DNA of 64,000 nucleotides from Synechococcus sp. CB0101 (GTDB lineage Bacteria > Cyanobacteriota > Cyanobacteriia > PCC-6307 > Cyanobiaceae): the NCBI RefSeq assembly GCF_000179235.2, contig NZ_CP039373.1, positions 2,204,554 through 2,268,553 on the forward strand. The letters are read 5' to 3'. Under the pieces are notes generated by a model, which did no database searches, had not been told where the DNA came from, and saw only the letters and a program-made list of their open reading frames with translations. Below, piece after piece: positions 1 through 64,000 of the stretch. Every line of letters starts with the position of its first letter. The stretch's first letter is position 1. The translations under genes and the position numbers were made by a program.

Positions 1-2
1 CT

Positions 3-368
3 TTAAAGATGCAATGCGGGGGCCGCGACATCGGCACTCTGATCGCCTCGGCCGCATGGCCCCTGGGGCTCATGGAGGTGAATGCAGAGCCCCTTGGTGC
101 TGCTCGTGTAGCTCAACCAACCGATGGCTTCTAGATCCTGTAGATCGGCCCTGAGTTCACGGGTTTGCAGATGCCAGGCGTTAGCCAGATCACGGCAACT
201 CAGCCAGACGGGTTGCCCTCCTCTGGCTCTGCATTGCAGGTGGCCGTAGAGCGTCGCGACGCGCAACGCACGGCTGGCACGGCCTGAACCCATGCGTGAT
301 CCATCCAGCTTCTGCAGGGCTTGATGGGTCAGCTCAATGGCCTCGGTGCTGACGGCGTAAAAGCGCAT
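3..368 (-). CDS. Truncated Rep-like winged-helix protein, copy 1
   Basis: A 121-residue protein that aligns with the N-terminal half of the 354-residue Rep-like protein at 48837-49901. Shared features include TEAI near the start, an R-V-A-x-L-Y-G-x-LQ stretch, and the helix-turn-helix-like segment ending LRADL-DL--IGWL (SLGWL in the other copy). The gene reads away from an iteron array (581-709), as in copy 2, so it probably binds those repeats. The C-terminal two thirds of the long paralogue is missing: the frame ends in a stop after an unrelated tail. Either this is a decayed initiator or a short regulatory form. Homology to the long copy is clear by eye; replication function is inferred from context. 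Confidence 0.65.
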   Translation of the reverse strand: MRFYAVSTEAIELTHQALQKLDGSRMGSGRASRALRVATLYGHLQCRARGGQPVWLSCRDLANAWHLQTRELRADLQDLEAIGWLSYTSSTKGLCIHLHEPQGPCGRGDQSADVAAPALHL

Positions 369-545
369 GGGCGATGCAGGAATGCCTGCCCGTGGTGGTA
401 TCTAGAGGCTATGGGGGTTGCCCCGAACACCAGTGCTGGCCTGGCTTCTTGGATCGGCTCGATGCATCTCCCCCGGCCGCCTTCTGTCTTCTCGGTGTTG
501 TCCCACCCAGAGGAGCGGCTGTTTGGGCTGTTCTTTTGGTTTTCT

Positions 546-565
546 TCTCTAAGAGTTTTTAGAGA
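546..565. repeat. Inverted repeat at rep-proximal edge of origin 1
   Basis: TCTCTAA and TTAGAGA face each other across a 6-bp gap, followed by the AT-rich stretch TATATAG. An equivalent element sits at 50000-50019 in the same position relative to the second iteron array. It could be the AT-rich opening element, an operator for rep, or part of the rep promoter, because it lies between the iterons and the minus-strand rep gene. Confidence 0.5.
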
Positions 566-580
566 TATATAGATGGTGGT

Positions 581-709
581 GCAATACGCCCTCACCCCTG
601 AGGTCAATACGCCCTCACCCGTGAGTGCAATCTGCACCCACCACTGAGGGCAATCTGCACTCACCTCATCTGGGCATCAAGGTCCAGTGAGGGCAATCTG
701 CACTCACCG
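581..709. repeat. Iteron array, putative replication origin 1
   Basis: Direct repeats of the form GCAAT(A/C)(C/T)GC(A/C)C(T/C)CACC start at 581, 604, 627, 650 and 693. The first four are exactly 23 bp apart, and the last is at 43 bp, close to a double step over a degenerate unit. The array lies between a Rep-like gene (minus strand) and a sigma factor gene (plus strand). A 23-bp pitch puts successive copies on nearly the same face of the helix, as in iteron plasmids that bind winged-helix initiators. There is no spacer diversity, so it is not a CRISPR. Confidence 0.7.
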
Positions 710-797
710 CTCACAGGCCAACGCAGTAACCCAACCCGGCCGAACGGCGCAAGCGTGAAACCACGGGGAATGCTCGCGGCAGATGCCGCCGTTTCCC

Positions 798-1730
798 ATG
801 CCCCCTCGTCATGCCCCCGTTGCCTCCACCGTGAAGACCTGGCTGAACACCAGCAGTGCCCATCGCCCGCTGTGCGAGCGCACAGTGATGGAACTCTCCC
901 GCCGCATCCAGCGCTGGCAGCAACACCCCGATGGCCCCAGCCACGCCCCCAAGCCCGTGCGCCGCAGTGCCTTGCGGGCGCGGGAGCAACTGGTGCGCCA
1001 CAACCTCGGCCTGGTGGCTCACACCTGGGGCCGCCACCGCTGCAGCCTGCCCGCCCATGACGACACCACGGCCGATGCGCTGCAGGAAGCCGCGCTGAAT
1101 CTGGTGCGCGCAGCCGAGAAATTTGATCCGGCCAAGGGCTATCGGTTCTCCACCTACGCCACCTTCTGGGTGCGGCGGGGTTTCACCGAGTTCGAACAAC
1201 GGGCCAAGCGCGCAATCCGCTTCCCGGCAGAGAAAGCAGCGGTGGTGCTCAAGGCCCTGCGATTGAGCCAACAACATCAGGCCAGCACGGGCGATGAACC
1301 CTCGCTGGAGTGGTTGGCCGCCCAGCTCAAGTTCGATGGCAAAGCGATGAGCGCGGAGCAGCTGGCGGAGTTCATCCGCCAGTGGGATGCCACCCGCACC
1401 GGATCTCTGGATGGCGCAGAGGACGATGGCGACGAGAAGGGTGGTTGCACCCGACTTGATCTGGCCTCCCTGCAGCAAGCAGCCGAACAGCAGCAGACAC
1501 AAGAGCCCGACCCACAACACGCGGCCCTGCCGCAGTTGATGAGCTGCCTGGATGAACAGGAGCACCGCCTGATTCGCAACCGCTACCTGCGCCGGCCGCC
1601 TCTGAGCCCCTGTCAGCTGCGCCGCTCGATGGGCGGGATGCAGGGCGAGCGACTGGAGCAGTTGGAAGCAACCGCCCTGGACAAGTTGCGCCAGGCCGCC
1701 ACCGAGCACAACCTCAAGATTCAGCTCTGA
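798..1730 (+). CDS. Sigma-70 family RNA polymerase sigma factor, copy 1
   Basis: About 310 residues. The first third holds a region-2-like segment: AREQLVRHNLGLVAHTW, then DALQEAALNLVRAAEKFDP and GYRFSTYATFWVRRG, the core-binding and -10-recognition part of group 2/3 sigma factors. A region-3/4-like C-terminus follows (LDEQEHRLIRNRYL...LEQLEATALDKLRQAA). The middle is unusual and acidic (DGAEDDGDE). An ATG at 783 would add five residues; 798 is used because it matches the first ATG of copy 2 at 50225. The gene starts just past the iteron array and is followed by a LuxR-type regulator, suggesting element-specific transcription control. It is nearly identical to copy 2. Confidence 0.85.
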   Translation: MPPRHAPVASTVKTWLNTSSAHRPLCERTVMELSRRIQRWQQHPDGPSHAPKPVRRSALRAREQLVRHNLGLVAHTWGRHRCSLPAHDDTTADALQEAALNLVRAAEKFDPAKGYRFSTYATFWVRRGFTEFEQRAKRAIRFPAEKAAVVLKALRLSQQHQASTGDEPSLEWLAAQLKFDGKAMSAEQLAEFIRQWDATRTGSLDGAEDDGDEKGGCTRLDLASLQQAAEQQQTQEPDPQHAALPQLMSCLDEQEHRLIRNRYLRRPPLSPCQLRRSMGGMQGERLEQLEATALDKLRQAATEHNLKIQL

Positions 1731-1850
1731 TCCATCACCAGCCACAGGCTGGCCGTACAACGCCCGGGGACCAGTCGTCCTCGGGCATTTGTCCTGTTGT
1801 GGCCCAGGTCTATGGCCTGTTGCTACAGATTGGTGATTGGCCTGGGGGTG

Positions 1851-2645
1851 ATGCAACCCGAGGACTTACTGCTCCATGTTCAGGCCCTGAAGGCAGCAAT
1901 TGAGAGCCTTCTAGATGGCTGGACTCTGGTGATCTGCAGTCACCACCGGCGCATGCGCGACACCGCAGCTCTGCTCTTGCCGCAGCTGCAATTCAGTGCC
2001 AGCTCCACCGCGGAACTCCTTGCGCTGCCGCTACCTGAAACAGGGAAGTTGCTGGTGCTCTGCGATGACGACAGCCCCGATGGCGGGGCCGCAGAGCTGA
2101 TGACACAACTGCGCGAGCGCCACGGCGCCAAGCGGTGCCGCTTCCTGCTGTGCCTCGATACCGCGATCGGCGGTGAACGGCTGGTGCGGCTCTGGCGATT
2201 GAGGCCCGATGGGATCAGTTGCCGCGAGAGCTGCGGCAGTGGCCGCCTGCTCCAGTGCGTAGCTGTGCTCCTACGCAACGGCCGCTACGAAGACCCGCAG
2301 CTCTCTGATCGCATCCGCCAACTGCTCGCCAACACGCCGCTGCAAGAAGAAGCCGTTGTGCTGTCTGTGAAAGAGGAGCAACTGGTGCGCCTGGTGGCCG
2401 GCGGCCGCAGCACCCGCGAGATCGCCTCACAACTGCAGGTGCGCACCGACACGGTGCGGCGCCGGCTCAGTGCCTTGTACGGCAAAACAGGAGCCCGCAG
2501 CCAAGGCGGACTCCTGGTGTGGGGCCTCGAGCACGGGGTGCTCAGGCAGCCAGATCTGGCCTGCGGATTGCATCAAAGGCCGGGGCAAGACCATGGCGCC
2601 GCGGCAGTTGGCAACAGGCACAGGAGCGGGGCTATCCATCGCTGA
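1851..2645 (+). CDS. Receiver-like / LuxR-type DNA-binding regulator, copy 1
   Basis: About 264 residues. The N-terminal part looks like a CheY-type fold (LLVLCDDDSPDGGAAELM, then CRFLLCLD) but lacks a clear D-K phosphorylation set, so it may be a pseudo-receiver. The C-terminus is a LuxR/GerE helix-turn-helix: LSVKEEQLVRLVAGGRSTRE followed by IASQLQVRTDTVRRRLSALY. The ATG at 1851 follows GGGGG and is conserved in copy 2; in-frame TTG or GTG starts upstream are possible. It lies about 120 bp after the sigma factor and is probably co-transcribed with it. The last residues fall inside a 54-bp repeat that recurs at 3375. Confidence 0.8.
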   Translation: MQPEDLLLHVQALKAAIESLLDGWTLVICSHHRRMRDTAALLLPQLQFSASSTAELLALPLPETGKLLVLCDDDSPDGGAAELMTQLRERHGAKRCRFLLCLDTAIGGERLVRLWRLRPDGISCRESCGSGRLLQCVAVLLRNGRYEDPQLSDRIRQLLANTPLQEEAVVLSVKEEQLVRLVAGGRSTREIASQLQVRTDTVRRRLSALYGKTGARSQGGLLVWGLEHGVLRQPDLACGLHQRPGQDHGAAAVGNRHRSGAIHR

Positions 2646-2652
2646 GCCGTTT
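2599..2652. repeat. Left 54-bp direct repeat flanking toxin-antitoxin insert
   Basis: This segment, containing the core GGCAACAGGCAC-GGAGC and CATCGCTGAG-CGTTT, recurs imperfectly at 3375-3429. In copy 2 the sequence occurs only once (about 52020-52080), where the LuxR gene and the convergent gene overlap. In copy 1 the DUF433/DUF5615 pair lies exactly between the two repeats. Confidence 0.75.
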
Positions 2653-2707
2653 ACCGGCCCCCGGTTTTACCGCCGCCATGACCACACAACGGGCTTAGCG
2701 TGGAGAA

Positions 2708-2938
2708 ATGGATCTGCTTGATCGCATCACCATCGACCCCGCCATCCGGTTTGGTAAGCCCTGCGTGCGGGGGACCCGACTCACGGTTGGAGATGTTCTG
2801 GGCACCCTGGCCGCCGGGTGCAGTGAAACCGAGCTGCTTGAGGACTTCCCACAGCTCAGCCATGAAGATGTGTTGGCTTGCATGGCCTTTGCCGCTGAAC
2901 GTGAACGCACCTTGATGGTGTCCACGGGGGTGGGTTGA
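2708..2938 (+). CDS. DUF433 family antitoxin-like protein
   Basis: A 76-residue protein with the DUF433 signature: ITIDPAIRFGKPCVRGTRLT near the start, then L-L-DFPQLSHEDV-A---FA. DUF433 proteins are small HTH-type partners of DUF5615/PIN-like nucleases and are classed as putative antitoxins. The next gene overlaps its stop by 4 bp, which is normal for such pairs. The pair is absent from copy 2 of the module, so it is cargo acquired by copy 1 only. Family assignment is strong; toxin-antitoxin activity is inferred. Confidence 0.85.
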   Translation: MDLLDRITIDPAIRFGKPCVRGTRLTVGDVLGTLAAGCSETELLEDFPQLSHEDVLACMAFAAERERTLMVSTGVG

Positions 2939-3282
2939 GCATCAAGCTGCTTCTCGACGAAAACCTTTCTGAGCGTTTGCTTCCACGACTCAGCGAAGCG
3001 TTTCCAGATTCGAGCCACATCCGCATCCTTGGCCTGGGCGGTGTCGATGACCGTTCGGTGTGGGAGCAAGCAAGAGCCGGGGGCTATCTGCTGCTGACCA
3101 AGGATGACGATTTCCTTGGAATGAGTCTGAGCCTCGGCTGGCCCCCGAAGGTGATCTGCCTGGCCATTGGCAATGCCTCGAATGCAGCCACGGCCCAACT
3201 GATCCTTTCAAGGCTGGAGGAGATTCGCTACTTCAACGACCATCCAGAGGCCGGCTTCCTTCTGCTCAAGCCAGCCTCTTGA
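2935..3282 (+). CDS. DUF5615 PIN-like toxin
   Basis: A 115-residue protein beginning IKLLLDENLSERLL, with LLTKDDDF in the middle. These acidic clusters are the conserved catalytic-type residues of DUF5615 (Mut7-C/PIN-like) putative nucleases. The start is a TTG overlapping the stop of the DUF433 gene (TTGA), implying translational coupling. Expected role: RNase toxin neutralised by the upstream protein. A paralogous pair lies at 30176-30735. Confidence 0.82.
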   Translation: MSIKLLLDENLSERLLPRLSEAFPDSSHIRILGLGGVDDRSVWEQARAGGYLLLTKDDDFLGMSLSLGWPPKVICLAIGNASNAATAQLILSRLEEIRYFNDHPEAGFLLLKPAS

Positions 3283-3318
3283 TGATCCACCGTTGAACGG
3301 TGATTAGCGTCAACGGTT

Positions 3319-3774
3319 TCAGGCCGCAGCTCCTGAATGGTGCACTGCAGCTGAAACGGAAACCAATTCGTTCCGCCGTGGCAGGTGGCAACAGGCACCG
3401 GAGCCGGGCAACACATCGCTGAGACGTTTGGCCGCCAGCAGTGCCTCGAGTTCGACGATCTGCACCGCCTCGCGCTGACGGGGCAGCCAACCGGCGAGCA
3501 ACTGGCGATCGCCCAGGGGCAGGGGTTTGGGCAGCTCGAGACGTTGGCCGAGGAACGGCAACCAGCGTTCGATGCCATCTGGCTCACGCCAAGGTTCAAA
3601 GCTGGCGACCTCCACCAACTGCTTGAGCGTGATCTCGCCGTAGCTGAGGGAGGTGAGATACATCACGTCCTTGATCTGTTCGGCCTCAAGGGGCAGAGGC
3701 ATCCAGAAGCCGCGATCGGCGGCGTTCTCGATCGCATCGCGGTGATGGTGGGTGAGCAGAACCTTGGTGGTCAT
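3319..3774 (-). CDS. Conserved module protein of unknown function, copy 1
   Basis: 151 residues starting MTTKVLLTHHHRDAIENAAD, then GFWMPLPLEAEQIKDVMYLT and WLPFLGQRLELPKPLPLG. I do not recognise the family; there is no signal peptide or membrane segment. The first ~125 residues are almost the same as the protein at 51969-52424, while the C-terminal tails differ because the toxin-antitoxin insertion changed the downstream sequence here. It converges on the LuxR gene in both modules. Conservation of the frame between diverged copies supports a real gene. Confidence 0.65.
   Translation of the reverse strand: MTTKVLLTHHHRDAIENAADRGFWMPLPLEAEQIKDVMYLTSLSYGEITLKQLVEVASFEPWREPDGIERWLPFLGQRLELPKPLPLGDRQLLAGWLPRQREAVQIVELEALLAAKRLSDVLPGSGACCHLPRRNELVSVSAAVHHSGAAA
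3375..3429. repeat. Right 54-bp direct repeat flanking toxin-antitoxin insert
   Basis: Partner of the repeat at 2599-2652. It lies inside the 3' part of the minus-strand gene 3319-3774 and matches the single copy at the equivalent place in copy 2 more closely than the left repeat does. Confidence 0.75.
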
Positions 3775-4070
3775 GGCGATAAGAAATCACTGCACCGGTT
3801 CTGGCTTTGAGGCCTTGGTGGGCACCGCCCACTGATGTGGCATCAGCTGCGCCACAGCCGTGGGATGAGCAAGCCACAGGTGTGACATGCCTGGAGGTGG
3901 TGGAACAGCACCTGCCAGTTGGAATGCGTGATTTGACCCACCGAGCGGGACTGGCAACCAGCCATTCCGTCAGCCTTTCTTCCAGCCAGTTCCCCTCAAC
4001 CGAAGCCCCAGCCCCATCGCAAAGGGGGGCCCCGCCCCCCTCGGAACCTTTGGGGAGTTGCGATCTGTTG
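3775..4070. other. Intergenic DNA; first ~95 bp shared with copy 2
   Basis: The first ~95 bases repeat at about 52425-52530 (shared GGGCACCGCCCAC and GCGCCACAGCCGTGGGAT). At 4024-4042 there is a GC-rich hairpin (GGGGGGCCCCGCCCCCC). No convincing gene is seen. Confidence 0.5.
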
Positions 4071-4298
4071 ATGCCTGTTGTGTTTCGTGGTGCCGCCATT
4101 GGCGGTGTGATCGCTCTGGTGATGCAGGCGTGTGGACCGACACCGCTCGGGGCGGTCGTGCGCCACTCCGTGCACATGGGCGCCAGCAGCATCCTGGAGC
4201 GCCCGGCGAAGGCTGGCGCTCTACTCAATCCTGAGGGGTATCAACTCAATGGTGGCCTCTGGAAGAAAAATTCACAGCTGTCATTTGATGGCGCGTAG
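4071..4298 (+). CDS. Small putative lipoprotein, copy 1
   Basis: 75 residues starting MPVVFRGAAIGGVIALVMQA and then CGPTP. This resembles a signal peptide with a loose lipobox (VMQAC). The first ~31 codons are shared almost exactly with 57382-57606. After that the two copies diverge completely: here the C-terminus is unique, and in copy 2 it runs into the leader of the small sigma-like gene. The conserved part may therefore be a capture point or leftover 5' end rather than an intact gene. Confidence 0.4.
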   Translation: MPVVFRGAAIGGVIALVMQACGPTPLGAVVRHSVHMGASSILERPAKAGALLNPEGYQLNGGLWKKNSQLSFDGA

Positions 4299-4358
4299 AT
4301 CATCAGTCCTGCAGTCAACGCTCTGGCCGTCTAGAAGCAGCCAGGGCCTCAACGGCGC

Positions 4359-5066
4359 TCAGAGGCCAATACGGACGCCAAGTTGACCACCCCAACTGCC
4401 AAAGGAACCGTTGTTCCAGGTTGCGAATCCATCATTGGTTGAGAACCGAGAAGTGCCTCGGTACACAGCTTCCGCAAATAACGCGTCATCAGCACCGATA
4501 TCCACAGATACACCCGCTTTAAACTGATACCCCAACAAGGATTGCGAGACACCTGCATAAGACCGGCCAGGCTCAGCAAAAGGCTGAACGTAGAGATGGG
4601 AGTATCCAATCCCTGCACCCAGATAGGGAGACCAGCTCTTGGAGGCAAGAAGATCCCAGTAGCCACTCAGAAAGGCAGAGTTCATCTGGGTACGCCCTCC
4701 GGAAGAGTAGTCAAAATAAATCCCATCCACACTGTTGTAGCCCTTGAGATAACTGGTATCCAAGGCATAGGTGGCCTCGAGACGAATGGCGCCAAAGTCA
4801 TAGCCCGCACCCAATTCCAAAGCGATTCCAGGGTTTGAGAACTCCTCAAAGGTGCCCAGGTCTCCAGAGTTGGTGCGCATAGTCGGCCAATTAGCGCCAG
4901 CGGCTCCGGTTACATAAAATCCAGAGGTGTCTCCTGCTATCTGTGCGGGCTGATCACCAAGGTCGTCCTGGGCATAGGCGGACGGAACACCATTGGTTGC
5001 AGTCACGGTGAGAGCAACCAGCAAGAAAGCCGACAGGGACTGTATTGAATCAACCAAAGACCGCAT
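4359..5066 (-). CDS. Outer-membrane beta-barrel protein
   Basis: 235 residues. It has an N-terminal signal peptide (LSAFLLVALTVTATNGVPSA, cleavage near AYA-QD). Alternating aromatic/hydrophobic strands follow (GFYVTGAAGANWP, ALELGAGYDFGAIRLEATYA, YLGAGIGYSHLYVQPF) and the protein ends in WGGQLGVRIGL, a typical C-terminal outer-membrane strand. It resembles the OmpA-like/OMP_b-brl porin-fold family. It occupies the gap between the two ends of the copy-1 module where copy 2 carries other cargo, so it is an insertion relative to copy 2. Confidence 0.75.
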   Translation of the reverse strand: MRSLVDSIQSLSAFLLVALTVTATNGVPSAYAQDDLGDQPAQIAGDTSGFYVTGAAGANWPTMRTNSGDLGTFEEFSNPGIALELGAGYDFGAIRLEATYALDTSYLKGYNSVDGIYFDYSSGGRTQMNSAFLSGYWDLLASKSWSPYLGAGIGYSHLYVQPFAEPGRSYAGVSQSLLGYQFKAGVSVDIGADDALFAEAVYRGTSRFSTNDGFATWNNGSFGSWGGQLGVRIGL

Positions 5067-5229
5067 AGATGGTGGGCTCGGATTCTCAGAGCCAGCACCC
5101 TAGTCACAGGCACCAGGCGATTCGAGCAGCCCCAAGCCACACGTCGTCGCATGGCAAACCTGCAACAACCGCTCACGGTCTGTCGAAACCACAATCCATT
5201 GCAGCGCAGGGAGTTCAAGGCAAGGCCAA

Positions 5230-5239
5230 TAGCCTCCCG
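5230..5239 (+). promoter_or_regulatory. TAGCCTCCCG motif upstream of small sigma-like gene
   Basis: This 10-mer lies 26 bp before the ATG at 5256 and sits in a longer block, CCAATAGCCTCCCGCACTTG, also found before the phosphoesterase genes. The same 10-mer occurs at 57543, 6679, 60212, 15752 and 18658, each time upstream of an element gene. Role unknown: operator, element-specific promoter part, or recombination border. Confidence 0.45.
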
Positions 5240-5255
5240 CACTTGCACATCCCTC

Positions 5256-5705
5256 ATGTCCAAACGCTGTCTGCGCCGGCCGATGACCAGTGAGCAGCGG
5301 GCCTTTGCCTGCCAACACCTGGGCCTGGCGCATCAACAGGCGCATCGCTTTGCTCGCCGCTGGTCGATGTCAGTCGACGACCTGATCGGCCCCGCCTACG
5401 AGGGTCTTTGTAAGGGCGCTATTGGCTTTGATCCCACGCTCGGTCATCGCCCCTCCAGCTATCTCGTCCCCAAGGTGAAAGGCGAGTTGCTGCACTACCT
5501 GCGCGACACGGGCTTCTCGCTGCGCATCAGCCACCGGCTGCGGGAGCTGTGGATTAAGGCCCGCAAACACGTGGCACAGGGACTCACAGACCAACAAATC
5601 GCGGATCGACTGAATGTGCCTTTGCAGCGTTGGCTGGAGTGCCGGCACGCCTGTGGACATCGGCCAGTGCCGCTGCAGGAGGAGCTGATGCGTTCAGGGG
5701 ATTGA
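5256..5705 (+). CDS. Small sigma-70-like protein (region 2), copy 1
   Basis: 149 residues. AHQQAHRFARRWSMSVDDLI, GPAYEGLCKGAIGFDP and SSYLVPKVKGELLHYLRDTG follow the pattern of sigma region 2 (helices ending D-LI--A--GL--A---FD), then a short helical part with LTDQQIADRLNVPLQRWLEC as a possible region 3/4 HTH. It is shorter than usual sigma factors, so it may be a minimal sigma or an anti-termination-like factor. The start MSKRC is used because the conserved leader ends just before it; a second start is MTSEQ at 5283. The copy at 57569 has a one-base deletion. Confidence 0.7.
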   Translation: MSKRCLRRPMTSEQRAFACQHLGLAHQQAHRFARRWSMSVDDLIGPAYEGLCKGAIGFDPTLGHRPSSYLVPKVKGELLHYLRDTGFSLRISHRLRELWIKARKHVAQGLTDQQIADRLNVPLQRWLECRHACGHRPVPLQEELMRSGD

Positions 5706-6700
5706 ATTAGCGACTCGAGCGCGGTGCCCAGAGCGAGCAGGAATGCAGGGCAACCTCAGCGAGTGTGTATGGACGCTGCCAGATATGACAGTGGCAGATC
5801 GGACCAGGAAATCCCAGCAGAAAACGGCAACTCGCGCAGGATCCGCTTCCCATACCAGTGACTGTAGTTGGCATTGAGATCAGAACACCTGTGTTGAGAT
5901 TGAGCGTGCGAGCAAGAAGCCAGGATCTTGGCCTCTTATGGCATGAGTCCCAATCGGCTACTAGCAGTGGAGCCTTCAGAGCCTGAAACGAGAGTTCAAT
6001 ACACAGCCCTGATCCATAGAACCTGAGCGCAATCGAATCGAGCTGATCAGAAGCGACTTGTCAGAATGAGGGCGACCACCAAAACACCTGACAGGCCAAG
6101 CACCTGTATCCATGCGATCTCAGGCGACATCCAGGGGGCGCATGCAAGACAGAAGGAGGAGAAGACTGCTCATGCCGACTGCATCAGTTGTTCGTGCTGC
6201 CAGCGGCGTGACTGCGCGGAATCCAGAGGAGAGAACTCAAGCGACTTGGCTGCCCCCTCCGGAAAGGAGGGCGACTGCAGACGCCCTGTCGTGAGCGCAC
6301 AGCAATCAAACAATTTAATCGCAGGCAACAGGCGAGTTGGTTTTTTTGTGTTCATGGGAGCTCGTGAGGTTAATCATGTGATGTCTGTCGTCTATCAAGA
6401 CCTGCCTTTCACATCGCAGTGCCGACAGGACACCGCAATGACGCATGTGGACGTTTGAACCCGCTCAAACAGATCTGAATCTCAGCCGCGACTGAGTGGC
6501 CGTCTGTGGGCTCAATAGATGGCTGCAGGCGATGCCAGGGCCTGCTCGCTCATCCGACTTGTCTTCTCACCTTACTTGCAGACGCTGCTCGAGGGACTAG
6601 GCCCTTCTGAAGGAGCTGCTGATGGCAGGACAGCACAGGGTTCTGCGCATTCCAGACGGCACGCAGGGGAGACACCAGTAGCCTCCCGCACCTGCACTTC
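5706..6700. other. ~1 kb conserved DNA without clear gene, copy 1
   Basis: Nearly identical to 58018-60230 apart from the IS5 element and flanking divergence there. It holds a stable hairpin near 6250-6275 (CCCTCCGGAAAGGAGGG) and a run of seven T at about 6340. Reading frames in it are not conserved: the best plus-strand frame (6066-6458) is broken in copy 2 by one extra T. Candidates are an untranslated leader, a structured RNA or a cis-acting replication/partition site. Confidence 0.5.
6679..6688 (+). promoter_or_regulatory. TAGCCTCCCG motif upstream of phosphoesterase, copy 1
   Basis: The motif is 25 bp before the ATG at 6704, within CCAGTAGCCTCCCGCACCTG. The copy-2 equivalent is at 60212-60221. 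Confidence 0.45.
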
Positions 6701-6703
6701 TTT

Positions 6704-7924
6704 ATGGGTTCAGCCAAACACCGCCACCAACCAGCCCGTCATCTCCCCGGAAGGGGGCAAACACCGGCCGCCAACACCGATCAAGACCGCGAACTGCTGC
6801 AGTTCAATGTGCGCCTGGCCAAGGCCCGCCAGGCCCAGGCCGACACCAACCGGATTGAGCGCAAGGCCTTCCGCGAGCACGCCCGCATCGAGAACGCCGT
6901 CACCGCCTACACCCGGGAACTCTGTTCCCTATTGGATGAGCGGGGTTTTACCCAGGGTGTGACGCTCTCCCGCATCCCGGAAGGCGGGGATTCCGTGCTG
7001 ATCGTGCAACTGAGCGATCTGCACTTCAACGAGCGGGTTGAACTGCCCTCCAACCGCTACGACTTCACCGTGGCGGCGCAGCGGCTGGCCAAGCTCGCCC
7101 AACGCGTCAAGCAACTGGGCCAGAGCTATGGCGCCCGCAAGGTGGTGGTGGCCTGTCTGGGGGATTTCCTCAACAGCGACCGGCGCCTCGATGAGCTGCT
7201 CTCCAACAGCACCAACCGTTCCAGAGCAACCCTGCTTGCCGTCGACATCCTGCGGGCCTTTCTGCTCGATCTACGCGAGCAGTTCGAGCTCGAGGTCTAT
7301 GGCATCACCGGCAATGAAAGCCGCGTGAACAAAGAGCTCGGCTGGAGCGATGAACTCGCCACCGACAGCTACGACCTGATGATCTACGAGATCCTCAAGC
7401 GCGGCTTTGCCGGCACGGAGGGGATCAACTTCTGCGGCTTCCGCGCCAACGAGCTCCTCTTTGAGGTGATGGGCCGCACCTTCCTCTGCCTGCACGGCCA
7501 CCAGATCGGCGCGAATGTGCAGAAGTCGGTGCAAGAGATCACCGGTAAGTACGCCGCCCAAGGCATCACGGTTGACTACACACTCTTTGGCCACCTGCAC
7601 GCCAGCGCCATCGGCGACTACCACGCCCGCAATGCCTCCCTGGTGGGCAGCAACGCCTACTCAGAAGCCGGTCTGAACTTCTGCAGCAAGGCCGCGCAGA
7701 ACATCCATGTGGTCACACCCGGAACCATCGACGGAATGAAGGTCGATCTCCAGGACGTCACCGGGATCGATCCCTATCCCTTTGCCGCTGAGTGGGAGGC
7801 CTACTGCCCAAGAGCGAGCGCAAACTCCACACCCCTTCTGTCGTCTACCAGGTTGTTGTCTGATGACTGTTGCCACTGCCACCGGTGCCATCGGCACCCG
7901 CGCCACTGTGCAGCTCGCGACTGA
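6704..7924 (+). CDS. Calcineurin-like metallophosphoesterase, copy 1 (C-terminal frameshift)
   Basis: All canonical metallophosphoesterase motifs are present in order: QLSDLHFNE (DxH), CLGDFLNSDR (GDxxx), TGNESRVNKE (GNE), LCLHGHQIG and LFGHLHASA (GHxH). They would bind two metals and act on phosphodiesters or phosphoprotein. A helical, Gln/Arg-rich N-terminus of about 80 residues precedes the domain. The copy at 60237 is 401 residues. Here about 50 bases are deleted before IDGMKVDLQD and one base is missing near 7815, so the last residues read a foreign frame that overlaps the next gene. The catalytic core is intact. Phage and plasmid members of this family are common; the substrate is unknown. 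Confidence 0.85.
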   Translation: MGSAKHRHQPARHLPGRGQTPAANTDQDRELLQFNVRLAKARQAQADTNRIERKAFREHARIENAVTAYTRELCSLLDERGFTQGVTLSRIPEGGDSVLIVQLSDLHFNERVELPSNRYDFTVAAQRLAKLAQRVKQLGQSYGARKVVVACLGDFLNSDRRLDELLSNSTNRSRATLLAVDILRAFLLDLREQFELEVYGITGNESRVNKELGWSDELATDSYDLMIYEILKRGFAGTEGINFCGFRANELLFEVMGRTFLCLHGHQIGANVQKSVQEITGKYAAQGITVDYTLFGHLHASAIGDYHARNASLVGSNAYSEAGLNFCSKAAQNIHVVTPGTIDGMKVDLQDVTGIDPYPFAAEWEAYCPRASANSTPLLSSTRLLSDDCCHCHRCHRHPRHCAARD

Positions 7925-8294
7925 GCTGGCCGCCACCGAGCTCCAAAGCGCCCTGCTCCAGGCCATCACCGGCCTGACCCAACTGGTGAGCCAGCTCAGC
8001 CAGCAGTTCCCCATCGCCCAGCCCGCTGCGACAGCTGAGCCCTGGATGGAGGAACGGCCCGCCCAGGCAAGCCAGCCGACATGCGTGCCCAACCTCTCCC
8101 CCCTCTGGGATGAGCTCTCCGTCGTCGAACTCCGCTCCCTCCTGCGCAGCTACCCGATCGATCGCACCTCACTCCCCGCCGCCTGTCAGGCGACAGCAAA
8201 AACTGGTCCGGCGGCGACACGAAAACTGGTCCACCCTGTGGAGCGAGCCAGGCCTGACGACACGGTGAGCGCAGGGGCGTCATCTCTGGAGCCG

Positions 8295-9608
8295 ATGGCT
8301 GCGGAGATGCCGGTGCAGACCCCTCAGGATGTGGAGGCGATGCAGCGGCTTTCGGCAGCAGGCTGGGGCCGTAGACGGATTGCCCGGGAACTGGGCTGTT
8401 CGCCGGAGACGGTGCGCAAGTACCTACGGCAGGGTGGCTGGCAGCCCTATGGCAAGCCCTGCCGCACCTCGGTTCTCGATGGTCAACGGGAGTGGCTGCG
8501 GCAGCGATTTCTGGCCCACCGCGGCAATGCCGACGTGCTGCGGCAGGAGTTGGCCAGTGAGAAGGGAATCAAGGTGAGCCTGCGCACGGTGGAGCGTGCG
8601 GTTGAGCCATGGCGGCGTGAGCTGCGCAACGCAGCTGTGGCGACGGTGCGGTTTGAGACGCCACCGGGCCGGCAGCTGCAGGCGGACTTTGGCCAGTGCG
8701 TGGTGCGTATTGGCGGCGAGCGGGTGCGGGTGCACCTGGCGGTGCTCACCTTGGGATACTCCAGGCGACTGTTGGTGCGGGCGTTCCGCAGCGAGAAGCA
8801 GGACCACTGGCTCTCAACCCTGGAGGAGGGGTTCCGGCACTGGGGCGGTGTGCCTCAGGAGGTGCTCGTGGATAACGCTCGCGCCCTGGTGAGTCAGCAC
8901 GATCCGGAACGACAGATCCTGGTGTTTGCCCAGCGGCTTGAGCAGTTCGCCAGCTACTGGGGGTTCAAGCCCCGCGCCTGCCGGCCGTACCGGGCCAGGA
9001 CGAAAGGCAAAGACGAACGTGGGGTGGCGTACGTCAAACGCAACGCCATGGCCGGGCGGGAGTTCAGCAGCTGGGCGGAGCTGGAGGCCCATCTGGTGCG
9101 CTGGACCCGTGAGGTCGCTGACCTGAGGGTGCATGGCACCACGGGTGAGGCGCCGCTGGAGCGGTTTATGCGCGCAGAAGCCCAGGCCTTGCAGCCGCTG
9201 GAGGCCAAGCCGTCCTTCTTGGCAGAGCGGGAGCTGGTGCGCGTTGTGCACAGCGACTGCTGCGTGGAAGTGGAAGCGAACTGGTATTCGGCGCCGCAGG
9301 CGCTGATCCGCCAGCGGGTGAGCGTGCTGGTGCGCGATCAACAGGTTCTGATCCGCCATGGCGGCAGGATCGTGGCTGAGCACAGGCGTCAGCGGCCTGG
9401 TAGCCGTAGCCGCCAGGTGATCGACGGCCATTGGGATGGCCTGGTGCCGCAACGGCAGCGGCGCGAGGCGGTGCGTTCGCTGCGGGACACCAGCGAGCGT
9501 TGTGATCAAGAACAGGAGCAAGAGCAGGAGCGGCGCATGGTTCGCAGCTCTGAACTGGCCCGGCCTCTGGCCGTCTATGCCGAGCTGATCGGTGAGGTAG
9601 CGGCATGA
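8295..9608 (+). CDS. istA: IS21 transposase IstA
   Basis: About 437 residues from the ATG at 8295 (a second ATG lies at 8307). An N-terminal HTH (AAGWGRRRIARELGCSPETV) is followed by an RNase-H-like DDE core: LQADFGQCVV, EVLVDNARALV, and a Glu in KGKDERGVAYVKRNAM. A C-terminal Mu-type beta-barrel region follows. The frame is open back into the interrupted host gene, so it can also be read as a fusion; the true start must lie within the element. It cuts and joins element ends together with IstB. Confidence 0.9.
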   Translation: MAAEMPVQTPQDVEAMQRLSAAGWGRRRIARELGCSPETVRKYLRQGGWQPYGKPCRTSVLDGQREWLRQRFLAHRGNADVLRQELASEKGIKVSLRTVERAVEPWRRELRNAAVATVRFETPPGRQLQADFGQCVVRIGGERVRVHLAVLTLGYSRRLLVRAFRSEKQDHWLSTLEEGFRHWGGVPQEVLVDNARALVSQHDPERQILVFAQRLEQFASYWGFKPRACRPYRARTKGKDERGVAYVKRNAMAGREFSSWAELEAHLVRWTREVADLRVHGTTGEAPLERFMRAEAQALQPLEAKPSFLAERELVRVVHSDCCVEVEANWYSAPQALIRQRVSVLVRDQQVLIRHGGRIVAEHRRQRPGSRSRQVIDGHWDGLVPQRQRREAVRSLRDTSERCDQEQEQEQERRMVRSSELARPLAVYAELIGEVAA

Positions 9609-10468
9609 GCACCAACCCGCGCAACCGATCCACACCCATCACGCCACCGGTGCCGACCGAGGAGCTGGAGGCGATGCTTACCCGCCTGCGGCTACCGGCC
9701 ATCCGCGATCGCCTCGATGCGCTCCTGGAGGAGGCGGCAAGGCGGGAGATGAACCTGCGTGAGGCGCTGACCTGGCTCTGCACAGCTGAGGTGGCTCGCA
9801 AGGACCAGCTGCGGATGGAAATGGCGCTGCGGCTGGCGCGCTTTCCGTATGTGCGGACGCTGGAGGCATTTGATTTCGAGGCTCAGCCGTCGATCGATCC
9901 GGCCCAAATCCGCGAGCTGGCCACCTGCCGTTGGGTGGCCAACGGCGACACCTTGCTACTGCTCGGACCGCCGGGTGTGGGTAAGACCCACTTGGCCGTG
10001 GCACTGGGCCGGGAGGCGGTGCGGCTCGGTCACAGCGTCCAGTACGTCGGTGCGATGGAGCTGATCACAGCCCTGGCCAAAGCCCAGGCGCAGCACGCCC
10101 TGGAAGCAAGGCTGACGCAGTACGCCAAAACCCGGCTGCTGATCATCGATGAGCTCGGCTACCTGCCGCTTGAGCCGAACGCGGCCTATCTGTTCTTCCA
10201 GCTGATCTCCCGCTGCTACCAGCGCGGCAGCGTGTTGATCACCTCCAACCGCCCCGTCATGGAGTGGGGCGAGGTGTTTGGTGATCAGGTGGTTGCCACG
10301 GCAATCCTCGATCGGCTGCTGCACCACAGCCACGTGCTGACGATCCGGGGCGACAGCTACCGGCTCAAAGGGAAACGTCGCAGCGGTCTCATCCGCCCGC
10401 AGGCGGGCGGTTCCTCCTCACAGGACAGCGCTGGCCTACAGCCACCGCCGCCCAGTGAGGAGGCCTGA
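9605..10468 (+). CDS. istB: IS21 helper ATPase IstB
   Basis: 287 residues of AAA+ DnaC-like type. The Walker A motif is GPPGVGKTHLAVALG and the Walker B motif LLIIDELGYLPLE, followed by sensor LITSNRP. The start ATG overlaps the istA stop (ATGA). It assists transposition by target selection. The C-terminus is Ser/Gln/Pro-rich. Confidence 0.92.
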   Translation: MSTNPRNRSTPITPPVPTEELEAMLTRLRLPAIRDRLDALLEEAARREMNLREALTWLCTAEVARKDQLRMEMALRLARFPYVRTLEAFDFEAQPSIDPAQIRELATCRWVANGDTLLLLGPPGVGKTHLAVALGREAVRLGHSVQYVGAMELITALAKAQAQHALEARLTQYAKTRLLIIDELGYLPLEPNAAYLFFQLISRCYQRGSVLITSNRPVMEWGEVFGDQVVATAILDRLLHHSHVLTIRGDSYRLKGKRRSGLIRPQAGGSSSQDSAGLQPPPPSEEA

Positions 10469-10768
10469 AGGAAAACTCGAATCAGGCAGCACAGGTTCCG
10501 CAGCCCACAACAACCACGTCACGACACACACCGATGAGGCAACGATCGAAAAGCCAACGGAAGGCCCCCATCAGCAGACCATCAGCTGGACCAGATTTCG
10601 TGTCGCCGGAGGACCAAAAGCGGATGTCGCTTGACACCGCCATCGAACGCCTGCGCCGCAACGAACTCATCGAAGCCCTCAACCAAATCCAAGCCCTCGG
10701 CGCCTAAGGGGCCATAGGCCCCCTTGCGATTCAGATCTCGGCCACTCGCACACACCTCACACACGCGT

Positions 10769-11242
10769 ATGACTGCAACCCTCACCGCCACTCCTGTCTC
10801 CCTGGGCGAACCCGCACCGGGAACTCCAGAAGCCCTGCTCCTTCTCGCCAACGCCGGCGTTCTGCCCGCAAGCTCTGGCACGGAAGACCAGCGTTTCTCA
10901 CCTGACTCCATCACCACCTGCGTGACCCGCCTACTTGAGGTGAAGCAACAGCAAGAACTCCTGACCGCCGAGCAGAAGGAGCTGAGCGAACAGCTACGGC
11001 TGGCGCACCTACGCGGTGACCTGCTCACCCTCCTGCCTGCCGGCAGGGATGGGAATGGTTACCAGATCACGCCGGACCTGGTGCTCAACCGCCGCCCCGG
11101 CCGCAAGCAGTGGACCTACTCCAGCGACTGCAAGGAGATCGAATGCCAACTCAAGGCACGCCAGAGCTATGAACAGCAGAGCGGCCTGGCGAGTTACAGC
11201 CTGGGTGCGGCGTTCTGGGAGGTGCGGGCGAGCAAGAGCTGA
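10769..11242 (+). CDS. Phosphoesterase partner gene 2, copy 1
   Basis: 157 residues starting MTATLTATPVSLGEPAPGTP. It has a long charged helix (TRLLEVKQQQELLTAEQKEL, then SEQLRLAHLRGDLLTLLPAG), then GYQITPDLVLNRRPGRKQWT and YEQQSGLASYSLGAAFWEVR. I do not recognise the family; the coiled-coil plus a compact C-terminal domain suggests a structural or DNA-associated role. It is about 90% identical to 61890-62363, with the frame fully conserved. It lies 61 bp after the interrupted partner gene 1 and probably belongs to the same operon. Confidence 0.7.
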   Translation: MTATLTATPVSLGEPAPGTPEALLLLANAGVLPASSGTEDQRFSPDSITTCVTRLLEVKQQQELLTAEQKELSEQLRLAHLRGDLLTLLPAGRDGNGYQITPDLVLNRRPGRKQWTYSSDCKEIECQLKARQSYEQQSGLASYSLGAAFWEVRASKS

Positions 11243-11269
11243 CGCCAACCCCACTCCGCCAGCCATCAG

Positions 11270-11296
11270 GAGCCCTGGGTTACAGCCCGGGGCTCT
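11270..11296 (+). terminator. Hairpin terminator after phosphoesterase operon
   Basis: Stem GAGCCCTGGG / CCCGGGGCTC with loop TTACAG, followed by TTGTTGTCTT. The equivalent hairpin in copy 2 (62391-62420) has a perfect T run. Confidence 0.65.
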
Positions 11297-11336
11297 TGTT
11301 GTCTTGATGACTTTTGCAGCTTTAGCACTGTAATCA

Positions 11337-11458
11337 CCAGAAACTCCCCGAAACCTCCCTGGCTCCTCATCTGGTATTGAGCGTTCAACCCTGCGATCGT
11401 GAATACATCGAGAGGAACACGCCTCCGACTTCACCTCACACATCAAGGAGTTTCAATC
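11337..11458 (+). promoter_or_regulatory. Repeated 5' regulatory block A of GG-peptide gene
   Basis: About 120 bp with strong similarity to 11909-12031: shared GCTCCTCATCTGGT, TGCGAT, ACATCG-GAGGAACAC and CCTCCGA. Both blocks end at a GG-leader peptide start codon. Block A ends in AAGGAG, a good ribosome-binding site, 8 bp before ATG. The blocks are more alike than the peptides they precede, which points to common promoter and leader control. Confidence 0.6.
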
Positions 11459-11689
11459 ATGACTAACAACGCAGACCGTGATCTCAACCTTCAAGCTACC
11501 GACCTCCGTCATCAACCAGTAGAGCCTTCGGATGAAGAGTTGGCTGTTGTGGCCGGTGGTTTTGACAAGGATGCATACTGGCAAGGGGTTGTTAGGCTGT
11601 TATCTGATGAAATCGAGCGCGGAAAAGCCACCATGGTCGGTTATGATCGCTTTCGCGGATCGGCAGGCAGTCAAACTGTTTTCTCCTGA
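11459..11689 (+). CDS. Double-glycine leader peptide A
   Basis: 76 residues. An acidic leader ends PSDEELAVVAGG, matching the bacteriocin-type leader rule (E-L-x-x-V/I-x-GG) recognised by C39 peptidase-containing exporters. The predicted mature part starts FDKDAYWQGVVRLLSDEIER and is 42 residues with no Cys. No exporter or modification enzyme lies nearby. Cyanobacterial GG peptides include biofilm factors and microcin-like peptides; which applies here is unknown. It has its own 5' block and terminator. Confidence 0.7.
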   Translation: MTNNADRDLNLQATDLRHQPVEPSDEELAVVAGGFDKDAYWQGVVRLLSDEIERGKATMVGYDRFRGSAGSQTVFS

Positions 11690-11865
11690 GGCTATCTAGC
11701 AGTTCAATTAACAAGCTATGCCATCTATTGATAGTGGGCATTTCGAACGCAAATCCGGAAAGCAGATACAACCGCACATCATTGGTAACGCTGCGGTCAG
11801 GACGAACACTGATGGCCACATAACAAAGGAAAGCCCTCTTACTTGCAGCCTCTAAACGCCTTCGG

Positions 11866-11893
11866 AAGCCCGCCTAACCAGCGGGCTTTTTCA
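11866..11893 (+). terminator. Rho-independent terminator after peptide A
   Basis: Stem AAGCCCGC / GCGGGCTT with loop CTAACCA, followed by TTTTTC. It lies ~175 bp after the peptide A stop. Confidence 0.75.
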
Positions 11894-11908
11894 TGCACGG
11901 CTCTTCAC

Positions 11909-12031
11909 CAGAGACTCTCCGAAAGCTACCCCGCTCCTCATCTGGTCTGGATTTCTCAGTACTGCGATGGTTAACACATCGCGAGGAACACACCTCCGAT
12001 CTCACACCAACCGCTCTACAAGGCCAACACC
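11909..12031 (+). promoter_or_regulatory. Repeated 5' regulatory block B of GG-peptide gene
   Basis: Second copy of the block at 11337-11458, directly in front of peptide B. The 3' end differs, with no strong Shine-Dalgarno sequence (ACAAGGCC at about 10 bp). Confidence 0.6.
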
Positions 12032-12187
12032 ATGAATACCGACATCATTGAAGTCAACACCGAAGAGCTCGAAGCCATTCAGGGTGGAGGCTCAACAATC
12101 CTTGGGAACACGGCACCCGTTGACCCACAGCTTCAACAGTTACACCAAGCGTCGGCAGCAGAGTTCATCCGGAACATTTATCCCTGA
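12032..12187 (+). CDS. Double-glycine leader peptide B
   Basis: 51 residues. The short leader MNTDIIEVNTEELEAIQGG fits the GG rule closely (L at -7, I at -4, GG at -2/-1). The predicted mature peptide is GSTILGNTAPVDPQLQQLHQ plus 12 residues, without Cys. It is paired with peptide A in tandem, each as a separate transcription unit. The mature parts are unrelated, so the two probably share only export and control. Confidence 0.68.
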   Translation: MNTDIIEVNTEELEAIQGGGSTILGNTAPVDPQLQQLHQASAAEFIRNIYP

Positions 12188-12221
12188 GTAACTTGCTGAA
12201 TTCAGATCACCACTCCGTTCT

Positions 12222-12247
12222 TGCCCCGGTTCGCCCGGGGCTTTTTA
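12222..12247 (+). terminator. Rho-independent terminator after peptide B
   Basis: Stem GCCCCGG / CCGGGGC with loop TTCGC, then TTTTTAG. Confidence 0.8.
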
Positions 12248-12268
12248 GTATCCATCTATCAGTTCTAA

Positions 12269-13484
12269 GGAAACTCTGGACAAGCGGTGTTTGAGCGGCG
12301 GCAGCGAGCAGAAAGAGTGGTTTTGGCTGCAAATTGCCTCTGAGGCCATTTTTTGATGACCTTGGCTCACATATCCAGCCACTTTCGGCTGGTTTTGAGG
12401 CTAAATAGAGGTGTGCAGGCACACCAAGTCCCTGTTCACACTGTCGCGAGTAATTGTCGTCGGGCCTGGTACAGATTCGACAGTGCCGCAAGCACGTTGA
12501 TTTTGCAGCGGTTCTTGGCCAAGCCTCGCAGCCGGGTCTTTTGAAAGCCGAACTGCTGCTTGATCACACGGAAGGGATGCTCAACCTTGGAGCGGATGTG
12601 AGCTTTGGCCGTCTCGATCAGATCCTGCACCCTCCCATCCGGGGTGTCAGGAAGAGCCCTGCGCGTGCCGGGCCGCATCGCCACTCTGAACTCCGCTGTC
12701 TTGCCAGCCATTTCTGGTCTCTTGGCGATGCCCTGGTAGCCAGCATCGCCGTACACCACCTCCTCATCTCCATGCAGTAGCTCAGCTGCCGGGGTGAGGT
12801 CGTGCACGTTGGCGGCGGTGACGACAACCGAATGGATCAGGCCTGAGTCCTTGTCAACGCCGGCGTGGACCTTCATGCCGAAGTACCACTGGTTGCCCTT
12901 TTTGGTCTGGTGCATCTCCGGATCCCGCTTCCCATCTTTGTTCTTGGTGGAGCTGGGCGCTGCGATCAAGGTGGCATCGACGATCGTGCCCTGACGCATG
13001 GTTACGCCCCGAGCGGCCAGGAGCGCTTTGACGGTGTCAAAAATCTGCTCACCCAGCCCATGCTTCTCAAGCAGATGGCGGAACGTGAGGATCGTGGTCT
13101 CGTCCGGGATCCGATCGCTGATCAGCTCGATGCCGGCAAAGCGGCGCATGGTGGGCACCTCGATCAAGGCCTCTTCCATGGCCGGATCGCTGAGGGAGTA
13201 CCACTGCTGCAGCAGATGAATGCGCAGCATCGTTGCCAGCGGATAGGGAGGCCTGCCGCCTTTCTTGCTCGCCTTGGGGTAGTGCGGCTCGATCAGATCG
13301 ATGAGTGCCTGCCAAGGCACCACAGCCTCCATCTCGGAGAGAAATTTCTCGCGCTTGGTGCGCTTCTTGGCCGTGGTCAGCTCATAGTCCGTGAAACCGA
13401 GCTGCTTGCCGCCCATCAACCCAGTCCTGGTCTGCGATTACAGGTTCATTTTCGCGCAGACGGGCTGGGTTTTCCAGAATTTCC
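12269..13484 (-). mobile_element. IS5-family insertion sequence, copy 1 (1216 bp)
   Basis: Terminal repeats GGAAACTCTGG and, at the right end (reverse complement), GGAAATTCTGG. A 4-bp target duplication CTAA lies at 12265-12268 and 13485-13488, typical of IS5. The second copy at 58266-59481 has the same length and opposite orientation. It separates the GG-peptide locus from the conserved tail of the module. Confidence 0.92.
12436..13419 (-). CDS. IS5-family transposase, copy 1
   Basis: 327 residues. It has an N-terminal DUF772-like segment (YPKASKKGGRPPYPLATMLR), IPDETTILTFRHLLEKHGLG, and a DDE_Tnp_1 core: IVDATLIAAPSSTKNKDGKR (first D), VVYGDAGYQG (second D) and KVEHPFRVIKQQFGFQKTRL (E and the Y-2-R-3-E type context). 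It appears intact. The encoded protein is identical to that at 58331-59314. Confidence 0.93.
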   Translation of the reverse strand: MMGGKQLGFTDYELTTAKKRTKREKFLSEMEAVVPWQALIDLIEPHYPKASKKGGRPPYPLATMLRIHLLQQWYSLSDPAMEEALIEVPTMRRFAGIELISDRIPDETTILTFRHLLEKHGLGEQIFDTVKALLAARGVTMRQGTIVDATLIAAPSSTKNKDGKRDPEMHQTKKGNQWYFGMKVHAGVDKDSGLIHSVVVTAANVHDLTPAAELLHGDEEVVYGDAGYQGIAKRPEMAGKTAEFRVAMRPGTRRALPDTPDGRVQDLIETAKAHIRSKVEHPFRVIKQQFGFQKTRLRGLAKNRCKINVLAALSNLYQARRQLLATV

Positions 13485-13489
13485 CTAAT

Positions 13490-13740
13490 CAAACCCCCGA
13501 GCAATGCCCGGGGTCCTGAACCAATCAACATTCCAATGGCTGTAGATGGTCGAAGCTGCTGGCGTTGGCGCCTGGGCCGAACGTTCCAGGTGTGGGTTGT
13601 TTGGTCTCCTGGGGCACCTAAGGCGGTGCAAACGGAGTGTCGATCAGTCAGGCGCACAGGTTGAGGTGGCTTTGGTGCCTTTCCTCCTCTTGCCCGGCTG
13701 AACGACCTGCCCACGGTTGGGTGAAGACTGTTGGAGCAGG
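13490..13740. other. Conserved 250-bp tail of module, copy 1
   Basis: Matches 62446-62690 at about 85-90% with small insertions and deletions. The shared core is GAAGCTGCTGGCGTTGGCGC and CTCCTGGGGCACCTA-GGCGG. The indels change the reading frame between copies, so a protein is unlikely unless one copy is decayed. It starts with a GC-rich hairpin (CCCCCGAGCAATGCCCGGGG). In copy 2 it lies directly after the partner gene 2 terminator; here the GG peptides and IS5 lie in between. Confidence 0.5.
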
Positions 13741-13921
13741 GGCCTGCAGTCAGCGTGCTTCTGGTTGGTAGCGCGGTGGCGTGTCGTCCATTCGGGCGCC
13801 TCCTTGGTTGATGCATACACATTCGCCCCGCCGCTGGCGCTGAGCAATCGGCGTTTACACGCATTGCCTTGGTGGCCGAGTAGGAGCAAGGTGGCCTTTG
13901 GTTTGTGCCTCTGGCCTGGGT

Positions 13922-14107
13922 CTACGTGGTTAGAGCGCGCTCCAGTAGACAGGCCGCGAGATTGCTCAGCGAGCGACCCTCCTCAAGGCTGCGGCTTTCA
14001 AGGTCGCGGAAGGTGCTGTGAGGGATCGTGATGGTGATCCGCTTGCTCGCTCGACTGGATCGCGACTCTCCGCGACAGTCAGAGGGATTTGCGTAGGCCA
14101 AGGACAA
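13922..14107 (-). CDS. Ribbon-helix-helix protein, EGRSLSNLAA family (1)
   Basis: About 60 residues, with SKRITITIPHSTFRDLESRS then EEGRSLSNLAACLLERAL. This is the CopG/Arc-type pattern: a basic beta strand followed by two helices. The start is a TTG just after GGAGG; a second TTG at 14101 has better spacing. Two paralogues (26270-26440 and 29902-30114) share the S-(E)-(E/Q)-GRSLSN-AA---ER core. No toxin partner is adjacent, so it may be an orphan antitoxin or a small regulator. Confidence 0.6.
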   Translation of the reverse strand: MSLAYANPSDCRGESRSSRASKRITITIPHSTFRDLESRSLEEGRSLSNLAACLLERALTT

Positions 14108-14260
14108 CCTCCATGGCTGAAATCTTTACTTTGTTTTCCGGTTGAGCCCATCACGCCTGTGGCTTCACAAAAGGTCTCGCATCTGATGCATGGTGGCCCG
14201 ATCCAAACAGGTGATCGGAGTTACGGCAGCGATGCAGCAGAGCGCTGCAGTCTGCAGCCT

Positions 14261-14518
14261 TCATTCAGGCAGAGAGGGTGCATCATGCGATCGAGCATCC
14301 TCGACAATCTCCACGCAGGATTGAGAAAGAATGTGCTCAATCAGTTCTGGAAGTGAGCGATGACTGCGCCCTGCCTGCCTCATCAATTTCTCCAGCAACT
14401 CCTCAGAAAGATCAAGCTCAAGCCGCTGCGGCATACGGCTTGGATCAAGCTGAAAGCGAGGATCCTGTTCGCCTGGAGCTGACTGGAATGGAGGCATTTC
14501 TATGGAGGCGTAGGCCAT
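14261..14518 (-). CDS. Small ribbon-helix-helix-like protein
   Basis: 85 residues. The central part LDPSRMPQRLELDLSEELLE, KLMRQAGRSHRSLPELIEHI resembles the ribbon-helix-helix protein at 26020-26202 (P-QL-IDL--E--E---KLA---GRSIDELI). It carries a disordered acidic N-terminus and C-terminus. Function unknown; a DNA-binding antitoxin or regulator role is inferred only from the fold-like pattern. Confidence 0.5.
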   Translation of the reverse strand: MAYASIEMPPFQSAPGEQDPRFQLDPSRMPQRLELDLSEELLEKLMRQAGRSHRSLPELIEHILSQSCVEIVEDARSHDAPSLPE

Positions 14519-14659
14519 TGGTGGAGATCAGCTGGCTATAGCAACGGCTGCAGTCCTTATTTTTGGGAGCACGAAACTAAAACGTGACCAATGCTCTTCA
14601 ATGGCGCGCTATGAGTTTCTTAACGCCCGGGCTTAGTCGGTGCACGAGGTGTCGCGTGC

Positions 14660-14953
14660 TCAGCGTCCCCATCTCGGCTCCAGCGGTGGCGGTGGTTGCC
14701 ATTGCGGCGTGCACGGTTTCCACCCCTCAGCCAAGCGCTGACGCCAGAGCTCAACTGCTCGCTCGCGGCTGAGGCGCACACGCCGCTGCAGCAACGGCAC
14801 TGCTTGATCCCGCAACACCTGGCCGCTGGTGATCTCCAGCTCCTGCTGCCACTGATTCCAGATCGCGGGCTTGAAGTGCAGGACTTGGCGGCCATCACTC
14901 AGCCAGCCCTCAGCCGGAGCCGATGGAATCCGCTGACCCTTCTGAACGAACAC
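14660..14953 (-). CDS. DUF1651-like protein
   Basis: 97 residues with EGWLSDGRQVLHFKPAIWNQ, then RVRLSRERAVELWRQRLAEG and WKPCTPQW. The C-terminal R--A--LWR----GW-PC-PQW pattern is that of DUF1651, a family largely limited to picocyanobacteria. Function unknown. It is 3 bp downstream of 14957-15301 on the same strand, so the two are likely co-transcribed. Confidence 0.6.
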   Translation of the reverse strand: MFVQKGQRIPSAPAEGWLSDGRQVLHFKPAIWNQWQQELEITSGQVLRDQAVPLLQRRVRLSRERAVELWRQRLAEGWKPCTPQWQPPPPLEPRWGR

Positions 14954-14956
14954 CCC

Positions 14957-15301
14957 TCAGCCCACCTCCGGCGCCCAACCCCGTTGGCGAACCATGTCAT
15001 CCGTCCAGCCCTGGCAGCGGCGGATCAGGTGCTCGCCCTGGGCGATCTGGCCGCGGTGCAACTGGCAGGCGAGCACCGGGATGCACTCGGCTCCGGCGTG
15101 GTGCCTGAACCAGTGACAGGTCATGCAGACCTTGCGGCTGCGGCTGGTGCGCAGCACGCCCTCGTCCAGATACGGCCAGGCCTCACAGTCACTGCTTGCA
15201 GCCACCGCGGTGGGCCGGATTCGAGACGCCGCCATCAATCCTCTCCATGCGTACACCTGTACTAGCAAGGATTCATCGGGTTGGCTCGGGCTCTTTGGCA
15301 T
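14957..15301 (-). CDS. Conserved Cys-containing hypothetical protein
   Basis: 114 residues (93 from the inner ATG at 15235). The core CMTCHWFRHHAGAECIPVLA and CQLHRGQIAQGEHLIRRCQG WTDDMVRQRGWAPE holds spaced Cys and His residues suggesting a small metal site. I believe this pattern occurs in other picocyanobacteria as an uncharacterised family, but I cannot name it. Confidence 0.5.
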   Translation of the reverse strand: MPKSPSQPDESLLVQVYAWRGLMAASRIRPTAVAASSDCEAWPYLDEGVLRTSRSRKVCMTCHWFRHHAGAECIPVLACQLHRGQIAQGEHLIRRCQGWTDDMVRQRGWAPEVG

Positions 15302-15418
15302 CGACTGCCTCTGTCAGCCACGCCCGCTGACGAGATCGGAACCCTTCTGGGCCTCACACCCTTCCCTTTGCTCGCCTTCTTCCGATCACTTCTGCCTCTA
15401 GTCCCAACCCTGCTGCCG

Positions 15419-15733
15419 ATGCTCAGCTGGACGCGCTCCTGTCTGACGCCGCCCTCTCGCCAGCAAGCCTCAGCCGACGAGCTCACGCTCCCGCCCTTCC
15501 AGCAAGACCACGCCTTTGCCGTCTTTGAGCAGGGCGACTGGTTGGCGGAACTGGATCTCCTGCAACTGGGATCGGCCCTGCAGCGCAGCGCCATCGCCCG
15601 AGGCGGCTATGACGGCCGCTCCTTCGATGTCATGGTCGCCATCGCCGATGTTCTGGAAGCCGATCACGGCTGGAGCTTTGAGCAGTCCGATTCCTGGCTC
15701 GAGCGGATGGGGCTCTGGGAGGAGGAGGTCTGA
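15419..15733 (+). CDS. Unknown protein preceding excisionase genes, module a
   Basis: 104 residues. The C-terminal 75 (QDHAFAVFEQGDWLAELDLL ... FEQSDSWLERMGLWEEEV) are identical to the product of 18325-18639, and the N-termini differ slightly. It is acidic and helical with no recognised domain. In both modules it is followed by two small HTH genes and a minus-strand integrase, so it is probably part of the integration module. Confidence 0.5.
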   Translation: MLSWTRSCLTPPSRQQASADELTLPPFQQDHAFAVFEQGDWLAELDLLQLGSALQRSAIARGGYDGRSFDVMVAIADVLEADHGWSFEQSDSWLERMGLWEEEV

Positions 15734-15751
15734 GGGTTCAGAACCAGCCAG

Positions 15752-15761
15752 TAGCCTCCCG
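15752..15761 (+). promoter_or_regulatory. TAGCCTCCCG motif upstream of excisionase-like gene, module a
   Basis: The exact 10-mer, here 49 bp before the ATG at 15801; the duplicate is at 18658-18667. It is preceded by CAGCCAG, similar to the blocks upstream of the sigma-like and phosphoesterase genes. Confidence 0.4.
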
Positions 15762-15800
15762 TGCCCCGCTCTGGTCGCAGCGTCGTCTGCCTGGCTGCCG

Positions 15801-15998
15801 ATGAGTGAACACCTCTGGCTGACCACTGCCGAGCTCTGCTCCCATCTGGCTATCAGCCGCTCCACCCTCTTTGCCATCCGCCGCTCGGGGCTGCTCAAGG
15901 ACGGGCGGCATCTGGTGTCCAAGAACCCAACCAGTTCCCGCTCGCACCTGCTCTGGCACCGCCAGCGGTGTGAATTGGCGCTCGGGAGGATCAGCTGA
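15801..15998 (+). CDS. Excisionase-like small HTH protein, module a
   Basis: 65 residues: LWLTTAELCSHLAISRSTLF, AIRRSGLLKDGRHLVSKNP. This is the MerR/excisionase winged-helix pattern (L-T-ELC--L-ISRSTL---R--GLL--G-H). The stop overlaps the next start (ATGA-type). It is identical to 18707-18904. Likely role: recombination directionality factor or regulator for the linked tyrosine integrase. Confidence 0.65.
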   Translation: MSEHLWLTTAELCSHLAISRSTLFAIRRSGLLKDGRHLVSKNPTSSRSHLLWHRQRCELALGRIS

Positions 15999-16216
15999 TG
16001 GGTGAGCAGAGCACCCTTTGGCTCTCAACACCTGAGCTGAGCTCCCAGCTCGGCGTCAGCCGCTCTTCCCTGCGCCGTTGGGTGCACAGTGGCCTCCTAC
16101 GAGAAGGGCAGCACTGGGTTCGGATGAACCCCTGCTGCCCGCGCTCCGATCAGTTGTGGCAGCCCGAGCGCTGCGCCGAACAGATCAACCGGCAGCGGCC
16201 TCACTGCCGCCGCTGA
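15998..16216 (+). CDS. Second excisionase-like HTH protein, module a
   Basis: 72 residues: LWLSTPELSSQLGVSRSSLR, RWVHSGLLREGQHWVRMNP. It is the same fold pattern as the preceding protein, so the two are tandem paralogues. It corresponds in position to 18904-19113 but is clearly diverged. Its 3' end overlaps the integrase remnant on the other strand. Confidence 0.62.
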   Translation: MGEQSTLWLSTPELSSQLGVSRSSLRRWVHSGLLREGQHWVRMNPCCPRSDQLWQPERCAEQINRQRPHCRR

Positions 16217-16552
16217 GCAGGCGGCGCACCACAGACGCCTTGGTCTGCTCACCACTGATCTCACTCAGATACGTCCGGCGGTGCACCTCTGGGCTGTGGC
16301 CCATCACGGCCGCCACGTCCGCGTAGTTCCAGGTTGTGGTCTCCCGAGCGCGGATCGCATAGGCGTGGCGCAGGTCGTACGGCACGCAGCGCTCCTTGCG
16401 CTTCTGCGCCTTCTTCTTGCCCTGAGCAGGCGCCGTTTCCACCCAGGCGTAGAGCTTGGTTTTCACCTCAAACTCCGCTTTGGCATCGGAGCTGCGCAGC
16501 TTGTGGCAGCAGAGCGCCCCAAGGCGTTCGTTGTTGTCGCAGCGCTTGAGCC
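16185..16552 (-). pseudogene. C-terminal fragment of tyrosine integrase
   Basis: The ~120 residues match the C-terminus of the integrase at 19169-20542: KRCDNNERLGALCCHKLRSS, VPYDLRHAYAIRARETTTWN and VMGHSPEVHRRTYLSEI. It keeps the catalytic H-R, H and Y, but the N-terminal two thirds, including the first catalytic Arg, is gone. Homology stops near 16552, close to a perfect palindrome and an IS256 remnant. Confidence 0.85.
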
Positions 16553-16578
16553 CGCGTCCCCGGGATTGGTTTAATTCC

Positions 16579-16619
16579 CTGCGCATTCAACCCCGGCATA
16601 GCCGGGGTTGAATGCGCAG
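16579..16619. repeat. Perfect 41-nt palindrome
   Basis: The 19-nt arms CTGCGCATTCAACCCCGGC and GCCGGGGTTGAATGCGCAG flank a 3-nt ATA loop, without mismatch. It lies between the broken integrase and the IS256 remnant. It could be fused transposon ends, a small hairpin element, or a strong terminator lacking a T run. Confidence 0.8.
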
Positions 16620-16678
16620 GTCAGGCACCCGGCTTTACGGCTGGCATTGCAAGGGGTGGGCAGGCCCGTGACTCTGGT

Positions 16679-17110
16679 TTGAGCACTACCTCAACCAGAC
16701 GAACCGTGCTCAAGATGGATTCTGGCGCTTCTGCACTCGCGCCGCTACTGGATGTCAGCACTGCCGGTGAGCTGATCCCTGAACTGGTGCGCCATGGCCT
16801 GCAGCAGCTGATTGAGCTGGAGGTCGCTGCCGTGCTCGGCGCCGAGCACGGCTACCGGCCCAGGCTACTCACCACCCAGGTGGGTGACATCGATCTCCAG
16901 ATCCCGAAACTGCGCTCAGGCAGTTTTCTGCCCTCGATCCTCGAACCGCGCCGGCGCGTGGACCAGGCTCTCTACGCCGTCGTGATGGAGACCCCGGCGA
17001 CAGATGATCATGTGCGCTCAGATCGGCTGCAGTGCAAAAGGTTTCAGGCAACCGCTTTGCGGAAGACTGCGTGCAGGGGAGCGGTGAGACCCGCTGACGA
17101 AACCAAATAG
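16679..17110 (+). pseudogene. IS256-family (mutator) transposase N-terminal remnant
   Basis: About 100 residues match the start of IS256-type transposases: ELVRHGLQQLIELEVAAVLG, AEHGYRPRLL and GDIDLQIPKLRSGSFLPSIL, ending at LYAVVME. After that the frame reads unrelated sequence, so the DDE core is missing. It marks the left edge of the AT-rich block that carries 17217-18170. Confidence 0.8.
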
Positions 17111-17216
17111 TGACAGGCCCACCATGGGTTGAATTGTACAGATTTTTGAACTGCCCCCAGCCTCTACCTTTTCAAAATGAGCCCATGATAATTTGCATAA
17201 AGGAAATTAACCCAAA

Positions 17217-18170
17217 ATGCTTAAGCTAAAAGTAAAAAACCAAGGCCGTGTTCTTTTTGACGACCGTAAAAACGGCGATTCCACAGTTAATCGCATGGAC
17301 ATCGTAAGAGTTAAAAATGCAGATAGCGACGTCATCTTCATAGAAGCAGCTTTAAGCGACAGCGAGGATCTTCGAGGCGACATCCGAGATATTGAAGACG
17401 AGGATATCGCTGATCTTCTTGCGCATCTGGATGCCAACGGCGATGGCAAGATACAAAAGCCTGAAAGACTTGGTGCATCTGCAAGTGTCGTAGGCGGCCT
17501 TCAACTTATAGACAACCACTCGAGTAGGTCTCTGGTCACTAAGAAATTTGAGGCAAGTGGTGTGCGCTTTCAATGGGACTCACCCAAAAACTTTCTTGGC
17601 ATCAGTCAATCTGGGACTCTGGATTTCTCCGACGACATTGTTTCAATCGGCACAAATGAAGATGGAGATATTCTAACTTTTGTTTGTCCAGAGGTCACAA
17701 TTAAGCGCAGCCTTCCTTTTGATTCGTCGATTTCCACTACTGGAGAGGTCGAAATAGGCCAGGTTGCTGGCAAGATTGACATGGTTACGGGTGTCGGCAC
17801 AATTTACCTTGACAATGTTAGGTGGGAGTTTTCTGGCAATTACAACCGAGGCGCACTGTTCGGAAATAAGTCTTATGGGATTTCCTCCAATAACGCAGCT
17901 TATGTACCGGTCGAGTCTAGAGATGGACGAGGTGCCCTGATTGTACTCAAAAGCATAAAGCCGGGAGCATATGCAGGTCAAAATCCCGACAAAATATTCA
18001 GCTCTTACCTGGTCACCGCTGCGCAAGGTGAGACACCAAAGCAGCCGCTAGCTCAAACGTTGGTTATTAACGCCATAAATCAATTCATATACCCTGGCTT
18101 GCTTGATCAAGGGACATCTCTTCAGTGGAATATCGACCTTAAACGGCCAGTCAGTGTCAATGGGCTATAG
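17217..18170 (+). CDS. AT-rich orphan gene with EF-hand-like loop
   Basis: 317 residues, with clearly lower GC than its neighbours and a good ribosome-binding site (AAGGAAAT) before ATG. Residues ~75-90 read LDANGDGKIQKPE, a canonical EF-hand/dockerin-type calcium loop (D-x-N-x-D-G-x-I). The rest appears beta-rich (GVGTIYLDNVRWEFSGNYN). There is no signal peptide or transmembrane segment. I do not recognise the family. It sits between the two copies of the excisionase module, so it may have arrived with the IS256 event. A secreted calcium-binding protein exported by a type I system is possible but not shown. Confidence 0.55.
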   Translation: MLKLKVKNQGRVLFDDRKNGDSTVNRMDIVRVKNADSDVIFIEAALSDSEDLRGDIRDIEDEDIADLLAHLDANGDGKIQKPERLGASASVVGGLQLIDNHSSRSLVTKKFEASGVRFQWDSPKNFLGISQSGTLDFSDDIVSIGTNEDGDILTFVCPEVTIKRSLPFDSSISTTGEVEIGQVAGKIDMVTGVGTIYLDNVRWEFSGNYNRGALFGNKSYGISSNNAAYVPVESRDGRGALIVLKSIKPGAYAGQNPDKIFSSYLVTAAQGETPKQPLAQTLVINAINQFIYPGLLDQGTSLQWNIDLKRPVSVNGL

Positions 18171-18324
18171 AGTTATTTGGATGTTTGCCCTCTGATTTTC
18201 ATAACATCTAGGGTCTACGCGCTGTTCCCTACGTCTCCTCCCCAAGCCATAGCTGAATGGCCTCGCAGATGTTCATCATTGCCAAATCGTGTGCACTGCA
18301 ATGGGAAGCCCAACCCTGCTGCCA

Positions 18325-18639
18325 ATGCTCAGCTGGACGCGCTCCTGTCTGACGCCCCCAGCTCTCCAGCAAGACCAAGCCAACGAGCTCACGCTTCCGC
18401 CGTTCCAGCAAGACCACGCCTTTGCCGTCTTTGAGCAGGGCGACTGGTTGGCGGAACTGGATCTCCTGCAACTGGGATCGGCCCTGCAGCGCAGCGCCAT
18501 CGCCCGAGGCGGCTATGACGGCCGCTCCTTCGATGTCATGGTCGCCATCGCCGATGTTCTGGAAGCCGATCACGGCTGGAGCTTTGAGCAGTCCGATTCC
18601 TGGCTCGAGCGGATGGGGCTCTGGGAGGAGGAGGTCTGA
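18325..18639 (+). CDS. Unknown protein preceding excisionase genes, module b
   Basis: Duplicate of 15419-15733, with the same length, identical from QDHAFAVFEQGDW onward and a different residue set around position 15-30. An upstream in-frame ATG at 18289 exists, but the aligned region begins at 18316. Confidence 0.5.
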   Translation: MLSWTRSCLTPPALQQDQANELTLPPFQQDHAFAVFEQGDWLAELDLLQLGSALQRSAIARGGYDGRSFDVMVAIADVLEADHGWSFEQSDSWLERMGLWEEEV

Positions 18640-18706
18640 GGGTTCAGAACCAGCCAGTAGCCTCCCGTGCCCCGCTCTGGTCGCAGCGTCGTCTGCCTGG
18701 CTGCCG

Positions 18707-18904
18707 ATGAGTGAACACCTCTGGCTGACCACTGCCGAGCTCTGCTCCCATCTGGCTATCAGCCGCTCCACCCTCTTTGCCATCCGCCGCTCGGGGCTGC
18801 TCAAGGACGGGCGGCATCTGGTGTCCAAGAACCCAACCAGTTCCCGCTCGCACCTGCTCTGGCACCGCCAGCGGTGTGAATTGGCGCTCGGGAGGATCAG
18901 CTGA
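18707..18904 (+). CDS. Excisionase-like small HTH protein, module b
   Basis: Identical in sequence to 15801-15998. It is again preceded by TAGCCTCCCG (18658-18667) and overlaps the next gene by the ATG/TGA junction. This copy is linked to an intact integrase and is therefore the more likely functional one. Confidence 0.65.
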   Translation: MSEHLWLTTAELCSHLAISRSTLFAIRRSGLLKDGRHLVSKNPTSSRSHLLWHRQRCELALGRIS

Positions 18905-19113
18905 TGGCTGCCATGGGCAGCTCCAACAGCGCCTGGCTCACCACCAGCCAGCTCTGCACTGCCCTCACCATCAGCCGCTCCAAACTCTGCCGCTGGCAGC
19001 AGCGCAAGGTGTTCCGTCAGGGCGTCCACTGGGTGCGCAAGAACCCTGCCGCTCCCTGCTCCGATCAGCTCTGGTCGCTGGCAGCCTGCCGCTCTGTCCT
19101 CCACAAGCCATAA
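18904..19113 (+). CDS. Second excisionase-like HTH protein, module b
   Basis: 69 residues: AWLTTSQLCTALTISRSKLC, RWQQRKVFRQGVHWVRKNP. Same winged-helix pattern as the gene before it. It converges on the integrase, with a terminator between them. Confidence 0.62.
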   Translation: MAAMGSSNSAWLTTSQLCTALTISRSKLCRWQQRKVFRQGVHWVRKNPAAPCSDQLWSLAACRSVLHKP

Positions 19114-19121
19114 CCACAAGA

Positions 19122-19145
19122 AGGGGGGCCATCGGCCCCCTTTTT
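19122..19145. terminator. Bidirectional-type terminator between xis-like gene and integrase
   Basis: Stem GGGGGGCC / GGCCCCC with loop ATC, then TTTTT on the plus strand; A residues on the left side allow weak function for the minus strand. Confidence 0.75.
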
Positions 19146-19168
19146 GATTGGTCTGTGCAGAGCCTGAA

Positions 19169-20542
19169 TCAAGCCGCTTCGCTCTGATCGCCGAGCATCC
19201 GCCGCGCTACCGACGCCTTCGTCTGCTCGCCTGTGATCTCACTCAGATACGTGCGGCGGTGCACTTCCGGGCTATGGCCCATCACCGCGGCCACATCCGC
19301 GTAGTTCCAGGTTGTGGTCTCCCTGGCGCGAATGGCGTAGGCGTGGCGCAGGTCGTAGGGCACACAGCGCTCCTTACGTTTCTGCGCTTTCTTCTTGCCC
19401 TGGGCCGGTGCTGTTTCCACCCAGGCGTAGAGCTTGGTTTTCAGCTCAAACTCGGCCTTGGCATCGGAGCTACGCAGCTTGTGGCAGCACACCGCACCCA
19501 GCCGTTCGTTGTTATCGCAGCGCTTCACCAGATCACATTCGGGATCAAACGGCTGGCCGTCTTCATTGACGAATTTGGGCACGTAGCGGCGGCGCAGTTC
19601 CTCGAGCCGCTGCTCTCCGTTCTCCCCACCCAATTGATAGCGATCCACCCATTCGGCGGGTAATGGCAATGCCACCCGAAAGCCCGTTTTGGTCACCTTG
19701 ATGTGGCGGGCGGCCACACCGATGCTCACCATCCCCTGCTCATCGGGGAGCTCCGCGATGTGCCACACCTCGTGGGGCCTGAGCCCATAAGTGGCCACCA
19801 TTGCGAACACCCAGCCCCACAGCGGGTCTTCTTCCACCACCTGATCAAGCCACTCCCGGATCGCTGCGGTGCTCGGGATGCGGCGTCTGGATTCACCGGC
19901 AGCCACCAGCGCTCCCTTCTTGCGGTTCACCATTCCCTTGAGCTCCTCACTCAGGCTTTCCGGTGCAATCGCCCCGTAGCCGGCCCGCCGGAGCAACGAC
20001 ACCACCTCCCGCTTCTGGCGGAAGCCCTGGCGGTGCGTGGCCATTGGCATCAGCGGCGCCGTTGGATCGTCCAGCCGTGCCTTGAGGCTCTCGCTGCTGT
20101 GCAGCGCAAACCGGCGCACGTCCTCTTCCGTGGCCGCACGGTCCGCCGGGAGCAGGCAGAAGTAGCCCTTTCCCTTGAAGGGCCCCACGAGGTTCATGTT
20201 CACCCCCTGGCCCCGTTGGAACGCCACTACCGCGGCGCAGATCTCAGGCCAGCAGGGGGCCGCGAGATGGGCAGCGCTTCCAGCACTGGGCTCGGCTAGA
20301 GCCGTCCATAGCTGGGGCCGATCGCTCCGGCCTTGCTCCACCAGCGAATCGCAGAGTCGCTGCACATCCGCGTCGCTCTGGGCGGAGTAGCCCCGCATGG
20401 CCCGCTCACGCGTGCCCCCACCAGGAAGGATTTCATAGACGCTCAGCCACTGGCTATGGCGGCGCACACGGATGCGCAGGGGCAGGTCATGGAGTCGCAG
20501 GATCCCGTTGGCGCGCTCCAGGGGAGAAACGAGGCAAGGCAT
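19169..20542 (-). CDS. int: Tyrosine recombinase/integrase
   Basis: About 457 residues from MPCLVSPLERANG; an upstream ATG at 20662 is possible. The catalytic domain shows the Arg in ATYGLRPHEVWHIAEL, H-x-x-R in VPYDLRHAYAIRARE, and H plus the nucleophile in VMGHSPEVHRRTYLSEI. The N-terminal part contains a core-binding-like region. It is transcribed away from the tRNA-Lys-derived att sequence 240 bp upstream and has two excisionase-like genes downstream. This is the layout of a site-specific integrating element that targets a tRNA gene. Confidence 0.9.
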   Translation of the reverse strand: MPCLVSPLERANGILRLHDLPLRIRVRRHSQWLSVYEILPGGGTRERAMRGYSAQSDADVQRLCDSLVEQGRSDRPQLWTALAEPSAGSAAHLAAPCWPEICAAVVAFQRGQGVNMNLVGPFKGKGYFCLLPADRAATEEDVRRFALHSSESLKARLDDPTAPLMPMATHRQGFRQKREVVSLLRRAGYGAIAPESLSEELKGMVNRKKGALVAAGESRRRIPSTAAIREWLDQVVEEDPLWGWVFAMVATYGLRPHEVWHIAELPDEQGMVSIGVAARHIKVTKTGFRVALPLPAEWVDRYQLGGENGEQRLEELRRRYVPKFVNEDGQPFDPECDLVKRCDNNERLGAVCCHKLRSSDAKAEFELKTKLYAWVETAPAQGKKKAQKRKERCVPYDLRHAYAIRARETTTWNYADVAAVMGHSPEVHRRTYLSEITGEQTKASVARRMLGDQSEAA

Positions 20543-20781
20543 AACGGTGGAACCACTGAGGTGAGGGTTCCCCGCTTCTGTGAACAAGGGCCATGAGACG
20601 ACCCTTGAGACGCCGAGCGTCCTTGGCAGTTTCTTGGCAGTTATGCCAAGGAAATGACACAACTACGGTTTTCGGCGTCCTTGTACGGTCTCATTTCGAC
20701 CGACTCGGAAGCATTTTGCAAACCCTGAAATCCCTTGCGCTGCATGGTTAAACCCCTGCAGTCCAAACGATCTCAAAAAAT

Positions 20782-20826
20782 GGGTCGTCTGAGATTCGAA
20801 CTCAGGACCAATCGGTTAAAAGCCAA
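20782..20826 (-). other. attP-like 3' half of tRNA-Lys(UUU)
   Basis: On the minus strand this reads as the anticodon stem-loop (GTTGG-CTTTTAA-CCGAT), variable loop, T arm (CTGAG-TTCGAAT-CTCAG) and acceptor strand ACGACCC plus A of a tRNA-Lys. The 5' half (acceptor GGGTCGT and D arm) is absent beyond 20826. The integrase lies on the 3' side. This is what an attP carrying the tRNA 3' end looks like. Imperfect repeats (TCCCTTGCG-TGCA at ~20732 and ~20842) on both sides could be integrase arm sites. Confidence 0.75.
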
Positions 20827-20989
20827 CTGGAGATTCCCGAGATCCCTTGCGGTGCAAAGGCTCAGAAAACGACCCCCAAACACTCCCCCAAACAAATCGG
20901 CTGCGACTGGTGAGAACATCTTGCCAGAAAAACGCCCTGACCGGCTCACGACCGACATATCGAAGAAGCTGCAAGTCCGTCCAGACGAT

Positions 20990-21340
20990 TTATGGCTGCC
21001 CAGGACCGCGACCATTCACGGAGCTACCAAGGGCCAAGCCCGCCAGGATGCTGAGTCCCTGATTCACCGCGTCATCGATGCGCCCCTGGGGACGAGCACA
21101 AAACAGGGCTACGGGATGCTCTGACGTTGATGCATTAGTAGGCGGATTAGCAGCATAAGGATCAAGAAGTCCGGACCGCCCGTCGGGAGCCGCAGCCCGC
21201 CGTTCCAGGGCCGGCAACCCATTCATCCGCACATACAGCCAGCTGAGGGCGGTGCAGTTGAGCAGATCAAACGCCAACGTGGCGCCCTGGAACCCCAGGA
21301 TCCCGGTGGAGATCCAGACCACCAGCCGGCGGGAATCCAT
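20990..21340 (-). CDS. Small membrane protein, unknown
   Basis: About 116 residues from MDSRRLVVWISTGILGFQGA. Two hydrophobic segments (residues ~5-28 and near AVNQGLSILAGLALGSSV) flank a soluble loop (ALERRAAAPDGRSGLLDPYA). It lies next to the lysozyme-like gene, divergently oriented, so a holin-like role is possible. No family is recognised. Confidence 0.45.
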   Translation of the reverse strand: MDSRRLVVWISTGILGFQGATLAFDLLNCTALSWLYVRMNGLPALERRAAAPDGRSGLLDPYAANPPTNASTSEHPVALFCARPQGRIDDAVNQGLSILAGLALGSSVNGRGPGQP

Positions 21341-21411
21341 GGAGCGCGTTCGAACTGCTTGAAAGGGTTCCGAGGCCGCCGGAACCCTCAAGGGTTCTCT
21401 GCCTCACCTCA

Positions 21412-22644
21412 ATGCCACTCACCCCTGAGGGCTGGACCTTGCTCAAAACCTGGGAGGGTTGCCGCCTGAGCGCCTATCCCGACCCCGCCAGCGGCGGTGC
21501 TCCCTGGACCATCGGCTTCGGCCACACCGGCGCGGAGGTCGTGCCGGGGCTGACGATCACTCAAGAGCAGGCCGAGGCCTGGCTGAACAAAGACGTTGCT
21601 GAGGCGGCCGGCGCAGTGGATCGGCTCCTCTCCGGCGTCACCCTCACGGCTCATCAACGCGAGTCCCTGATCAGCTTCTGCTTCAACGTCGGCGCGGGAG
21701 CCCTCGAGCGCTCCACCTTGCGCAAGCGCCTGCTCGCCGGTGAATCCCCGGCTGTGGTGATCGCCCAGGAGCTCCCCCGCTGGAACAAGGGCCCCAAGGG
21801 CCCGCTGGAAGGACTTAAGCGCCGCAGGGCTGCTGAGGTTTCGCATGCACGGATGCCAGAGGCCACTTCTCCACAGCAGCAAACAAAGACCGCAGCTCCG
21901 GTTCCCAGCCACAAGCCGATTCACCTCCTGGACGCGGTGCATCACCACAAGGGATTGGCGCATCAACAGGAGGCCTGGTTCCAGCTGGAGCGCTCGCTCA
22001 CTGCGGAGCAACGGGATGCGTTCTCGGAGGTGTTTCGCACTCCAGGGGCGCGATCGATTGAGCCCCCCAAGCCGGAGGCGCCAGGCCTCATCGAACTGCC
22101 GGTGCCCTACCTGAGCCAGAACGACAGCGCCACCAGCCATGGGCCGCGCATGTGCTTCTCCTCCACCTGCGCCATGGCTGCAGCCTTCCTGAAACGCGGC
22201 GCCCTCACAGGCAACGGCCAACTGGACGATCAATACCTGGCCTTGGTGCAACGCCATGGCGACACCACTGATGCCAATGCCCAAGTCGCTGCACTCCACA
22301 GCCTGGGCCTGCAGGCACGCTTCCGCACCGACGGCTCCATCGAAGACCTGATCGAGCAACTCAAACGGGGACTCCCTTGCCCAGTGGGTTGGCTCCACAA
22401 AGGGCCCGTCTCTGCCCCAACTGGCGGGGGCCACTGGAGCCTGGTAATCGGCTGGGATCCGGCTATGCGCCAGTTCCTGATGCATGACCCCAACGGGGAA
22501 GCCGATCTGGTGAACGGCGGCTACGTGAACACCGCCATTGGCAGCGGAGCGGCTCAGCGCTACTCCGAGCGCAACTGGGGGCGCCGCTGGATGGTGGAGG
22601 GCGCCGGCAGCGGCTGGTGGATCGAGATCAGCGCGGGGACCTGA
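21412..22644 (+). CDS. Lysozyme (GH24-type) fused to C39-like peptidase
   Basis: 410 residues with two domains. Residues 1-145 form a phage-type lysozyme: LLKTWEGCRLSAYPDPASGG (catalytic Glu), WTIGFGHTG (Asp/Thr region), LISFCFNVGAGALERSTLRK and LPRWNKGPKGPLEGLKRRRA. A linker follows, then from ~225 a peptidase C39-like domain: VPYLSQNDSATSHGPRMCFS (Q and catalytic Cys), GGGHWSLVIGWDP (His) and MHDPNGEADL (Asp/Asn). There is no signal peptide. The combination suggests a wall hydrolase with a second, peptide-cutting activity, perhaps an endolysin or toxin-like effector. Confidence 0.85.
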   Translation: MPLTPEGWTLLKTWEGCRLSAYPDPASGGAPWTIGFGHTGAEVVPGLTITQEQAEAWLNKDVAEAAGAVDRLLSGVTLTAHQRESLISFCFNVGAGALERSTLRKRLLAGESPAVVIAQELPRWNKGPKGPLEGLKRRRAAEVSHARMPEATSPQQQTKTAAPVPSHKPIHLLDAVHHHKGLAHQQEAWFQLERSLTAEQRDAFSEVFRTPGARSIEPPKPEAPGLIELPVPYLSQNDSATSHGPRMCFSSTCAMAAAFLKRGALTGNGQLDDQYLALVQRHGDTTDANAQVAALHSLGLQARFRTDGSIEDLIEQLKRGLPCPVGWLHKGPVSAPTGGGHWSLVIGWDPAMRQFLMHDPNGEADLVNGGYVNTAIGSGAAQRYSERNWGRRWMVEGAGSGWWIEISAGT

Positions 22645-22689
22645 CGTGCCAAAGCGGGGAACACTTCCAGCAGTTGCGCCCGATCACCC

Positions 22690-22857
22690 ATGACCTTCAC
22701 TCCCGCCATGGCGACCATCCCCCTGCACAGCGATCACCATGTGCGGGTTGGATTGGAAGCCCAGCTGCGCCAGTGCTGGGCGATGTACAACGCTCTGCCC
22801 ACAGAGGCCAACCGCTATCAACTGGTGCGGTTGGAGCGCCTGCTGCAGGGCATTTGA
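22690..22857 (+). CDS. Small hypothetical protein (55 aa)
   Basis: Starts MTFTPAMATIPLHSDHHVRV and continues GLEAQLRQCWAMYNALPTEA, then YQLVRLERLLQGI. A decayed copy of the same sequence lies at 23629-23796, so it is a repeated element-borne gene. Function unknown. Confidence 0.5.
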   Translation: MTFTPAMATIPLHSDHHVRVGLEAQLRQCWAMYNALPTEANRYQLVRLERLLQGI

Positions 22858-22920
22858 TGGCATCAACCCCACAGGGGGTGTTACAACCTGGCCAGAGCAG
22901 AGGACGACAACTGCTTGTCC

Positions 22921-22948
22921 AAGGAGGTCTGAGGAGGCCTCCTTTTTT
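22921..22948 (+). terminator. Rho-independent terminator
   Basis: Stem AGGAGG / CCTCCT followed by TTTTTT. A related AGGAGGCCTCCT palindrome without a T run occurs at about 23875. Confidence 0.65.
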
Positions 22949-22949
22949 A

Positions 22950-23960
22950 ATGGCAACACAAGGCGGATCGAACCCGAGTGGTGATGGCGATTAGCGGCAC
23001 GCCAACACAGACACTCAGCTGACAGCCGGTCGGCGTTTCACAGCAAGGCCGTTCGAAGCTTGCTTGAGAGCTGCGACAGACGTCGCGGAGGGCATCACAG
23101 CGTTAATGGATGATCTGTTCCAAAACAACACCATCTCGATCCACCAGTCGATAGACGCGACCAGTCAGCCGAGCTTTCGCCTTGGCCGTCATGTAAGCCT
23201 TGAAGTGGTTAGTCCTCAAAACTTCATCACGCCAGACGAGTTCACCACTTGCGCGGCTTTGAATCACGATCACCAGGGTGCAGCATCTCGCCAGTTGCGT
23301 TCACACTGTCCTGGATTCCGACCCGAATGCAACGAAATCTACGGATGAGCTTCGGGTTCAAGAGATTCCGAAGGAATTCAGAAGAAAGCGACTCTGTGTG
23401 GTTGTCGCCACATTGCCAGTCCCATCAGCCAAGCGGACAAGCAACTACCGTCAAAACAAGGGCCATGCATCCCCGACCGAGTCACCCATCACCCGCGAGA
23501 GCAGTGAAATGGTCAGCAGGGCCAGTGGATGGCGAAGGGCGCTGACAGCAACTAGTGGCTTCAGATCAAACCAGGGAACTGAGGCCCCAGATCGGGGACA
23601 CATTCTGCTGCTGCTCCAAATCACCCATCACCTTCAGTCCCGCAAGGACGAGCATGGCTTTGCACAGTGATCAGCACATGCAGTTGGACCCAGGGGCCCA
23701 GTTGCACGTTGGCCGAGGGATGTTCCACCCGCTACCGACTGAGGCCCACCGCGATCAAGCGCTTCAGATGAATGCTTGCTGCAGAGCATCGAATGAACCA
23801 GCTCCGCCTTAGGTCTACGACCAGGTCTCTGCGGACACTGAAATGCGCATTCACAAAAAAAGGGGGGGGGGCTAAGGAGGCCTCCTGTTGTACTGGCTAT
23901 CAACCGAGGCAGAACCGGGCGAAAGGCTGGTGATTTCGTTAATCTTTGCTGGATTGATCA
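22950..23960. other. Decayed region, no intact gene seen
   Basis: Open frames here are short and lack family patterns. The only recognisable item is the pseudogene at 23629-23796. A run of nine or ten G occurs near 23861-23870. Confidence 0.5.
23629..23796 (+). pseudogene. Decayed copy of the 55-aa gene
   Basis: Aligned with 22690-22857: CACCCATCACCTTCAGTCCC against the intact start, TGCACAGTGATCAGCACATG, and a shared 3' part around GACTGAGGCCCACCGC. The start codon is lost (ATC) and stops interrupt the frame. Confidence 0.6.
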
Positions 23961-23971
23961 ATTGACATCCA

Positions 23972-24337
23972 ATGCTCACCGGTTCTGACCTGCTCGCCAA
24001 GGTGAAGGAGCTGGGCGACGTCTCCAAATCGGATCTGGTGCGCAGCTGCGGCTACGTCAGCACCAAGAAAGATGGGGGCGAGCGCCTCAACTTCACCGCC
24101 TTCTATGAAGCCCTGCTGGAAGCCAAAGGCCTGAGCCTGGGCAACGATGGCGTGGGCCGGGGCAAGGGTGGCCGCAAGCTCAGCTACACCGCCACCGTGC
24201 AGGGCAATGGCAACTTGCTGATCGGCAAGGCCTACACCGCCATGCTCGACCTCAAGCCCGGCGATGAGTTTGAGATCAAGCTCGGCCGCAAGCAGGTGCG
24301 CCTGGTCCCCGTGGGTGGTGTGGACGAGGAGGAGTGA
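23972..24337 (+). CDS. cyAbrB-type transcriptional regulator
   Basis: 121 residues. The N-terminal part LTGSDLLAKVKELGDVSKSD, YEALLEAKGL, and the C-terminal AbrB-like half LSYTATVQGNGNLLIGKAYT with LKPGDEFEIKLGRKQVRLV are those of cyanobacterial AbrB (cyAbrB/CalA) proteins, which regulate carbon/nitrogen metabolism genes and interact with other DNA-binding proteins. It has normal length. As an accessory copy it may control element genes or interfere with the host's cyAbrB. Confidence 0.88.
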   Translation: MLTGSDLLAKVKELGDVSKSDLVRSCGYVSTKKDGGERLNFTAFYEALLEAKGLSLGNDGVGRGKGGRKLSYTATVQGNGNLLIGKAYTAMLDLKPGDEFEIKLGRKQVRLVPVGGVDEEE

Positions 24338-25277
24338 GGCTCTCTCTGGGCATCATGCGTATCCATTCCACGAGCTGGCGGTGAACGGTCAGTGAGATCA
24401 GTTGTGCACCTGAACGCAGCACCCCGCTGAGCGCCAAGCCCCCCTTACTCGGCTACTTCTTAGGACCCTCGGCCTACCCACCGGGGGTTTTCTATTGCGA
24501 CACGATGTTCGGGAAGAGGAACCGTTGCGCGCCCACCACTGATCACCAATCGGCGTAACGTGAAATTGAGGGGAGGAGCGGTAACCACCCCGACACCTCT
24601 GCCTCCAACAGAGTCCGGCCAGGGATCACCCGAGCCGGTGCGCACAACGGAGGTGCGCTCGAAATGCGTCAAACACCAGCACAAACCTTGTCCTCGATGG
24701 CGCGGCGTGAGCGCCATCCCGTAGAGCTTGAGTCATATGCCACCCACAAACTCCCCACAGTCCAAACCTGGGCTGCATAACCCAGGCGGAGTGAACAACT
24801 GAGCAGGCCAAGCCTTGAGCATCTCTGCTCAGTGCCGTCACTCGGCCCTTCGATCCCTGCCGCGACACGGCAGGGAGACAACCACGGGGTCAAACCCATC
24901 GAGATCGTTGAACCACAGGTACCCGACCGGATGGCACCCCAACTGCCAAGGTGACCATCCGCAACCGGTGATAAGGCGCCCGCTACGGGGCGCCTTTTTG
25001 ATGGATGGCGCCAGCTGATCCGCAGCAGGGCCGGTCTCGGTGGAGAACAGAGCCTTGGATGGACGCAGCGACGCGATCGACGATGTCTGCCACTCATCAC
25101 CAGTTCATGCCGGAGTCAGACGCCGAGAACGAGACGACCTGGGAACCCGATGCGGAGCGCAAGCTCGATCACAAGCAAACCCATGCCGATCAGGCAGAAG
25201 AACCCGACCATGGGCGCCATGCGATCGATCGCTCTAGGCCTTCGAGCTTCGTGCGCAAGAACCGCTGATCGAGCAGA
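24338..25277. other. Intergenic stretch with hairpins
   Basis: A GC-rich hairpin with a T run lies at 24975-24999 (GGCGCCCGCTACGGGGCGCCTTTTT region). A weaker one near 24470 (CCCTCGG ... CCGGGGG-TTTT) may terminate the cyAbrB transcript. A possible 60-residue acidic frame starts at 25083 but has no support. Confidence 0.4.
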
Positions 25278-25589
25278 TCAGGCCGGAGCTGCATTCAGGA
25301 GTTGAGCGGCCTCATTCATGGCGTACTCCAGAACGGCATCGGGCAGGCGCGGCAAGAGGGTACTGATGGCGGCAGCCGTGCGATCAAGAAGATCGATGTG
25401 TGAGAGGTCTAGCGAGAGCAGTTGGGCCAGTCGAGCCTGCTCAAGGGTTGCAGCAATGAGCAGACGGATGCCGATGAGATCGGCCATCGATGCTGATGTA
25501 AGCATCCTTACGCCATGCCGCTCAGGCGCCTGTGCGCGCCGATTGAGACACATCAGATTGGAGCCCAGAACGCGGTAGTCCTGCAGCAT
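25278..25589 (-). CDS. Hypothetical protein
   Basis: 103 residues. The C-terminal ~70 (ADLIGIRLLIAATLEQARLA, QLLSLDLSHIDLLDRTAAAI) look like a compact helical domain. No family is recognised. An inner start at MLTSASMADLIG is plausible. Confidence 0.4.
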   Translation of the reverse strand: MLQDYRVLGSNLMCLNRRAQAPERHGVRMLTSASMADLIGIRLLIAATLEQARLAQLLSLDLSHIDLLDRTAAAISTLLPRLPDAVLEYAMNEAAQLLNAAPA

Positions 25590-25846
25590 GGCTCCCTCAC
25601 AGAGAGGCTTTATTCATGACATCTGCATTCCTTTGAAGCCGACCATTTCAAAGCACCTCTCCATTCAACCGGCCAAAAACCAGGCTCTAATCCCGATTCC
25701 ATGCCCCCCCCCGCCGTGCAGGAGCAACCATCGGGGGCCAAGACACCCCAAGAGCAGGCTTAGTGCTTTTGCGCTTTGGTGCAGAAACGCAAAGTGCAGA
25801 AGACAACAGCCCTTGGTAGCATCTCGCGCGAACCGAAAACGCGTTG

Positions 25847-26023
25847 ATGGGACGTGTCTCAATTACACTGAGAGACAAAGATCACCTGGCACTAAAGCTG
25901 CTTGCCTTGCAAAGGAATGCAAAGATCAGCGCTTTAGTGCAAGAAGCACTTGTTGAATACCTCAAACGAGAAGGGGGCTTTGACCTTTACATCAAAAGTC
26001 AACCCCCGGAGGATCCTGCATGA
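25847..26023 (+). CDS. Small ribbon-helix-helix-like protein (58 aa)
   Basis: MGRVSITLRDKDHLALKLLA, LQRNAKISALVQEALVEYLK. A short beta strand (RVSITL) and two helices give the CopG/Arc pattern. The stop overlaps the next start (ATGA at 26020), so the pair is translationally coupled. It could be an antitoxin or regulator pair. Confidence 0.55.
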   Translation: MGRVSITLRDKDHLALKLLALQRNAKISALVQEALVEYLKREGGFDLYIKSQPPEDPA

Positions 26024-26202
26024 CAAGCGAATCCCCCTCAGAACAGCCATACGAAATCGATCCAGAAAAGTTCCCCAAGCAACTCTCGATCGACTTACCA
26101 ACTGAAATAGCCGAGCATTTTCAGAAGCTTGCCCTGAAGACCGGCCGCTCCATCGACGAATTAATACTGGAGGCTCTAGACAAGGAGCTCGGCGAATATT
26201 GA
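26020..26202 (+). CDS. Second ribbon-helix-helix-like protein of the pair
   Basis: 60 residues: FPKQLSIDLPTEIAEHFQKL, ALKTGRSIDELILEALDKEL. Same strand-helix-helix pattern with the GRSIDELI helix start. Preceded by GGAGGATCCTGC, a good ribosome-binding site. No nuclease-type partner follows. Confidence 0.55.
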   Translation: MTSESPSEQPYEIDPEKFPKQLSIDLPTEIAEHFQKLALKTGRSIDELILEALDKELGEY

Positions 26203-26269
26203 CCGCAATCAACTCAAGGGCAATGACGGCGACTGCCACCATTGCCCCAAGGCAAGTCAGGATCCTGAT

Positions 26270-26440
26270 CTACTGATCAACGCCGCGCTCAAGGATATAA
26301 GCGGCAAGGTTGCTGAGCGAGCGGCCTTCTGAGCTGCTTCGCGCCAGAAGCTTTTCGAGTGTCGCATCGGGGATCGTGATCGTGATGCGCTTCGTGGATT
26401 TGACCTTTCGCTTTTCCTGCTTTAGATCGAAAGAGGTCAT
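26270..26440 (-). CDS. Ribbon-helix-helix protein, EGRSLSNLAA family (2)
   Basis: 56 residues from MTSFDLKQEKRKVKSTKRIT, then ITIPDATLEKLLARSSSEGR SLSNLAAYILERGVDQ. This is the clearest member of the family also seen at 13922 and 29902. It is an orphan, with no toxin next to it. Confidence 0.62.
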   Translation of the reverse strand: MTSFDLKQEKRKVKSTKRITITIPDATLEKLLARSSSEGRSLSNLAAYILERGVDQ

Positions 26441-26712
26441 GGTTGAGTAGCACTGCACCCCAAGTATCCAAAAGCGGTCAAGAGCTGACAACAGAGGCAA
26501 GAATGTTTACGTCAATATACGGTCATTCCGCTCGCGCTACGCAATAAGATGCACCTGCTTATCTGTTCTGTGCACAAGCCAACAAAGCCCGTAAACCACG
26601 TGCCACCTGCACCGTTTAAGTGCAGGCATTGTGGCCATCGTTCCTGATCAAGGCATGAGAAAACCGGCCGCCAGACCGGATTCGCTGGGGAGAGAACGAC
26701 ACCGGACTCGTT
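26441..26712. other. Intergenic, no gene seen
   Basis: Lower-GC than surroundings near 26500-26600, compatible with the promoter region of the minus-strand ribbon-helix-helix gene. No structured element is evident. Confidence 0.3.
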
Positions 26713-27090
26713 TCAGAGCTGGCGGCGATCCAGGGCATCCGCCAAGCGCGTCACCGCTGCAGCCAGTTGGGCCTGAGTGTCGGGTGGGGCAACGGCTTCT
26801 TCCTTGCGCCGCAGGGCTTCGATCGAGCGCACGATCAAAAACACCACAAATGAAATCACCAGGAAATTGATCGCTGCTACCAGCACCTCACCGGCTGGCC
26901 AGCTGGCAATGGCGTCAACGTTCGCCGCCTTGAGAACAGGTTGCAGCAATGAATCCATCACCAAAGTCACCACCGCATTCACCACCTTCCCGAAGGCCCC
27001 GCCGATCACCACGGCCACAGCCAGATCAACCACATTGCCGCGGTTGATGAAGGCTCGGAAGTCAGTCAGAAAGTTGCGTGTACGGCTCAT
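26713..27090 (-). CDS. mscL: Large-conductance mechanosensitive channel MscL
   Basis: 125 residues. The first helix reads FRAFINRGNVVDLAVAVVIG (conserved R-N-V-D-A-V-G), followed by GAFGKVVNAVVTLVMDSLLQ P. The second membrane segment is VLVAAINFLVISFVVFLIVR and the cytoplasmic helix SIEALRRKEE. Length and topology are normal for MscL, a homopentameric inner-membrane safety valve against osmotic downshock. It is unusual cargo for a mobile element. Confidence 0.93.
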   Translation of the reverse strand: MSRTRNFLTDFRAFINRGNVVDLAVAVVIGGAFGKVVNAVVTLVMDSLLQPVLKAANVDAIASWPAGEVLVAAINFLVISFVVFLIVRSIEALRRKEEAVAPPDTQAQLAAAVTRLADALDRRQL

Positions 27091-27261
27091 GGCGTGTCGT
27101 GTGGCTGCTTGGCCGGGAATCGGAGCTCATGATGCCGGCACGATCCGCTGGCGCTTGAGATCTGCAACCGGGTCTGCGGCTGGATGGATCTGCCTTGAGC
27201 AGCGCACAACCAAAAACCAACCAGGCCGCCGCAGGATGGAGACCCATCAGCCAAGGCTTCG

Positions 27262-27909
27262 ATGAGCGTGAGCGCCCGCTACGGGGAAGCCCTGCTCTGG
27301 GCTGAGCAGATCCACCGGGATCAGCGCCGCAAAGGCAAGGCCATCCCCTACATCTCCCACCTGATCAGCGTCAGCGCCCTGGTGTGGGAAGACGGCGGCA
27401 CGGAAGACCAGGCCATCGCCGCCCTGCTGCATGACGCCATCGAGGACGCCGGCCAGAGCCACGCGTCCATCGCCGAACGCTTTGGCAGCGCCGTGGCCGA
27501 CATGGTGCTTGATTGCACCGACACCAACGGCACACCTGTGGGCGGAGAGAAGGAGCCCTGGCTGCTGCGCAAGACCCGCTACATCGCCTCCCTGGAGCAC
27601 AAGCCCGAGGCGTCTCTCTTGGTGACGGCGGCCGACAAAGCCCATAACGCGGGAGACATTGTGCTCGATGCCCGCCGCGATCCCGGCATGTGGATCAAGT
27701 TCAACGCCGGGCTGGAGGGCTCGGCCTGGTATCTGCTGCGGATGCATCAACAGCTCAACCGCCGCCTATCGGGTAGTCGGTCGGTGGAACGCCTCGGTGA
27801 GGCGGTGAGTGAGGTGCTCGCCAGCGAGAGCTATCGGCGGCTCGTGCCCGATGGGCTCGCGCCGGCGGTGTGGGCAGCGGGGTACGCGGAGCGCCAGGCG
27901 GAGAGATGA
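27262..27909 (+). CDS. HD-domain phosphohydrolase (SpoT/MESH1-like)
   Basis: 215 residues. The HD motifs are in order: YISHLISVS (first His), AALLHDAIEDAG (HD) and VTAADKAHNAGDIVLDARRD (downstream D and N), matching the hydrolase half of RelA/SpoT enzymes or small alarmone hydrolases. There is no synthetase, TGS or ACT domain. Likely reaction: removal of pyrophosphate from (p)ppGpp or a related nucleotide. Substrate is inferred. Confidence 0.82.
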   Translation: MSVSARYGEALLWAEQIHRDQRRKGKAIPYISHLISVSALVWEDGGTEDQAIAALLHDAIEDAGQSHASIAERFGSAVADMVLDCTDTNGTPVGGEKEPWLLRKTRYIASLEHKPEASLLVTAADKAHNAGDIVLDARRDPGMWIKFNAGLEGSAWYLLRMHQQLNRRLSGSRSVERLGEAVSEVLASESYRRLVPDGLAPAVWAAGYAERQAER

Positions 27910-27919
27910 AGAGCGAGGT

Positions 27920-28123
27920 TCAGCGGCTCGCTTCAGCAGGTCCTTGAGGCTCCAGCTGCTCCTCCTGCCACGCGCGCTGCAGATCAATGCGCGTGATCCG
28001 GTAGCCCAGTCGCCGTGCCGCCAGGATCAGCTCCTTGCGGGAGCGGCAGTGCTTGAGAGCGCGTTGGAGCGCTGCATCAGCCTCCACATCGGCCACAAAA
28101 CGCTCCAGCTCTGACCAGCTCAT
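27920..28123 (-). CDS. Nif11-like leader family protein
   Basis: 67 residues from MSWSELERFVADVEADAALQ, RALKHCRSRKELILAARRLG, YRITRIDLQRAW. This matches the Nif11 domain (F---V--D--L---L------E-I-LA--LGY-IT--DL--AW). No GG site or core peptide follows, so it resembles stand-alone Nif11 proteins rather than RiPP precursors. Confidence 0.75.
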   Translation of the reverse strand: MSWSELERFVADVEADAALQRALKHCRSRKELILAARRLGYRITRIDLQRAWQEEQLEPQGPAEASR

Positions 28124-28268
28124 GGGATGGACCCCTGGGTCTCTCACCATGCCAAGGGCGTCTGGAGTGCGCCAGGTTCCGCAGATCACACTCCGCCAGA
28201 CCCTGCGTCAGCACAGAGAAAACCGGCCGGGATACCGGCCGGCGGGAGGCGGAGCCTCCCGAGGTGTC

Positions 28269-28484
28269 TCAGATCACGGAGACCGTGGTGCCCTTTTGAC
28301 CCTGGAAGTGCCGGGCCATGGCATGGGCATCTTCTGCAGGAATCAGGCGGAGCTTTTTGACGGGCTTCCCGCGGCGACCGATGGGGGTGGTGATGCGCTC
28401 ATGGCCATAGGCCTTGATGCCATCGGGATAGGTGTGCAGCACCAGGAAGCGGATCTCGCAGCAGGGAGCGGTGGGGCGTGCCAT
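28269..28484 (-). CDS. Hypothetical small protein
   Basis: 71 residues from MARPTAPCCEIRFLVLHTYP, DGIKAYGHERITTPIGRRGK PVKKLRLIPAEDAHAMARHF. Basic and strand-rich, without a recognised family. A GC-rich hairpin lies just downstream on its strand at 28220-28260. Confidence 0.5.
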   Translation of the reverse strand: MARPTAPCCEIRFLVLHTYPDGIKAYGHERITTPIGRRGKPVKKLRLIPAEDAHAMARHFQGQKGTTVSVI

Positions 28485-28952
28485 GGAAGGGGAAGGCGTG
28501 GAACACCCCGACCGAGGCCCGCTGTGGCGGAGGCGGCAAGGACCGCGCAGCGGCCCGGCCTGATCCTTGCCGCCTCTGACGCAGTGGGCACGCTGGGAGG
28601 GTCCACGCCGCTTCCATGGCACGCGCCGCCGCGGCTGTGGGGTGAGCCGATTGCTGGTGCGGACCAGAAGGGAGAGCCTCAAGGCCTATGGCCAGGAGTG
28701 GATCACCGAGATGGCGAGCAGTCCGCCAGATGCACCCCACCGGCTCAAGTCGCACCACCAGAAGCGCCGCGCCGGGCACCTCCAGGATCGCCCCTGGTCA
28801 AGGGCTGACGCGCGGCGAGCTGACTGGTTGCTGTGGCGCGATCGCCCCGGCGGGGCCGGTGCTCACCGCGCATCAGCGGAAGGACTCGCCCCTTGACTGG
28901 CGGAGCGGTCCTGAAGGCGTCCCGTCGCTGCGCCGGAAGGCGTCAGTTCGTC

Positions 28953-29228
28953 ATGGTCAGCCATGCCGTTGGTTTTGGTCCTGAGGATCCTGTTGGGTTG
29001 GTGGAGTCCTGCTATCGGGCCGTGGAATGGCTGCTTGCCACCCACACCGCCAAAGGGCTCTTGATCCCCAGGCCCTGGATCGATCATCCCTATGGAGAGG
29101 AAGAGATCGCCTTGCTGGAGGAGGAGCTGCTGCCTGCGATGGCGGTGTTTCTCGCAAGGGTGGAGGCGATTGATCGAGCGATTGAGGCCGATCAAGAGCT
29201 GGAGTTCCAGGCTCATCAGGCCCGCTGA
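28953..29228 (+). CDS. Hypothetical protein
   Basis: 91 residues from MVSHAVGFGPEDPVGLVESC, YRAVEWLLATHTAKGLLIPR PWIDHPYGEEEIALLEEELL. The C-terminal half is a strongly acidic helix. No family recognised. Confidence 0.5.
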   Translation: MVSHAVGFGPEDPVGLVESCYRAVEWLLATHTAKGLLIPRPWIDHPYGEEEIALLEEELLPAMAVFLARVEAIDRAIEADQELEFQAHQAR

Positions 29229-29424
29229 GGGCCAGGCCGGCAGTGCCGGCCTTTTCTGCTGCTCCCGTTGGGCAGGTCATGGGATGCGCAATTCGCAGGT
29301 GTCGCCTGCAGAGCGGTCAGCCACCACCTCCAACCGATCGGGGCATCCATCCAGCCATCCCCTCATCAGGGAATAGCGCAAGCCGGGCTGATGCGCGAGA
29401 GTCGAGTCTGCATGCAGCACCGTG

Positions 29425-29625
29425 ATGCACGCCTACTACCCGCTTCTGTGGCTCTTGCAGGCATTTGGCCTGTTCATTGCCTTCACGGTGCAGGGCGCGA
29501 TGTGGAAAGGCGCCGAGGACCACGGGAAACGCGGCTGGTTCGTAGCGCTGATCTGGGCTGTTGGGAGCACGGTGCTGCTCAATGCCATGCATAATCTGCA
29601 TGACGGCTTGTTCCCGCACGCATGA
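29425..29625 (+). CDS. Small two-helix membrane protein
   Basis: 66 residues. Helix one is YYPLLWLLQAFGLFIAFTVQ and helix two WFVALIWAVGSTVLLNAMHN, with a short charged loop (WKGAEDHGKRG). Function unknown. Confidence 0.5.
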   Translation: MHAYYPLLWLLQAFGLFIAFTVQGAMWKGAEDHGKRGWFVALIWAVGSTVLLNAMHNLHDGLFPHA

Positions 29626-29901
29626 AGGCGTGCAGCCACAGCAGAGCGCAGCTCTTAGAGCCCTCATGCAACAAAAAGCAATCGATCAGATGCAGCAGAT
29701 CTACTGCAGATGGGAAATATGCAAAATCTGTATAGGCATCTGAAGAAACCAGGCGAGACCTCGACTATTCGCAAAATGCATGGGCAACTAGTGGTGCATG
29801 TGGATACAAGGCTCCACCGAGACAACATTTACCCCCCCCATTTGTGGGCATGACTGAGCTAGGCGCTGTTTAATAATTTCTTCGCAATTCATCTAACTGA
29901 G
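29626..29901. other. Intergenic, AT-rich, no gene seen
   Basis: Contains a run of eight C (about 29831-29838) and AT-rich sequence before the gene at 29902, likely its promoter region. Confidence 0.3.
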
Positions 29902-30114
29902 ATGTCCGAGGCACGTCTCCGCTTACTTCGTAACCAGGCATCCCCGTCGCTCGGGATCGCCAGTCGCAAGCCCCAGCGGCTCACGATCACCCTTCCCTGG
30001 TCGACGTATCAGGCACTGATTGAGACCAGTTCGGAGCAAGGGCGCTCCCTCTCCAACACCGCGGCCTATTGGCTTGAACGCCAAGCGGATGCCATGAGGC
30101 AGCAGGGGGCTTGA
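29902..30114 (+). CDS. Ribbon-helix-helix protein, EGRSLSNLAA family (3)
   Basis: 70 residues. PQRLTITLPWSTYQALIETS, SEQGRSLSNTAAYWLERQAD. Third paralogue, with the N-terminal basic extension longer than in the other two. It lies near, but not in operon with, the convergent DUF433/DUF5615 pair. Confidence 0.6.
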   Translation: MSEARLRLLRNQASPSLGIASRKPQRLTITLPWSTYQALIETSSEQGRSLSNTAAYWLERQADAMRQQGA

Positions 30115-30175
30115 TCGTCCCGCTGTTGGTCAGGCCGGATATTTCCGGCCTTGTCTGCTGTTTCCATAGGGAAGC

Positions 30176-30496
30176 TCAGGGGATGCGGAGTTCGCAGTAG
30201 TCGCCTGCGCTCAGATCAGCCACCACCTCCACCACCTGATCGGCGGCAGCTCTGATCCGCGGCCAGCTGGTGGTTGAGAGCACAAGAATCGCGATGGTGC
30301 GCTCCTGAAGGTTCTGCTGATAGCGCAGGTTGGTGTCAGTGGTAATCAGCAGTTCAAAGCCTTGCTGCTCAGCCAGGCGGATCAGATCGCCATTGGTCAC
30401 GGTGGACCAGCCCTGCTCATAGGCCGTGCTCACCACATGGGCCGTGAGGGATCGCCGCAGGGGGGCAGGTGTTCCCTGGTCAAACAGGATGCGCAC
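30176..30496 (-). CDS. DUF5615-like PIN toxin (second pair)
   Basis: 106 residues from a GTG that overlaps the upstream stop (TAGTG). It reads VRILFDQGTPAPLRRSLTAH, then NGDLIRLAEQQGFELLITTD TNLRYQQNL. The acidic residues FDQ and TTDTN fit the PIN-like active-site pattern. The upstream DUF433 gene makes a standard toxin-antitoxin operon. An ATG at 30712 would give a longer, less likely frame. Confidence 0.8.
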   Translation of the reverse strand: MRILFDQGTPAPLRRSLTAHVVSTAYEQGWSTVTNGDLIRLAEQQGFELLITTDTNLRYQQNLQERTIAILVLSTTSWPRIRAAADQVVEVVADLSAGDYCELRIP

Positions 30497-30735
30497 TACG
30501 CCAGGGCTACAGCTGTGCTTCTGGCGGCGTGCTCGAGCACCAGCCGTGCCTGCTCGATCGTCACCCCAGGGAAGATCTCCACGAACTCCGTGAGGGAAAC
30601 GCCGTCCTCGAGGTTCTGAAACAGTGCCGCCACCGGGATGCGCGTGCCGCGGAACACCCAGGCGCCGCTCACGCGCTGGGGGTCCCGTTCCACGGCGGAG
30701 CAGTCCGCCCAATCCAGCTGGCTGGTTGTCGACAT
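30496..30735 (-). CDS. DUF433 antitoxin-like protein (second pair)
   Basis: 79 residues: VERDPQRVSGAWVFRGTRIP, VAALFQNLEDGVSLTEFVEI FPGVTIEQARLVLEHAA. It matches DUF433. It is diverged from the copy at 2708-2938, so the two pairs are not recent duplicates. Confidence 0.82.
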   Translation of the reverse strand: MSTTSQLDWADCSAVERDPQRVSGAWVFRGTRIPVAALFQNLEDGVSLTEFVEIFPGVTIEQARLVLEHAARSTAVALA

Positions 30736-30782
30736 GGCGGCTGCCTCAAAGGGCCAAAGAGATCGTAGGCAGGTTGCCGGAA

Positions 30783-31649
30783 TCAGGCGGTAGCGGTTTC
30801 AGCCAGGAATCCCTCGATCCATCGCTTGTGCCGGCTAGTGGTGATCAGCCCCGCCAGGGATGGCTGGGTATCGGGCACCTGGAAGGCAGTGCGAAAGCCC
30901 TTGGAGAAGGCCTCGAGCCGAGCAGGGGCGAGGGCCTTGATCCGCTCTTGCAGCCCAGTGATCGCCGAAGGCTGAAGGGGAACATCAGCCATCTCAGCCG
31001 ATGGGCTTTTAGTTGCAGCTGCCACCGGCTTGCCATCGCTCACCTGCCGTTGCTGCTTGTCGTAGAGCGCCAGGCCAAAGGGATTGCCAAAGGTCATCAA
31101 CGCCCGTTTGGTGGCATCGGTCTCCGCTTCCTTCAGCGCCGATTCATGGGCCAGGCCCTTGTCGGCATCAATGCCATGGCCGGCGCCTGAGCCCTCGCGG
31201 ATCAGGGTGCGATTGCCGGCGGTCACCGTGATGCGCACCCGGGCCGTGTAGGTCACACCCCAACCGTTTTTGCGATCACGCCCAATCGGGCGTTCGTGTT
31301 CCGCCACGCAACGGCTGATCAGGGTGCAGCGCTCCCAGCCGTCAAACCCAAAGATGCGGTTGGCCTCTGCAATCACCTGCCACCCCTCGAGGTAGCTCAC
31401 CCGGCTGCGCCCCTGCTCCCGCTGCCGCACATGGGCCCGATCCAACGGTGCCGAAAGCAACGCCACCTGCCTCTCACTAAAGCCGGGGCCAGGGGCCCCC
31501 TCGCTATGGGCGGTTGCAGAGGCGGGCGATGGTTGAGCAGCGTCTTGGCTGAGGGTTTCGCGCAGCAGCTGGAGCGTTGTGGGTGGCCGGCTGGTGGCGT
31601 TGCGGCGAATTGGAGCGGAGTGGGTAGTGGCTGTGGATGTGATGGCCAT
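30783..31649 (-). CDS. Rad52/22-family single-strand annealing protein
   Basis: 288 residues. The Rad52 core spans about residues 55-190: FSERQVALLSAPLDRAHVRQ, VSYLEGWQVIAEANRIFGFD GWE, ARVRITV, GSGAGHGI and AHESALKEAETDATKRALMT FGNPFGLALYD. Such proteins anneal complementary ssDNA in phage and plasmid recombination. The N-terminus is disordered and the C-terminus helical. It is the last gene of a three-gene minus-strand set with Gp157-like and SLOG proteins. Confidence 0.9.
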   Translation of the reverse strand: MAITSTATTHSAPIRRNATSRPPTTLQLLRETLSQDAAQPSPASATAHSEGAPGPGFSERQVALLSAPLDRAHVRQREQGRSRVSYLEGWQVIAEANRIFGFDGWERCTLISRCVAEHERPIGRDRKNGWGVTYTARVRITVTAGNRTLIREGSGAGHGIDADKGLAHESALKEAETDATKRALMTFGNPFGLALYDKQQRQVSDGKPVAAATKSPSAEMADVPLQPSAITGLQERIKALAPARLEAFSKGFRTAFQVPDTQPSLAGLITTSRHKRWIEGFLAETATA

Positions 31650-31733
31650 GGCGATGAAGTGGTGTGTGTGGAGTGGAAAAAAGGGAGTGGGGCCCGCACC
31701 TGCAAAACCCCATTACGAGGCCCCCTGTGGGGG

Positions 31734-32387
31734 CTAGGTGATGGACCAGTGGCGACGTTTGATGAGGCGTGCGCCGGGGACGGCGGTTGCGGAGAGGGAG
31801 AAGGCGAGGTGGGCGGCTTCTGGTTTGGGGAGGCCTGAGATGGCGGATGAGATGACGGAGCGGATGCGGGCCTTGATGGAGGTTTTGTTGGGGGTGGTGG
31901 TGGTTTGGGTGGTGAGGAGATCTGGGGGGAGGAGATCGGGGTCATCGATCTCGATGGCTTCTGTGGTGCGGGAGGTGAGGCGGTGATCGAGGAGGTTGTG
32001 GGCGGTGGCGGATGGATCGAGGCGGGAGAGGAGATGGATGAGGGTGGATTCGAGGGCGTCAGCGCGGTTGTCTTCTCGTTTGGCGAGGGCTGAGAAGCGC
32101 TTGGATTGGCCGGAGTGGTAGCTGGCTTCTGCGCGGAGGCGTTCGATCACCCAACAGGTGGCATCGGCTTTGCGGAGAAAGGCCTCGCGTTTGTTGTCTT
32201 CCAGGGCGAGGGATTCCTCGAGATCAGCAATGGCGAGGGCGCGCTCGTCGTCGTCCTCGGTATCGAGGCGTTCAGAGAGGCGAGCAATCCAAGAGGTTTC
32301 GGCCTGGAGATCGGTGCCGAGCTCCCAGAGGGTGGGGAGCTGGAGGGTATCGGCGGGAGGTGTGGTGACGGGAATGGCGACAGACAT
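31734..32387 (-). CDS. Siphovirus Gp157-like protein
   Basis: 217 residues from MSVAIPVTTPPADTLQLPTL. The long helical middle, including LADLEESLALEDNKREAFLR-like sequence and HSGQSKRFSALAKREDNRAD, followed by a Ser/Thr-rich strand part, is the Gp157 pattern (coiled coil plus a C-terminal domain). Gp157 proteins occur near phage recombination genes and have been linked to phage resistance; the activity is unclear. It lies 84 bp upstream of the Rad52 gene. Confidence 0.75.
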   Translation of the reverse strand: MSVAIPVTTPPADTLQLPTLWELGTDLQAETSWIARLSERLDTEDDDERALAIADLEESLALEDNKREAFLRKADATCWVIERLRAEASYHSGQSKRFSALAKREDNRADALESTLIHLLSRLDPSATAHNLLDHRLTSRTTEAIEIDDPDLLPPDLLTTQTTTTPNKTSIKARIRSVISSAISGLPKPEAAHLAFSLSATAVPGARLIKRRHWSIT

Positions 32388-32425
32388 GGCTGGGGTGTGA
32401 GGAATGGGGGAAGAAGGGATGAGGC

Positions 32426-32914
32426 CTATGCCGCCTGAGGGATTTGGATCACCTCGATGGGAATGGCCGAGCGGCGGCTGAGGCGCTTTGCCTGATCGAG
32501 CAGGGAGGTGGTCCCACGGGAACCGGGGAAGCCGATCACCAGAAGGCCAGCCCCCAGGGGGAGAGCGGAGGCCAGATCCAATGAGCGCTCGAGCATCTGG
32601 CGATTGCGGATCGGGCCTGCGGCGCGGCCGTGCTCGCTCCAGGCCGCAGGGCAAGCGATCTGCGGCCAGCCCAGCTGATCGGCGGCGGCGGCAATGGCTT
32701 GATCCGCCCCTCGGGCAGCGCCATGGAGCAGGGCCTGCACCAGGCGACCACGGGTGGCGCGCAGGAGATGGGTGGCAATCAGCTCGGAGGGCCAGGCGAG
32801 ATCACGGCCACCACCAGCCACAACCACGAGCTGGCCGCTGCCTGGCAGAACGATTGAGGCAAACAGAGAAGGATCAGGCGGCGCCAATGCGGCGGCCTGG
32901 GCAAGCGAAAGCAT
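32426..32914 (-). CDS. SLOG/DUF2493-like nucleotide-binding protein
   Basis: 162 residues. VVVAGGGRDLAWPSELIATH, LLHGAARGADQAIAAAADQL GW, then GPIRNRQMLE and LLVIGFPGSRGTTSLLDQAK fit the YspA/cpYpsA-related SLOG family, which binds nucleotides or NAD-derived ligands. It is first in the operon with Gp157 and Rad52. Role in DNA maintenance or defence is inferred from neighbours. Confidence 0.78.
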   Translation of the reverse strand: MLSLAQAAALAPPDPSLFASIVLPGSGQLVVVAGGGRDLAWPSELIATHLLRATRGRLVQALLHGAARGADQAIAAAADQLGWPQIACPAAWSEHGRAAGPIRNRQMLERSLDLASALPLGAGLLVIGFPGSRGTTSLLDQAKRLSRRSAIPIEVIQIPQAA

Positions 32915-32990
32915 GGGAAGGAAATGAGCGTAGAAGGATTTCTTTCAAGGGCTCCAGCAACAGCGGAGACCATCCCTTGATCACCTTCTT

Positions 32991-33012
32991 ATTGTACCAG
33001 TACGGGCGTACT
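32991..33012 (-). promoter_or_regulatory. -10 box with overlapping LexA-like site
   Basis: On the minus strand AGTACGCCCGTACT is followed closely by TACAAT, a good -10 hexamer about 75 bp before the SLOG gene. The dyad AGTAC-N4-GTACT fits the published cyanobacterial LexA consensus RGTACNNNDGTWCB at 14 of 14 positions when read on the minus strand, and at 13 on the plus strand. It would place the recombination operon under SOS control. Confidence 0.6.
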
Positions 33013-33516
33013 ATGCGCCAGGTGAGACGGGACCTGCGAGGCTCTCTTCTTGAATCTTTACGGCTCTAGATCCAGGCACCTGGGGTATCAGCAGCGGGGC
33101 AAATCTTCTGAAAGCCGAGTATCTATCAAGCGCTCGGAACGCAGCCACCACAAGCGCTTCCAGGAGCCTCAGGCGGGCCTCAATGCGCCGGGCCACCGCA
33201 GCCGCGGGAGGACGCTTGGCGTGATGAACCAACGCCACACATCCCGGCGGCGGCAAGGAAGGCAATGATCACGCGAGCGCCAGGGCCGGTGTCCGCGCAG
33301 CGGCTACGCCGGCTCGCGAAGCCCTGGCGCCGTGTGACATCCTCAACCCCCGCCGCCGGGTGGCGACAGAGCGCTTACGGCAGATGGATCAGACAGTCGC
33401 ATCTGGTCAGATCCTGATCCAGGTTCAGTCACCCTTCCTCTGGCAGGTCGGATTTGGCTGGTGACAGGTCAAGCAGCGCGGCTGCTCTGGCCTCCTCGCA
33501 CACCGCCTCAAACGAC
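33013..33516. other. Intergenic with large inverted repeat
   Basis: No supported gene. At 33269-33337 sequences GCGCCAGGGC and GCCCTGGCGC, extended by TCACGCGA/TGTGA, can form a long hairpin; it may be a terminator without T run or a repeat element. Confidence 0.5.
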
Positions 33517-33975
33517 ATGACCGGCTTCCCGCTTTCGCGCCGTTGGCTGCAACGGACGGCGCTCAGCTGCCTCGGCGTCTCCGCAGCCATCAGCGCATTG
33601 CTGCCGCAGATGGCGATGGCACGCCCCTGGCCCATCCCGCAATCGCGCTGGACTGGCAGCGTTCAGGACTATCCCGCCGCTGCGCCATCAGCGCCGCGCC
33701 CGTGGTGGACGGGCAATTCAGGCCAGAGCTACGGCTCGGGCTACGGCGCACAAACAGGCAACGGGTATCAGGCCTATGGCACCCCGCCCCTCACCCCAGA
33801 GCAACAGGCCCAGCGCTGCAACACCGGCCGCTTGATCGGTGGCCTCGGTGGTGGCGCTGTCGCCTACGCCATGTCACGGGATGACGGCCGGGCCTGGGCG
33901 ATTCCCCTCGGTGCACTGCTCGGCTCCCAGGTGGGCTGCAACGCCGCGGCGGGTCGGGGGCCACTGCCTTGGTGA
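33517..33975 (+). CDS. Exported glycine-zipper-like protein
   Basis: 152 residues from MTGFPLSRRWLQRTALSCLG, a twin-Arg-poor signal peptide with cleavage near AMA-RPW. A Tyr/Gly/Gln-rich region (GNSGQSYGSGYGAQTGNGYQ) follows, then a C-terminal glycine-zipper segment NTGRLIGGLGGGAVAYAMSR and IPLGALLGSQVGCNAA. Likely periplasmic or outer-membrane. Function unknown. Confidence 0.65.
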   Translation: MTGFPLSRRWLQRTALSCLGVSAAISALLPQMAMARPWPIPQSRWTGSVQDYPAAAPSAPRPWWTGNSGQSYGSGYGAQTGNGYQAYGTPPLTPEQQAQRCNTGRLIGGLGGGAVAYAMSRDDGRAWAIPLGALLGSQVGCNAAAGRGPLPW

Positions 33976-34538
33976 GAACAAGAGGGGGGCCGCGGTGTAA
34001 GGAGTAAGGCCCGGTGCTGCGCCATAGGACCGCCGGGGGGTGAGAACCGCTCCCGGCTGGTGAACGAGCACCGCTCGGTCATGGCTCAGGTGATGAACAA
34101 AGTGCAAGGGCGCGCTGCGACTTGCCCTTACAGCGATCAACAGTGAGCATTCGTTGAACGGGGATGACGCAGCCGTCGAGAAGGCGCACAATCCACGCAG
34201 GTGCTGACGAGACAGCCGCACCTGCTTGAGCGCCCATCTCCCTCGCCAGGCCGCTCCGGAAAGCCCTCGGTTCACCCGCCGAGGGCTTTCTGTTGGGAGC
34301 AGACCGGAGAATCCGCGTGGAAACACCGCGCAAAACTTCTTTGGGATTTCTTTAGATTGCCGTCCTTATTCAAGTGTGCATTGGGCCTGTCACTCGCTTT
34401 CACCGGGCTTGATGTAGCGCCAACAACAAAAGAACAACGCCTGAGCATGGAGTCCTTGGTCTGTCAAGACTTCTGTGCTGACCTCAGGACGCGTAGGTTC
34501 GCTGGGATTCAGCCCGCGAGCGGTTCTTACTAGCACTG
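33976..34538. other. Intergenic with terminator
   Basis: A good terminator lies at 34260-34295: AAAGCCCTCGG / CCGAGGGCTTT followed by CTGTT. AT-rich sequence after 34330 may hold the promoter of the gene at 34539. No gene seen. Confidence 0.5.
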
Positions 34539-34790
34539 ATGAAGTCGATCAAGACCGCAGCAGCTCCGGCACTCACCGTGGCTCAATTAGAAGCGAGCTA
34601 CCCGGCGTATTGCAAGGCCTTGCGGATGTTGGTGCAAGACGGAACGTCGCTGAACAAAATCCAACGCACCGTCTGCTGGAATCGCCTGCAGTTGCTGCAC
34701 ACCACCCTGCCGCGTCAATACCACGACCCAGTGGTGCATTACGCCATGGTCAAGCGGGATGTGGACCAACAGCAAGCGCTGGCTGGCTGA
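34539..34790 (+). CDS. Conserved hypothetical protein
   Basis: 83 residues: LTVAQLEASYPAYCKALRML, VQDGTSLNKIQRTVCWNRLQ LLHTTLPRQYHDP. Helical and basic; resembles small proteins seen in picocyanobacteria but I cannot name a family. It precedes the response regulator by 45 bp. Confidence 0.55.
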   Translation: MKSIKTAAAPALTVAQLEASYPAYCKALRMLVQDGTSLNKIQRTVCWNRLQLLHTTLPRQYHDPVVHYAMVKRDVDQQQALAG

Positions 34791-34835
34791 CGACCGCCGC
34801 CATCTGTTTATTCACCACCTGAGTCGAATCCTTCT

Positions 34836-35600
34836 ATGCCGGAGACCATTCAAGAGCCGCTCAAGATCTTGATTGCGGACGACGAAGCCAACATTCGCCG
34901 CATCCTTGAAACCCGCCTGGCGATGCAAGGCCACCAGGTGGCTGCTGCTCAGGATGGCACAGAAGCACTGGAGCTGTTCCGCAGCGTTGAACCCGATGTG
35001 GTGGTGCTCGACGTGATGATGCCCGAGCTCGATGGCTTTGCGGTGCTCGAGCGCATCCGGGCGCAATCGGAAGTTCCAGTGATCATGCTCACCGCCCTGG
35101 GCGATGTGGCCGATCGCATCACTGGGCTGGAGCTGGGCGCCGACGATTACATGGTCAAACCCTTTAGCCCCAAGGAGCTGGAGGCACGCATCCAATGCGT
35201 GATGCGCAGGGCAAGTCAGGGCCAGGGCGGATCCAGCGTTGGCTCAGCCAGCTCCAATGTGATCGCGGTTGGTGATCTCAGCGTTGATTTCAATCGCCGG
35301 CAGGCCTTCCGCTGCGGCGAGCGCATCCGCCTGACGGGGATGGAATTTCACTTGCTGGAGCTGTTGATCAGCCGCAACGGCGAACCGATCAACCGCCTCG
35401 ACATGCTGGAGGCGGTCTGGGGTTACAAGCCCGAGCGCGCCTCCGACAGCCGTGTGGTGGATGTCCACATCTCCCGCCTACGCGGCAAGCTGGAACCCGA
35501 TCCGCTCAATCCAGAGCTGATCCTCACGGCCCGGGGCATGGGCTACATGTTCCAGCGGCTGCACTCCAACGTTGCGCCTGCATCCATCGCGGCGGTTTGA
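34836..35600 (+). CDS. OmpR-family response regulator (RpaB-like)
   Basis: 254 residues. The receiver is complete: KILIADDEANIRRI (acidic pair), VVVLDVMMPELDGF (phospho-Asp), VIMLTALGD (Thr) and DYMVKPFSPKELEARI (Lys). The winged-helix C-terminus contains VGDLSVDFNRRQAFRCGERI, LTGMEFHLLELLI and VDVHISRLRGKLEPDPLNPE. It closely follows the RpaB pattern. No histidine kinase is adjacent, so it relies on a partner elsewhere. Confidence 0.9.
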   Translation: MPETIQEPLKILIADDEANIRRILETRLAMQGHQVAAAQDGTEALELFRSVEPDVVVLDVMMPELDGFAVLERIRAQSEVPVIMLTALGDVADRITGLELGADDYMVKPFSPKELEARIQCVMRRASQGQGGSSVGSASSNVIAVGDLSVDFNRRQAFRCGERIRLTGMEFHLLELLISRNGEPINRLDMLEAVWGYKPERASDSRVVDVHISRLRGKLEPDPLNPELILTARGMGYMFQRLHSNVAPASIAAV

Positions 35601-35746
35601 TCGAGGCTTGAACGATCAAGCGGCAAGTGATGAACATTTGTCCTGCGGTACCAATGCATACGCAGTGGTGCGCATTGACCACGAATGCTTGAGCTAGAGA
35701 TCGCTTGAAGCGCTCAGCACTCCCCTGCTCTGCAATCTGTCCAGCC

Positions 35747-35986
35747 ATGACCACGCAGTATCGAACTCCGCGACTCGCCACACTCATTCATCAAGCGACG
35801 CCTTATCGCGGAGAGTGGATCATTCTTCAGAATACCGATCGGCAATACACCGCCAGGCATGAAGTCGAGCAAGCCCACGGTGAACGCAAGGTCGTTGAAC
35901 TGATTTACCTGAAATCGCTGTCAGAAGCGCAGGCCTTCTCGATTTACTTGAGCACGCATGGCTGGAGCCAACAGTGGCAGACATGA
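35747..35986 (+). CDS. Small hypothetical protein
   Basis: 79 residues from MTTQYRTPRLATLIHQATPY, RGEWIILQNTDRQYTARHEV. The stop overlaps the next start (ATGA), implying an operon with the gamma-glutamylcyclotransferase-like gene. No family recognised. Confidence 0.5.
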   Translation: MTTQYRTPRLATLIHQATPYRGEWIILQNTDRQYTARHEVEQAHGERKVVELIYLKSLSEAQAFSIYLSTHGWSQQWQT

Positions 35987-36390
35987 CCACTACTGAGGGT
36001 CAGCAGATGCATCAACTGTTCTCTTACGGGACGTTGCAGCAGGAACGAGTCCAGCTCAGCACCTTTGGGAGGCTCTTGCAGGGTCATCCCGACGAGATCA
36101 TTGGCTACATCGTCACTGCCATCAAGATTACGGATGCGAAGGTTGTCGAAGTCAGCGGACAGGCGACACACCCGATGATTCGAGCAACCGGCAATGTCCG
36201 GCATCGTGTGCCAGGGACTGTATTTGAGGTTACGGAAGAGGAGTTGAGCCAAGCGGATGCCTATGAAGTTGATGACTACGAACGCGTACAGGCACCACTG
36301 GAGTCCGGGGGGCGCGCCTGGGTCTACATCGAACGTCAAGACCAGAAGCATCGACTCCGTAATGCTGATCCCAAGGCAGAGGTTAAATAA
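35983..36390 (+). CDS. Gamma-glutamylcyclotransferase/AIG2-like protein
   Basis: 135 residues. LFSYGTLQQERVQLSTFGRL (substrate-binding YGTL), VPGTVFEVTEEELSQADAYE (catalytic-type Glu region) and YERVQAPLESGGRAWVYI fit the AIG2/GGCT fold. Members cleave gamma-glutamyl amines or cyclise gamma-glutamyl groups; the substrate here is unknown. Confidence 0.82.
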   Translation: MTTTEGQQMHQLFSYGTLQQERVQLSTFGRLLQGHPDEIIGYIVTAIKITDAKVVEVSGQATHPMIRATGNVRHRVPGTVFEVTEEELSQADAYEVDDYERVQAPLESGGRAWVYIERQDQKHRLRNADPKAEVK

Positions 36391-36441
36391 ACTGGCACCA
36401 GTTCAGGGTTGAGGCAGGCTGTGATCAGCCGCTCAATCCCG

Positions 36442-36708
36442 ATGTTTCGACTTGAGGAGCAGGTTGCCGGGCGATGGCAACTTGTTGACGAACATATCTA
36501 TCGAACACACTTTCGCGCCCTAGCAGCAGCGCGTACACGCACGGCTCAACATGGGAGGAGCCACCGCGTGCTGGATTTAAACGACAGGGTAATTGCTGAC
36601 TGGGTTGCCGTCGACAGCGTGACCAGGTCCCACTATCGCTTTCTGCGCTGCGGAACGCTTGGTGATCTCGATCGTGGGGCTCGTCATCCAACGACCCCCG
36701 ACACTTGA
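36442..36708 (+). CDS. Small 'YRLID'-type protein (1)
   Basis: 88 residues from MFRLEEQVAGRWQLVDEHIY, ARTRTAQHGRSHRVLDLNDR VIADWV. It shares an outline with 38396-38608, 38735-38983 and 39851-40135: an N-terminal strand, a tryptophan-containing turn, a helix, then R/F-x-L/I-D/A---x-V----V. No known family. Confidence 0.45.
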   Translation: MFRLEEQVAGRWQLVDEHIYRTHFRALAAARTRTAQHGRSHRVLDLNDRVIADWVAVDSVTRSHYRFLRCGTLGDLDRGARHPTTPDT

Positions 36709-36828
36709 AAGCGTCACCCGCGCCCCATGCGAGCTGCTGCGACTGAGGCGGCGGTACAGATCAGGGCAACAAAGAGAATTTCCATCGCAATGGCGAGAGC
36801 GAATGAACAGATCGACTAGATCCTGAAC

Positions 36829-36984
36829 ATGAAGCCAGACCCAGTACACAGGCGCTATCGCCTGCACAAGTCAATCAAAGCTGACAGAGTCACCGCTGGA
36901 TGTGACAATCACTACTCATTTGGCGGTCTGGATGAAGCCCTTAATAGGCACCAATACTCACTAAAGCCACCATGTTCGTCCTGA
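36829..36984 (+). CDS. Possible very small protein (51 aa)
   Basis: MKPDPVHRRYRLHKSIKADR then VTAGCDNHYSFGGLDEALNR. The HRRYRLHKSI part recalls the 'YRLID' proteins nearby, but support is weak. Confidence 0.25.
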   Translation: MKPDPVHRRYRLHKSIKADRVTAGCDNHYSFGGLDEALNRHQYSLKPPCSS

Positions 36985-37383
36985 ACTGACATCGGTGAAT
37001 CAATGCAATCAGAGTTCAATCATTGCCCCGGTTACATGGGATATCTTGCCGTTGCGATGACCTGTTGGTTATCCGCCGTTGCAGCTGAACGCCTCACCTC
37101 CGCAGCGCACAGCGGGGGCGGCGCAGATCGAGCCGCAGGATCCGCTCGGCCTGATTGGCGTGGCCTGTACTGGCATGCGCTCAACCGCAATAGCTACTAA
37201 GGCTCCATGTCAGTGCAGGCTCCTTCTTAAGGCGTTGTTGAAAGTCAGAGAACCGTATCGATTACTGCGATCCGCGACGTTGCCAGGCTTTTCGATACAG
37301 GGATCGGTCACCCAGATCATTTCAGATCACACCGCGTTCTGCAGGGATGCTCACGGCTCCATGCAATATCAAAACCAAGAGCG
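36985..37383. other. Intergenic, no supported gene
   Basis: A 65-codon frame at 37003 starts with a hydrophobic stretch but has no homologous pattern. Otherwise nothing recognisable. Confidence 0.3.
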
Positions 37384-38181
37384 ATGTCTGCGCGCATTCT
37401 GACCGTCGATCTGGACGACTCAATCCGCGAAGAACTACCGAGTCGCTTGATCACACTTGGGCACAGCGTCCTTGCGGCTGATCATATCGCTGACGCGTTA
37501 AGCCTGTTGCGTCTCACCTGCCCACATCTGATCATCCTGGATGGTGAGATGTGGCTCTATAGCCTGATGACACTACGCCAACACTCCAATACACCACTCA
37601 TCCTTCTTAAAGCCAATGACGAGGTCAGAGAACGCGTAACAGCACTCCAGCTTGGCGCTGATGATGTTGTGGTCAAGCCCTTTAGCGTCAGGGAGCTGGA
37701 GGCGCGGATCAGGGCGGTCCTAAGGCGAATCAACCGCCACTCAGAGGTCGTACTTGATCAGGATGAAGATCGTGCGCCCCAGGGTTTAATCCTGGGAGAT
37801 TTGCATCTCGACTTCCAGCGTCGTCAAGCATTCCGCGGTCAGCAACGCATCAGGCTGACGGACTTGGAGATGAAGTTACTGGAGGTACTCATCAGTCACG
37901 CCGGTGAAACGCTCACTCGTCGAGAACTTGTGCAAACCGTCTGGGGGTATGACTCCGAATTCATCTCAATGCGCAGATTGGTTGATTCAGCTGTTTCACG
38001 TCTCAGAGCCAAACTTGAGGTGGATCCAGACGATCCGGAATTAATCCTGACCATCCGAGGTGTGGGCTACATGTTTGGTCGACTTCATCATGATCCAGAT
38101 GCCAAGCAGGAGAACGGAGGTGCTGGCGTTGCAGATCTGGAATCCTGGCGAGCACGTCAATGGGGGCTTCCACCTTCGTAA
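37384..38181 (+). CDS. OmpR-family regulator with degenerate receiver
   Basis: 265 residues. The receiver keeps LIILDGEMWLYS (Asp) and DVVVKPFSVRELEARI (Lys), but the metal-binding start is TVDLDDSI and the usual Thr in LTA is Lys (ILLKANDE). The DNA-binding half is normal: LHLDFQRRQAFRGQQRIRLT, LEMKLLEVLI and AVSRLRAKLEVDPDDPELIL. It is clearly a diverged relative of the regulator at 34836, probably not phosphorylated in the standard way. Confidence 0.85.
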   Translation: MSARILTVDLDDSIREELPSRLITLGHSVLAADHIADALSLLRLTCPHLIILDGEMWLYSLMTLRQHSNTPLILLKANDEVRERVTALQLGADDVVVKPFSVRELEARIRAVLRRINRHSEVVLDQDEDRAPQGLILGDLHLDFQRRQAFRGQQRIRLTDLEMKLLEVLISHAGETLTRRELVQTVWGYDSEFISMRRLVDSAVSRLRAKLEVDPDDPELILTIRGVGYMFGRLHHDPDAKQENGGAGVADLESWRARQWGLPPS

Positions 38182-38305
38182 GACTGCTCTTCCATCCACG
38201 ACCATGCGCTGTGTTTTCAACGTACGCATGGCGCTACCAACAGCAATCCCACACCGTGCAGGCGTTGCGCAGTGCGCCCATTGATGGCTCTGCCAATGTG
38301 GCTTG

Positions 38306-38407
38306 ATGGAGCGGACTGACCTCTTGATCGCTGCCTTGGCATGCGGGGCAGCCGTGTCCACCTTGTTGGCCTGGATCTTTGCCGCCCTCAGCCAGTCACG
38401 TCAGTAG
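38306..38407 (+). CDS. Possible single-pass membrane microprotein (33 aa)
   Basis: MERTDLLIAALACGAAVSTL LAWIFAALSQSRQ: a charged start, one ~21-residue hydrophobic helix, and a polar end. The 3' end overlaps a convergent gene. Below usual annotation length. Confidence 0.35.
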   Translation: MERTDLLIAALACGAAVSTLLAWIFAALSQSRQ

Positions 38408-38608
38408 CAAGGACCCAGAGGCCTGCTTCTTTTTGGACTGACAGCCTGACACCATCGCGACCACGAGATGGCTTGTGGCATCAATAATCCGGTATGTCCG
38501 TCCGTCTGAGCAGGAACGGACCTGTGCCTCTTGATACGCCCAGTACTCCTGAGCAGTGCGGCCTTTTTGCCGCCATCCATCCGGATGAAGACATTCAATA
38601 ATGAACAT
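38396..38608 (-). CDS. Small 'YRLID'-type protein (2)
   Basis: 70 residues from MFIIECLHPDGWRQKGRTAQ, EAQVRSCSDGRTYRIIDATS HLVVAMV. Aligns in outline with the protein at 38735-38983. Confidence 0.5.
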   Translation of the reverse strand: MFIIECLHPDGWRQKGRTAQEYWAYQEAQVRSCSDGRTYRIIDATSHLVVAMVSGCQSKKKQASGSLLLT

Positions 38609-38734
38609 CGTCACGTGTTCTGATCTCTCTCTATCTAAGCGACAGAGATGGCCTGATCGCGTCCATTCTCTGGAAGATTGTGGGATCACGGTCTCCACCC
38701 CTGCTAAATGGTCGTCATCACAACAGAATCCTGC

Positions 38735-38983
38735 TCATGTCTCCACTTCAAAACCAAAGTGCGCACGTTTAGTCATCTTGCTGTCAATCGGACAACAGCG
38801 ACCGAGTTCACTGGCCAACGCTGTTTCCAGCACAGCTCCACTATGCGCTGCGATGAGCCTGAAGTCGTGACCGGTGACTCTGCATCGCTTCCTGGCTGTT
38901 CGTTGGGCGTTCCAGATGGAATGACGTGAGACAACATCAACCCACAGGCCTGTGAACGCATCACGCCGTTGAATGATGACCAT
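38735..38983 (-). CDS. Small 'YRLID'-type protein (3)
   Basis: 82 residues from MVIIQRRDAFTGLWVDVVSR, AQRTARKRCRVTGHDFRLIA AHSGAVLETAL. An ATG at 39016 would extend it by 11 residues. Same strand as member 2, with 126 bp between them. Confidence 0.5.
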   Translation of the reverse strand: MVIIQRRDAFTGLWVDVVSRHSIWNAQRTARKRCRVTGHDFRLIAAHSGAVLETALASELGRCCPIDSKMTKRAHFGFEVET

Positions 38984-39171
38984 GGATTCCGATGAGCTCA
39001 ATCCATTCAGACTCACACCAAAATGAACGTCTTACTGAAATCGATCACTTGACTTTGGGATCAGTCAATCAAAAACCCGCCGATCCTCTCTGTCCGACTG
39101 CATTATGTTGTGTTAATAACAGTTTCCCCCTGGGTCGCTGAACCGATGCCTGGGGCGTTGACAATCGCTGT

Positions 39172-39411
39172 TCATCCCTGCGGGTGACCTAAACCATCGG
39201 GGCGCATTCCTCCCACCAGATCAGAGCCAGGGCAGCGAGAGATCCAGAAACGCAATTGTGGATAGTGCCGTTGCATGGCGGCGTATTCCTCAGAGCTCCG
39301 GTAGCGCTCCTCACGCTCCCGGTAGCTCGACTCGCTCTCCATGGCCGCCCCATCCCCAGCGACAAGCGTCAAGCCAGGGTCAGGGACACCGCTGAGATCT
39401 TCTGTTGTCAT
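39172..39411 (-). CDS. Hypothetical acidic protein
   Basis: 79 residues from MTTEDLSGVPDPGLTLVAGD, REREERYRSSEEYAAMQRHY PQLRFWISRCP. Mostly charged helix. No family recognised. Confidence 0.4.
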   Translation of the reverse strand: MTTEDLSGVPDPGLTLVAGDGAAMESESSYREREERYRSSEEYAAMQRHYPQLRFWISRCPGSDLVGGMRPDGLGHPQG

Positions 39412-39675
39412 GGCCAATCCTGTAGCGACCTGAATCAGCTGCCGATCGCCACATCAACGCTGCTGCCATTTCATTCGCCGTGCCAGCTGATGTGAGCGGG
39501 AGCACATGCTCGATGGGCGATCGGCTCTCGCCGTTACCTCTTGAACCGCAGAGGCAAGACACAAGCCCCCCAATCGCGAGAGCTGTATCACAGTGAACAA
39601 ATCTCAGGTATTTGGTAGCTGTTGCTACCTAAATTGACAAAGTCGTTTTATAGCGTCGATGAAAGTCTGTTCCCA

Positions 39676-39861
39676 ATGCGCGCCGACACGGCCACTGCTC
39701 AACCCCCGTCCACTGCGCCGCACCTGAGTGCTGATCAAGCCGCCGACCAAGCCCTGATTCATTACACCCAAGCCACAGCTGAGGGCGAACAAGCCAGATG
39801 CCAGGTGAGCGCAGGGTTCGCGCCCACCGCTGTCATCACCTACACCACCATCAGCTGGTAG
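39676..39861 (+). CDS. Hypothetical small protein
   Basis: 61 residues from MRADTATAQPPSTAPHLSAD. The C-terminal residues overlap the end of the convergent gene at 39851. Weak support. Confidence 0.3.
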   Translation: MRADTATAQPPSTAPHLSADQAADQALIHYTQATAEGEQARCQVSAGFAPTAVITYTTISW

Positions 39862-40135
39862 GACCTGCCCGCAGTTCGCAAAGCAGCGGCATCGGCAGGC
39901 GGCAGGTCCGCCAGTCGCCGTTGCCGGTGCAGACCTCAACGCCGATCCAGCTCTGCTCATCGCCGCCCGTCGATGCCAGCAACCAATTGATGGCCTCACC
40001 GATCGCCTCATCGATGCTCTGATACTCACCATCGAGCTGCGCATGGGGTTCGCAGCAGCCATCAATCAACCGGTAGCGGCGCTCCGCAGGCACGTGGTGG
40101 TGATGCACACGAACCCTTGTGGCAGCACCCGTCAT
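39851..40135 (-). CDS. Small 'YRLID'-type protein (4)
   Basis: 94 residues from MTGAATRVRVHHHHVPAERR, YRLIDGCCEPHAQLDGEYQS IDEAIGEAINWLLASTGGD. It has a natural four-His run and the RYRLIDG strand. In-frame starts upstream at 40186 or further would lengthen it. Confidence 0.5.
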   Translation of the reverse strand: MTGAATRVRVHHHHVPAERRYRLIDGCCEPHAQLDGEYQSIDEAIGEAINWLLASTGGDEQSWIGVEVCTGNGDWRTCRLPMPLLCELRAGPTS

Positions 40136-40232
40136 CTCCGGTCCATCCACCAGTTGAGAAACCATCCTTGTCGCCTGGCGAGGGCTCCGAGGGTGTTCAA
40201 CAACACTGTCTGAGGGATTGGCAGCGCTCCGC

Positions 40233-40493
40233 ATGGAAACCCCCTTTGGGGTGTGGCTCCCGCAGGTCACGATCCTGCGCAGCCACAAGCTCAGCGACGC
40301 CCAAGAGGCGGTGGAGGCCATCCGCCAACGCCATTGCGTGTTGCTCCAACTCGATGACGCCGCACCGGCAGAAGCCCAGCGCATCATCGATTTCCTATCC
40401 GGCGCCGTCAGCGCTCTTGATGGTCAGGTAGAGCGCATCGGGGAGTGCACCTTTCTGTTCGCTCCAGCTGGCGTGACGCTCAGCCACAGCTGA
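40233..40493 (+). CDS. Short SepF-like cell-division protein
   Basis: 86 residues. VTILRSHKLSDAQEAVEAIR, HCVLLQLDDAAPAEAQRIID FLSGAVSALDGQVERIGECT FLFAPAGV is the SepF (DUF552) core, which polymerises and tethers FtsZ. The N-terminal membrane-binding helix and linker of full-length SepF are absent, so it may act as a modulator or competitor of the host SepF. Confidence 0.82.
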   Translation: METPFGVWLPQVTILRSHKLSDAQEAVEAIRQRHCVLLQLDDAAPAEAQRIIDFLSGAVSALDGQVERIGECTFLFAPAGVTLSHS

Positions 40494-40564
40494 ACCCATC
40501 GGTTCATCAACCAGCCCGTGGTGCGCTGGAGCATGCACAATCGAGTTCCCTCGATCCGTAGCGC

Positions 40565-40924
40565 TTGGCCCGCCTGGAAGCGATCCTCACGGGAGTGCCT
40601 GGCGATCGGGAGCTGCGTCTGGTGCTCGAGCAGCTGGATCCAGGCCATGCCGGCACCTTCACCTGGCTCGATCAGCGCAATGCCTCCCTGGCCTTGATGC
40701 CCAGCAGTGCGGCTGTGCCTGTGCAGGTGTTGCTGGAGCTCAAGGGCCGCGGTGAGCTTGGCGTGTTGGTCACCAGCCGAGAAGGCATGGGCCACGGGGC
40801 GCCGCTGAGCCGTGGCGTGCTCGAGCGGCTGCTCGAGCGGTTGCAACAACTGCTGCCTGAGAGCGGGCTCCGCTATCGCTCCGATCGCGATGGGCCGGTG
40901 GGGCATCAGGCGATCCCTGGATGA
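40565..40924 (+). CDS. Hypothetical protein
   Basis: About 119 residues from a TTG; the ATG or GTG alternatives shorten it. RELRLVLEQLDPGHAGTFTW, VPVQVLLELKGRGELGVLVT and GVLERLLERLQQLLP give a mixed alpha/beta outline. No family recognised. Confidence 0.4.
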   Translation: MARLEAILTGVPGDRELRLVLEQLDPGHAGTFTWLDQRNASLALMPSSAAVPVQVLLELKGRGELGVLVTSREGMGHGAPLSRGVLERLLERLQQLLPESGLRYRSDRDGPVGHQAIPG

Positions 40925-41051
40925 GCGGGCCAGGCAGCCGCCGGTCAATGGGGAGCGAGCAGCAGATCGGCCTCTGATCGCGATTGCTTGCACCGCCGCT
41001 GCTATTGATCAGCACCCCTCAACCGTGGGCCAACCCACAGGGCCGCACACC

Positions 41052-41071
41052 TTTTCCACAGTTTTTCCACA
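41052..41071 (+). promoter_or_regulatory. Two DnaA boxes in tandem
   Basis: TTTTCCACA occurs at 41052-41060 and again at 41063-41071. This is the cyanobacterial DnaA-box consensus. A third perfect copy on the other strand (TGTGGAAAA) is at 41355-41363. Confidence 0.6.
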
Positions 41072-41292
41072 TGCGTCCAATGACAGACGCAGGCTGTCAA
41101 CAGCTTCTTCAGGGTTTCTTCTGGAAAACGGTTCTCCCCTTGACAGCCGGGAAGCGCGCTGCAGAACAGCTGGGGGCGTCCATCGATCAATCGGTATGAA
41201 CCATTGCAGCGCAGTCAGTCCCACGACAATGGCCCGTGCATCTCACAGTGAGAGTGGCTTTTGACGGCGCAACCACCGCTATGCGCTGATGG

Positions 41293-41550
41293 GTGAGTGA
41301 TCGGATGAGGTGTTGGTTGGCAGAGGTTCCTGATGCGTTGGCTCCGCATGTGAGTGTGGAAAACCAATTCCCGGCGGACTTGTTCGAATCGATGGTGGGA
41401 TTCATCGAACAACACCCCCAGTGGGACCAGTACCGGCTGATGCAATCAGCGCTGGCGGGGTTTCTGTTTCAACAGGGCTGTCAGGACAAGCCAGTGGTGC
41501 GCCACTACCTCGATGGCCTGTTCCGCAAACCCGAGATCGCGGCGCGCTGA
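41293..41550 (+). CDS. DUF2811 protein
   Basis: 85 residues (GTG start; ATG at 41305). WLAEVPDALAPHVSVENQFP, FIEQHPQWDQYRLMQSALAG FLFQQG and RHYLDGLFRKPE match DUF2811, a small cyanobacterial family of unknown function. The inverse DnaA box lies inside its coding region. Confidence 0.75.
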   Translation: MSDRMRCWLAEVPDALAPHVSVENQFPADLFESMVGFIEQHPQWDQYRLMQSALAGFLFQQGCQDKPVVRHYLDGLFRKPEIAAR

Positions 41551-41648
41551 GGCACGGCAGGAAGCCTGTGCTGGCCATGCTCCGAGCGATGCCGATCTGC
41601 TGACGCAGCCCGCTTAAGCGCTGAACTTCAGGCGATGATCTGGCCACA

Positions 41649-42761
41649 TTGGAGATGGGTGAGATGGCGGCTTCTGGTGGTGAGTTCAACGGCAACAGCC
41701 TCAGTGAGCTGGGCGGCCGCACGTTGATCCAACTGCGGGAGCTGGCTAAACGCATCGGCCTTGGCGGCTACAGCCGCTTAACCAAAGACGGTCTGATTGA
41801 GGCGATGAGCCAACCAGAGGCCTCAAGACCTGCGGTGATCACCGCTCCCGAAAAGCTCGAGTCAGCCGCTTCTTCTTCTGCTGCAGCCACGCCAGAGCTG
41901 CCCAGTCACATCACCTTCCTGCCCCGTGATCCCCAGTGGGCGTATGTGTTCTGGGAGATCAGCAGCAGCGATGAGGAGCGCGCCAACGCCGCGGGTGCCA
42001 CGCAACTGGCACTGCGGGTGGCGGATGTCACCGGGCTGCCCCTCGGCGCTGCCCATCCCCACACCCTGCAGGAGCTGGTGGTGAGCAGCGGCGCGCGGGA
42101 ATGGCATCTTCCGATGCCCGTGAGCGACCGCGATTACCGCGTGGAACTCGGCTACCGCACCAAAGCTGGAGGCTGGTTCTCCTTGGCCACCTCCTCGGTG
42201 GCGCGGATGCCAGCGCTGGAGCCTGCATCCGTGGTGGCCGATGCCTTTGTGCCTTTCTGCCTGGATGCACCCGTGATGGCCGCAGCCCAGCCGGTGGTGA
42301 GCGGTGGGGTGGAGCACGAGCGGATCTATCAACTGGCCACCGCAGGCAGCCTGCGCAGCCGCCGCGTGGGATCAGAAGTGCTACATGAGTGGGATCAGGA
42401 TTCTGCGCGCAGCGGCGCCCTCAACGATTCCGGCGCCGGCCTCTGGGCCAGCGGCCGCAGCGAATCAGGCAGCGGCATCGTGCGGCCGCGCTCCTTCTGG
42501 CTGGTGGCTGATGCGGAGCTGATCGTTTACGGCGCCACTGAACCCAGCGCACGCCTGTCCATCGGTGAGCAGGAGATTCCCCTTGAGGCCGATGGCACCT
42601 TCCGGGTGCATGTGCCCTTCCGCGATGGCGAGCAGCTGTATCCGATCAAGGCCGTGGCCGCCGATGGTGAACAGGAGCGCTCGATTCGTCTGGAGTTCGA
42701 GCGCCGCACACCCCAGGCGCGGGTGAACCGCAAAGAGGATGCGGTTCTGGAGTGGTTCTGA
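41649..42761 (+). CDS. DUF4912 protein with Rho-N-like N-terminus
   Basis: 370 residues. A Rho N-terminal-like helix pair at ~25-55 (LIQLRELAKRIGLGGYSRLT, KDGLIEAM) is followed by a linker and the DUF4912 domain: HITFLPRDPQWAYVFWEISS, ALRVADVTG and VELGYRTKAGGWFSLATSSV. The C-terminal part has a second beta domain (FWLVADAELIVYGATEPSAR). Function is not established; the fold suggests carbohydrate or polymer binding. Confidence 0.82.
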   Translation: MEMGEMAASGGEFNGNSLSELGGRTLIQLRELAKRIGLGGYSRLTKDGLIEAMSQPEASRPAVITAPEKLESAASSSAAATPELPSHITFLPRDPQWAYVFWEISSSDEERANAAGATQLALRVADVTGLPLGAAHPHTLQELVVSSGAREWHLPMPVSDRDYRVELGYRTKAGGWFSLATSSVARMPALEPASVVADAFVPFCLDAPVMAAAQPVVSGGVEHERIYQLATAGSLRSRRVGSEVLHEWDQDSARSGALNDSGAGLWASGRSESGSGIVRPRSFWLVADAELIVYGATEPSARLSIGEQEIPLEADGTFRVHVPFRDGEQLYPIKAVAADGEQERSIRLEFERRTPQARVNRKEDAVLEWF

Positions 42762-42780
42762 ACCAAGAAGCTCAGCCAGT

Positions 42781-43044
42781 TCAGGCCGCCTGATGACGGC
42801 TGCTCACCAGCTCTCCCGTGCATTCAACGGGCAGCAAGGCAGATCGGCCGGAGCTGTACCAAGCCTCCACCAGTGCCGCGCTGGAGCTGGGATTGAGCTG
42901 ACCAGCCAGCAACCAAAGCTCGTCATGCAACACCTGCGTCTGATCCGGCGTCCCCACGTACCAGGGGGCCTCTGGATCCACCGACAACTCCTCATGCAAA
43001 AGGAGCAGCCCCTCCAAAACGCAAGCGGCGAGTTCGGGCGTCAT
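42781..43044 (-). CDS. Hypothetical protein
   Basis: 87 residues from MTPELAACVLEGLLLLHEEL, YVGTPDQTQVLHDELWLLAG QLNPSSSAALVEAWYSSGR. Helical and acidic; no family recognised. It precedes no obvious partner; the cupin gene is upstream on the same strand. Confidence 0.5.
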   Translation of the reverse strand: MTPELAACVLEGLLLLHEELSVDPEAPWYVGTPDQTQVLHDELWLLAGQLNPSSSAALVEAWYSSGRSALLPVECTGELVSSRHQAA

Positions 43045-43122
43045 CGCGGGCAAGCAACAACCATCCAGACACGGCACCTGGCCCTTGGGCAAGTCTCCGC
43101 CCGAACTCCTTCATCCCTGCTC

Positions 43123-43539
43123 TCAGGCCGCTTGCAGGTCGGACCACATCTGGGCAAGAGCCCTGGGAACCGCCCGCGGCTGGTAGTCACGCGGATCACT
43201 GGCGCCATGACGCAGCACCGCATTCACCACAACCGCCGGACGTGAACTGCGGTTGATGGCACCGTGGGGCACTCCGGGTGGAATCCGCAGCCAGATCGGC
43301 TCATCCTCACGCAGATGAATGCAACGCAGGCGCCGATCTTGCAACACGATCAGATCCAGACTGCCGCTGATCACCTGCAACTGATCGGTCTGAAAGCGGT
43401 GGCAAAACAGTTGGCCGCGTTCGCTATGGCGAACTTCCGCGATCAAGGTTTCATCGCTGGCGAGCGGCTCAGAGAAAAATGTGGCGCCTGATCCGCTGGA
43501 ACGCGCAGAGAGCAGCTCGATCGAACGTGAGGTGCGCAT
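43123..43539 (-). CDS. Cupin-domain protein (epimerase-like)
   Basis: 138 residues from MRTSRSIELLSARSSGSGAT. ERGQLFCHRFQTDQLQVISG, SLDLIVLQD, EPIWLRIPPGVPHGAINRSS and AVVVNAVLRHGASDPRDY outline a single cupin barrel like that of dTDP-4-dehydrorhamnose 3,5-epimerases, with IPPGVPHG as the second cupin motif. Substrate unknown. Confidence 0.72.
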   Translation of the reverse strand: MRTSRSIELLSARSSGSGATFFSEPLASDETLIAEVRHSERGQLFCHRFQTDQLQVISGSLDLIVLQDRRLRCIHLREDEPIWLRIPPGVPHGAINRSSRPAVVVNAVLRHGASDPRDYQPRAVPRALAQMWSDLQAA

Positions 43540-43925
43540 TGTCAAAAGAAAGTTTCATCAACTGTTGCAATTCGCCAGCGCATGAATTGTGCGTTTCACG
43601 TCCTTTTGAGTGCTGCGTTAGCAGATCCTGGCGGCGGATTTAATCATCGCCATGGCTGCGGTTCCAGAGCAGCCTTGGCCGATTCAATGACTGAGGATCG
43701 AACCATGATCCAAACGTCTGGACCATCTCCTGATCAACCTGAGCGGCACGTTGGGGCTCGAGCGCCATGCGCCGGCGGAGATGATCCTGGTCAAGCTGAG
43801 TCAGGAGTCTGCGAGTCCGTTCCTGCACGAGCCGCTGATGGGTATGGCGTGATGATGACCCAGAACAATCGCTCATACGCATCAGCACCAGGCACTGTTG
43901 GACTCTGTTGTCATGCAATGGACCA

Positions 43926-44099
43926 TCAGAGCTGCTGAGACTTCACCCATTCGGTGGCGGCCTTCTGCGTATGCCAGGCCTGCAGCAACTGTTTCGCCAA
44001 AGCCTTCAGCTGCTCGGGATCCGCAGTGGCGTCAATCGCCCGAGAAAAGCGTTCCACCTCAAACTGCTGGCCAATTGTGAGTTCTTGCGTGCTCGACAT
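43926..44099 (-). CDS. Small paired-helix protein (1), NblA-like outline
   Basis: 57 residues from MSSTQELTIGQQFEVERFSR, AIDATADPEQLKALAKQLLQ AWHTQKAATEW. A paralogue is at 44957-45133. The ELT--Q-FE------I pattern and length recall NblA-type phycobilisome degradation proteins, but key residues cannot be confirmed by eye. Confidence 0.5.
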   Translation of the reverse strand: MSSTQELTIGQQFEVERFSRAIDATADPEQLKALAKQLLQAWHTQKAATEWVKSQQL

Positions 44100-44300
44100 G
44101 ACCACATCAGTGAACAACGCGCCAACGTTATCGACGGGCATCTGTTTCTTCGTAGCAAAAACTACGCATTAGGTGGATGTGGGCAAATCAACAGCGAAAA
44201 GAACGCTTCAATCAGACGGATTAACTGGTCTGATTAGCCTCTTTGATCAGTGCTCTTCCGAATCTGCTGCCATCGCCCTCGTGCGTCATGTGCAAGCGAA

Positions 44301-44492
44301 TCAACTGGCTTGCGGACGGCGGCGTGTGGTCCTTGGATATTTCTGCCCCAGTCGCCACAGCTCATTGCTGTTCTCGCCGGGCTCCACCCCTCGCAGCCTG
44401 CACACCAGGTTGAAAATGTCCTGAGCAGAGAGCTCGCCGTCTTCTTGCCATTTCAAGCTGGCTGGCTGGACGGAGTGCTGGAAATCCGACAC
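44301..44492 (-). CDS. Hypothetical small protein
   Basis: 63 residues: MSDFQHSVQPASLKWQEDGE, LSAQDIFNLVCRLRGVEPGE NSNELWRLGQKYP. Natural amino-acid use; family unknown. Confidence 0.45.
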   Translation of the reverse strand: MSDFQHSVQPASLKWQEDGELSAQDIFNLVCRLRGVEPGENSNELWRLGQKYPRTTRRRPQAS

Positions 44493-44610
44493 GAACGCAA
44501 CAGCAAGTCCTCACAAACTATGGAATCGATCGACTTCCGTGGCTCAACTAACACAGGATGTTGTGGAAGATTCCTGGAAAATGTCGTTGCTGTTACCAGA
44601 ACAACCTGGC

Positions 44611-44949
44611 TCAGGACTGATCTGTAGCCGATGACTCTGATGCGCTGATGCCCTGGAGGTCCTGGAGAAGCATCACGAGCGCCATCCCCATCAAGGCAAG
44701 CGCTGTACCCGTCTGTTCACGCCCGGCAAGTTCGAGTGTTCTGGCGGCTGCCAGGTGCTGACTCCAACTCAGGCGCATGACATCAATCCATCGTTCGTGT
44801 GTCCTAGCGAATACAGCCAGGCAGCGCGTGCCGGAGCCGAGTGTGTCACAAACAGTCACCGTTTGTGGCTGCTGACAGAGCAGGTATTCGGTAGTCCAGG
44901 TGACGATCTCAAGCGTGAAACGCCATAGGTTCTGCCTGTCCCATCGCAT
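44611..44949 (-). CDS. Possible hypothetical protein
   Basis: About 112 residues from MRWDRQNLWRFTLEIVTWTT. Contains a C-terminal hydrophobic stretch (TALALMGMALVMLLQDLQG). Its start faces the next plus-strand gene with almost no space, which lowers confidence. Confidence 0.3.
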   Translation of the reverse strand: MRWDRQNLWRFTLEIVTWTTEYLLCQQPQTVTVCDTLGSGTRCLAVFARTHERWIDVMRLSWSQHLAAARTLELAGREQTGTALALMGMALVMLLQDLQGISASESSATDQS

Positions 44950-44956
44950 CCAACCG

Positions 44957-45133
44957 ATGGCCCCGATCGAGCTGACCATGGCGCAAACCTTTGAGGTTGA
45001 ACGCCTCAAGCGCGACATCGATGCTCAGAGCGACCCTGAAGCCCTTCGCGCTCTCGCTAAAGATCTCCTCAAGGCCTGGTTCAGCGAGAAAGCCAGCACC
45101 AACCAAGCGATTCAGGCGCAGCTGAAGTCTTAA
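44957..45133 (+). CDS. Small paired-helix protein (2), NblA-like outline
   Basis: 58 residues from MAPIELTMAQTFEVERLKRD, IDAQSDPEALRALAKDLLKA WFSEKAST. It aligns without gaps to 43926-44099 (about 45% identity by eye). Confidence 0.55.
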   Translation: MAPIELTMAQTFEVERLKRDIDAQSDPEALRALAKDLLKAWFSEKASTNQAIQAQLKS

Positions 45134-45188
45134 TGGCTTTTAAGCCGGTTCACGACACCGAATATCCCGAACCCTTGCATTTGAGCCC

Positions 45189-45293
45189 ATGCTTCGTCTG
45201 CTCGTCACACTGACTTCGCTGGCCATCCTCAAAACCGCCATGGAATTGCTCCTGGCGTCCTGTCTGCTGCCCGAGCGGCGTGTTTTGGCTTAG
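45189..45293 (+). CDS. Possible membrane microprotein (34 aa)
   Basis: MLRLLVTLTSLAILKTAMEL LLASCLLPERRVLA: a single hydrophobic helix with a Lys in the middle. It ends at the stop of the convergent primase gene. Confidence 0.3.
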   Translation: MLRLLVTLTSLAILKTAMELLLASCLLPERRVLA

Positions 45294-47068
45294 GCGCCCG
45301 CAAAGCTGTCATCACCAGTCAGCGGACAGGCAACTGTTGTCCCAAACCAATTGGTGATCCGAGCTTGTTCCGGGCTGTTCTCTTCCACCGTTGGATGAGG
45401 TTCTGACGTGTGAGGACCCATCGGCTCGAGCAGATCCAACAAGGCCTGCAGTTCCTCCTGAGGCTCCCGTTGCAACGCCGAGATCACATCAGGTCCCGGC
45501 GCTGCTGACAGTGCGAGCTCGGCCCCCACGGCGCCCGGAACGCGTGAGGAGAGCTCAAGCGCCATTGGTGCCATGGGGCGCTCCATTGCCACCACCGCCA
45601 GGCTGCCCAACCACTCCATCGCCGAACGACAAGACGGGTCCTGAAACGTGAGGCACTGCAGCAATTCACGACAGTCGGGTGCATGGACGAACAGCCGCAG
45701 GGCCCTGCGCTCGGCGCGCCGGCGGGCTGTAGCTGTGTGGGGTTCAGCGGCTGCAGCGGCAGGAGGCAAGGTCCCAGGGGTCTGCTCGCCGCTACTGCGT
45801 AAGGCCATCTCCAGGCGTTGCTCCGCTGAGCGGCGAAGGACTCCGTCGGGCAGCTGCTCCACCAGGGCCTGACCGTTGCGCTCCACCGCTTGCAGGGTTT
45901 CGAGTGATGCCTCGCCGGTGCTCGCTGACAGAGGTGCCAAGAGTCGATCGAAGCGCCACTCCAGCCAGTGCCGTGCACCAGCGATCAGTCCCTCGATGGC
46001 TGGTGATCCATTGCTGCGGAGCAGCCCATCGGCGTCCTGACCATCGGGCAGCTGCGCCACCGAGGCACTAAGCCCGCCGGCCATCAGCTGGGGTTGCAAC
46101 TGCTCAAGCAGCTTCTCTGTCGCCGCCTGCCCAGCCTTGTCCCCATCAAGGGCAATCAGGAGGTGCTTCATCCCCTGTCGCCTGAGGAGCTGCAACTGCA
46201 ACGCCGACACGCTCGTGCCAAGACAAGCCACGGCATTCGTGAACCCGGCCTGGTGGAGCTGGATCACATCCAGCGGTCCCTCCACCAACAACGCCGTGCC
46301 CTCTTTACGGACGGCATCGGCTGCCTGATCCAGCCCGAACACCAGCCCATTGCGCTGGAACAACAGGTCGTTCGGGCTGTTGCGGTACTTGGGTTCCTGG
46401 TTACCGGTGGCGCGGCCGCAGAAGCCCACCGTCTGACCAGAGGCATCGTTCAGGGGGATGACCAGGCGCCCACCGGCAAAACCCAGCTGCCAGGCGCGAG
46501 CGGTGTCGGCACTGATGCCACGGGCCTGGAGGTAGTCGGCGCCATCGCCGCCCTGCTCGAGCTGTTGCACCAGAGCCTGGTGGAACTGGGTGCGCTGCTC
46601 GGTGCGCTTGGCCATCAGTGCCCTGCGCTCGCGCCACTCCTGCTCAAAGCGCTCCTGTGCCTCGGGATCACCCTCAGCGACGCTGACGCCAGTGCGGCGA
46701 GCGAGCTCCAGCACTGCTTCCTGAAAGCTCAGCCCCTGCCGGTCCTGCAGCCAGCCGATGGCATCGGTGCCCTTGCCGCAGACAAAGCAATGCACCCGGT
46801 TACGAGTGGTGCTCACCGTGAGCGATGGGTGGCGGTCGTCATGCCAAGGGCAACGGGCCACGAAATCACGGCCCGCTTTCTTGAGCTCGCTGGGGCCAAA
46901 GAGATCCATCACCTGGGCCCGCTCGCGCACGCTCTCCAACACCGTTGGCGTAAGCAGCCCAGCCGGGCGACCCGAGGGGTGCCCGCTGGGTGCGCGCCGG
47001 TCCGTACCTGCAACCACCCGATGAAAGGTGGCTTGGCCACTGCCGTTGGCTATGCCAGTGCTGCTCAT
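45290..47068 (-). CDS. DnaG-type primase
   Basis: 592 residues. The N-terminal CHC2 zinc finger reads FVARCPWHDDRHPSLTV ... VHCFVCGKGTDAIGWLQ. The catalytic core and Toprim domain follow: RLVIPLNDASGQTVGFCGRA, LLVEGPLDVIQLHQAGF (Glu) and LIALDGDKAGQAA (DxD-type). The C-terminal third (LRLFVHAPDCRELLQCLTF) resembles the helicase-interacting region. The start ATG overlaps the helicase stop (CTATGA). It is expected to prime element replication and is the third gene of the rep operon. Confidence 0.93.
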   Translation of the reverse strand: MSSTGIANGSGQATFHRVVAGTDRRAPSGHPSGRPAGLLTPTVLESVRERAQVMDLFGPSELKKAGRDFVARCPWHDDRHPSLTVSTTRNRVHCFVCGKGTDAIGWLQDRQGLSFQEAVLELARRTGVSVAEGDPEAQERFEQEWRERRALMAKRTEQRTQFHQALVQQLEQGGDGADYLQARGISADTARAWQLGFAGGRLVIPLNDASGQTVGFCGRATGNQEPKYRNSPNDLLFQRNGLVFGLDQAADAVRKEGTALLVEGPLDVIQLHQAGFTNAVACLGTSVSALQLQLLRRQGMKHLLIALDGDKAGQAATEKLLEQLQPQLMAGGLSASVAQLPDGQDADGLLRSNGSPAIEGLIAGARHWLEWRFDRLLAPLSASTGEASLETLQAVERNGQALVEQLPDGVLRRSAEQRLEMALRSSGEQTPGTLPPAAAAAEPHTATARRRAERRALRLFVHAPDCRELLQCLTFQDPSCRSAMEWLGSLAVVAMERPMAPMALELSSRVPGAVGAELALSAAPGPDVISALQREPQEELQALLDLLEPMGPHTSEPHPTVEENSPEQARITNWFGTTVACPLTGDDSFAGA

Positions 47069-48774
47069 AGGCACTCCACCCCGGGGTAGAGATCACTGCC
47101 AAGGAAGAGATGCCGGGCTTCATCGGCCTCCAGGTAGCAGTGGGCTCGGTCCATGCGGATCGTGGTTTTGCTGCAGTCGTTTTCTCCGCTCATCTGGCCG
47201 TGGCGGAACTTGCCGTGGTGGATTTCGAGCACACCCGGCTTGGGCTTGCTGAATTCATCCACCTTGGGCCGATCGATCAGCCACACCGCCGAGGCATATC
47301 GCTCGAGTTCTGATGTCCCCGCCAGGTGGGAGACATCGGGGCCGGTGGGGTTGCCGTAGGCGCCGCGGTTCAGCTGCGCCACCACGAACACATCGAGTTC
47401 ACAGCGGCCGGCCAGGGCCTTGATGGCGGTTGCACGGGCAGCCAATTCAGCGGTGGTGTTGCTGCCGTAACCAGGCGTGGGGCCCATGGCGTGGAAGTGA
47501 TCGAGCACCACCGCCGCCAGCTCTGGGTGAGCGCTTTTGCAGTCCTCCACCAGAGCCGCCAGCTCTTCCACCGTGGCGGAGAAGTGCGACTGGTAGAGCA
47601 CCCGGCCCATCCGCTGCCCGTTGGGGGCAATGCTTTGTTCGAACTGAGCAGAGAGCTGGTTGAGGTACTCGAAATCGCGGCCCTCGATCACCTCACCGCG
47701 GCCCTCCAATTCATTGGCTGAGTAGCGCGGCGTGAACACCCCGCTGGCGCGGCGGCAGTAGTTGGCCAATAGCCGTGCGCCGATGGCCCGGCGGCTCAGT
47801 TCACAGGAGAGCACCAACACCGAGGCGCCGTTGATCGCCAGACCCATCGCGGCGGCAATGCCAACAGTGGTTTTGCCCACACCGGACTTTGCCGCCAACA
47901 CCCAGGTGCTGTCGCCTGTTCCCGGGAGCACGCCACCGCGCATGTCGATGTCCAGCGAGGGAATCCCCGTGGAGATCGGCTTGGGGCGTTGCTCTGCCGG
48001 GAGGGAAGCCAGCGCGAGGCACTCGCGCCTGGCATCGGCCTCGCTGCAGACCTGGAAGCTCTGGCGATAACGCCCCGCGGTGATCGAGGTGGCGTCATTG
48101 AGGAGCTGGCGGCAGCTCTCGAGTTCGCCATCGATGCCGCAGTCGATCTGCTCACGCGCCAGGAGCTTGCGCAGGCCTGGATAAAACAGCGCCCGTGCCT
48201 TGGCGCTCTGGAAGAGACGGCAGGCGATTTTGAAGTCCAGCTCCGGGTGGATCAGGCCGTCATCACCCCAGGCGATCACCTCCGAAAGCGCCTCCTCCAG
48301 CTGAAAGAGCGACCCGCGGAAGCGGCCTTCCAGGGCGCGTTGGCGCAAGTCCTCACGGATGGCGTTGGCATTGAGCACATCAATGTCGCGGCGGCCGCGG
48401 AAGAGCTCATCGATCTCCAGGGCCAGGGCCCTGAGCCCCGGTTGGGTCCAGATCGAGCCGGGCACCACCTCGTCAAACCGCAGGCCAATGGCGCGGCGGA
48501 AGAGACCCCAGCGCTCGCGTTGGTCGTCGGTTCCAACCAGGACGGCCGCCAGGAGATTCTTCTCGTGCTCCGCCAGGGAGTGATCGGCCGGCACGTCCGG
48601 GACCTCAGCCGCCATCAAGCCAGCGGCGGTCTCGATGAACACCCCTTCATCGATCAGCCGTTGAATCAGCGACGGATCGAAGGCGCCGAGCATCGTGGCC
48701 TGGATCTCCGGCTGATGAGCGGCGTTGTCGCCAGTGATGACGGCGGCGTTCGATTTGGTGTTGGAGTCAGACAT
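47065..48774 (-). CDS. DnaB-type replicative helicase
   Basis: 569 residues from MSDSNTKSNAAV. The N-terminal DnaB-like domain (EHEKNLLAAVLVGTDDQRER) is longer than usual, and the RecA-like core has Walker A VLAAKSGVGKTTVGIAA, Walker B LAAVVLDHFHAMGPT (DH) and VFVVAQLNRGAYGNPTGPDV SHLAGTSELERYASAVWLI, a standard DnaB H3/H4 pattern. It is coupled to the primase by a 4-bp overlap and lies 62 bp after rep. Likely an element-specific helicase loaded by Rep. Confidence 0.92.
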   Translation of the reverse strand: MSDSNTKSNAAVITGDNAAHQPEIQATMLGAFDPSLIQRLIDEGVFIETAAGLMAAEVPDVPADHSLAEHEKNLLAAVLVGTDDQRERWGLFRRAIGLRFDEVVPGSIWTQPGLRALALEIDELFRGRRDIDVLNANAIREDLRQRALEGRFRGSLFQLEEALSEVIAWGDDGLIHPELDFKIACRLFQSAKARALFYPGLRKLLAREQIDCGIDGELESCRQLLNDATSITAGRYRQSFQVCSEADARRECLALASLPAEQRPKPISTGIPSLDIDMRGGVLPGTGDSTWVLAAKSGVGKTTVGIAAAMGLAINGASVLVLSCELSRRAIGARLLANYCRRASGVFTPRYSANELEGRGEVIEGRDFEYLNQLSAQFEQSIAPNGQRMGRVLYQSHFSATVEELAALVEDCKSAHPELAAVVLDHFHAMGPTPGYGSNTTAELAARATAIKALAGRCELDVFVVAQLNRGAYGNPTGPDVSHLAGTSELERYASAVWLIDRPKVDEFSKPKPGVLEIHHGKFRHGQMSGENDCSKTTIRMDRAHCYLEADEARHLFLGSDLYPGVECL

Positions 48775-48836
48775 GGCCTGCTGGGCGATGAACAGGGCAG
48801 TTGGGGTTGCGTTGGCGTGAGGGGCTTTGCCCCTAA

Positions 48837-49901
48837 TCAGTGCTGTCTGGGGGGCTGGCTGAATTGGGCGGCGGCGGCGCCCGGTGTGCCTTCTCCCTGG
48901 GCCTCGAGCAGCTCTGCCAACCGCTGCTTTTCGCGGCGATCGAGCTTGGCGGCCTCGATCCCCCGGCCATGCCAGTGATCGCGGTTCCAAAAGAGCAGAC
49001 GGTTGGCTTTGGTCAGATCGCTCTCCTGTGCGGCCGGTGCAACCCCAGAGCCCACCTCTGGAGTGTTCCCACCGATGCCGCTCGAGAGCCGTTGGGTGTA
49101 TGGACCCGATAAACCAGCCGTCTGGCTCTGGCTGCCCCAGCAGAAGACATGCCAGAACTCCACCCCCAGGCCCGCCGCCTTGCGATCCGCGGAGAAGAGC
49201 ACCGTGGCGCAGTCCACACCGCTGCGGCCCTGGGGGTAGGTGAGGCGCCAGAACTCAGGCATGCGCCGTAGCGCCTGGATCAGCACCGCCCAGAAGTCCT
49301 CGGCGCCACCGGCGTGGCGGATCGCCTTCTGCAGCCGGCCGGCCAGGGCCGATCCCGTGGGGTTGTAGGCCGGCCAGCTCTGGGGTTTGTGCTGGTTGTA
49401 GGTGGCAACAAACCGAGCGATTAACGGGTTGTGCGCGGGTGTGCTCTTGGGCTCAACATCCGAACCGTCCTCCCAGTACTCCTCCACTGCAGGGTTGCTG
49501 TCCTCCGCCGTGATCTCGTCGCATTGGGCATCGCTCAGGAGTTGCACCGTGGTGCCATTGGCATCACTGCGAAAGCGCAACCAGCCGAGGCTCTGCAGGT
49601 CCTCAAGATCAGCGCGCAACAGGCGTGGTTGCACCAGCCATGCCGCTCCCAGATCCCGCAACGTCACCTGAACCTGGCGCTTGCCCCGGCTGCGCCACTG
49701 CAAATAGCCGTAGAGCTGCGCGACGCGCATCACCCGTCCAGGCCGCAGCGATCCCTGGCGCTGCTCGTTGAGGGATTGCAGGGCCCTGTAGGTCTGGCGG
49801 ATCGCCTCAGTGCGGATGCAGAAGAACTGCACGGGGGTCTCAGGAGGACCTGCTCCTGACGAGGTGCGGAAGGCTACTGGTGGTGTCTTGTTGCTCGACA
49901 T
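48837..49901 (-). CDS. Winged-helix Rep-like initiator
   Basis: 354 residues from MSSNKTPPVAFRTSSGAGPP. Residues 40-130 are homologous to the short protein at 3-368 (VMRVAQLYGYLQWRSRGKRQ, VTLRDLGAAWLVQPRLLRAD LEDLQSLGWL), an HTH-like region. The C-terminus has TYNQHKPQSWPAYNPTGSAL and FWAVLIQALRRMPEFWRLTY and a helicase-loader-like helical tail with RLLFWNRDHWHGRGIEAAKL DRREKQRLAELLE. It starts next to the iteron array and heads the helicase-primase operon. Upstream in-frame starts up to 50111 would run into the iterons, so they are rejected. Confidence 0.8.
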   Translation of the reverse strand: MSSNKTPPVAFRTSSGAGPPETPVQFFCIRTEAIRQTYRALQSLNEQRQGSLRPGRVMRVAQLYGYLQWRSRGKRQVQVTLRDLGAAWLVQPRLLRADLEDLQSLGWLRFRSDANGTTVQLLSDAQCDEITAEDSNPAVEEYWEDGSDVEPKSTPAHNPLIARFVATYNQHKPQSWPAYNPTGSALAGRLQKAIRHAGGAEDFWAVLIQALRRMPEFWRLTYPQGRSGVDCATVLFSADRKAAGLGVEFWHVFCWGSQSQTAGLSGPYTQRLSSGIGGNTPEVGSGVAPAAQESDLTKANRLLFWNRDHWHGRGIEAAKLDRREKQRLAELLEAQGEGTPGAAAAQFSQPPRQH

Positions 49902-49999
49902 CGAGAGCGATTGCTTGCTCTGATCGAGCACGTCCCCTGATTCCCTCTTCCCCACAGAGCCGGCTGTTGGTCTGCTCGGGGCTGTTGTTTTGGATTGAT

Positions 50000-50019
50000 T
50001 CTCTAAACCCTTTGAGAGA
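50000..50019. repeat. Inverted repeat at rep-proximal edge of origin 2
   Basis: TCTCTAAACCCTTTGAGAGA followed by TATAG; the same place and outline as 546-565, with TCTC/GAGA arms kept and the loop changed. Confidence 0.5.
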
Positions 50020-50032
50020 TATAGATGTGCTG

Positions 50033-50147
50033 CACGGGATGCATCACCCCTGAGGCACGGGGTGCAGCAGTCACTGATACACGGGGTGAAGCACTGCTCA
50101 ACACGATCCACCGCGGAGGTGAGGCATGGGGTGCATCACTCACGCCA
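50033..50147. repeat. Iteron array, putative replication origin 2
   Basis: Repeats CACGGGATGCATCACCCC, CACGGGGTGCAGCAGTCAC, CACGGGGTGAAGCACTGC and CATGGGGTGCATCACTCAC start at 50033, 50056, 50080 and 50125, with a degenerate unit near 50102. The pitch is 22-24 bp. The sequence differs from array 1, but the location between rep and sigma genes is the same. Confidence 0.7.
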
Positions 50148-50224
50148 TCGCAGTAACCCAACACGAGCCAGCGGCGCAAGGGTGAAACCACGGGGAATGC
50201 TCGCGGCAGTTGCCGCCCTTCCCC

Positions 50225-51157
50225 ATGCCTGCCCGTCATGCCCCCGTTGCCTCCACCGTGAAGACCTGGCTGAACACAAGCAGTGCCCATCGCCCGCTGT
50301 GCGAGCGCACGGTGATGGAGCTGTCGCGCCGGATTCAGCGCTGGCAGCAACACCCCGATGGCCCAAGCCATGCACCGAAACCTGTGCGCCGCAGTGCCCT
50401 GCGGGCCCGAGAACAACTGGTGCGCCACAACCTCGGCCTGGTGGCTCACACCTGGGGGCGCCATCGCTGCAGCCTTCCCGCCCATGACGACACCACTGCC
50501 GATGCGCTGCAGGAAGCGGCGCTGAATCTGGTGCGGGCCGCCGAGAAATTTGATCCGGCCAAGGGTTATCGGTTCTCCACCTACGCCACCTTCTGGGTGC
50601 GGCGGGGGTTCACCGAATTCGAACAACGCGCCAAGCGCGCAATCCGCTTCCCGGCAGAGAAAGCAGCGGTGGTGCTCAAGGCTCTGCGATTGAGCCAACA
50701 ACATCAGGCCACCACGGGCGATGAGCCAGCGTTGGAGTGGCTGGCCGCCCAGCTCAAGTTCGATGGCAAAGCGATGAGCGCGGAGCAGCTGGCGGAGTTC
50801 ATCCGCCAGTGGGATGCCACCCGCACCGGATCCCTGGATGGTGCAGAGGAAGAGGGTGACGAAAAAGGTGGATGTAGCCGGCTTGATCTGGCCTCCCTGC
50901 AGCAAGCGGCCGAACAGCAGCTGACACAAGAGCCCGACCCACAACACGCGTCCCTGCCGCAGTTGATGAGCTGCCTGGATGAACAGGAGCACCGCCTGAT
51001 TCGCAACCGCTACCTGCGCCGGCCGCCTCTGAGCCCCTGTCAGCTGCGCCGCTCCATGGGCGGGATGCAGCGCGAGCAGCTGGAACAGTTGGAAGCAACC
51101 GCCCTGGACAAGTTGCGCCAGGCCGCCACCGGTCACAACCTCAAGATTCAGCTCTGA
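50225..51157 (+). CDS. Sigma-70 family RNA polymerase sigma factor, copy 2
   Basis: 310 residues. Differs from copy 1 at scattered positions only (for example AEEEGDEKGGCSRL against AEDDGDEKGGCTRL; QREQLEQLEATAL against QGERLEQLEATAL). An in-frame TTG at 50210 is the equivalent of the ATG at 783 in copy 1. All region-2 motifs are kept, so both copies appear functional. Confidence 0.85.
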   Translation: MPARHAPVASTVKTWLNTSSAHRPLCERTVMELSRRIQRWQQHPDGPSHAPKPVRRSALRAREQLVRHNLGLVAHTWGRHRCSLPAHDDTTADALQEAALNLVRAAEKFDPAKGYRFSTYATFWVRRGFTEFEQRAKRAIRFPAEKAAVVLKALRLSQQHQATTGDEPALEWLAAQLKFDGKAMSAEQLAEFIRQWDATRTGSLDGAEEEGDEKGGCSRLDLASLQQAAEQQLTQEPDPQHASLPQLMSCLDEQEHRLIRNRYLRRPPLSPCQLRRSMGGMQREQLEQLEATALDKLRQAATGHNLKIQL

Positions 51158-51277
51158 TCCATCACCAGCCACTGGCTGGCCGTACAACGCCCGGGGCTGA
51201 CTTGCCTGCGGGCGTTTGTCCTGTTGTGGCGCGGTTCTGTAGAGGGTTGCTACAGGTTGGTGATTGGCCTGGGGGTG

Positions 51278-52072
51278 ATGCAACCCGAGGACTTGCGGCG
51301 TCACGTTCAGACCCTGCAGAGCACGATTACGAGCCTTCTCGATGGCTGGACCGTTGTGGTCTGCAGTCACCACCAGCGCATGCGGGACACCACAGCGCTC
51401 CTGCTCCCGCAGCTGCAATTCAGCGCCAGCAGCACCGCAGAACTTCTGGCACTGCCGCTACCTCAAACAGGGCAGTTGCTGGTGCTCTGCGATGACGACA
51501 GCCCCGATGGCGGGGCCGCCGAGCTGATGACACAACTGCGCGAGCGGCACGGCGCCAAGCGGTGCCGCTTCCTGCTCTGCCTCGATGCGGCGATCGGCGG
51601 TGAACGACTGGTGCGGCTCTGGCGATTGAGGCCCGATGGGATCAGTTGCCGCGAGAGCTGCGGCAGTGGCCGCCTGCTCCAGTGCGTAGCTGTGCTCCTG
51701 CGCAACGGCCGCTACGAAGACCCCCAGCTCTCTGATCGCATCCGCCAACTGCTCGCTAACACGCCGCTGCAAGAAGAAGCCGTGGTTCTGTCGGTGAAAG
51801 AGGAGCAACTGGTGCGCCTGGTGGCCGGCGGCCGCAGCACCCGCGAGATCGCCTCACAACTGCAGGTGCGCACCGACACGGTGCGGCGCCGGCTCAGTGC
51901 CTTGTACGGCAAAACAGGAGCCCGCAACCAAGGCGGACTCCTGGTGTGGGGCCTCGAGCACGGGGTGCTCAAGCAGCCAGATCTGGCCTGCGGGCTGCAT
52001 CAACGGCCGGGGCAAGAGCAGGGCGCCGCGGCAGGTGGCAACAGGCACCGGAGCCGGGCAACACATCGCTGA
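51278..52072 (+). CDS. Receiver-like / LuxR-type DNA-binding regulator, copy 2
   Basis: About 264 residues. The N-terminal ~40 residues differ most from copy 1 (DLRRHVQTLQSTITSLLDGW), while the rest is almost identical, including the HTH. The 3' end overlaps the convergent gene 51969-52424 by about 100 bp, the arrangement that copy 1 lost through the toxin-antitoxin insertion. Confidence 0.8.
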   Translation: MQPEDLRRHVQTLQSTITSLLDGWTVVVCSHHQRMRDTTALLLPQLQFSASSTAELLALPLPQTGQLLVLCDDDSPDGGAAELMTQLRERHGAKRCRFLLCLDAAIGGERLVRLWRLRPDGISCRESCGSGRLLQCVAVLLRNGRYEDPQLSDRIRQLLANTPLQEEAVVLSVKEEQLVRLVAGGRSTREIASQLQVRTDTVRRRLSALYGKTGARNQGGLLVWGLEHGVLKQPDLACGLHQRPGQEQGAAAGGNRHRSRATHR

Positions 52073-52424
52073 GACGTTTGGCCGCCAGCAGTGCATCGAG
52101 TTCGATGATCTGCACCGCCTCCCGCTGACGCGGCAGCCAGCCGGCGAGCAACTTGCGATCACCCAGGGGCAGGGGTTTGGGCAGCTCGAGCCGTTGGCCG
52201 AGGAACGGCAACCAACGCTCGATGCCATCAGCCTCACGCCAGGGTTCAAAGCTGGCCACCTCCACCAACTGCTTGAGGGTGATCTCGCCATAGCTGAGGG
52301 AGGTGAGGTACATCACGTCCTTGAGCTGCTCGGCCGCAAGGGGCAGTGGCATCCAGAAACCGCGGTCCGCGGCGTTCTCGATCGCATCGCGGTGGTGATG
52401 GGTGAGCAGAACCTTGGTGGTCAT
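51969..52424 (-). CDS. Conserved module protein of unknown function, copy 2
   Basis: 151 residues, matching 3319-3774 except for conservative changes and the last ~17 residues. The C-terminal coding part is antisense to the LuxR gene. No recognised domain. Confidence 0.62.
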   Translation of the reverse strand: MTTKVLLTHHHRDAIENAADRGFWMPLPLAAEQLKDVMYLTSLSYGEITLKQLVEVASFEPWREADGIERWLPFLGQRLELPKPLPLGDRKLLAGWLPRQREAVQIIELDALLAAKRLSDVLPGSGACCHLPRRPALAPAVDAARRPDLAA

Positions 52425-52695
52425 GGCGGTCAGAAATCACTGCACCGGTTCTGGCTTTGAGGCCGTGGTGGGCACCGCCCACAGGTGTGGCATCAGCTGC
52501 GCCACAGCCGTGGGATCTCAAGGCCACAGGTGTGGCCATGGCATCAGGTGGGTCACCACGGTTCCTGCTGCCGTCAGTACATCTACGGCCGATATCCGTC
52601 AGCAATCAACGCAATCCCTCAGCCTTTCTTCCGGTGCAGCAGCAAACCCGCAGCTTCAAGCTCCAGCCCCGCCTTCAAGGTGCTTTACCCACCAA
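52425..52695. other. Intergenic DNA; left part shared with copy 1
   Basis: The first ~105 bases repeat 3775-3870; after about 52530 the sequence is unique to this copy. No gene seen. Confidence 0.4.
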
Positions 52696-52845
52696 TCACC
52701 TCGCCTCAAGGTGCTCGAGATCAGCAAAGAATGGCCTGGGATGACGGCTGTGCTGATACGCGAGGCCGAGGCTCACAGCAATAACCAGGACCACCAGCGA
52801 CACCAGGAGCTGATAGAGGGTGAAGCCGCGTTCGGAAGCTCTCAT
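52696..52845 (-). pseudogene. Prepilin-like N-terminal fragment
   Basis: 49 residues: MRASERGFTLYQLLVSLVVL, VIAVSLGLAYQHSRHPRPFF. The RG-FTL cleavage site and hydrophobic helix are those of type IV pilin or pseudopilin (GspH/FimT) precursors, though Glu at +5 is replaced by Gln. The globular domain is missing, so it is probably a truncated gene. Confidence 0.55.
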
Positions 52846-53000
52846 CGCCAGCATCGCTCTAGCGAGGACTGGCACTCCCCGACAGCAGACGGGGACCCGA
52901 CATATCCGGTGAGGAACTGAACACAACAACCTTCCTTTAATGCAGACATACTGGAGATATGCGGGATTATGGCGCGGACCGTTCCTGGTGCCTCTTCCCC

Positions 53001-54638
53001 ATGCCTTCCTTGGGTTCTGGCCTGTCCGCAGCCGCGACCGCTGCCCTGTTTGTTCCGGCTGCCCTGGGCTGCAACCTTGGCGTTTCCGCTGCAGAGCGCG
53101 ACAGCCTCAATTTCGCCGGTATAGGCCAGTACGGCTCCAGTGCCGACCAGGTCACCTCGATCACCCAGTTCTCCGATGTGCAGCCCACCGACTGGGCTTA
53201 TCAGGCTCTGAGCAACCTGATCGAGCGCTACGGCTGTGTGGCCGGCTATCCCAACGGCACCTACCGCGGCAGCCGTGCGATGACCCGCTTTGAAGCGGCC
53301 GCGCTGCTGAACGCTTGCCTCGACCGGATCACCGAAGTGACCGACGAGCTCAAGCGGCTGATGAAGGAGTTCGAGAAGGAGCTCGCCGTGCTGAAAGGCC
53401 GCGTGGACGGCCTCGAGGCCAAGGTGGCTGAGCTGGAAGCTACGCAGTTCTCAACCACCACCAAGCTGAGCGGCTTAGCAACCTTTGTAGTGGGTGCCAA
53501 TGCGTTCTCGGGTTCGGCCATCAACGCAGGGGCCAACACCGTAAACCGCAACGGTGGTCATCACAGTGCGCCCGTGGTGTTGCCCAATGCCACCACGTTC
53601 AACTATGACGTTCAGCTGACCTTCGACACCAGCTTCACCGGCAGGGATCGTCTGCGTACCAATCTGCGAGCAGGCAACTTCGGCAGCAGCGTGTTCGGCG
53701 GCGAGCCCCATGCACTAGGCCTCTCTGAGCTGGAAATCGCCTTTGAAGAAGATGCAGGCCCCAACATCGTGGCCATCGACAAGCTCTTCTATCAATTCCC
53801 TTTGGGCCAGTTCACCTTCACCCTGGGTGGTCGTATTGGCCAGGAAGACATGCTGGCCCTTTGGCCCAGTGTGTATCCGGCTGACACCATCCTCAACGTG
53901 ATGACGGTGAATGGTGCCCCTGCCGCTTACAGCAAGAACCTCGGTGCTGGCGCCGGTGCCTGGTGGCAACAGGGTGGTTTCAGCATCAGCGCCAACTATG
54001 TGGCCTCCAATGGTCAGTCGGGCAATCCCTCGGTGCCCGAGGGCGACGGTGGTGGCGGCATCGGCAACAAGTTTTCCGGCGCGACAGGCAGTGTGCAGCT
54101 GGCCTATCAGCAGGAACAGTGGGGCCTGGCAGCCATCTGGAGTTATGTCCAGCCTGATACGCAGTTTGTTCCTGGCACTACGCCGTTCACCCATGGCGCC
54201 ATTGATCACAACCTCAGCGCCAAAACCAATGCACTGGGTTTGAGTGCCTACTGGCAACCGCTGCAGAGTGGCTGGTGGCCTTCGGTGAGCGTTGGCTGGG
54301 GCATCAACAGCACCAGCTACAGCGTGCCTCAGCCTGCAGGCAGCCTGAGCACCAGTCAGTCCTGGATGGTGGGCCTGCAGTGGACCGATGTGTTCCAGAA
54401 AGGGAATGACTTTGGCTTTGCTGTGGCTCAACCTGTGTTTGCGACGGCACTCACTGGCGGCGTCACGCCCAACGACGGCAACTACGTGTGGGAGTGGTGG
54501 TACAAGTTCCAGGTGACCGACAAGATCACTGTGACACCGGCCTTGGTCTATCTGAGCCGCCCACTGGGTCAGCAAACACCAGCGGGTGAGAGCTTCAGTC
54601 AGTTCGGTGGCCTGGTGAAAACGAGCTTCCGGTTCTGA
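53001..54638 (+). CDS. SLH-domain outer-membrane porin (SomA/OprB-like)
   Basis: 545 residues from MPSLGSGLSAAATAALFVPA, a signal peptide with cleavage near VSA-AER. An SLH domain follows: FSDVQPTDWAYQALSNLIER, YGCVAGYPNGTYRGSRAMTR FEAAALLNACLDRI. A coiled coil comes next (ELAVLKGRVDGLEAKVAELE), then a beta-barrel ending VKTSFRF. This is the usual cyanobacterial major porin or iron-uptake porin plan; the SLH domain binds the peptidoglycan-linked polysaccharide. Full length and intact. Confidence 0.92.
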   Translation: MPSLGSGLSAAATAALFVPAALGCNLGVSAAERDSLNFAGIGQYGSSADQVTSITQFSDVQPTDWAYQALSNLIERYGCVAGYPNGTYRGSRAMTRFEAAALLNACLDRITEVTDELKRLMKEFEKELAVLKGRVDGLEAKVAELEATQFSTTTKLSGLATFVVGANAFSGSAINAGANTVNRNGGHHSAPVVLPNATTFNYDVQLTFDTSFTGRDRLRTNLRAGNFGSSVFGGEPHALGLSELEIAFEEDAGPNIVAIDKLFYQFPLGQFTFTLGGRIGQEDMLALWPSVYPADTILNVMTVNGAPAAYSKNLGAGAGAWWQQGGFSISANYVASNGQSGNPSVPEGDGGGGIGNKFSGATGSVQLAYQQEQWGLAAIWSYVQPDTQFVPGTTPFTHGAIDHNLSAKTNALGLSAYWQPLQSGWWPSVSVGWGINSTSYSVPQPAGSLSTSQSWMVGLQWTDVFQKGNDFGFAVAQPVFATALTGGVTPNDGNYVWEWWYKFQVTDKITVTPALVYLSRPLGQQTPAGESFSQFGGLVKTSFRF

Positions 54639-54742
54639 TCGGAAGCTCGCCGGTGAACCAGGCGGTCGGCAGCTCTCAGGCGCCCCTACTGAGGGGCTGA
54701 CGTGACCCCCTTCATTGGTCCAGGCGCAATGAGAGTGGGTGG

Positions 54743-55498
54743 TTATGCAGCAGCTGGTTGAGCTGCCTCCAGGGGCGTACGCCCCTGGAGGGCTGAATGC
54801 GGCCTCAAGGTGTTGTACTCCCAGCGCCAGCGATCAGCCAAGGTTTGGGCCTCGCTCACGGTGGTGAACAGCTCGGTGTTCAGTAACTCATCCCTGAACC
54901 GGCTGTTGAACGACTCGGCAAACCCGTTCTGCCACGGTGATCCTGGTTCGATGTAGGCCGTGGTGGTGCCGCTGTTCTCGCTCCAGCGCTTGAGGGCGTG
55001 GGCGATGAATTCGGGCCCGTTGTCGCTGCGGATGAACGCTGGGGCTGGGTAGAGGCTGGTGAGCTCCTCCAGCACCGCCACGACGTCTCTGGACTTGCAG
55101 CGCCTGCCCACCCGGATGGCCAGGCAGAGACGGCTGTGCTCGTCGATCACGTTGAGGAACTTGAGCCGCCGGCCATCGGCCGTGGCGTCGAATTGGAAGT
55201 CCATCGCCCAGACCTGGTGCGGGTGCTCAGCCTGGTGACGTCGCACCGAGCCGTCAGCCGGGCGTGCCCTCTTCTGCTTGCGGGGGGTGGGCCGCTGCAG
55301 GTTCTCCTCGCGCCAGAGCCGGTGCACCCGCTTGTGGTTCACCGTCCAGCCTTCCCGCCGCAACAGGCGGTGGGCCATGCGCCGGCCCCAGCGGATGTGC
55401 TCAGCTGCGATTTCGCGGAGACGATGCCTCAGCTTGGCCTCCTCAAGATCGGCGACCTTGCCGACATGGCGCTGGCTGCTGCGGTGCTGGCCCACCAA
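54743..55498 (-). CDS. IS3 transposase OrfB
   Basis: The visible frame has the rve DDE core: HQVWAMDFQFDATADGRRLK (D), FIRSDNGPEFIAHALKRWSE (D) and WQNGFAESFNSRFRDELLNT (E). In the same frame the protein extends upstream to about 55585 (LSPERRRRAVTVLQERYRAS, QRRVCRLVGQH), so it is normally made by -1 frameshifting from OrfA near the end of that gene. The extended start resembles the IS407-type group. Confidence 0.9.
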   Translation of the reverse strand: MVGQHRSSQRHVGKVADLEEAKLRHRLREIAAEHIRWGRRMAHRLLRREGWTVNHKRVHRLWREENLQRPTPRKQKRARPADGSVRRHQAEHPHQVWAMDFQFDATADGRRLKFLNVIDEHSRLCLAIRVGRRCKSRDVVAVLEELTSLYPAPAFIRSDNGPEFIAHALKRWSENSGTTTAYIEPGSPWQNGFAESFNSRFRDELLNTELFTTVSEAQTLADRWRWEYNTLRPHSALQGRTPLEAAQPAAA

Positions 55499-55572
55499 TC
55501 GGCAGACCCTCCGCTGGGATGCCCGGTAACGCTCCTGCAGGACTGTGACGGCCCGCCGGCGACGCTCCGGGC

Positions 55573-55851
55573 TCAGAAGTTTCCCTCAGCGAGGTCCTTG
55601 AGCATCGCCTTGTCGAGCTCTGCTTCCGCCAGAAGCCTTTTGAGCCGGGCGTTCTCTTTCTCCAGCTGGCTGAGCCGTTTGGCCTCTTCTGCCTTCATTC
55701 CGCCGTAGAGCTGCCGCCAGCGGTGGTAGGTGGGCTGGGAGACCTCGAGAACTCGGCAGGCGTCCGCAACTGTCTGGCCCTGGGCAAGCAACTGGTCAGC
55801 CGTTTTGAGCTTGCGGATGATCTGCTCGGGTGTGTGGCGGGTTCGTTTCAT
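55573..55851 (-). CDS. IS3 OrfA
   Basis: 92 residues from MKRTRHTPEQIIRKLKTADQ, with VADACRVLEVSQPTYHRWRQ (HTH) and a leucine-zipper coiled coil LSQLEKENARLKRLLAEAEL. Standard length. Confidence 0.9.
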   Translation of the reverse strand: MKRTRHTPEQIIRKLKTADQLLAQGQTVADACRVLEVSQPTYHRWRQLYGGMKAEEAKRLSQLEKENARLKRLLAEAELDKAMLKDLAEGNF

Positions 55852-55893
55852 GGTGGAGTCCCCGGCCCAGTCTGGCCGGATGAGGACTCTCAT

Positions 55894-56109
55894 TCACCCT
55901 GGACCGATTTTTAGGGGCCACGCCAGGGCGTTCTGAGGCGCGGCCGATCCTTGCTGGGAGGTTGGCGCTGTAGGGCTGTGATGCTGCGTACCAGGACGGG
56001 CGGGCTTGCGATAGCTGCCTGAACCGCCACCACCGCAGGCCAGGGTTGGCGAAGCAGTCGCCACCACGCCGACGAGAAGAGCCAGGCTGATGTTGCGGAT
56101 GACGTTCAT
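55894..56109 (-). CDS. Small exported protein, end altered by IS3
   Basis: 71 residues with signal peptide MNVIRNISLALLVGVVATAS, cleavage near TLA-CGG. The mature part is short, Gly/Ser/Gln-rich. The last codons lie inside the IS3 end, so the original C-terminus may be lost. It follows the DUF3721 genes by 4 bp. Confidence 0.5.
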   Translation of the reverse strand: MNVIRNISLALLVGVVATASPTLACGGGGSGSYRKPARPGTQHHSPTAPTSQQGSAAPQNALAWPLKIGPG

Positions 56110-56113
56110 GGAA

Positions 56114-56518
56114 TCAGTGATGGTGGGTAGAAGGTTGACTGGGATGTTCTGAGCAGGGCATCCACAGATCGCCCATGGCGTGCACGCCTTCGCAGCCGAG
56201 TTCGCGTGCTTTCTCCAAGGCCACCTGTTTGCTGGGGTAAGCCATCAACTGCTCCTGAGCGGCGCCGCTGCTGTTGTGGTGATGTCCATGCCCAGGACTG
56301 AACGACCAGATCCCCATGGAGCTCAGCCCAGCAACCACGACACCCATGCCGACGACGCAGGCATTGACCACGCCCATGCCCACGACACCAAGGCTGAACA
56401 CACCCATGGGCACCACGCCGATGCTCACCACGCCCATCGGCACGACGCCAATCGAAACGATGCCCAGCGGAGCAATGCCGACGGCGATCAGTTTGGGCGG
56501 TTCACCGCAACTGCTCAT
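56114..56518 (-). CDS. DUF3721 protein with five-residue hydrophobic repeat
   Basis: 134 residues from MSSCGEPPKLIAVGIAPLGI. Residues ~15-65 run in five-residue steps of the form (M/I/L)GVV(S/P/G/N), for example MGVVSIGVVPMGVFSLGVVG. The C-terminus is a DUF3721 unit (AYPSKQVALEKARELGCEGV, HAMGDLWMPCSEH). The repeat could form a small left-handed beta-helix or a membrane element. Preceded by 8 bp after the first DUF3721 gene; same operon. Confidence 0.65.
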   Translation of the reverse strand: MSSCGEPPKLIAVGIAPLGIVSIGVVPMGVVSIGVVPMGVFSLGVVGMGVVNACVVGMGVVVAGLSSMGIWSFSPGHGHHHNSSGAAQEQLMAYPSKQVALEKARELGCEGVHAMGDLWMPCSEHPSQPSTHHH

Positions 56519-56526
56519 GCTCAAAC

Positions 56527-56784
56527 TCAGTGGTTGTGTTGAGGCTGTCCGTTGGATTGCCCGTGGGTGGCACAGGGCATCCATTGATTGCCCATCTGAT
56601 GGGCACCAGTGCAGTTGAAGTGCTTCTTCGCGGCGGTCTCGGCTTCTGCTTTGGTGGCATACATGGCCGGCACCCCACTGGTGTTCGCCTGGGCGACTCC
56701 CAACAGCTGAATGCCTGAGGCGATAGCGATCAGACTGAAGAGATGTGGAAGCCTTTTGACACCAGGACGTGGTGGCATGGACAT
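56527..56784 (-). CDS. Exported DUF3721 protein
   Basis: 85 residues. Signal peptide LPHLFSLIAIASGIQLLGVA, then AMYATKAEAETAAKKHFNCT, GAHQMGNQWMPCATH (DUF3721). Conserved Cys and His suggest metal binding. It leads a three-gene minus-strand operon divergent from a MerR gene. Confidence 0.8.
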   Translation of the reverse strand: MSMPPRPGVKRLPHLFSLIAIASGIQLLGVAQANTSGVPAMYATKAEAETAAKKHFNCTGAHQMGNQWMPCATHGQSNGQPQHNH

Positions 56785-56917
56785 TGCGAAGACAGCAGGA
56801 ACGCAAGCTAGCCCAACTCTCCAGTGCAGCGGAGCCAGCGGAGTCTTAAGTGGTCAGATCGTCACACGCTGGGCTTCCTAAGCTGATCAGAGATTCCCGT
56901 TTCTGGAGGGTTGTTGC
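56785..56917. promoter_or_regulatory. Divergent promoter region, MerR operator candidate
   Basis: 133 bp between the DUF3721 operon and the MerR gene. CTCC-N8-GGAG at 56819-56834 and a further GGAGTC at 56840 are the only dyad-like features; MerR-type operators usually have such arms. The exact promoter elements are not certain. Confidence 0.4.
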
Positions 56918-57328
56918 ATGGAGGCTCCGGCTCTGCGGATCGGACAGGTGGCCCAAGCCACGGGTCTGTCGGTGAAGACCGTGCGCTTCTACAGCGATGA
57001 AGGGTTGATCCACGCCAGCAGCCGTTCTCAGGGCGGTTATCGGCTCTTCGATCCCGCTGTGGTGGCGGAATTGAGCTTGATCCGGGCCCTGCGGGCTATG
57101 GATGTGCCCCTACCGGAGCTGAAACGCATTCTCGATGTGCGGCGATCAGGCCATTGCAACTGCAGCGCTTTGAAAAGCAGCATTCAGACCCGCATTCAAT
57201 CGATTGATGAGCGACTGACGGAGCTGGTGTCGATGAAAGCCGAACTCGCTCAATTGTTGAGCTCCTGGCAGGAGTGCGGCGGCGTCAAGGAAGGGGAAAG
57301 CCTGCAGGTTTCAGCGTCCAACCGCTGA
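56918..57328 (+). CDS. MerR-family regulator
   Basis: 136 residues. RIGQVAQATGLSVKTVRFYS, DEGLIHASSRSQGGYRLFDP is the MerR HTH; the helical linker follows. The C-terminal half carries Cys residues in GHCNCSALK and SSWQECGG, the spacing expected of metal-sensing members (CueR/PbrR/ZntR-like). It is divergent from the DUF3721 operon and probably controls it. Confidence 0.85.
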   Translation: MEAPALRIGQVAQATGLSVKTVRFYSDEGLIHASSRSQGGYRLFDPAVVAELSLIRALRAMDVPLPELKRILDVRRSGHCNCSALKSSIQTRIQSIDERLTELVSMKAELAQLLSSWQECGGVKEGESLQVSASNR

Positions 57329-57381
57329 CACGTATTGAGCGAAGGAAACCACGGAACCCTATAGGGCATTGCTTGTTGATC

Positions 57382-57606
57382 ATGCCTGTTGTGTTTCGCG
57401 GTGCCGCCATTGGCGGTGTGATCGCTCTGGTGATGCAGGCGTGTGGGCCGACACCGCTCGGGGCGGTCGTGCGTGGGGCGTTGGTGCAGCCCATGCATGC
57501 CCGCCAATCCATTGCAGCGCAGGGAGTTCAAGGCAAGGCCAATAGCCTCCCGCACTTGCACATCCCTCATGTCCAAACGCTGTCTGCGCCGGCCGATGAC
57601 CAGTGA
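57382..57606 (+). CDS. Small putative lipoprotein, copy 2 (chimeric)
   Basis: 74 residues. The first 31 codons match 4071-4298; then the frame runs through the leader of the small sigma-like gene, so the C-terminus is probably not the original one. Confidence 0.35.
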   Translation: MPVVFRGAAIGGVIALVMQACGPTPLGAVVRGALVQPMHARQSIAAQGVQGKANSLPHLHIPHVQTLSAPADDQ

Positions 57607-58017
57607 GCAGCGGGCCTTTGCCTGCCAACACCTGGGCCTGGCGCATCAACAGGCGCATCGCTTTGCTCGCCGCTGGTCGATGTCAGTCGACGACCTGATC
57701 GGCCCCGCCTACGAGGGTCTTTGTAAGGGCGCTATTGGCTTTGATCCCACGCTCGGTCATCGCCCCTCCAGCTATCTCGTCCCAAGGTGAAAGGCGAGTT
57801 GCTGCACTACCTGCGCGACACGGGCTTCTCGCTGCGCATCAGCCACCGGCTGCGGGAGCTGTGGATTAAGGCCCGCAAACACGTGGCACAGGGACTCACA
57901 GACCAACAAATCGCGGATCGACTGAATGTGCCTTTGCAGCGTTGGCTGGAGTGCCGGCACGCCTGTGGACATCGGCCAGTGCCGCTGCAGGAGGAGCTGA
58001 TGCGTTCAGGGGATTGA
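57569..58017 (+). pseudogene. Small sigma-like gene, copy 2, frameshifted
   Basis: Same sequence as 5256-5705 except for one missing C at about 57782 (CTCGTCCCAAGG against CTCGTCCCCAAGG). The frame shifts after SSYLVP. A partial frame restarts at MKGELLHYL. The 5' leader, including TAGCCTCCCG at 57543, is unchanged. Confidence 0.8.
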
Positions 58018-58265
58018 ATTAGCGACTCGAGCGCGGTGCCCAGAGCGAGCAGGAATGCAGGGCAACCTCAGCGAGTGTGTATGGACGCTGCCAGATATGA
58101 CAGTGGCAGATCGGACCAGGAAATCCCAGCAGAAAACGGCAACTCGCGCAGGATCCGCTTCCCATACCAGTGACTGTAGTTGGCATTGAGATCAGAACAC
58201 CTGTGTTGAGATTGAGCGTGCGAGCAAGAAGCCAGGATCTTGAACTCTTATGGCGTGATTCCTAA

Positions 58266-59481
58266 GGAAATTCTGGAAAACCCAGCCCGTCTGCGCGAAA
58301 ATGAACCTGTAATCGCAGACCAGGACTGGGTTGATGGGCGGCAAGCAGCTCGGTTTCACGGACTATGAGCTGACCACGGCCAAGAAGCGCACCAAGCGCG
58401 AGAAATTTCTCTCCGAGATGGAGGCTGTGGTGCCTTGGCAGGCACTCATCGATCTGATCGAGCCGCACTACCCCAAGGCGAGCAAGAAAGGCGGCAGGCC
58501 TCCCTATCCGCTGGCAACGATGCTGCGCATTCATCTGCTGCAGCAGTGGTACTCCCTCAGCGATCCGGCCATGGAAGAGGCCTTGATCGAGGTGCCCACC
58601 ATGCGCCGCTTTGCCGGCATCGAGCTGATCAGCGATCGGATCCCGGACGAGACCACGATCCTCACGTTCCGCCATCTGCTTGAGAAGCATGGGCTGGGTG
58701 AGCAGATTTTTGACACCGTCAAAGCGCTCCTGGCCGCTCGGGGCGTAACCATGCGTCAGGGCACGATCGTCGATGCCACCTTGATCGCAGCGCCCAGCTC
58801 CACCAAGAACAAAGATGGGAAGCGGGATCCGGAGATGCACCAGACCAAAAAGGGCAACCAGTGGTACTTCGGCATGAAGGTCCACGCCGGCGTTGACAAG
58901 GACTCAGGCCTGATCCATTCGGTTGTCGTCACCGCCGCCAACGTGCACGACCTCACCCCGGCAGCTGAGCTACTGCATGGAGATGAGGAGGTGGTGTACG
59001 GCGATGCTGGCTACCAGGGCATCGCCAAGAGACCAGAAATGGCTGGCAAGACAGCGGAGTTCAGAGTGGCGATGCGGCCCGGCACGCGCAGGGCTCTTCC
59101 TGACACCCCGGATGGGAGGGTGCAGGATCTGATCGAGACGGCCAAAGCTCACATCCGCTCCAAGGTTGAGCATCCCTTCCGTGTGATCAAGCAGCAGTTC
59201 GGCTTTCAAAAGACCCGGCTGCGAGGCTTGGCCAAGAACCGCTGCAAAATCAACGTGCTTGCGGCACTGTCGAATCTGTACCAGGCCCGACGACAATTAC
59301 TCGCGACAGTGTGAACAGGGACTTGGTGTGCCTGCACACCTCTATTTAGCCTCAAAACCAGCCGAAAGTGGCTGGATATGTGAGCCAAGGTCATCAAAAA
59401 ATGGCCTCAGAGGCAATTTGCAGCCAAAACCACTCTTTCTGCTCGCTGCCGCCGCTCAAACACCGCTTGTCCAGAGTTTCC
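58266..59481 (+). mobile_element. IS5-family insertion sequence, copy 2 (1216 bp)
   Basis: Ends GGAAATTCTGG and GGAAACTCTGG (reverse complement), with CTAA duplicated at 58262-58265 and 59482-59485. Orientation is opposite to the copy at 12269-13484. It splits the conserved non-coding region upstream of the phosphoesterase. Confidence 0.93.
58331..59314 (+). CDS. IS5-family transposase, copy 2
   Basis: 327 residues, identical in sequence to the product of 12436-13419. Intact DDE motifs. Two identical copies indicate recent movement. Confidence 0.93.
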   Translation: MMGGKQLGFTDYELTTAKKRTKREKFLSEMEAVVPWQALIDLIEPHYPKASKKGGRPPYPLATMLRIHLLQQWYSLSDPAMEEALIEVPTMRRFAGIELISDRIPDETTILTFRHLLEKHGLGEQIFDTVKALLAARGVTMRQGTIVDATLIAAPSSTKNKDGKRDPEMHQTKKGNQWYFGMKVHAGVDKDSGLIHSVVVTAANVHDLTPAAELLHGDEEVVYGDAGYQGIAKRPEMAGKTAEFRVAMRPGTRRALPDTPDGRVQDLIETAKAHIRSKVEHPFRVIKQQFGFQKTRLRGLAKNRCKINVLAALSNLYQARRQLLATV

Positions 59482-59485
59482 CTAA

Positions 59486-60236
59486 CCGGCGAAGAGTCGA
59501 GGTGCTCTCAGATTCTGAAACGAGAGTTCAATCCACAGCCCTGATCCATAGAACCTGAGCGCAATCGAATCGAGCTGATCAGAACCGACTTGTCAGGATG
59601 AGGGCGACCACCAAAACACCTGACAGGCCAAGCACCTGTATCCATGCGATCTCAGGCGACATCCAGGGGGCGCATGCAAGACAGAAGGAGGAGAAGACTG
59701 CTCATGCCGACTGCATCAGTTGTTCGTGCTGCCAGCGGCGTGACTGCGCGGAATCCAGAGGAGAGAACTCAAGCGACTTGGCTGCCCCCTCCGGAAAGGA
59801 GGGCGACTGCAGACGCCCTGTCGTGAGCGCACAGCAATCAAACAATTTAATCGCAGGCAACAGGCGAGTTGGTTTTTTTTGTGTTCATGGGAGCTCGTGA
59901 GGTTAATCATGTGATGTCTGTCGTCTATCAAGACCTGCCTTTCACATCGCAGTGCCGACAGGACACCGCAATGACGCATGTGGACGTTTGAACCCGCTCA
60001 AACAGATCTGAATCTCAGCCGCGACTGAGTGGCCGTCTGTGGGCTCAATAGATGGCTGCAGGCGATGCCAGGGCCGGCTCGCTCATCCGACTTGTCTTCT
60101 CACCCTACTTGCAGACGCTGCTCGAGGGACTAGGCCCTTCTGCAGGAGCTGCTGATGGCCGGACAGCACAGGGTTCTGCGCATTCCAGACGGCACGCAGG
60201 GGAGACACCAGTAGCCTCCCGCACCTGCACTTCTTT
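59486..60236. other. Conserved DNA upstream of phosphoesterase, copy 2 (right part)
   Basis: From about 59510 it matches 5978-6703 at close to 99%. Differences include one extra T in the T run near 59873, which breaks the only long frame. TAGCCTCCCG lies at 60212-60221. About 250 bp of the same region lies left of the IS5 element (58018-58250). Confidence 0.5.
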
Positions 60237-61442
60237 ATGAGTTCAGCCAAACACCGCCACCAACCAGCCCGTCATCTCCCCGGACGGGGGCAAACACCGG
60301 CCGCCAACACCGATCAAGACCGCGAACTGCTGCAGTTCAATGTGCGCCTGGCCAAGGCCCGCCAGGCCCAGGCCGACACCAACCGGATTGAGCGCAAGGC
60401 CTTCCGCGAGCACGCCCGCATCGAGAACGCCGTCACCGCCTACACCCGGGAACTCTGTTCCCTATTGGATGAGCGGGGTTTTACCCAGGGTGTGACGCTC
60501 TCCCGCATCCCGGAAGGCGGGGATTCCGTGCTGATCGTGCAACTGAGCGATCTGCACTTCAACGAGCGGGTTGAACTGCCGTCCAACCGCTACGACTTCA
60601 CCGTGGCGGCGCAGCGGCTGGCCAAGCTCGCCCAGCGGGTCAAGCAACTGGGCCAGAGCTATGGCGCCCGCAAAGTGGTGGTGGCCTGCCTGGGGGATTT
60701 CCTCAACAGCGACCGGCGCCTCGATGAGCTGCTCTCCAACAGCACCAACCGTTCCAGAGCAACCCTGCTTGCCGTCGACATCCTGCGGGCCTTTCTGCTC
60801 GATCTACGCGAGCAGTTCGAGCTCGAGGTCTATGGCATCACCGGCAATGAAAGCCGCGTGAACAAAGAACTCGGCTGGAGCGATGAACTCGCCACCGACA
60901 GCTACGACCTGATGATCTACGAGATCCTCAAGCGCGGCTTTGCTGGCACGGAGGGGATCAACTTCTGCGGCTTCCGCGCCAACGAGCTCCTGTTTGAGGT
61001 GATGGGCCGCACCTTCCTCTGCCTGCACGGCCATCAGATCGGCGCGAATGTGCAGAAGTCGGTGCAAGAGATCACCGGTAAGTACGCCGCTCAAGGCATC
61101 ACGGTGGATTACACGCTCTTTGGCCACCTGCACGCCAGCGCCATAGGCGACTACCACGCCCGCAACGCCTCCCTGGTGGGCAGCAACGCCTACTCAGAAG
61201 CGGGGCTGAACTTCTGCAGCAAGGCGGCTCAGAACATCCACATCGTCACCGCTGCTCCAGCCACAGATCCCAAAGCCAAACAGGCCAAGCCTGCAGCCGC
61301 CACCATCGATGGGATGAAGGTTGATCTGCAGGACGTGACTGGAATCGAGCCCTACGTGTTCAACCGCGAGTGGGAGGCCTACAGCCCCAAAAGCGAAAGC
61401 AAACTCCACACCCCTTCTGTTGTTTATCAGGTTGTTGTCTGA
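60237..61442 (+). CDS. Calcineurin-like metallophosphoesterase, copy 2 (intact)
   Basis: 401 residues with the same five metal motifs as copy 1. It has an Ala/Lys-rich linker (TDPKAKQAKPAAATIDGMKV) missing from copy 1, and ends PSVVYQVVV. Its stop overlaps the start of the next gene (TGATG). The intact operon here is phosphoesterase, 128-aa partner, 157-aa partner. Confidence 0.88.
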   Translation: MSSAKHRHQPARHLPGRGQTPAANTDQDRELLQFNVRLAKARQAQADTNRIERKAFREHARIENAVTAYTRELCSLLDERGFTQGVTLSRIPEGGDSVLIVQLSDLHFNERVELPSNRYDFTVAAQRLAKLAQRVKQLGQSYGARKVVVACLGDFLNSDRRLDELLSNSTNRSRATLLAVDILRAFLLDLREQFELEVYGITGNESRVNKELGWSDELATDSYDLMIYEILKRGFAGTEGINFCGFRANELLFEVMGRTFLCLHGHQIGANVQKSVQEITGKYAAQGITVDYTLFGHLHASAIGDYHARNASLVGSNAYSEAGLNFCSKAAQNIHIVTAAPATDPKAKQAKPAAATIDGMKVDLQDVTGIEPYVFNREWEAYSPKSESKLHTPSVVYQVVV

Positions 61443-61828
61443 TGACTGTTGCCACTGCCACAGGTGCCATCGGCACCCGCGCCACTGCTCAGCTCGCGAC
61501 TGAGCTGGCCACATCCGAGCTCCAAAGCGCCCTGCTCCAGGCCATCACCGGGTTGACGCAGCTGGTGAGTCAGCTCAGCCAGCAGTTCCCCATCGCCCAG
61601 CCCGCTGCGGCAGCTGAGCCCTGGATGGAGGAGCGCCCCACCCAGGCCAGCCAGCCGACATGCGTGCCCAACCTCTCCCCCCTCTGGGATGAGCTCTCCG
61701 TCGTCGAACTCCGCTCCCTCCTGCGCAGCTACCCGATCGATCGCACCTCACTCCCCGCCGCCATCGAACGCCTCCGCCGCAACGAACTCATCGAGGCCCT
61801 CAACCAAATCCAAGCCCTCGGCGCCTAA
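61442..61828 (+). CDS. Phosphoesterase partner gene 1, intact copy
   Basis: 128 residues: MTVATATGAIGTRATAQLAT, LLQAITGLTQLVSQLSQQFP, LWDELSVVELRSLLRSYPID, ERLRRNELIEALNQIQALGA. Helical. The C-terminal part has an LRSLLR--PID--SLP-AIERLRR--LI--L outline like SAP/Rho-N helical modules that bind nucleic acid. Translationally coupled to the phosphoesterase. Confidence 0.7.
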   Translation: MTVATATGAIGTRATAQLATELATSELQSALLQAITGLTQLVSQLSQQFPIAQPAAAAEPWMEERPTQASQPTCVPNLSPLWDELSVVELRSLLRSYPIDRTSLPAAIERLRRNELIEALNQIQALGA

Positions 61829-61889
61829 GGGGCCATAGGCCCCCTTGCGATTCAGATCTCGGGCACTCGCACACACCTCACACACGCCT

Positions 61890-62363
61890 ATGACTGCCAC
61901 CCTCACCGCCGCTCCTCTCTCCCTGGGCGAACCCGCACCGGGAACTCCAGAAGCCCTGCTCCTCCTAGCCAATGCGGGAGTCCTCCCCGCCAGCTCCGGC
62001 GCAGACGACCCGCGCTTCTCCGCTGACTCCATCACCACTTGCGTCACCCGCCTGCTTGAGGTGAAGCAACAGCAAGAACTCCTCAACGCCGAGCAGAAGG
62101 AACTGAACGAGCAGCTGCGCCTAGCCCACCTGCGCGGGGATCTGCTCACCCTGCTGCCGGCGGGCAAGGACGGCAATGGCTACCAGATCACCCCGGACCT
62201 GGTGCTCAACCGCCGCCCCGGCCGCAAGCAGTGGAGCTATTCCATCGACTGCAAGGAGATCGAATGCCAGCTCAAGGCACGCCAGAGTTATGAACAGCAG
62301 AGCGGCCTGGCGAGTTACAGCCTGGGTGCGGCGTTCTGGGAGGTGCGGGCCAGTAAGGGCTGA
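61890..62363 (+). CDS. Phosphoesterase partner gene 2, copy 2
   Basis: 157 residues, about 90% identical to the 10769-11242 product, with changes spread evenly, so both copies are likely under selection. Coiled-coil segment LLEVKQQQELLNAEQKELNE; unknown family. Confidence 0.7.
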   Translation: MTATLTAAPLSLGEPAPGTPEALLLLANAGVLPASSGADDPRFSADSITTCVTRLLEVKQQQELLNAEQKELNEQLRLAHLRGDLLTLLPAGKDGNGYQITPDLVLNRRPGRKQWSYSIDCKEIECQLKARQSYEQQSGLASYSLGAAFWEVRASKG

Positions 62364-62390
62364 CGCTCCTCACGAGAGTTCTCGTCATCA

Positions 62391-62420
62391 AGAGCCCTGG
62401 GTCATCGCCCGGGGCTTTTT
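62391..62420 (+). terminator. Rho-independent terminator of the intact phosphoesterase operon
   Basis: Stem GAGCCCTGGG / CCCGGGGCTT with a TCATCG loop and TTTTT tail. Confidence 0.8.
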
Positions 62421-62445
62421 GGTGTGCAGATATCCGCCGCAATCA

Positions 62446-62690
62446 AAAACCCCCGAGCAGCGCCCGAGGGTCATGAAGCAATCAACATTCCAATGGCTTT
62501 CGTTGGTCTGGATCGAAGCTGCTGGCGTTGGCGCCTGGGGCCGAACGATCCAGGTATGGGTTGTTTGCTCTCCTGGGGCACCTATGGCGGTGCAAACGGA
62601 GTGTCGACCAGTCAGGTGCACAGGTTGAGGACCTTCCTCTTGCCCGGCCGAACGACCTGCCCACGGTTAGGGGATGACTGTTGGAGCAGG
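62446..62690. other. Conserved 250-bp tail of module, copy 2
   Basis: Counterpart of 13490-13740, here directly behind the operon terminator. Starts with CCCCCGAGCAGCGCCCGAGGG. One long frame (MAFVGLDRSCWRWRLGPNDP...) is not maintained in copy 1. Confidence 0.5.
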
Positions 62691-62710
62691 GCCCCCATGT
62701 GCTTCATTGC

Positions 62711-63736
62711 TCAGAAGCTGAAGCTGACTCCGGTACCGATGTGGTGCTGCCAGCCCACCCCCCAGCCATCTCCTCCTTGGCTGCTGTAGATCGGCTTCCA
62801 GTGTGCGAACACAACGACAGACTCAGCCAGGGGATACTCCAGCTCGATCTCACCTCCCCAATCAGTGCGGAAGGGCAGACCTGAATAGGAACCAGGGCTA
62901 TAGAAGCGTGGCCCCGCAGAGAGCGTGATGTTCAGAAGATCGATGTTGAAGCCCAGACCAAGCCATGGGTCGGTGTAGTTACCCAGATAGGTTCCTTCAC
63001 TTTCCCAACCTGTTCTGTTTTCGAGCGAAACAAACACACCGTCAACGATGGTTTCCAGGCCATCACCAAGTGCGAAGTTCACATCCCCATCCCCCAGTGC
63101 CCAGATGGCCTGAACACCAACCTCATTTTTCAGGCCAATGACATCATCACCTTGATTGCCGGTGACGTAATACGGCCACCATGTCAGCGAGACCTCAAAA
63201 CGATCGTTCGGTTGATAGCGCGCCTGAAGATAGCCCTTGACATCGGTGCGGCGATAGGGACTTCCGTCCCCATGGGCGTGATCATGACCAGCGGAATGAC
63301 TTTCGCTGTGGTGGGCACCATGGTCGTCCTCATGCCCGTCGTCGTGATCATCCCCATGCTCGTCGTCCGAGTCCTCATGGTCATCGTGATGAGCGCTGCC
63401 GCCATGACCGTCAACATGAACACGCCCATAGAAATGTTCAGCCTCGCCCCACACCAAAGCAGGACCGATCTGAGCTTCGATGGCGAAACTGCCGCCTTTG
63501 TCTAAACCCCACTCAAAGACGGCTCCGAACAACCCGTCGATGGCGTAATGGCGGGGCTGGCCCTCCAGATTGTTCTCCAGGCCTGCGTGGCCCTCCAGTG
63601 TCACCACTGGTCGGATCCGAAATTCACCCGGCAGCAGATCATCACCACCTGCAGCGCCATGGGCTAAGGCTCCACTGGGTGAGCCGATAGCAGCCAAAAC
63701 AGAAAGGATCGAGACGATTGTGTGGCGTGTCTTCAT
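62711..63736 (-). CDS. Exported His/Asp-rich beta-barrel-like protein
   Basis: 341 residues from MKTRHTIVSILSVLAAIGSP, a signal peptide with cleavage near ALA-HGA. A central low-complexity stretch is rich in His and Asp/Glu (DGHGGSAHHDDHEDSDDEHG and on), and the surrounding sequence has alternating strands ending WQHHIGTGVSFSF, as in outer-membrane barrels. The start overlaps the stop of the ZnuA-like gene (ATGA). The metal-binding loop and operon suggest a role in zinc or other transition-metal capture. Confidence 0.75.
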   Translation of the reverse strand: MKTRHTIVSILSVLAAIGSPSGALAHGAAGGDDLLPGEFRIRPVVTLEGHAGLENNLEGQPRHYAIDGLFGAVFEWGLDKGGSFAIEAQIGPALVWGEAEHFYGRVHVDGHGGSAHHDDHEDSDDEHGDDHDDGHEDDHGAHHSESHSAGHDHAHGDGSPYRRTDVKGYLQARYQPNDRFEVSLTWWPYYVTGNQGDDVIGLKNEVGVQAIWALGDGDVNFALGDGLETIVDGVFVSLENRTGWESEGTYLGNYTDPWLGLGFNIDLLNITLSAGPRFYSPGSYSGLPFRTDWGGEIELEYPLAESVVVFAHWKPIYSSQGGDGWGVGWQHHIGTGVSFSF

Positions 63737-64000
63737 CGGATCGCAGCCCATTGTTGTTGCAGCGCAGAGGCTGTGCGTTGATCACATCGGCCTCCTTGCG
63801 CGGTCACAAAGGTGCAGACATTGGCCGTAGCTGTTTGAATCAGCGATTTCCCGGGTGCCAGCCCATCGGCGTAGAGCGGTTGCTTGGCGATGGCGACACC
63901 GCTGAAAGAACTGATGCGCCGAAGCGTTTTGGACGGTGGCAACGCCTCAGCGAAGATTGCTTTTGTGCCTGATTGGCGGATGGCCCGGCTGATGGCCCCC
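63733..64000 (-). CDS. ZnuA-family metal-binding protein, 3' part
   Basis: About 88 C-terminal residues, running off the right edge of the window. AISRAIRQSGTKAIFAEALP, LYADGLAPGKSLIQTATANV CTFV fits the C-terminal lobe of ZnuA/TroA-type solute-binding proteins of metal ABC transporters (conserved I-x-E and YaDgL). The remaining 5' two thirds and any permease or ATPase genes lie outside. Confidence 0.7.
   Translation of the reverse strand, partial: GAISRAIRQSGTKAIFAEALPPSKTLRRISSFSGVAIAKQPLYADGLAPGKSLIQTATANVCTFVTAQGGRCDQRTASALQQQWAAIR

What the first reader, a model, noticed from the sequence alone, without database searches (positions are those of the whole stretch)
11337..12247. Tandem double-glycine peptides, each with a repeated 120-bp control block
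Two short ORFs have good GG leaders (EELAVVAGG, EELEAIQGG) but unrelated mature parts. Each has its own terminator, and both follow near-copies of the same ~120-bp 5' block, which is better conserved than the peptides. No exporter is nearby. This looks like a plug-in cassette for secreted peptides (bacteriocin, signal or biofilm factor) served by an exporter in trans. It is absent from copy 2.
Basis: partly seen in the sequence, partly recalled or inferred. Interest (0 to 1): 0.76.

Follow-up and report, generated by a model that had tools for sequence, protein, structure and literature searches.

The report
Shared promoter drives dispersed secreted-peptide genes
The two small genes belong to a genome-wide set of probable secreted-peptide genes that all start with the same control block, and comparison with related bacteria suggests that one sensor-regulator pair may switch the set on.

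Summary
Two GG-leader ORFs (11459-11689, 12032-12187) each follow a copy of one block (11334-11431, 11905-12002; 78% identical) and are absent from copy 2. I count 27 blocks in the host chromosome, four of them weak; in 23 of 27 an ATG opens a strict GG-leader ORF (background 1.5%), and 3 more have degenerate GG sites. A folded RNA is not supported. The block reads as a promoter: TCACCAGA-like boxes phased at 11 bp, an AnnnT-type -10 hexamer, a ~55-nt leader. The genome has two C39 exporters, neither near the pair. In a congener, five blocks lie within 20 kb of an orthologous exporter and a PhoB-type two-component system; the host keeps the same two-component system beside its exporter. In 400 family genomes, 12 of 13 with a full-length block carry this regulator clade. 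In 5 of 14 loci, not the host's, the boxes also lie upstream of the kinase gene. Best reading: a two-component regulon of mostly GG-leader products exported in trans. Host cargo includes two FKBPs and a thioredoxin behind GG leaders. Binding, secretion and function are untested.

The parts
11334..11431 (+). Control block, copy 1 (98-nt core; the stretch to the ATG ends at 11458)
   Evidence: model R1, built from it and 20 others, scores it 99.6 bits
11334..11370 (+). Operator-like half of copy 1: TCAC (11334), TCCC (11345), TCCC (11356), TCAT (11367), 11-bp spacing
   Evidence: Sequence; lag 11 is the highest mean self-match lag of the host copies; shuffle P 0.0002 for lag 11 of the consensus, 0.11 if any lag may win
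11395..11400 (+). -10-like hexamer GATCGT; over the 21 copies its second base A is invariant and its last base T nearly so
   Evidence: A63 invariant, T67 nearly invariant; promoter role inferred. A weak -35-like CTGGTA at 11371-11376 is 18 bp away
11459..11689 (+). GG-leader ORF 1, 76 aa; predicted cleavage after residue 34 (AVVAGG|FDKDAYW...)
   Evidence: a closely similar ORF follows the block at 1105785
11868..11891 (+). Terminator-like stem-loop with T run after ORF 1
   Evidence: Read from the sequence; not listed by the scan's rule
11905..12002 (+). Control block, copy 2 of the pair
   Evidence: 78.5 bits
11966..11971 (+). -10-like hexamer GATGGT of the second block
   Evidence: role inferred
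12032..12187 (+). GG-leader ORF 2, 51 aa; predicted cleavage after residue 19 (EAIQGG|GSTILG...)
   Evidence: similar cores by eye at 931396, 2580839, 142597
12223..12246 (+). Terminator after ORF 2

Best explanation
The block is an activator-dependent promoter: phased TCACCAGA-like half-sites for a PhoB/OmpR-family response regulator, a weak core promoter and a short leader. About 27 copies are spread over the host chromosome. Each drives its own small gene, nearly always a precursor with a double-glycine leader and a variable mature part. The regulator is most likely the response regulator at 2024888-2025586 with its adjacent kinase, encoded next to the HlyD / C39-ABC / ABC exporter operon at 2019-2025 kb. 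Under an unknown signal the phosphorylated regulator would activate the copies together. The C39 exporter, acting in trans, would cut each precursor after GG and secrete the mature product. Shown by computation: the block family, its near-constant distance to GG ORFs, the 11-bp phasing, the exporters in the genome, and the block/regulator association across genomes. Inferred: transcription, regulator binding, export, use of that exporter rather than the one at 799 kb, and biological role.
For: Host: 21 matches by a DNA query that ends 3 bases past the start codon; 5 more with model R1; one weak one at a GG-thioredoxin ORF. 23 of 27 are followed by a strict GG ORF at +113..+140, background 892 of 60000 random positions; without the four weak copies it is 19 of 23. 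No supported RNA fold. Phasing: lag 11 is the highest mean self-match lag both in the host and in genus g57; TCACC-N6-TCACC occurs 21 times at lag 11 against 0-4 times at each other lag from 8 to 24 in 12 stretches around the regulator genes (block copies included). Among 25 genomes of the genus only G000 and G015 have blocks, and only they have an exporter over 36% identical to the host's (66% in G015) (Fisher P 0.0033). In G015 three blocks lie between that exporter and an orthologous kinase/regulator pair and two just beyond it. Regulator clade with 100/100 support, apart from a widespread paralogue. In 400 family genomes, 12 of 13 full-length-block genomes are among its 17 carriers. In genus g57 the table is 10 both, 3 block only, 1 regulator only, 17 neither, P 6e-5. 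A block lies within 5 kb of the regulator gene in 8 of 13 genomes that have both, 0.7 expected. Phased boxes lie 54-69 bp upstream of the kinase gene in 5 of 14 loci.
Against: No binding or expression data. The host exporter locus has no R1 match below E 0.6, and 9 of 14 kinase genes, the host's and G015's among them, lack clear phased boxes upstream. Four regulator carriers (G070, G356, G156, G369) have no R3 match in the stretches fetched around the regulator, two of these being short contigs. G293 (99% complete), G344 and G349 have blocks without the regulator. In the host only the first box is a full TCACCAGA; later boxes are degenerate, TCTGGT at +37 reads as an inverted box, and the shuffle test over all lags gives P 0.11 for the host, 0.04 for g57. 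Copies and genomes are related, so the probabilities overstate independence. Half of the sampled g57 blocks do not head strict GG ORFs.
Confidence: 0.7

Rival explanations
1. The block is a structured RNA leader (riboswitch or sRNA-bound 5' UTR) that controls translation of GG peptides.
For: Its near-constant distance to the ATG; inverted arms ACCAGA/TCTGGT and CGATG/CATCG; a small hairpin near the presumed 5' end (GAGG/CCTC in the host, GGGG/CCCC in g57), longer than in shuffles, clearly so in g57.
Against: RNAalifold finds 3 pairs and -1.5 kcal/mol over 21 copies. Of 315 cells in three candidate helices 32 are unpaired, 5 change on one side and 2 on both; the covariation score is reached by 26 of 500 shuffles. 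No Rfam match at E<=1 lies on the 21 blocks scanned. The 11-bp phasing and a 10-base insertion in one G015 copy suit protein-DNA contacts.
Confidence: 0.07
2. The block spreads as a mobile or duplicating element, and its conservation reflects copying and gene conversion, not regulation.
For: Paralogous clusters at 931-936 kb and 1105-1108 kb; IS elements flank the window pair; identities up to 98%.
Against: Block-to-ATG distance and core positions persist in another genus with different peptides; no match to the window pair in the phage or plasmid collections; phased boxes also occur without the rest of the block at kinase genes.
Confidence: 0.1
3. The block is a promoter, but its activator is another regulator; the two-component system is associated only through shared ancestry or habitat.
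For: G293, G344 and G349 have blocks without this regulator; no clear boxes at the host or G015 kinase gene.
Against: Co-occurrence and physical linkage in more than one genus, and phased boxes at five kinase genes.
Confidence: 0.2
4. Classical bacteriocin arsenal, each peptide a toxin with a dedicated immunity protein (a claim about function; it can be true together with the promoter reading).
For: GG leaders, small size, diversity of mature parts.
Against: Seven of ten tandem block intervals are 319-571 nt, leaving little room for immunity genes; NCBIfam and Pfam bacteriocin models match only below their cut-offs; cargo includes FKBP and thioredoxin domains.
Confidence: 0.2

Closest known systems
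EbfG1-4 / PteB of Synechococcus elongatus PCC 7942 (PMC4997328; passages seen)
   Same: Cyanobacterial small proteins with GG leaders, secretion of which needs a C39 transporter
   Different: EbfG1-4 are neighbouring genes; 'promoter' occurs 0 times in that paper's main text
Pneumococcal Com and Blp systems (PMC4739721; passages seen)
   Same: GG precursors, processing exporter, and a two-component regulator that recognises a pair of direct repeats
   Different: The blp genes form one locus with a peptide pheromone and immunity genes; ComE/BlpR are, from memory, LytTR-class, not PhoB/OmpR
Prochlorosins and Nif11-leader peptides of picocyanobacteria (PMC10783134; start of abstract and a term search, that returned reference-list passages only)
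   Same: One promiscuous enzyme serves the prochlorosin precursors (abstract); two g57 blocks head Nif11-leader precursors over the TIGR03798 cut-off
   Different: The window peptides have short leaders without a Nif11 match; that paper's main text has no 'promoter', 'upstream' or 'two-component'
Cyanobacterial bacteriocin gene clusters (PMC3140520; passages seen)
   Same: GG precursors with C39 ABC exporters; some groups have an additional ABC transporter
   Different: Precursors were sought within 20 kb of each cluster, so dispersed genes were outside the search
Pho-box type promoters of PhoB/OmpR regulators (recalled)
   Same: Direct repeats phased at 11 bp upstream of a weak core promoter
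   Different: Different box sequence; the targets here are secreted products

Membership tests
C39-exported double-glycine precursors | Leader ending in GG with hydrophobic residues at fixed places before it | tested here: met
   Both window ORFs; 23 of 27 block ORFs in the host
C39-exported double-glycine precursors | C39 exporter in the genome | tested here: met
   Two proteins above the PF03412 cut-off
C39-exported double-glycine precursors | Cleavage after GG and secretion | not testable with these tools
   Needs peptide mass spectrometry
Curated bacteriocin families (NCBIfam/Pfam) | Score over the curated cut-off | tested here: not met
   NF038167 15.9 of 32, TIGR03949 15.2 of 21.5, TIGR01847 14.2 of 15.7, PF10439 15 of 27.1
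Nif11-leader / prochlorosin precursors | Nif11-type leader | tested here: not met
   No Nif11 model at E<=1 for either window peptide
NHLP microcin exporter (TIGR03796/03797/03794) | Score over the equivalog cut-off | tested here: not met
   TIGR03796 545 of 853 bits, TIGR03797 477 of 709, TIGR03794 61 of 156; each the best hit of its protein
PhoB/OmpR-type activated promoter | 11-bp phased direct repeats | tested here: met
   crisp in g57, degenerate in the host (all-lag shuffle P 0.11)
PhoB/OmpR-type activated promoter | Regulator of that family associated with the promoter | tested here: met
   Response_reg + Trans_reg_C protein; association by genome and by distance
PhoB/OmpR-type activated promoter | Binding and activation | not testable with these tools
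   Needs gel shift / reporter
Structured cis-regulatory RNA | Conserved fold with compensating changes | tested here: not met
Classical bacteriocin with immunity gene | Dedicated immunity gene beside the precursor | tested here: inconclusive
   Little room in tandem clusters; small ORFs after ORF 1 not assessed

The most novel reading that the evidence does not exclude
A cyanobacterial peptide-signalling and secretion network: one PhoB-type two-component system, whose kinase gene in some genomes carries the same operator, senses a secreted product of the regulon and turns on dozens of unlinked GG-leader genes at once. The GG leader serves as a general export tag, also for enzymes (thioredoxin, FKBP) that would act outside the cytoplasm on the secreted peptides.
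Probability: 0.18. Interest if true: 0.85.

Novelty: new variant of a known kind. Interest (0 to 1): 0.64.

Why it matters
GG-leader peptides are widespread in cyanobacteria, but few have a known function or known control. A single operator that marks the set would list secreted products genome by genome without relying on peptide similarity, names a candidate regulator, and makes a knockout, transcript and secretome test straightforward. Enzymes behind GG leaders would widen what C39 exporters are thought to carry.

Tried and rejected
RNA element: not supported by RNAalifold, explicit pair counts and Rfam. Mobile origin: no phage or plasmid match for the window pair. That it is a picocyanobacterium is inferred from a SomB-type porin in the window and the relatives' genome sizes. 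Prediction that regulator carriers without a detected block would have one near the regulator: failed for G070, G356, G156 and G369 with R3, though G070 has three phased boxes upstream of the kinase gene. Regions around 15 paralogous or more distant regulator genes gave no R3 match (stretches of 1.4-1.8 kb only). Boxes upstream of the host or G015 kinase: none clear. Exporter presence alone does not separate block from non-block genomes in g57: 10 of 13 against 11 of 18. Literature: the listings (27 and 64 show 20 of 30 and 20 of 27 papers) showed no title or abstract start on such a promoter family or on FKBP/thioredoxin behind GG leaders; only an open-access library was searched, and four papers were looked into by term search. 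Neither structure tool was used.

Choices that affect counts. Of the 27 host copies, four are weak: 1427430 (E 0.01), 1426718 (0.10), 1426046 (0.16) genome-wide, and 1420224, E 0.034 in a 54.5-kb scan, which came up after I had noticed the GG-thioredoxin ORF; all four have GG ORFs, and the first bases of the divergent copies were set by hand. 'Full-length' R2 hit (model 1-3 to at least 79) was defined, where 23 of 400 genomes had any hit, 10 of them partial only; counting any hit, 14 of 17 regulator carriers have one. One search used strict filters and scored 10 candidates per genome. The regulator threshold (E 1e-74) was also chosen; the next hit is at 3e-71, and the tree, which holds 16 of the 17 carriers (G212 left out) and 15 others, separates the two groups; it flags long branches. 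In one search the GG had to end by residue 45, by residue 75. One search used 28 loci out of well over a hundred matches listed; six gave no ORF by the rule (at least one only because no stop fell within 620 bases) and one lay at a contig end. The 5-kb table was filled in by me from the coordinates, with rounded sizes for fragmented genomes; one of 21 host leaders was not located in the hairpin count of that call and entered as zero.

Full report
What is there. The window holds two GG-leader ORFs, 11459-11689 and 12032-12187, each headed by a copy of one block, 11334-11431 and 11905-12002. The pair lies between IS21-type istA/istB genes (ORFs within 7782-10468) and an IS5-family transposase gene (12436-13419). 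A second copy of the surrounding segment at 61035-62694 lacks the pair and both IS insertions.

The block is a genome-wide family. A search of the host chromosome (G000, 2.79 Mb, one contig) with 131 bases that end 3 bases past the start codon gives 21 matches, one of them only 27 nt long. A sequence-only model built from the 21 copies (R1) adds five at 2584409 and 1421-1427 kb, and a scan with filters off adds a weak one at 1420 kb. I count 27, four of them weak. In 23 of 27 an ATG at +113 to +140 opens an ORF with a strict GG leader; three more end in QAG, SAA or AGP; one has no such ORF. Random positions in the same stretches give 892 of 60000. Without the weak four it is 19 of 23. Some copies are recent duplicates, so the formal P of 1.5e-38 overstates independence. 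The mature parts differ widely. Two are nearly complete FKBP domains (PF00254, profile positions 5-94 of 94) and one is a thioredoxin domain with a CEPC motif (PF00085, positions 20-102 of 103, so without the start of the profile). The thioredoxin's weak block (10 bits) begins 128 nt before its ATG.

The block looks like DNA-level control rather than a folded RNA. Over 21 copies RNAalifold gives three pairs at -1.5 kcal/mol. Three helices that the eye can draw (ACCAGA/TCTGGT, CGATG/CATCG, GAGG/CCTC) have 89.8% of cells paired, but of the varying cells 32 are unpaired, 5 change on one side and 2 on both. No Rfam match at E<=1 falls on the 21 blocks scanned. Conserved positions fall in two groups. 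TC-C motifs at +1, +12, +23 and +34 are phased at 11 bp. Lag 11 gives the highest mean self-match in the host and in g57; the host consensus reaches its lag-11 value in 0.0002 of shuffles and that of g57 in 0.0008, but when any lag may win the values are 0.11 and 0.04, and in the host consensus lag 30 (six positions) is slightly higher. The hexamer at +62 (mostly GAnnnT) keeps its A in all 21 copies and its T in nearly all, as expected of a -10 element. One G015 copy carries a 10-base insertion between the two groups, about one helical turn. A small hairpin downstream (GAGG/CCTC in the host, GGGG/CCCC in g57) is longer than in shuffled leaders, clearly so in g57, and may matter for the transcript.

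Other genomes. Within the genus (25 genomes) only G000 and G015 have blocks by R1. A broader model (R2) has hits in 23 of 400 family genomes, full-length ones in 13. In genus g57 the operator is crisper: in 13 aligned blocks TCACCAG at +1, TCACC at +12, CACCA at +35 and CACCA at +58 are invariant. A g57 model (R3) has matches in 14 of 31 genomes, 13 strong and one marginal, up to 36 per genome. Of 28 g57 blocks sampled, 14 head strict GG ORFs, two of them Nif11-leader precursors (TIGR03798 over its cut-off). Four head a conserved small protein with a signal-like hydrophobic N-terminus (...LSLTLGIAAVTHAKTLLIEQ... and relatives; the one scanned has no NCBIfam or Pfam match). The other ten head other ORFs or none by my rule. 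So the block controls a regulon, not GG peptides alone.

Which exporter and regulator. The host has C39 exporters at 799 kb and 2020 kb. The first stands beside three ORFs with GG motifs of its own and looks like a separate local system. The second belongs to an HlyD / C39-ABC / ABC operon related to, but below the cut-offs of, the NHLP microcin exporter models. It is followed, on the other strand, by a response regulator (PhoB/OmpR type) and a histidine kinase. G015 has the orthologous exporter (66%), regulator (67%) and kinase (48%) in the 20-kb stretch that holds its five blocks: three blocks between exporter and kinase, two beyond the regulator. No other of the 25 genus genomes has an exporter match above 36% identity.

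Association. In 400 family genomes 17 carry the regulator at E<=1e-74. A tree puts 16 of them, the host and G015 included, in one clade (100/100), apart from a widespread paralogue (long branches flagged). Twelve of 13 full-length-block genomes are carriers (hypergeometric P 3e-18; relatedness ignored); the exception, G344, is 80% complete. Within genus g57 the table is 10 both, 3 block only, 1 regulator only, 17 neither (P 6e-5; 3.5e-4 if the marginal genome counts). A block lies within 5 kb of the regulator gene in 8 of 13 genomes that have both, 0.7 expected. In five of 14 loci, four of g57 and G070, two perfect or nearly perfect phased boxes lie 54-69 bp upstream of the kinase gene, without the rest of the block, as expected for autoregulation; one of these distances rests on a start codon that I set by analogy. 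TCACC-N6-TCACC occurs 21 times at lag 11 in 12 stretches around the regulator genes and 0-4 times at each other lag from 8 to 24 (block copies are among the 21). Against this: the host and G015 kinase genes show no such boxes; G293, G344 and G349 have blocks without the regulator; four carriers have no R3 block in the stretches fetched; and C39 exporters are common in g57 genomes without blocks too (11 of 18, against 10 of 13 with blocks).

Mechanism. I take the block to be a promoter activated by this two-component system, with GG precursors as the main output and the exporter in trans. The signal is unknown. Seven of ten tandem intervals are 319-571 nt, which leaves little room for immunity genes and speaks against a simple toxin/immunity layout. 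A shared C-terminus, (A/S)GxxTVFS or a variant, in otherwise unlike mature parts of the host and G015, with different codons, hints at a common receptor or processing step.

Novelty. GG peptides with C39 exporters in cyanobacteria are known (PMC3140520, PMC4997328; passages), and two-component control of GG peptides through direct repeats is known from pneumococcus (PMC4739721; passages). The searches listed under Tried and rejected showed no report of a dispersed GG regulon with a common operator in cyanobacteria, nor of FKBP or thioredoxin carried behind a GG leader. I rate it a new variant of a known kind.

Noticed in passing
L054:4771-5097 (-) (G000 1419.8-1420.1 kb): GG leader fused to a thioredoxin domain (profile 20-102 of 103) with CEPC motif, behind a weak block at the usual distance.
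   Followed up: partly
G000 934084 and 1106195 (L011:5225-5566, L012:3336-3674): GG leaders fused to FKBP-type prolyl isomerase domains (profile 5-94 of 94), behind strong blocks.
   Followed up: partly
window:11660-11689; G000 1105785, 2147574, 2580839; L056:16805 block (G015): Mature peptides unlike elsewhere share a C-terminus (A/S)GxxTVFS or a variant, with different codons across copies and species.
   Followed up: partly
G000 935681 and 2497075: Block-driven peptides with similar cores (SNT.R.YRRDF) whose leaders end in SAA and AGP instead of GG.
   Followed up: no
L182:8976, L183:8736, L184:9196, L188:6045, L189:8754: In five g57 genomes a block near the regulator gene heads a conserved small protein (about 70-77 aa) with a hydrophobic, signal-like N-terminus; a possible feedback partner of the kinase.
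   Followed up: partly
L185:10067 (-) (G272): A block that matches only in its upstream part lies upstream of an RTX-like repeat protein (GGSGNDRL...) in a genome with no C39 hit.
   Followed up: no
L057:2808-3935: Three ORFs with GG motifs next to the first C39 exporter (799 kb): a separate local system.
   Followed up: no
window:61035-62694: Copy 2 of the segment 7502-13744 without the IS21 genes, the peptide pair and the IS5 element; a 99.8% identical IS5 copy sits at 58263-59484.
   Followed up: yes
window:21412-22641: ORF with a sub-cut-off match to a gene transfer agent endolysin (NF058676, 100 of 315 bits).
   Followed up: no
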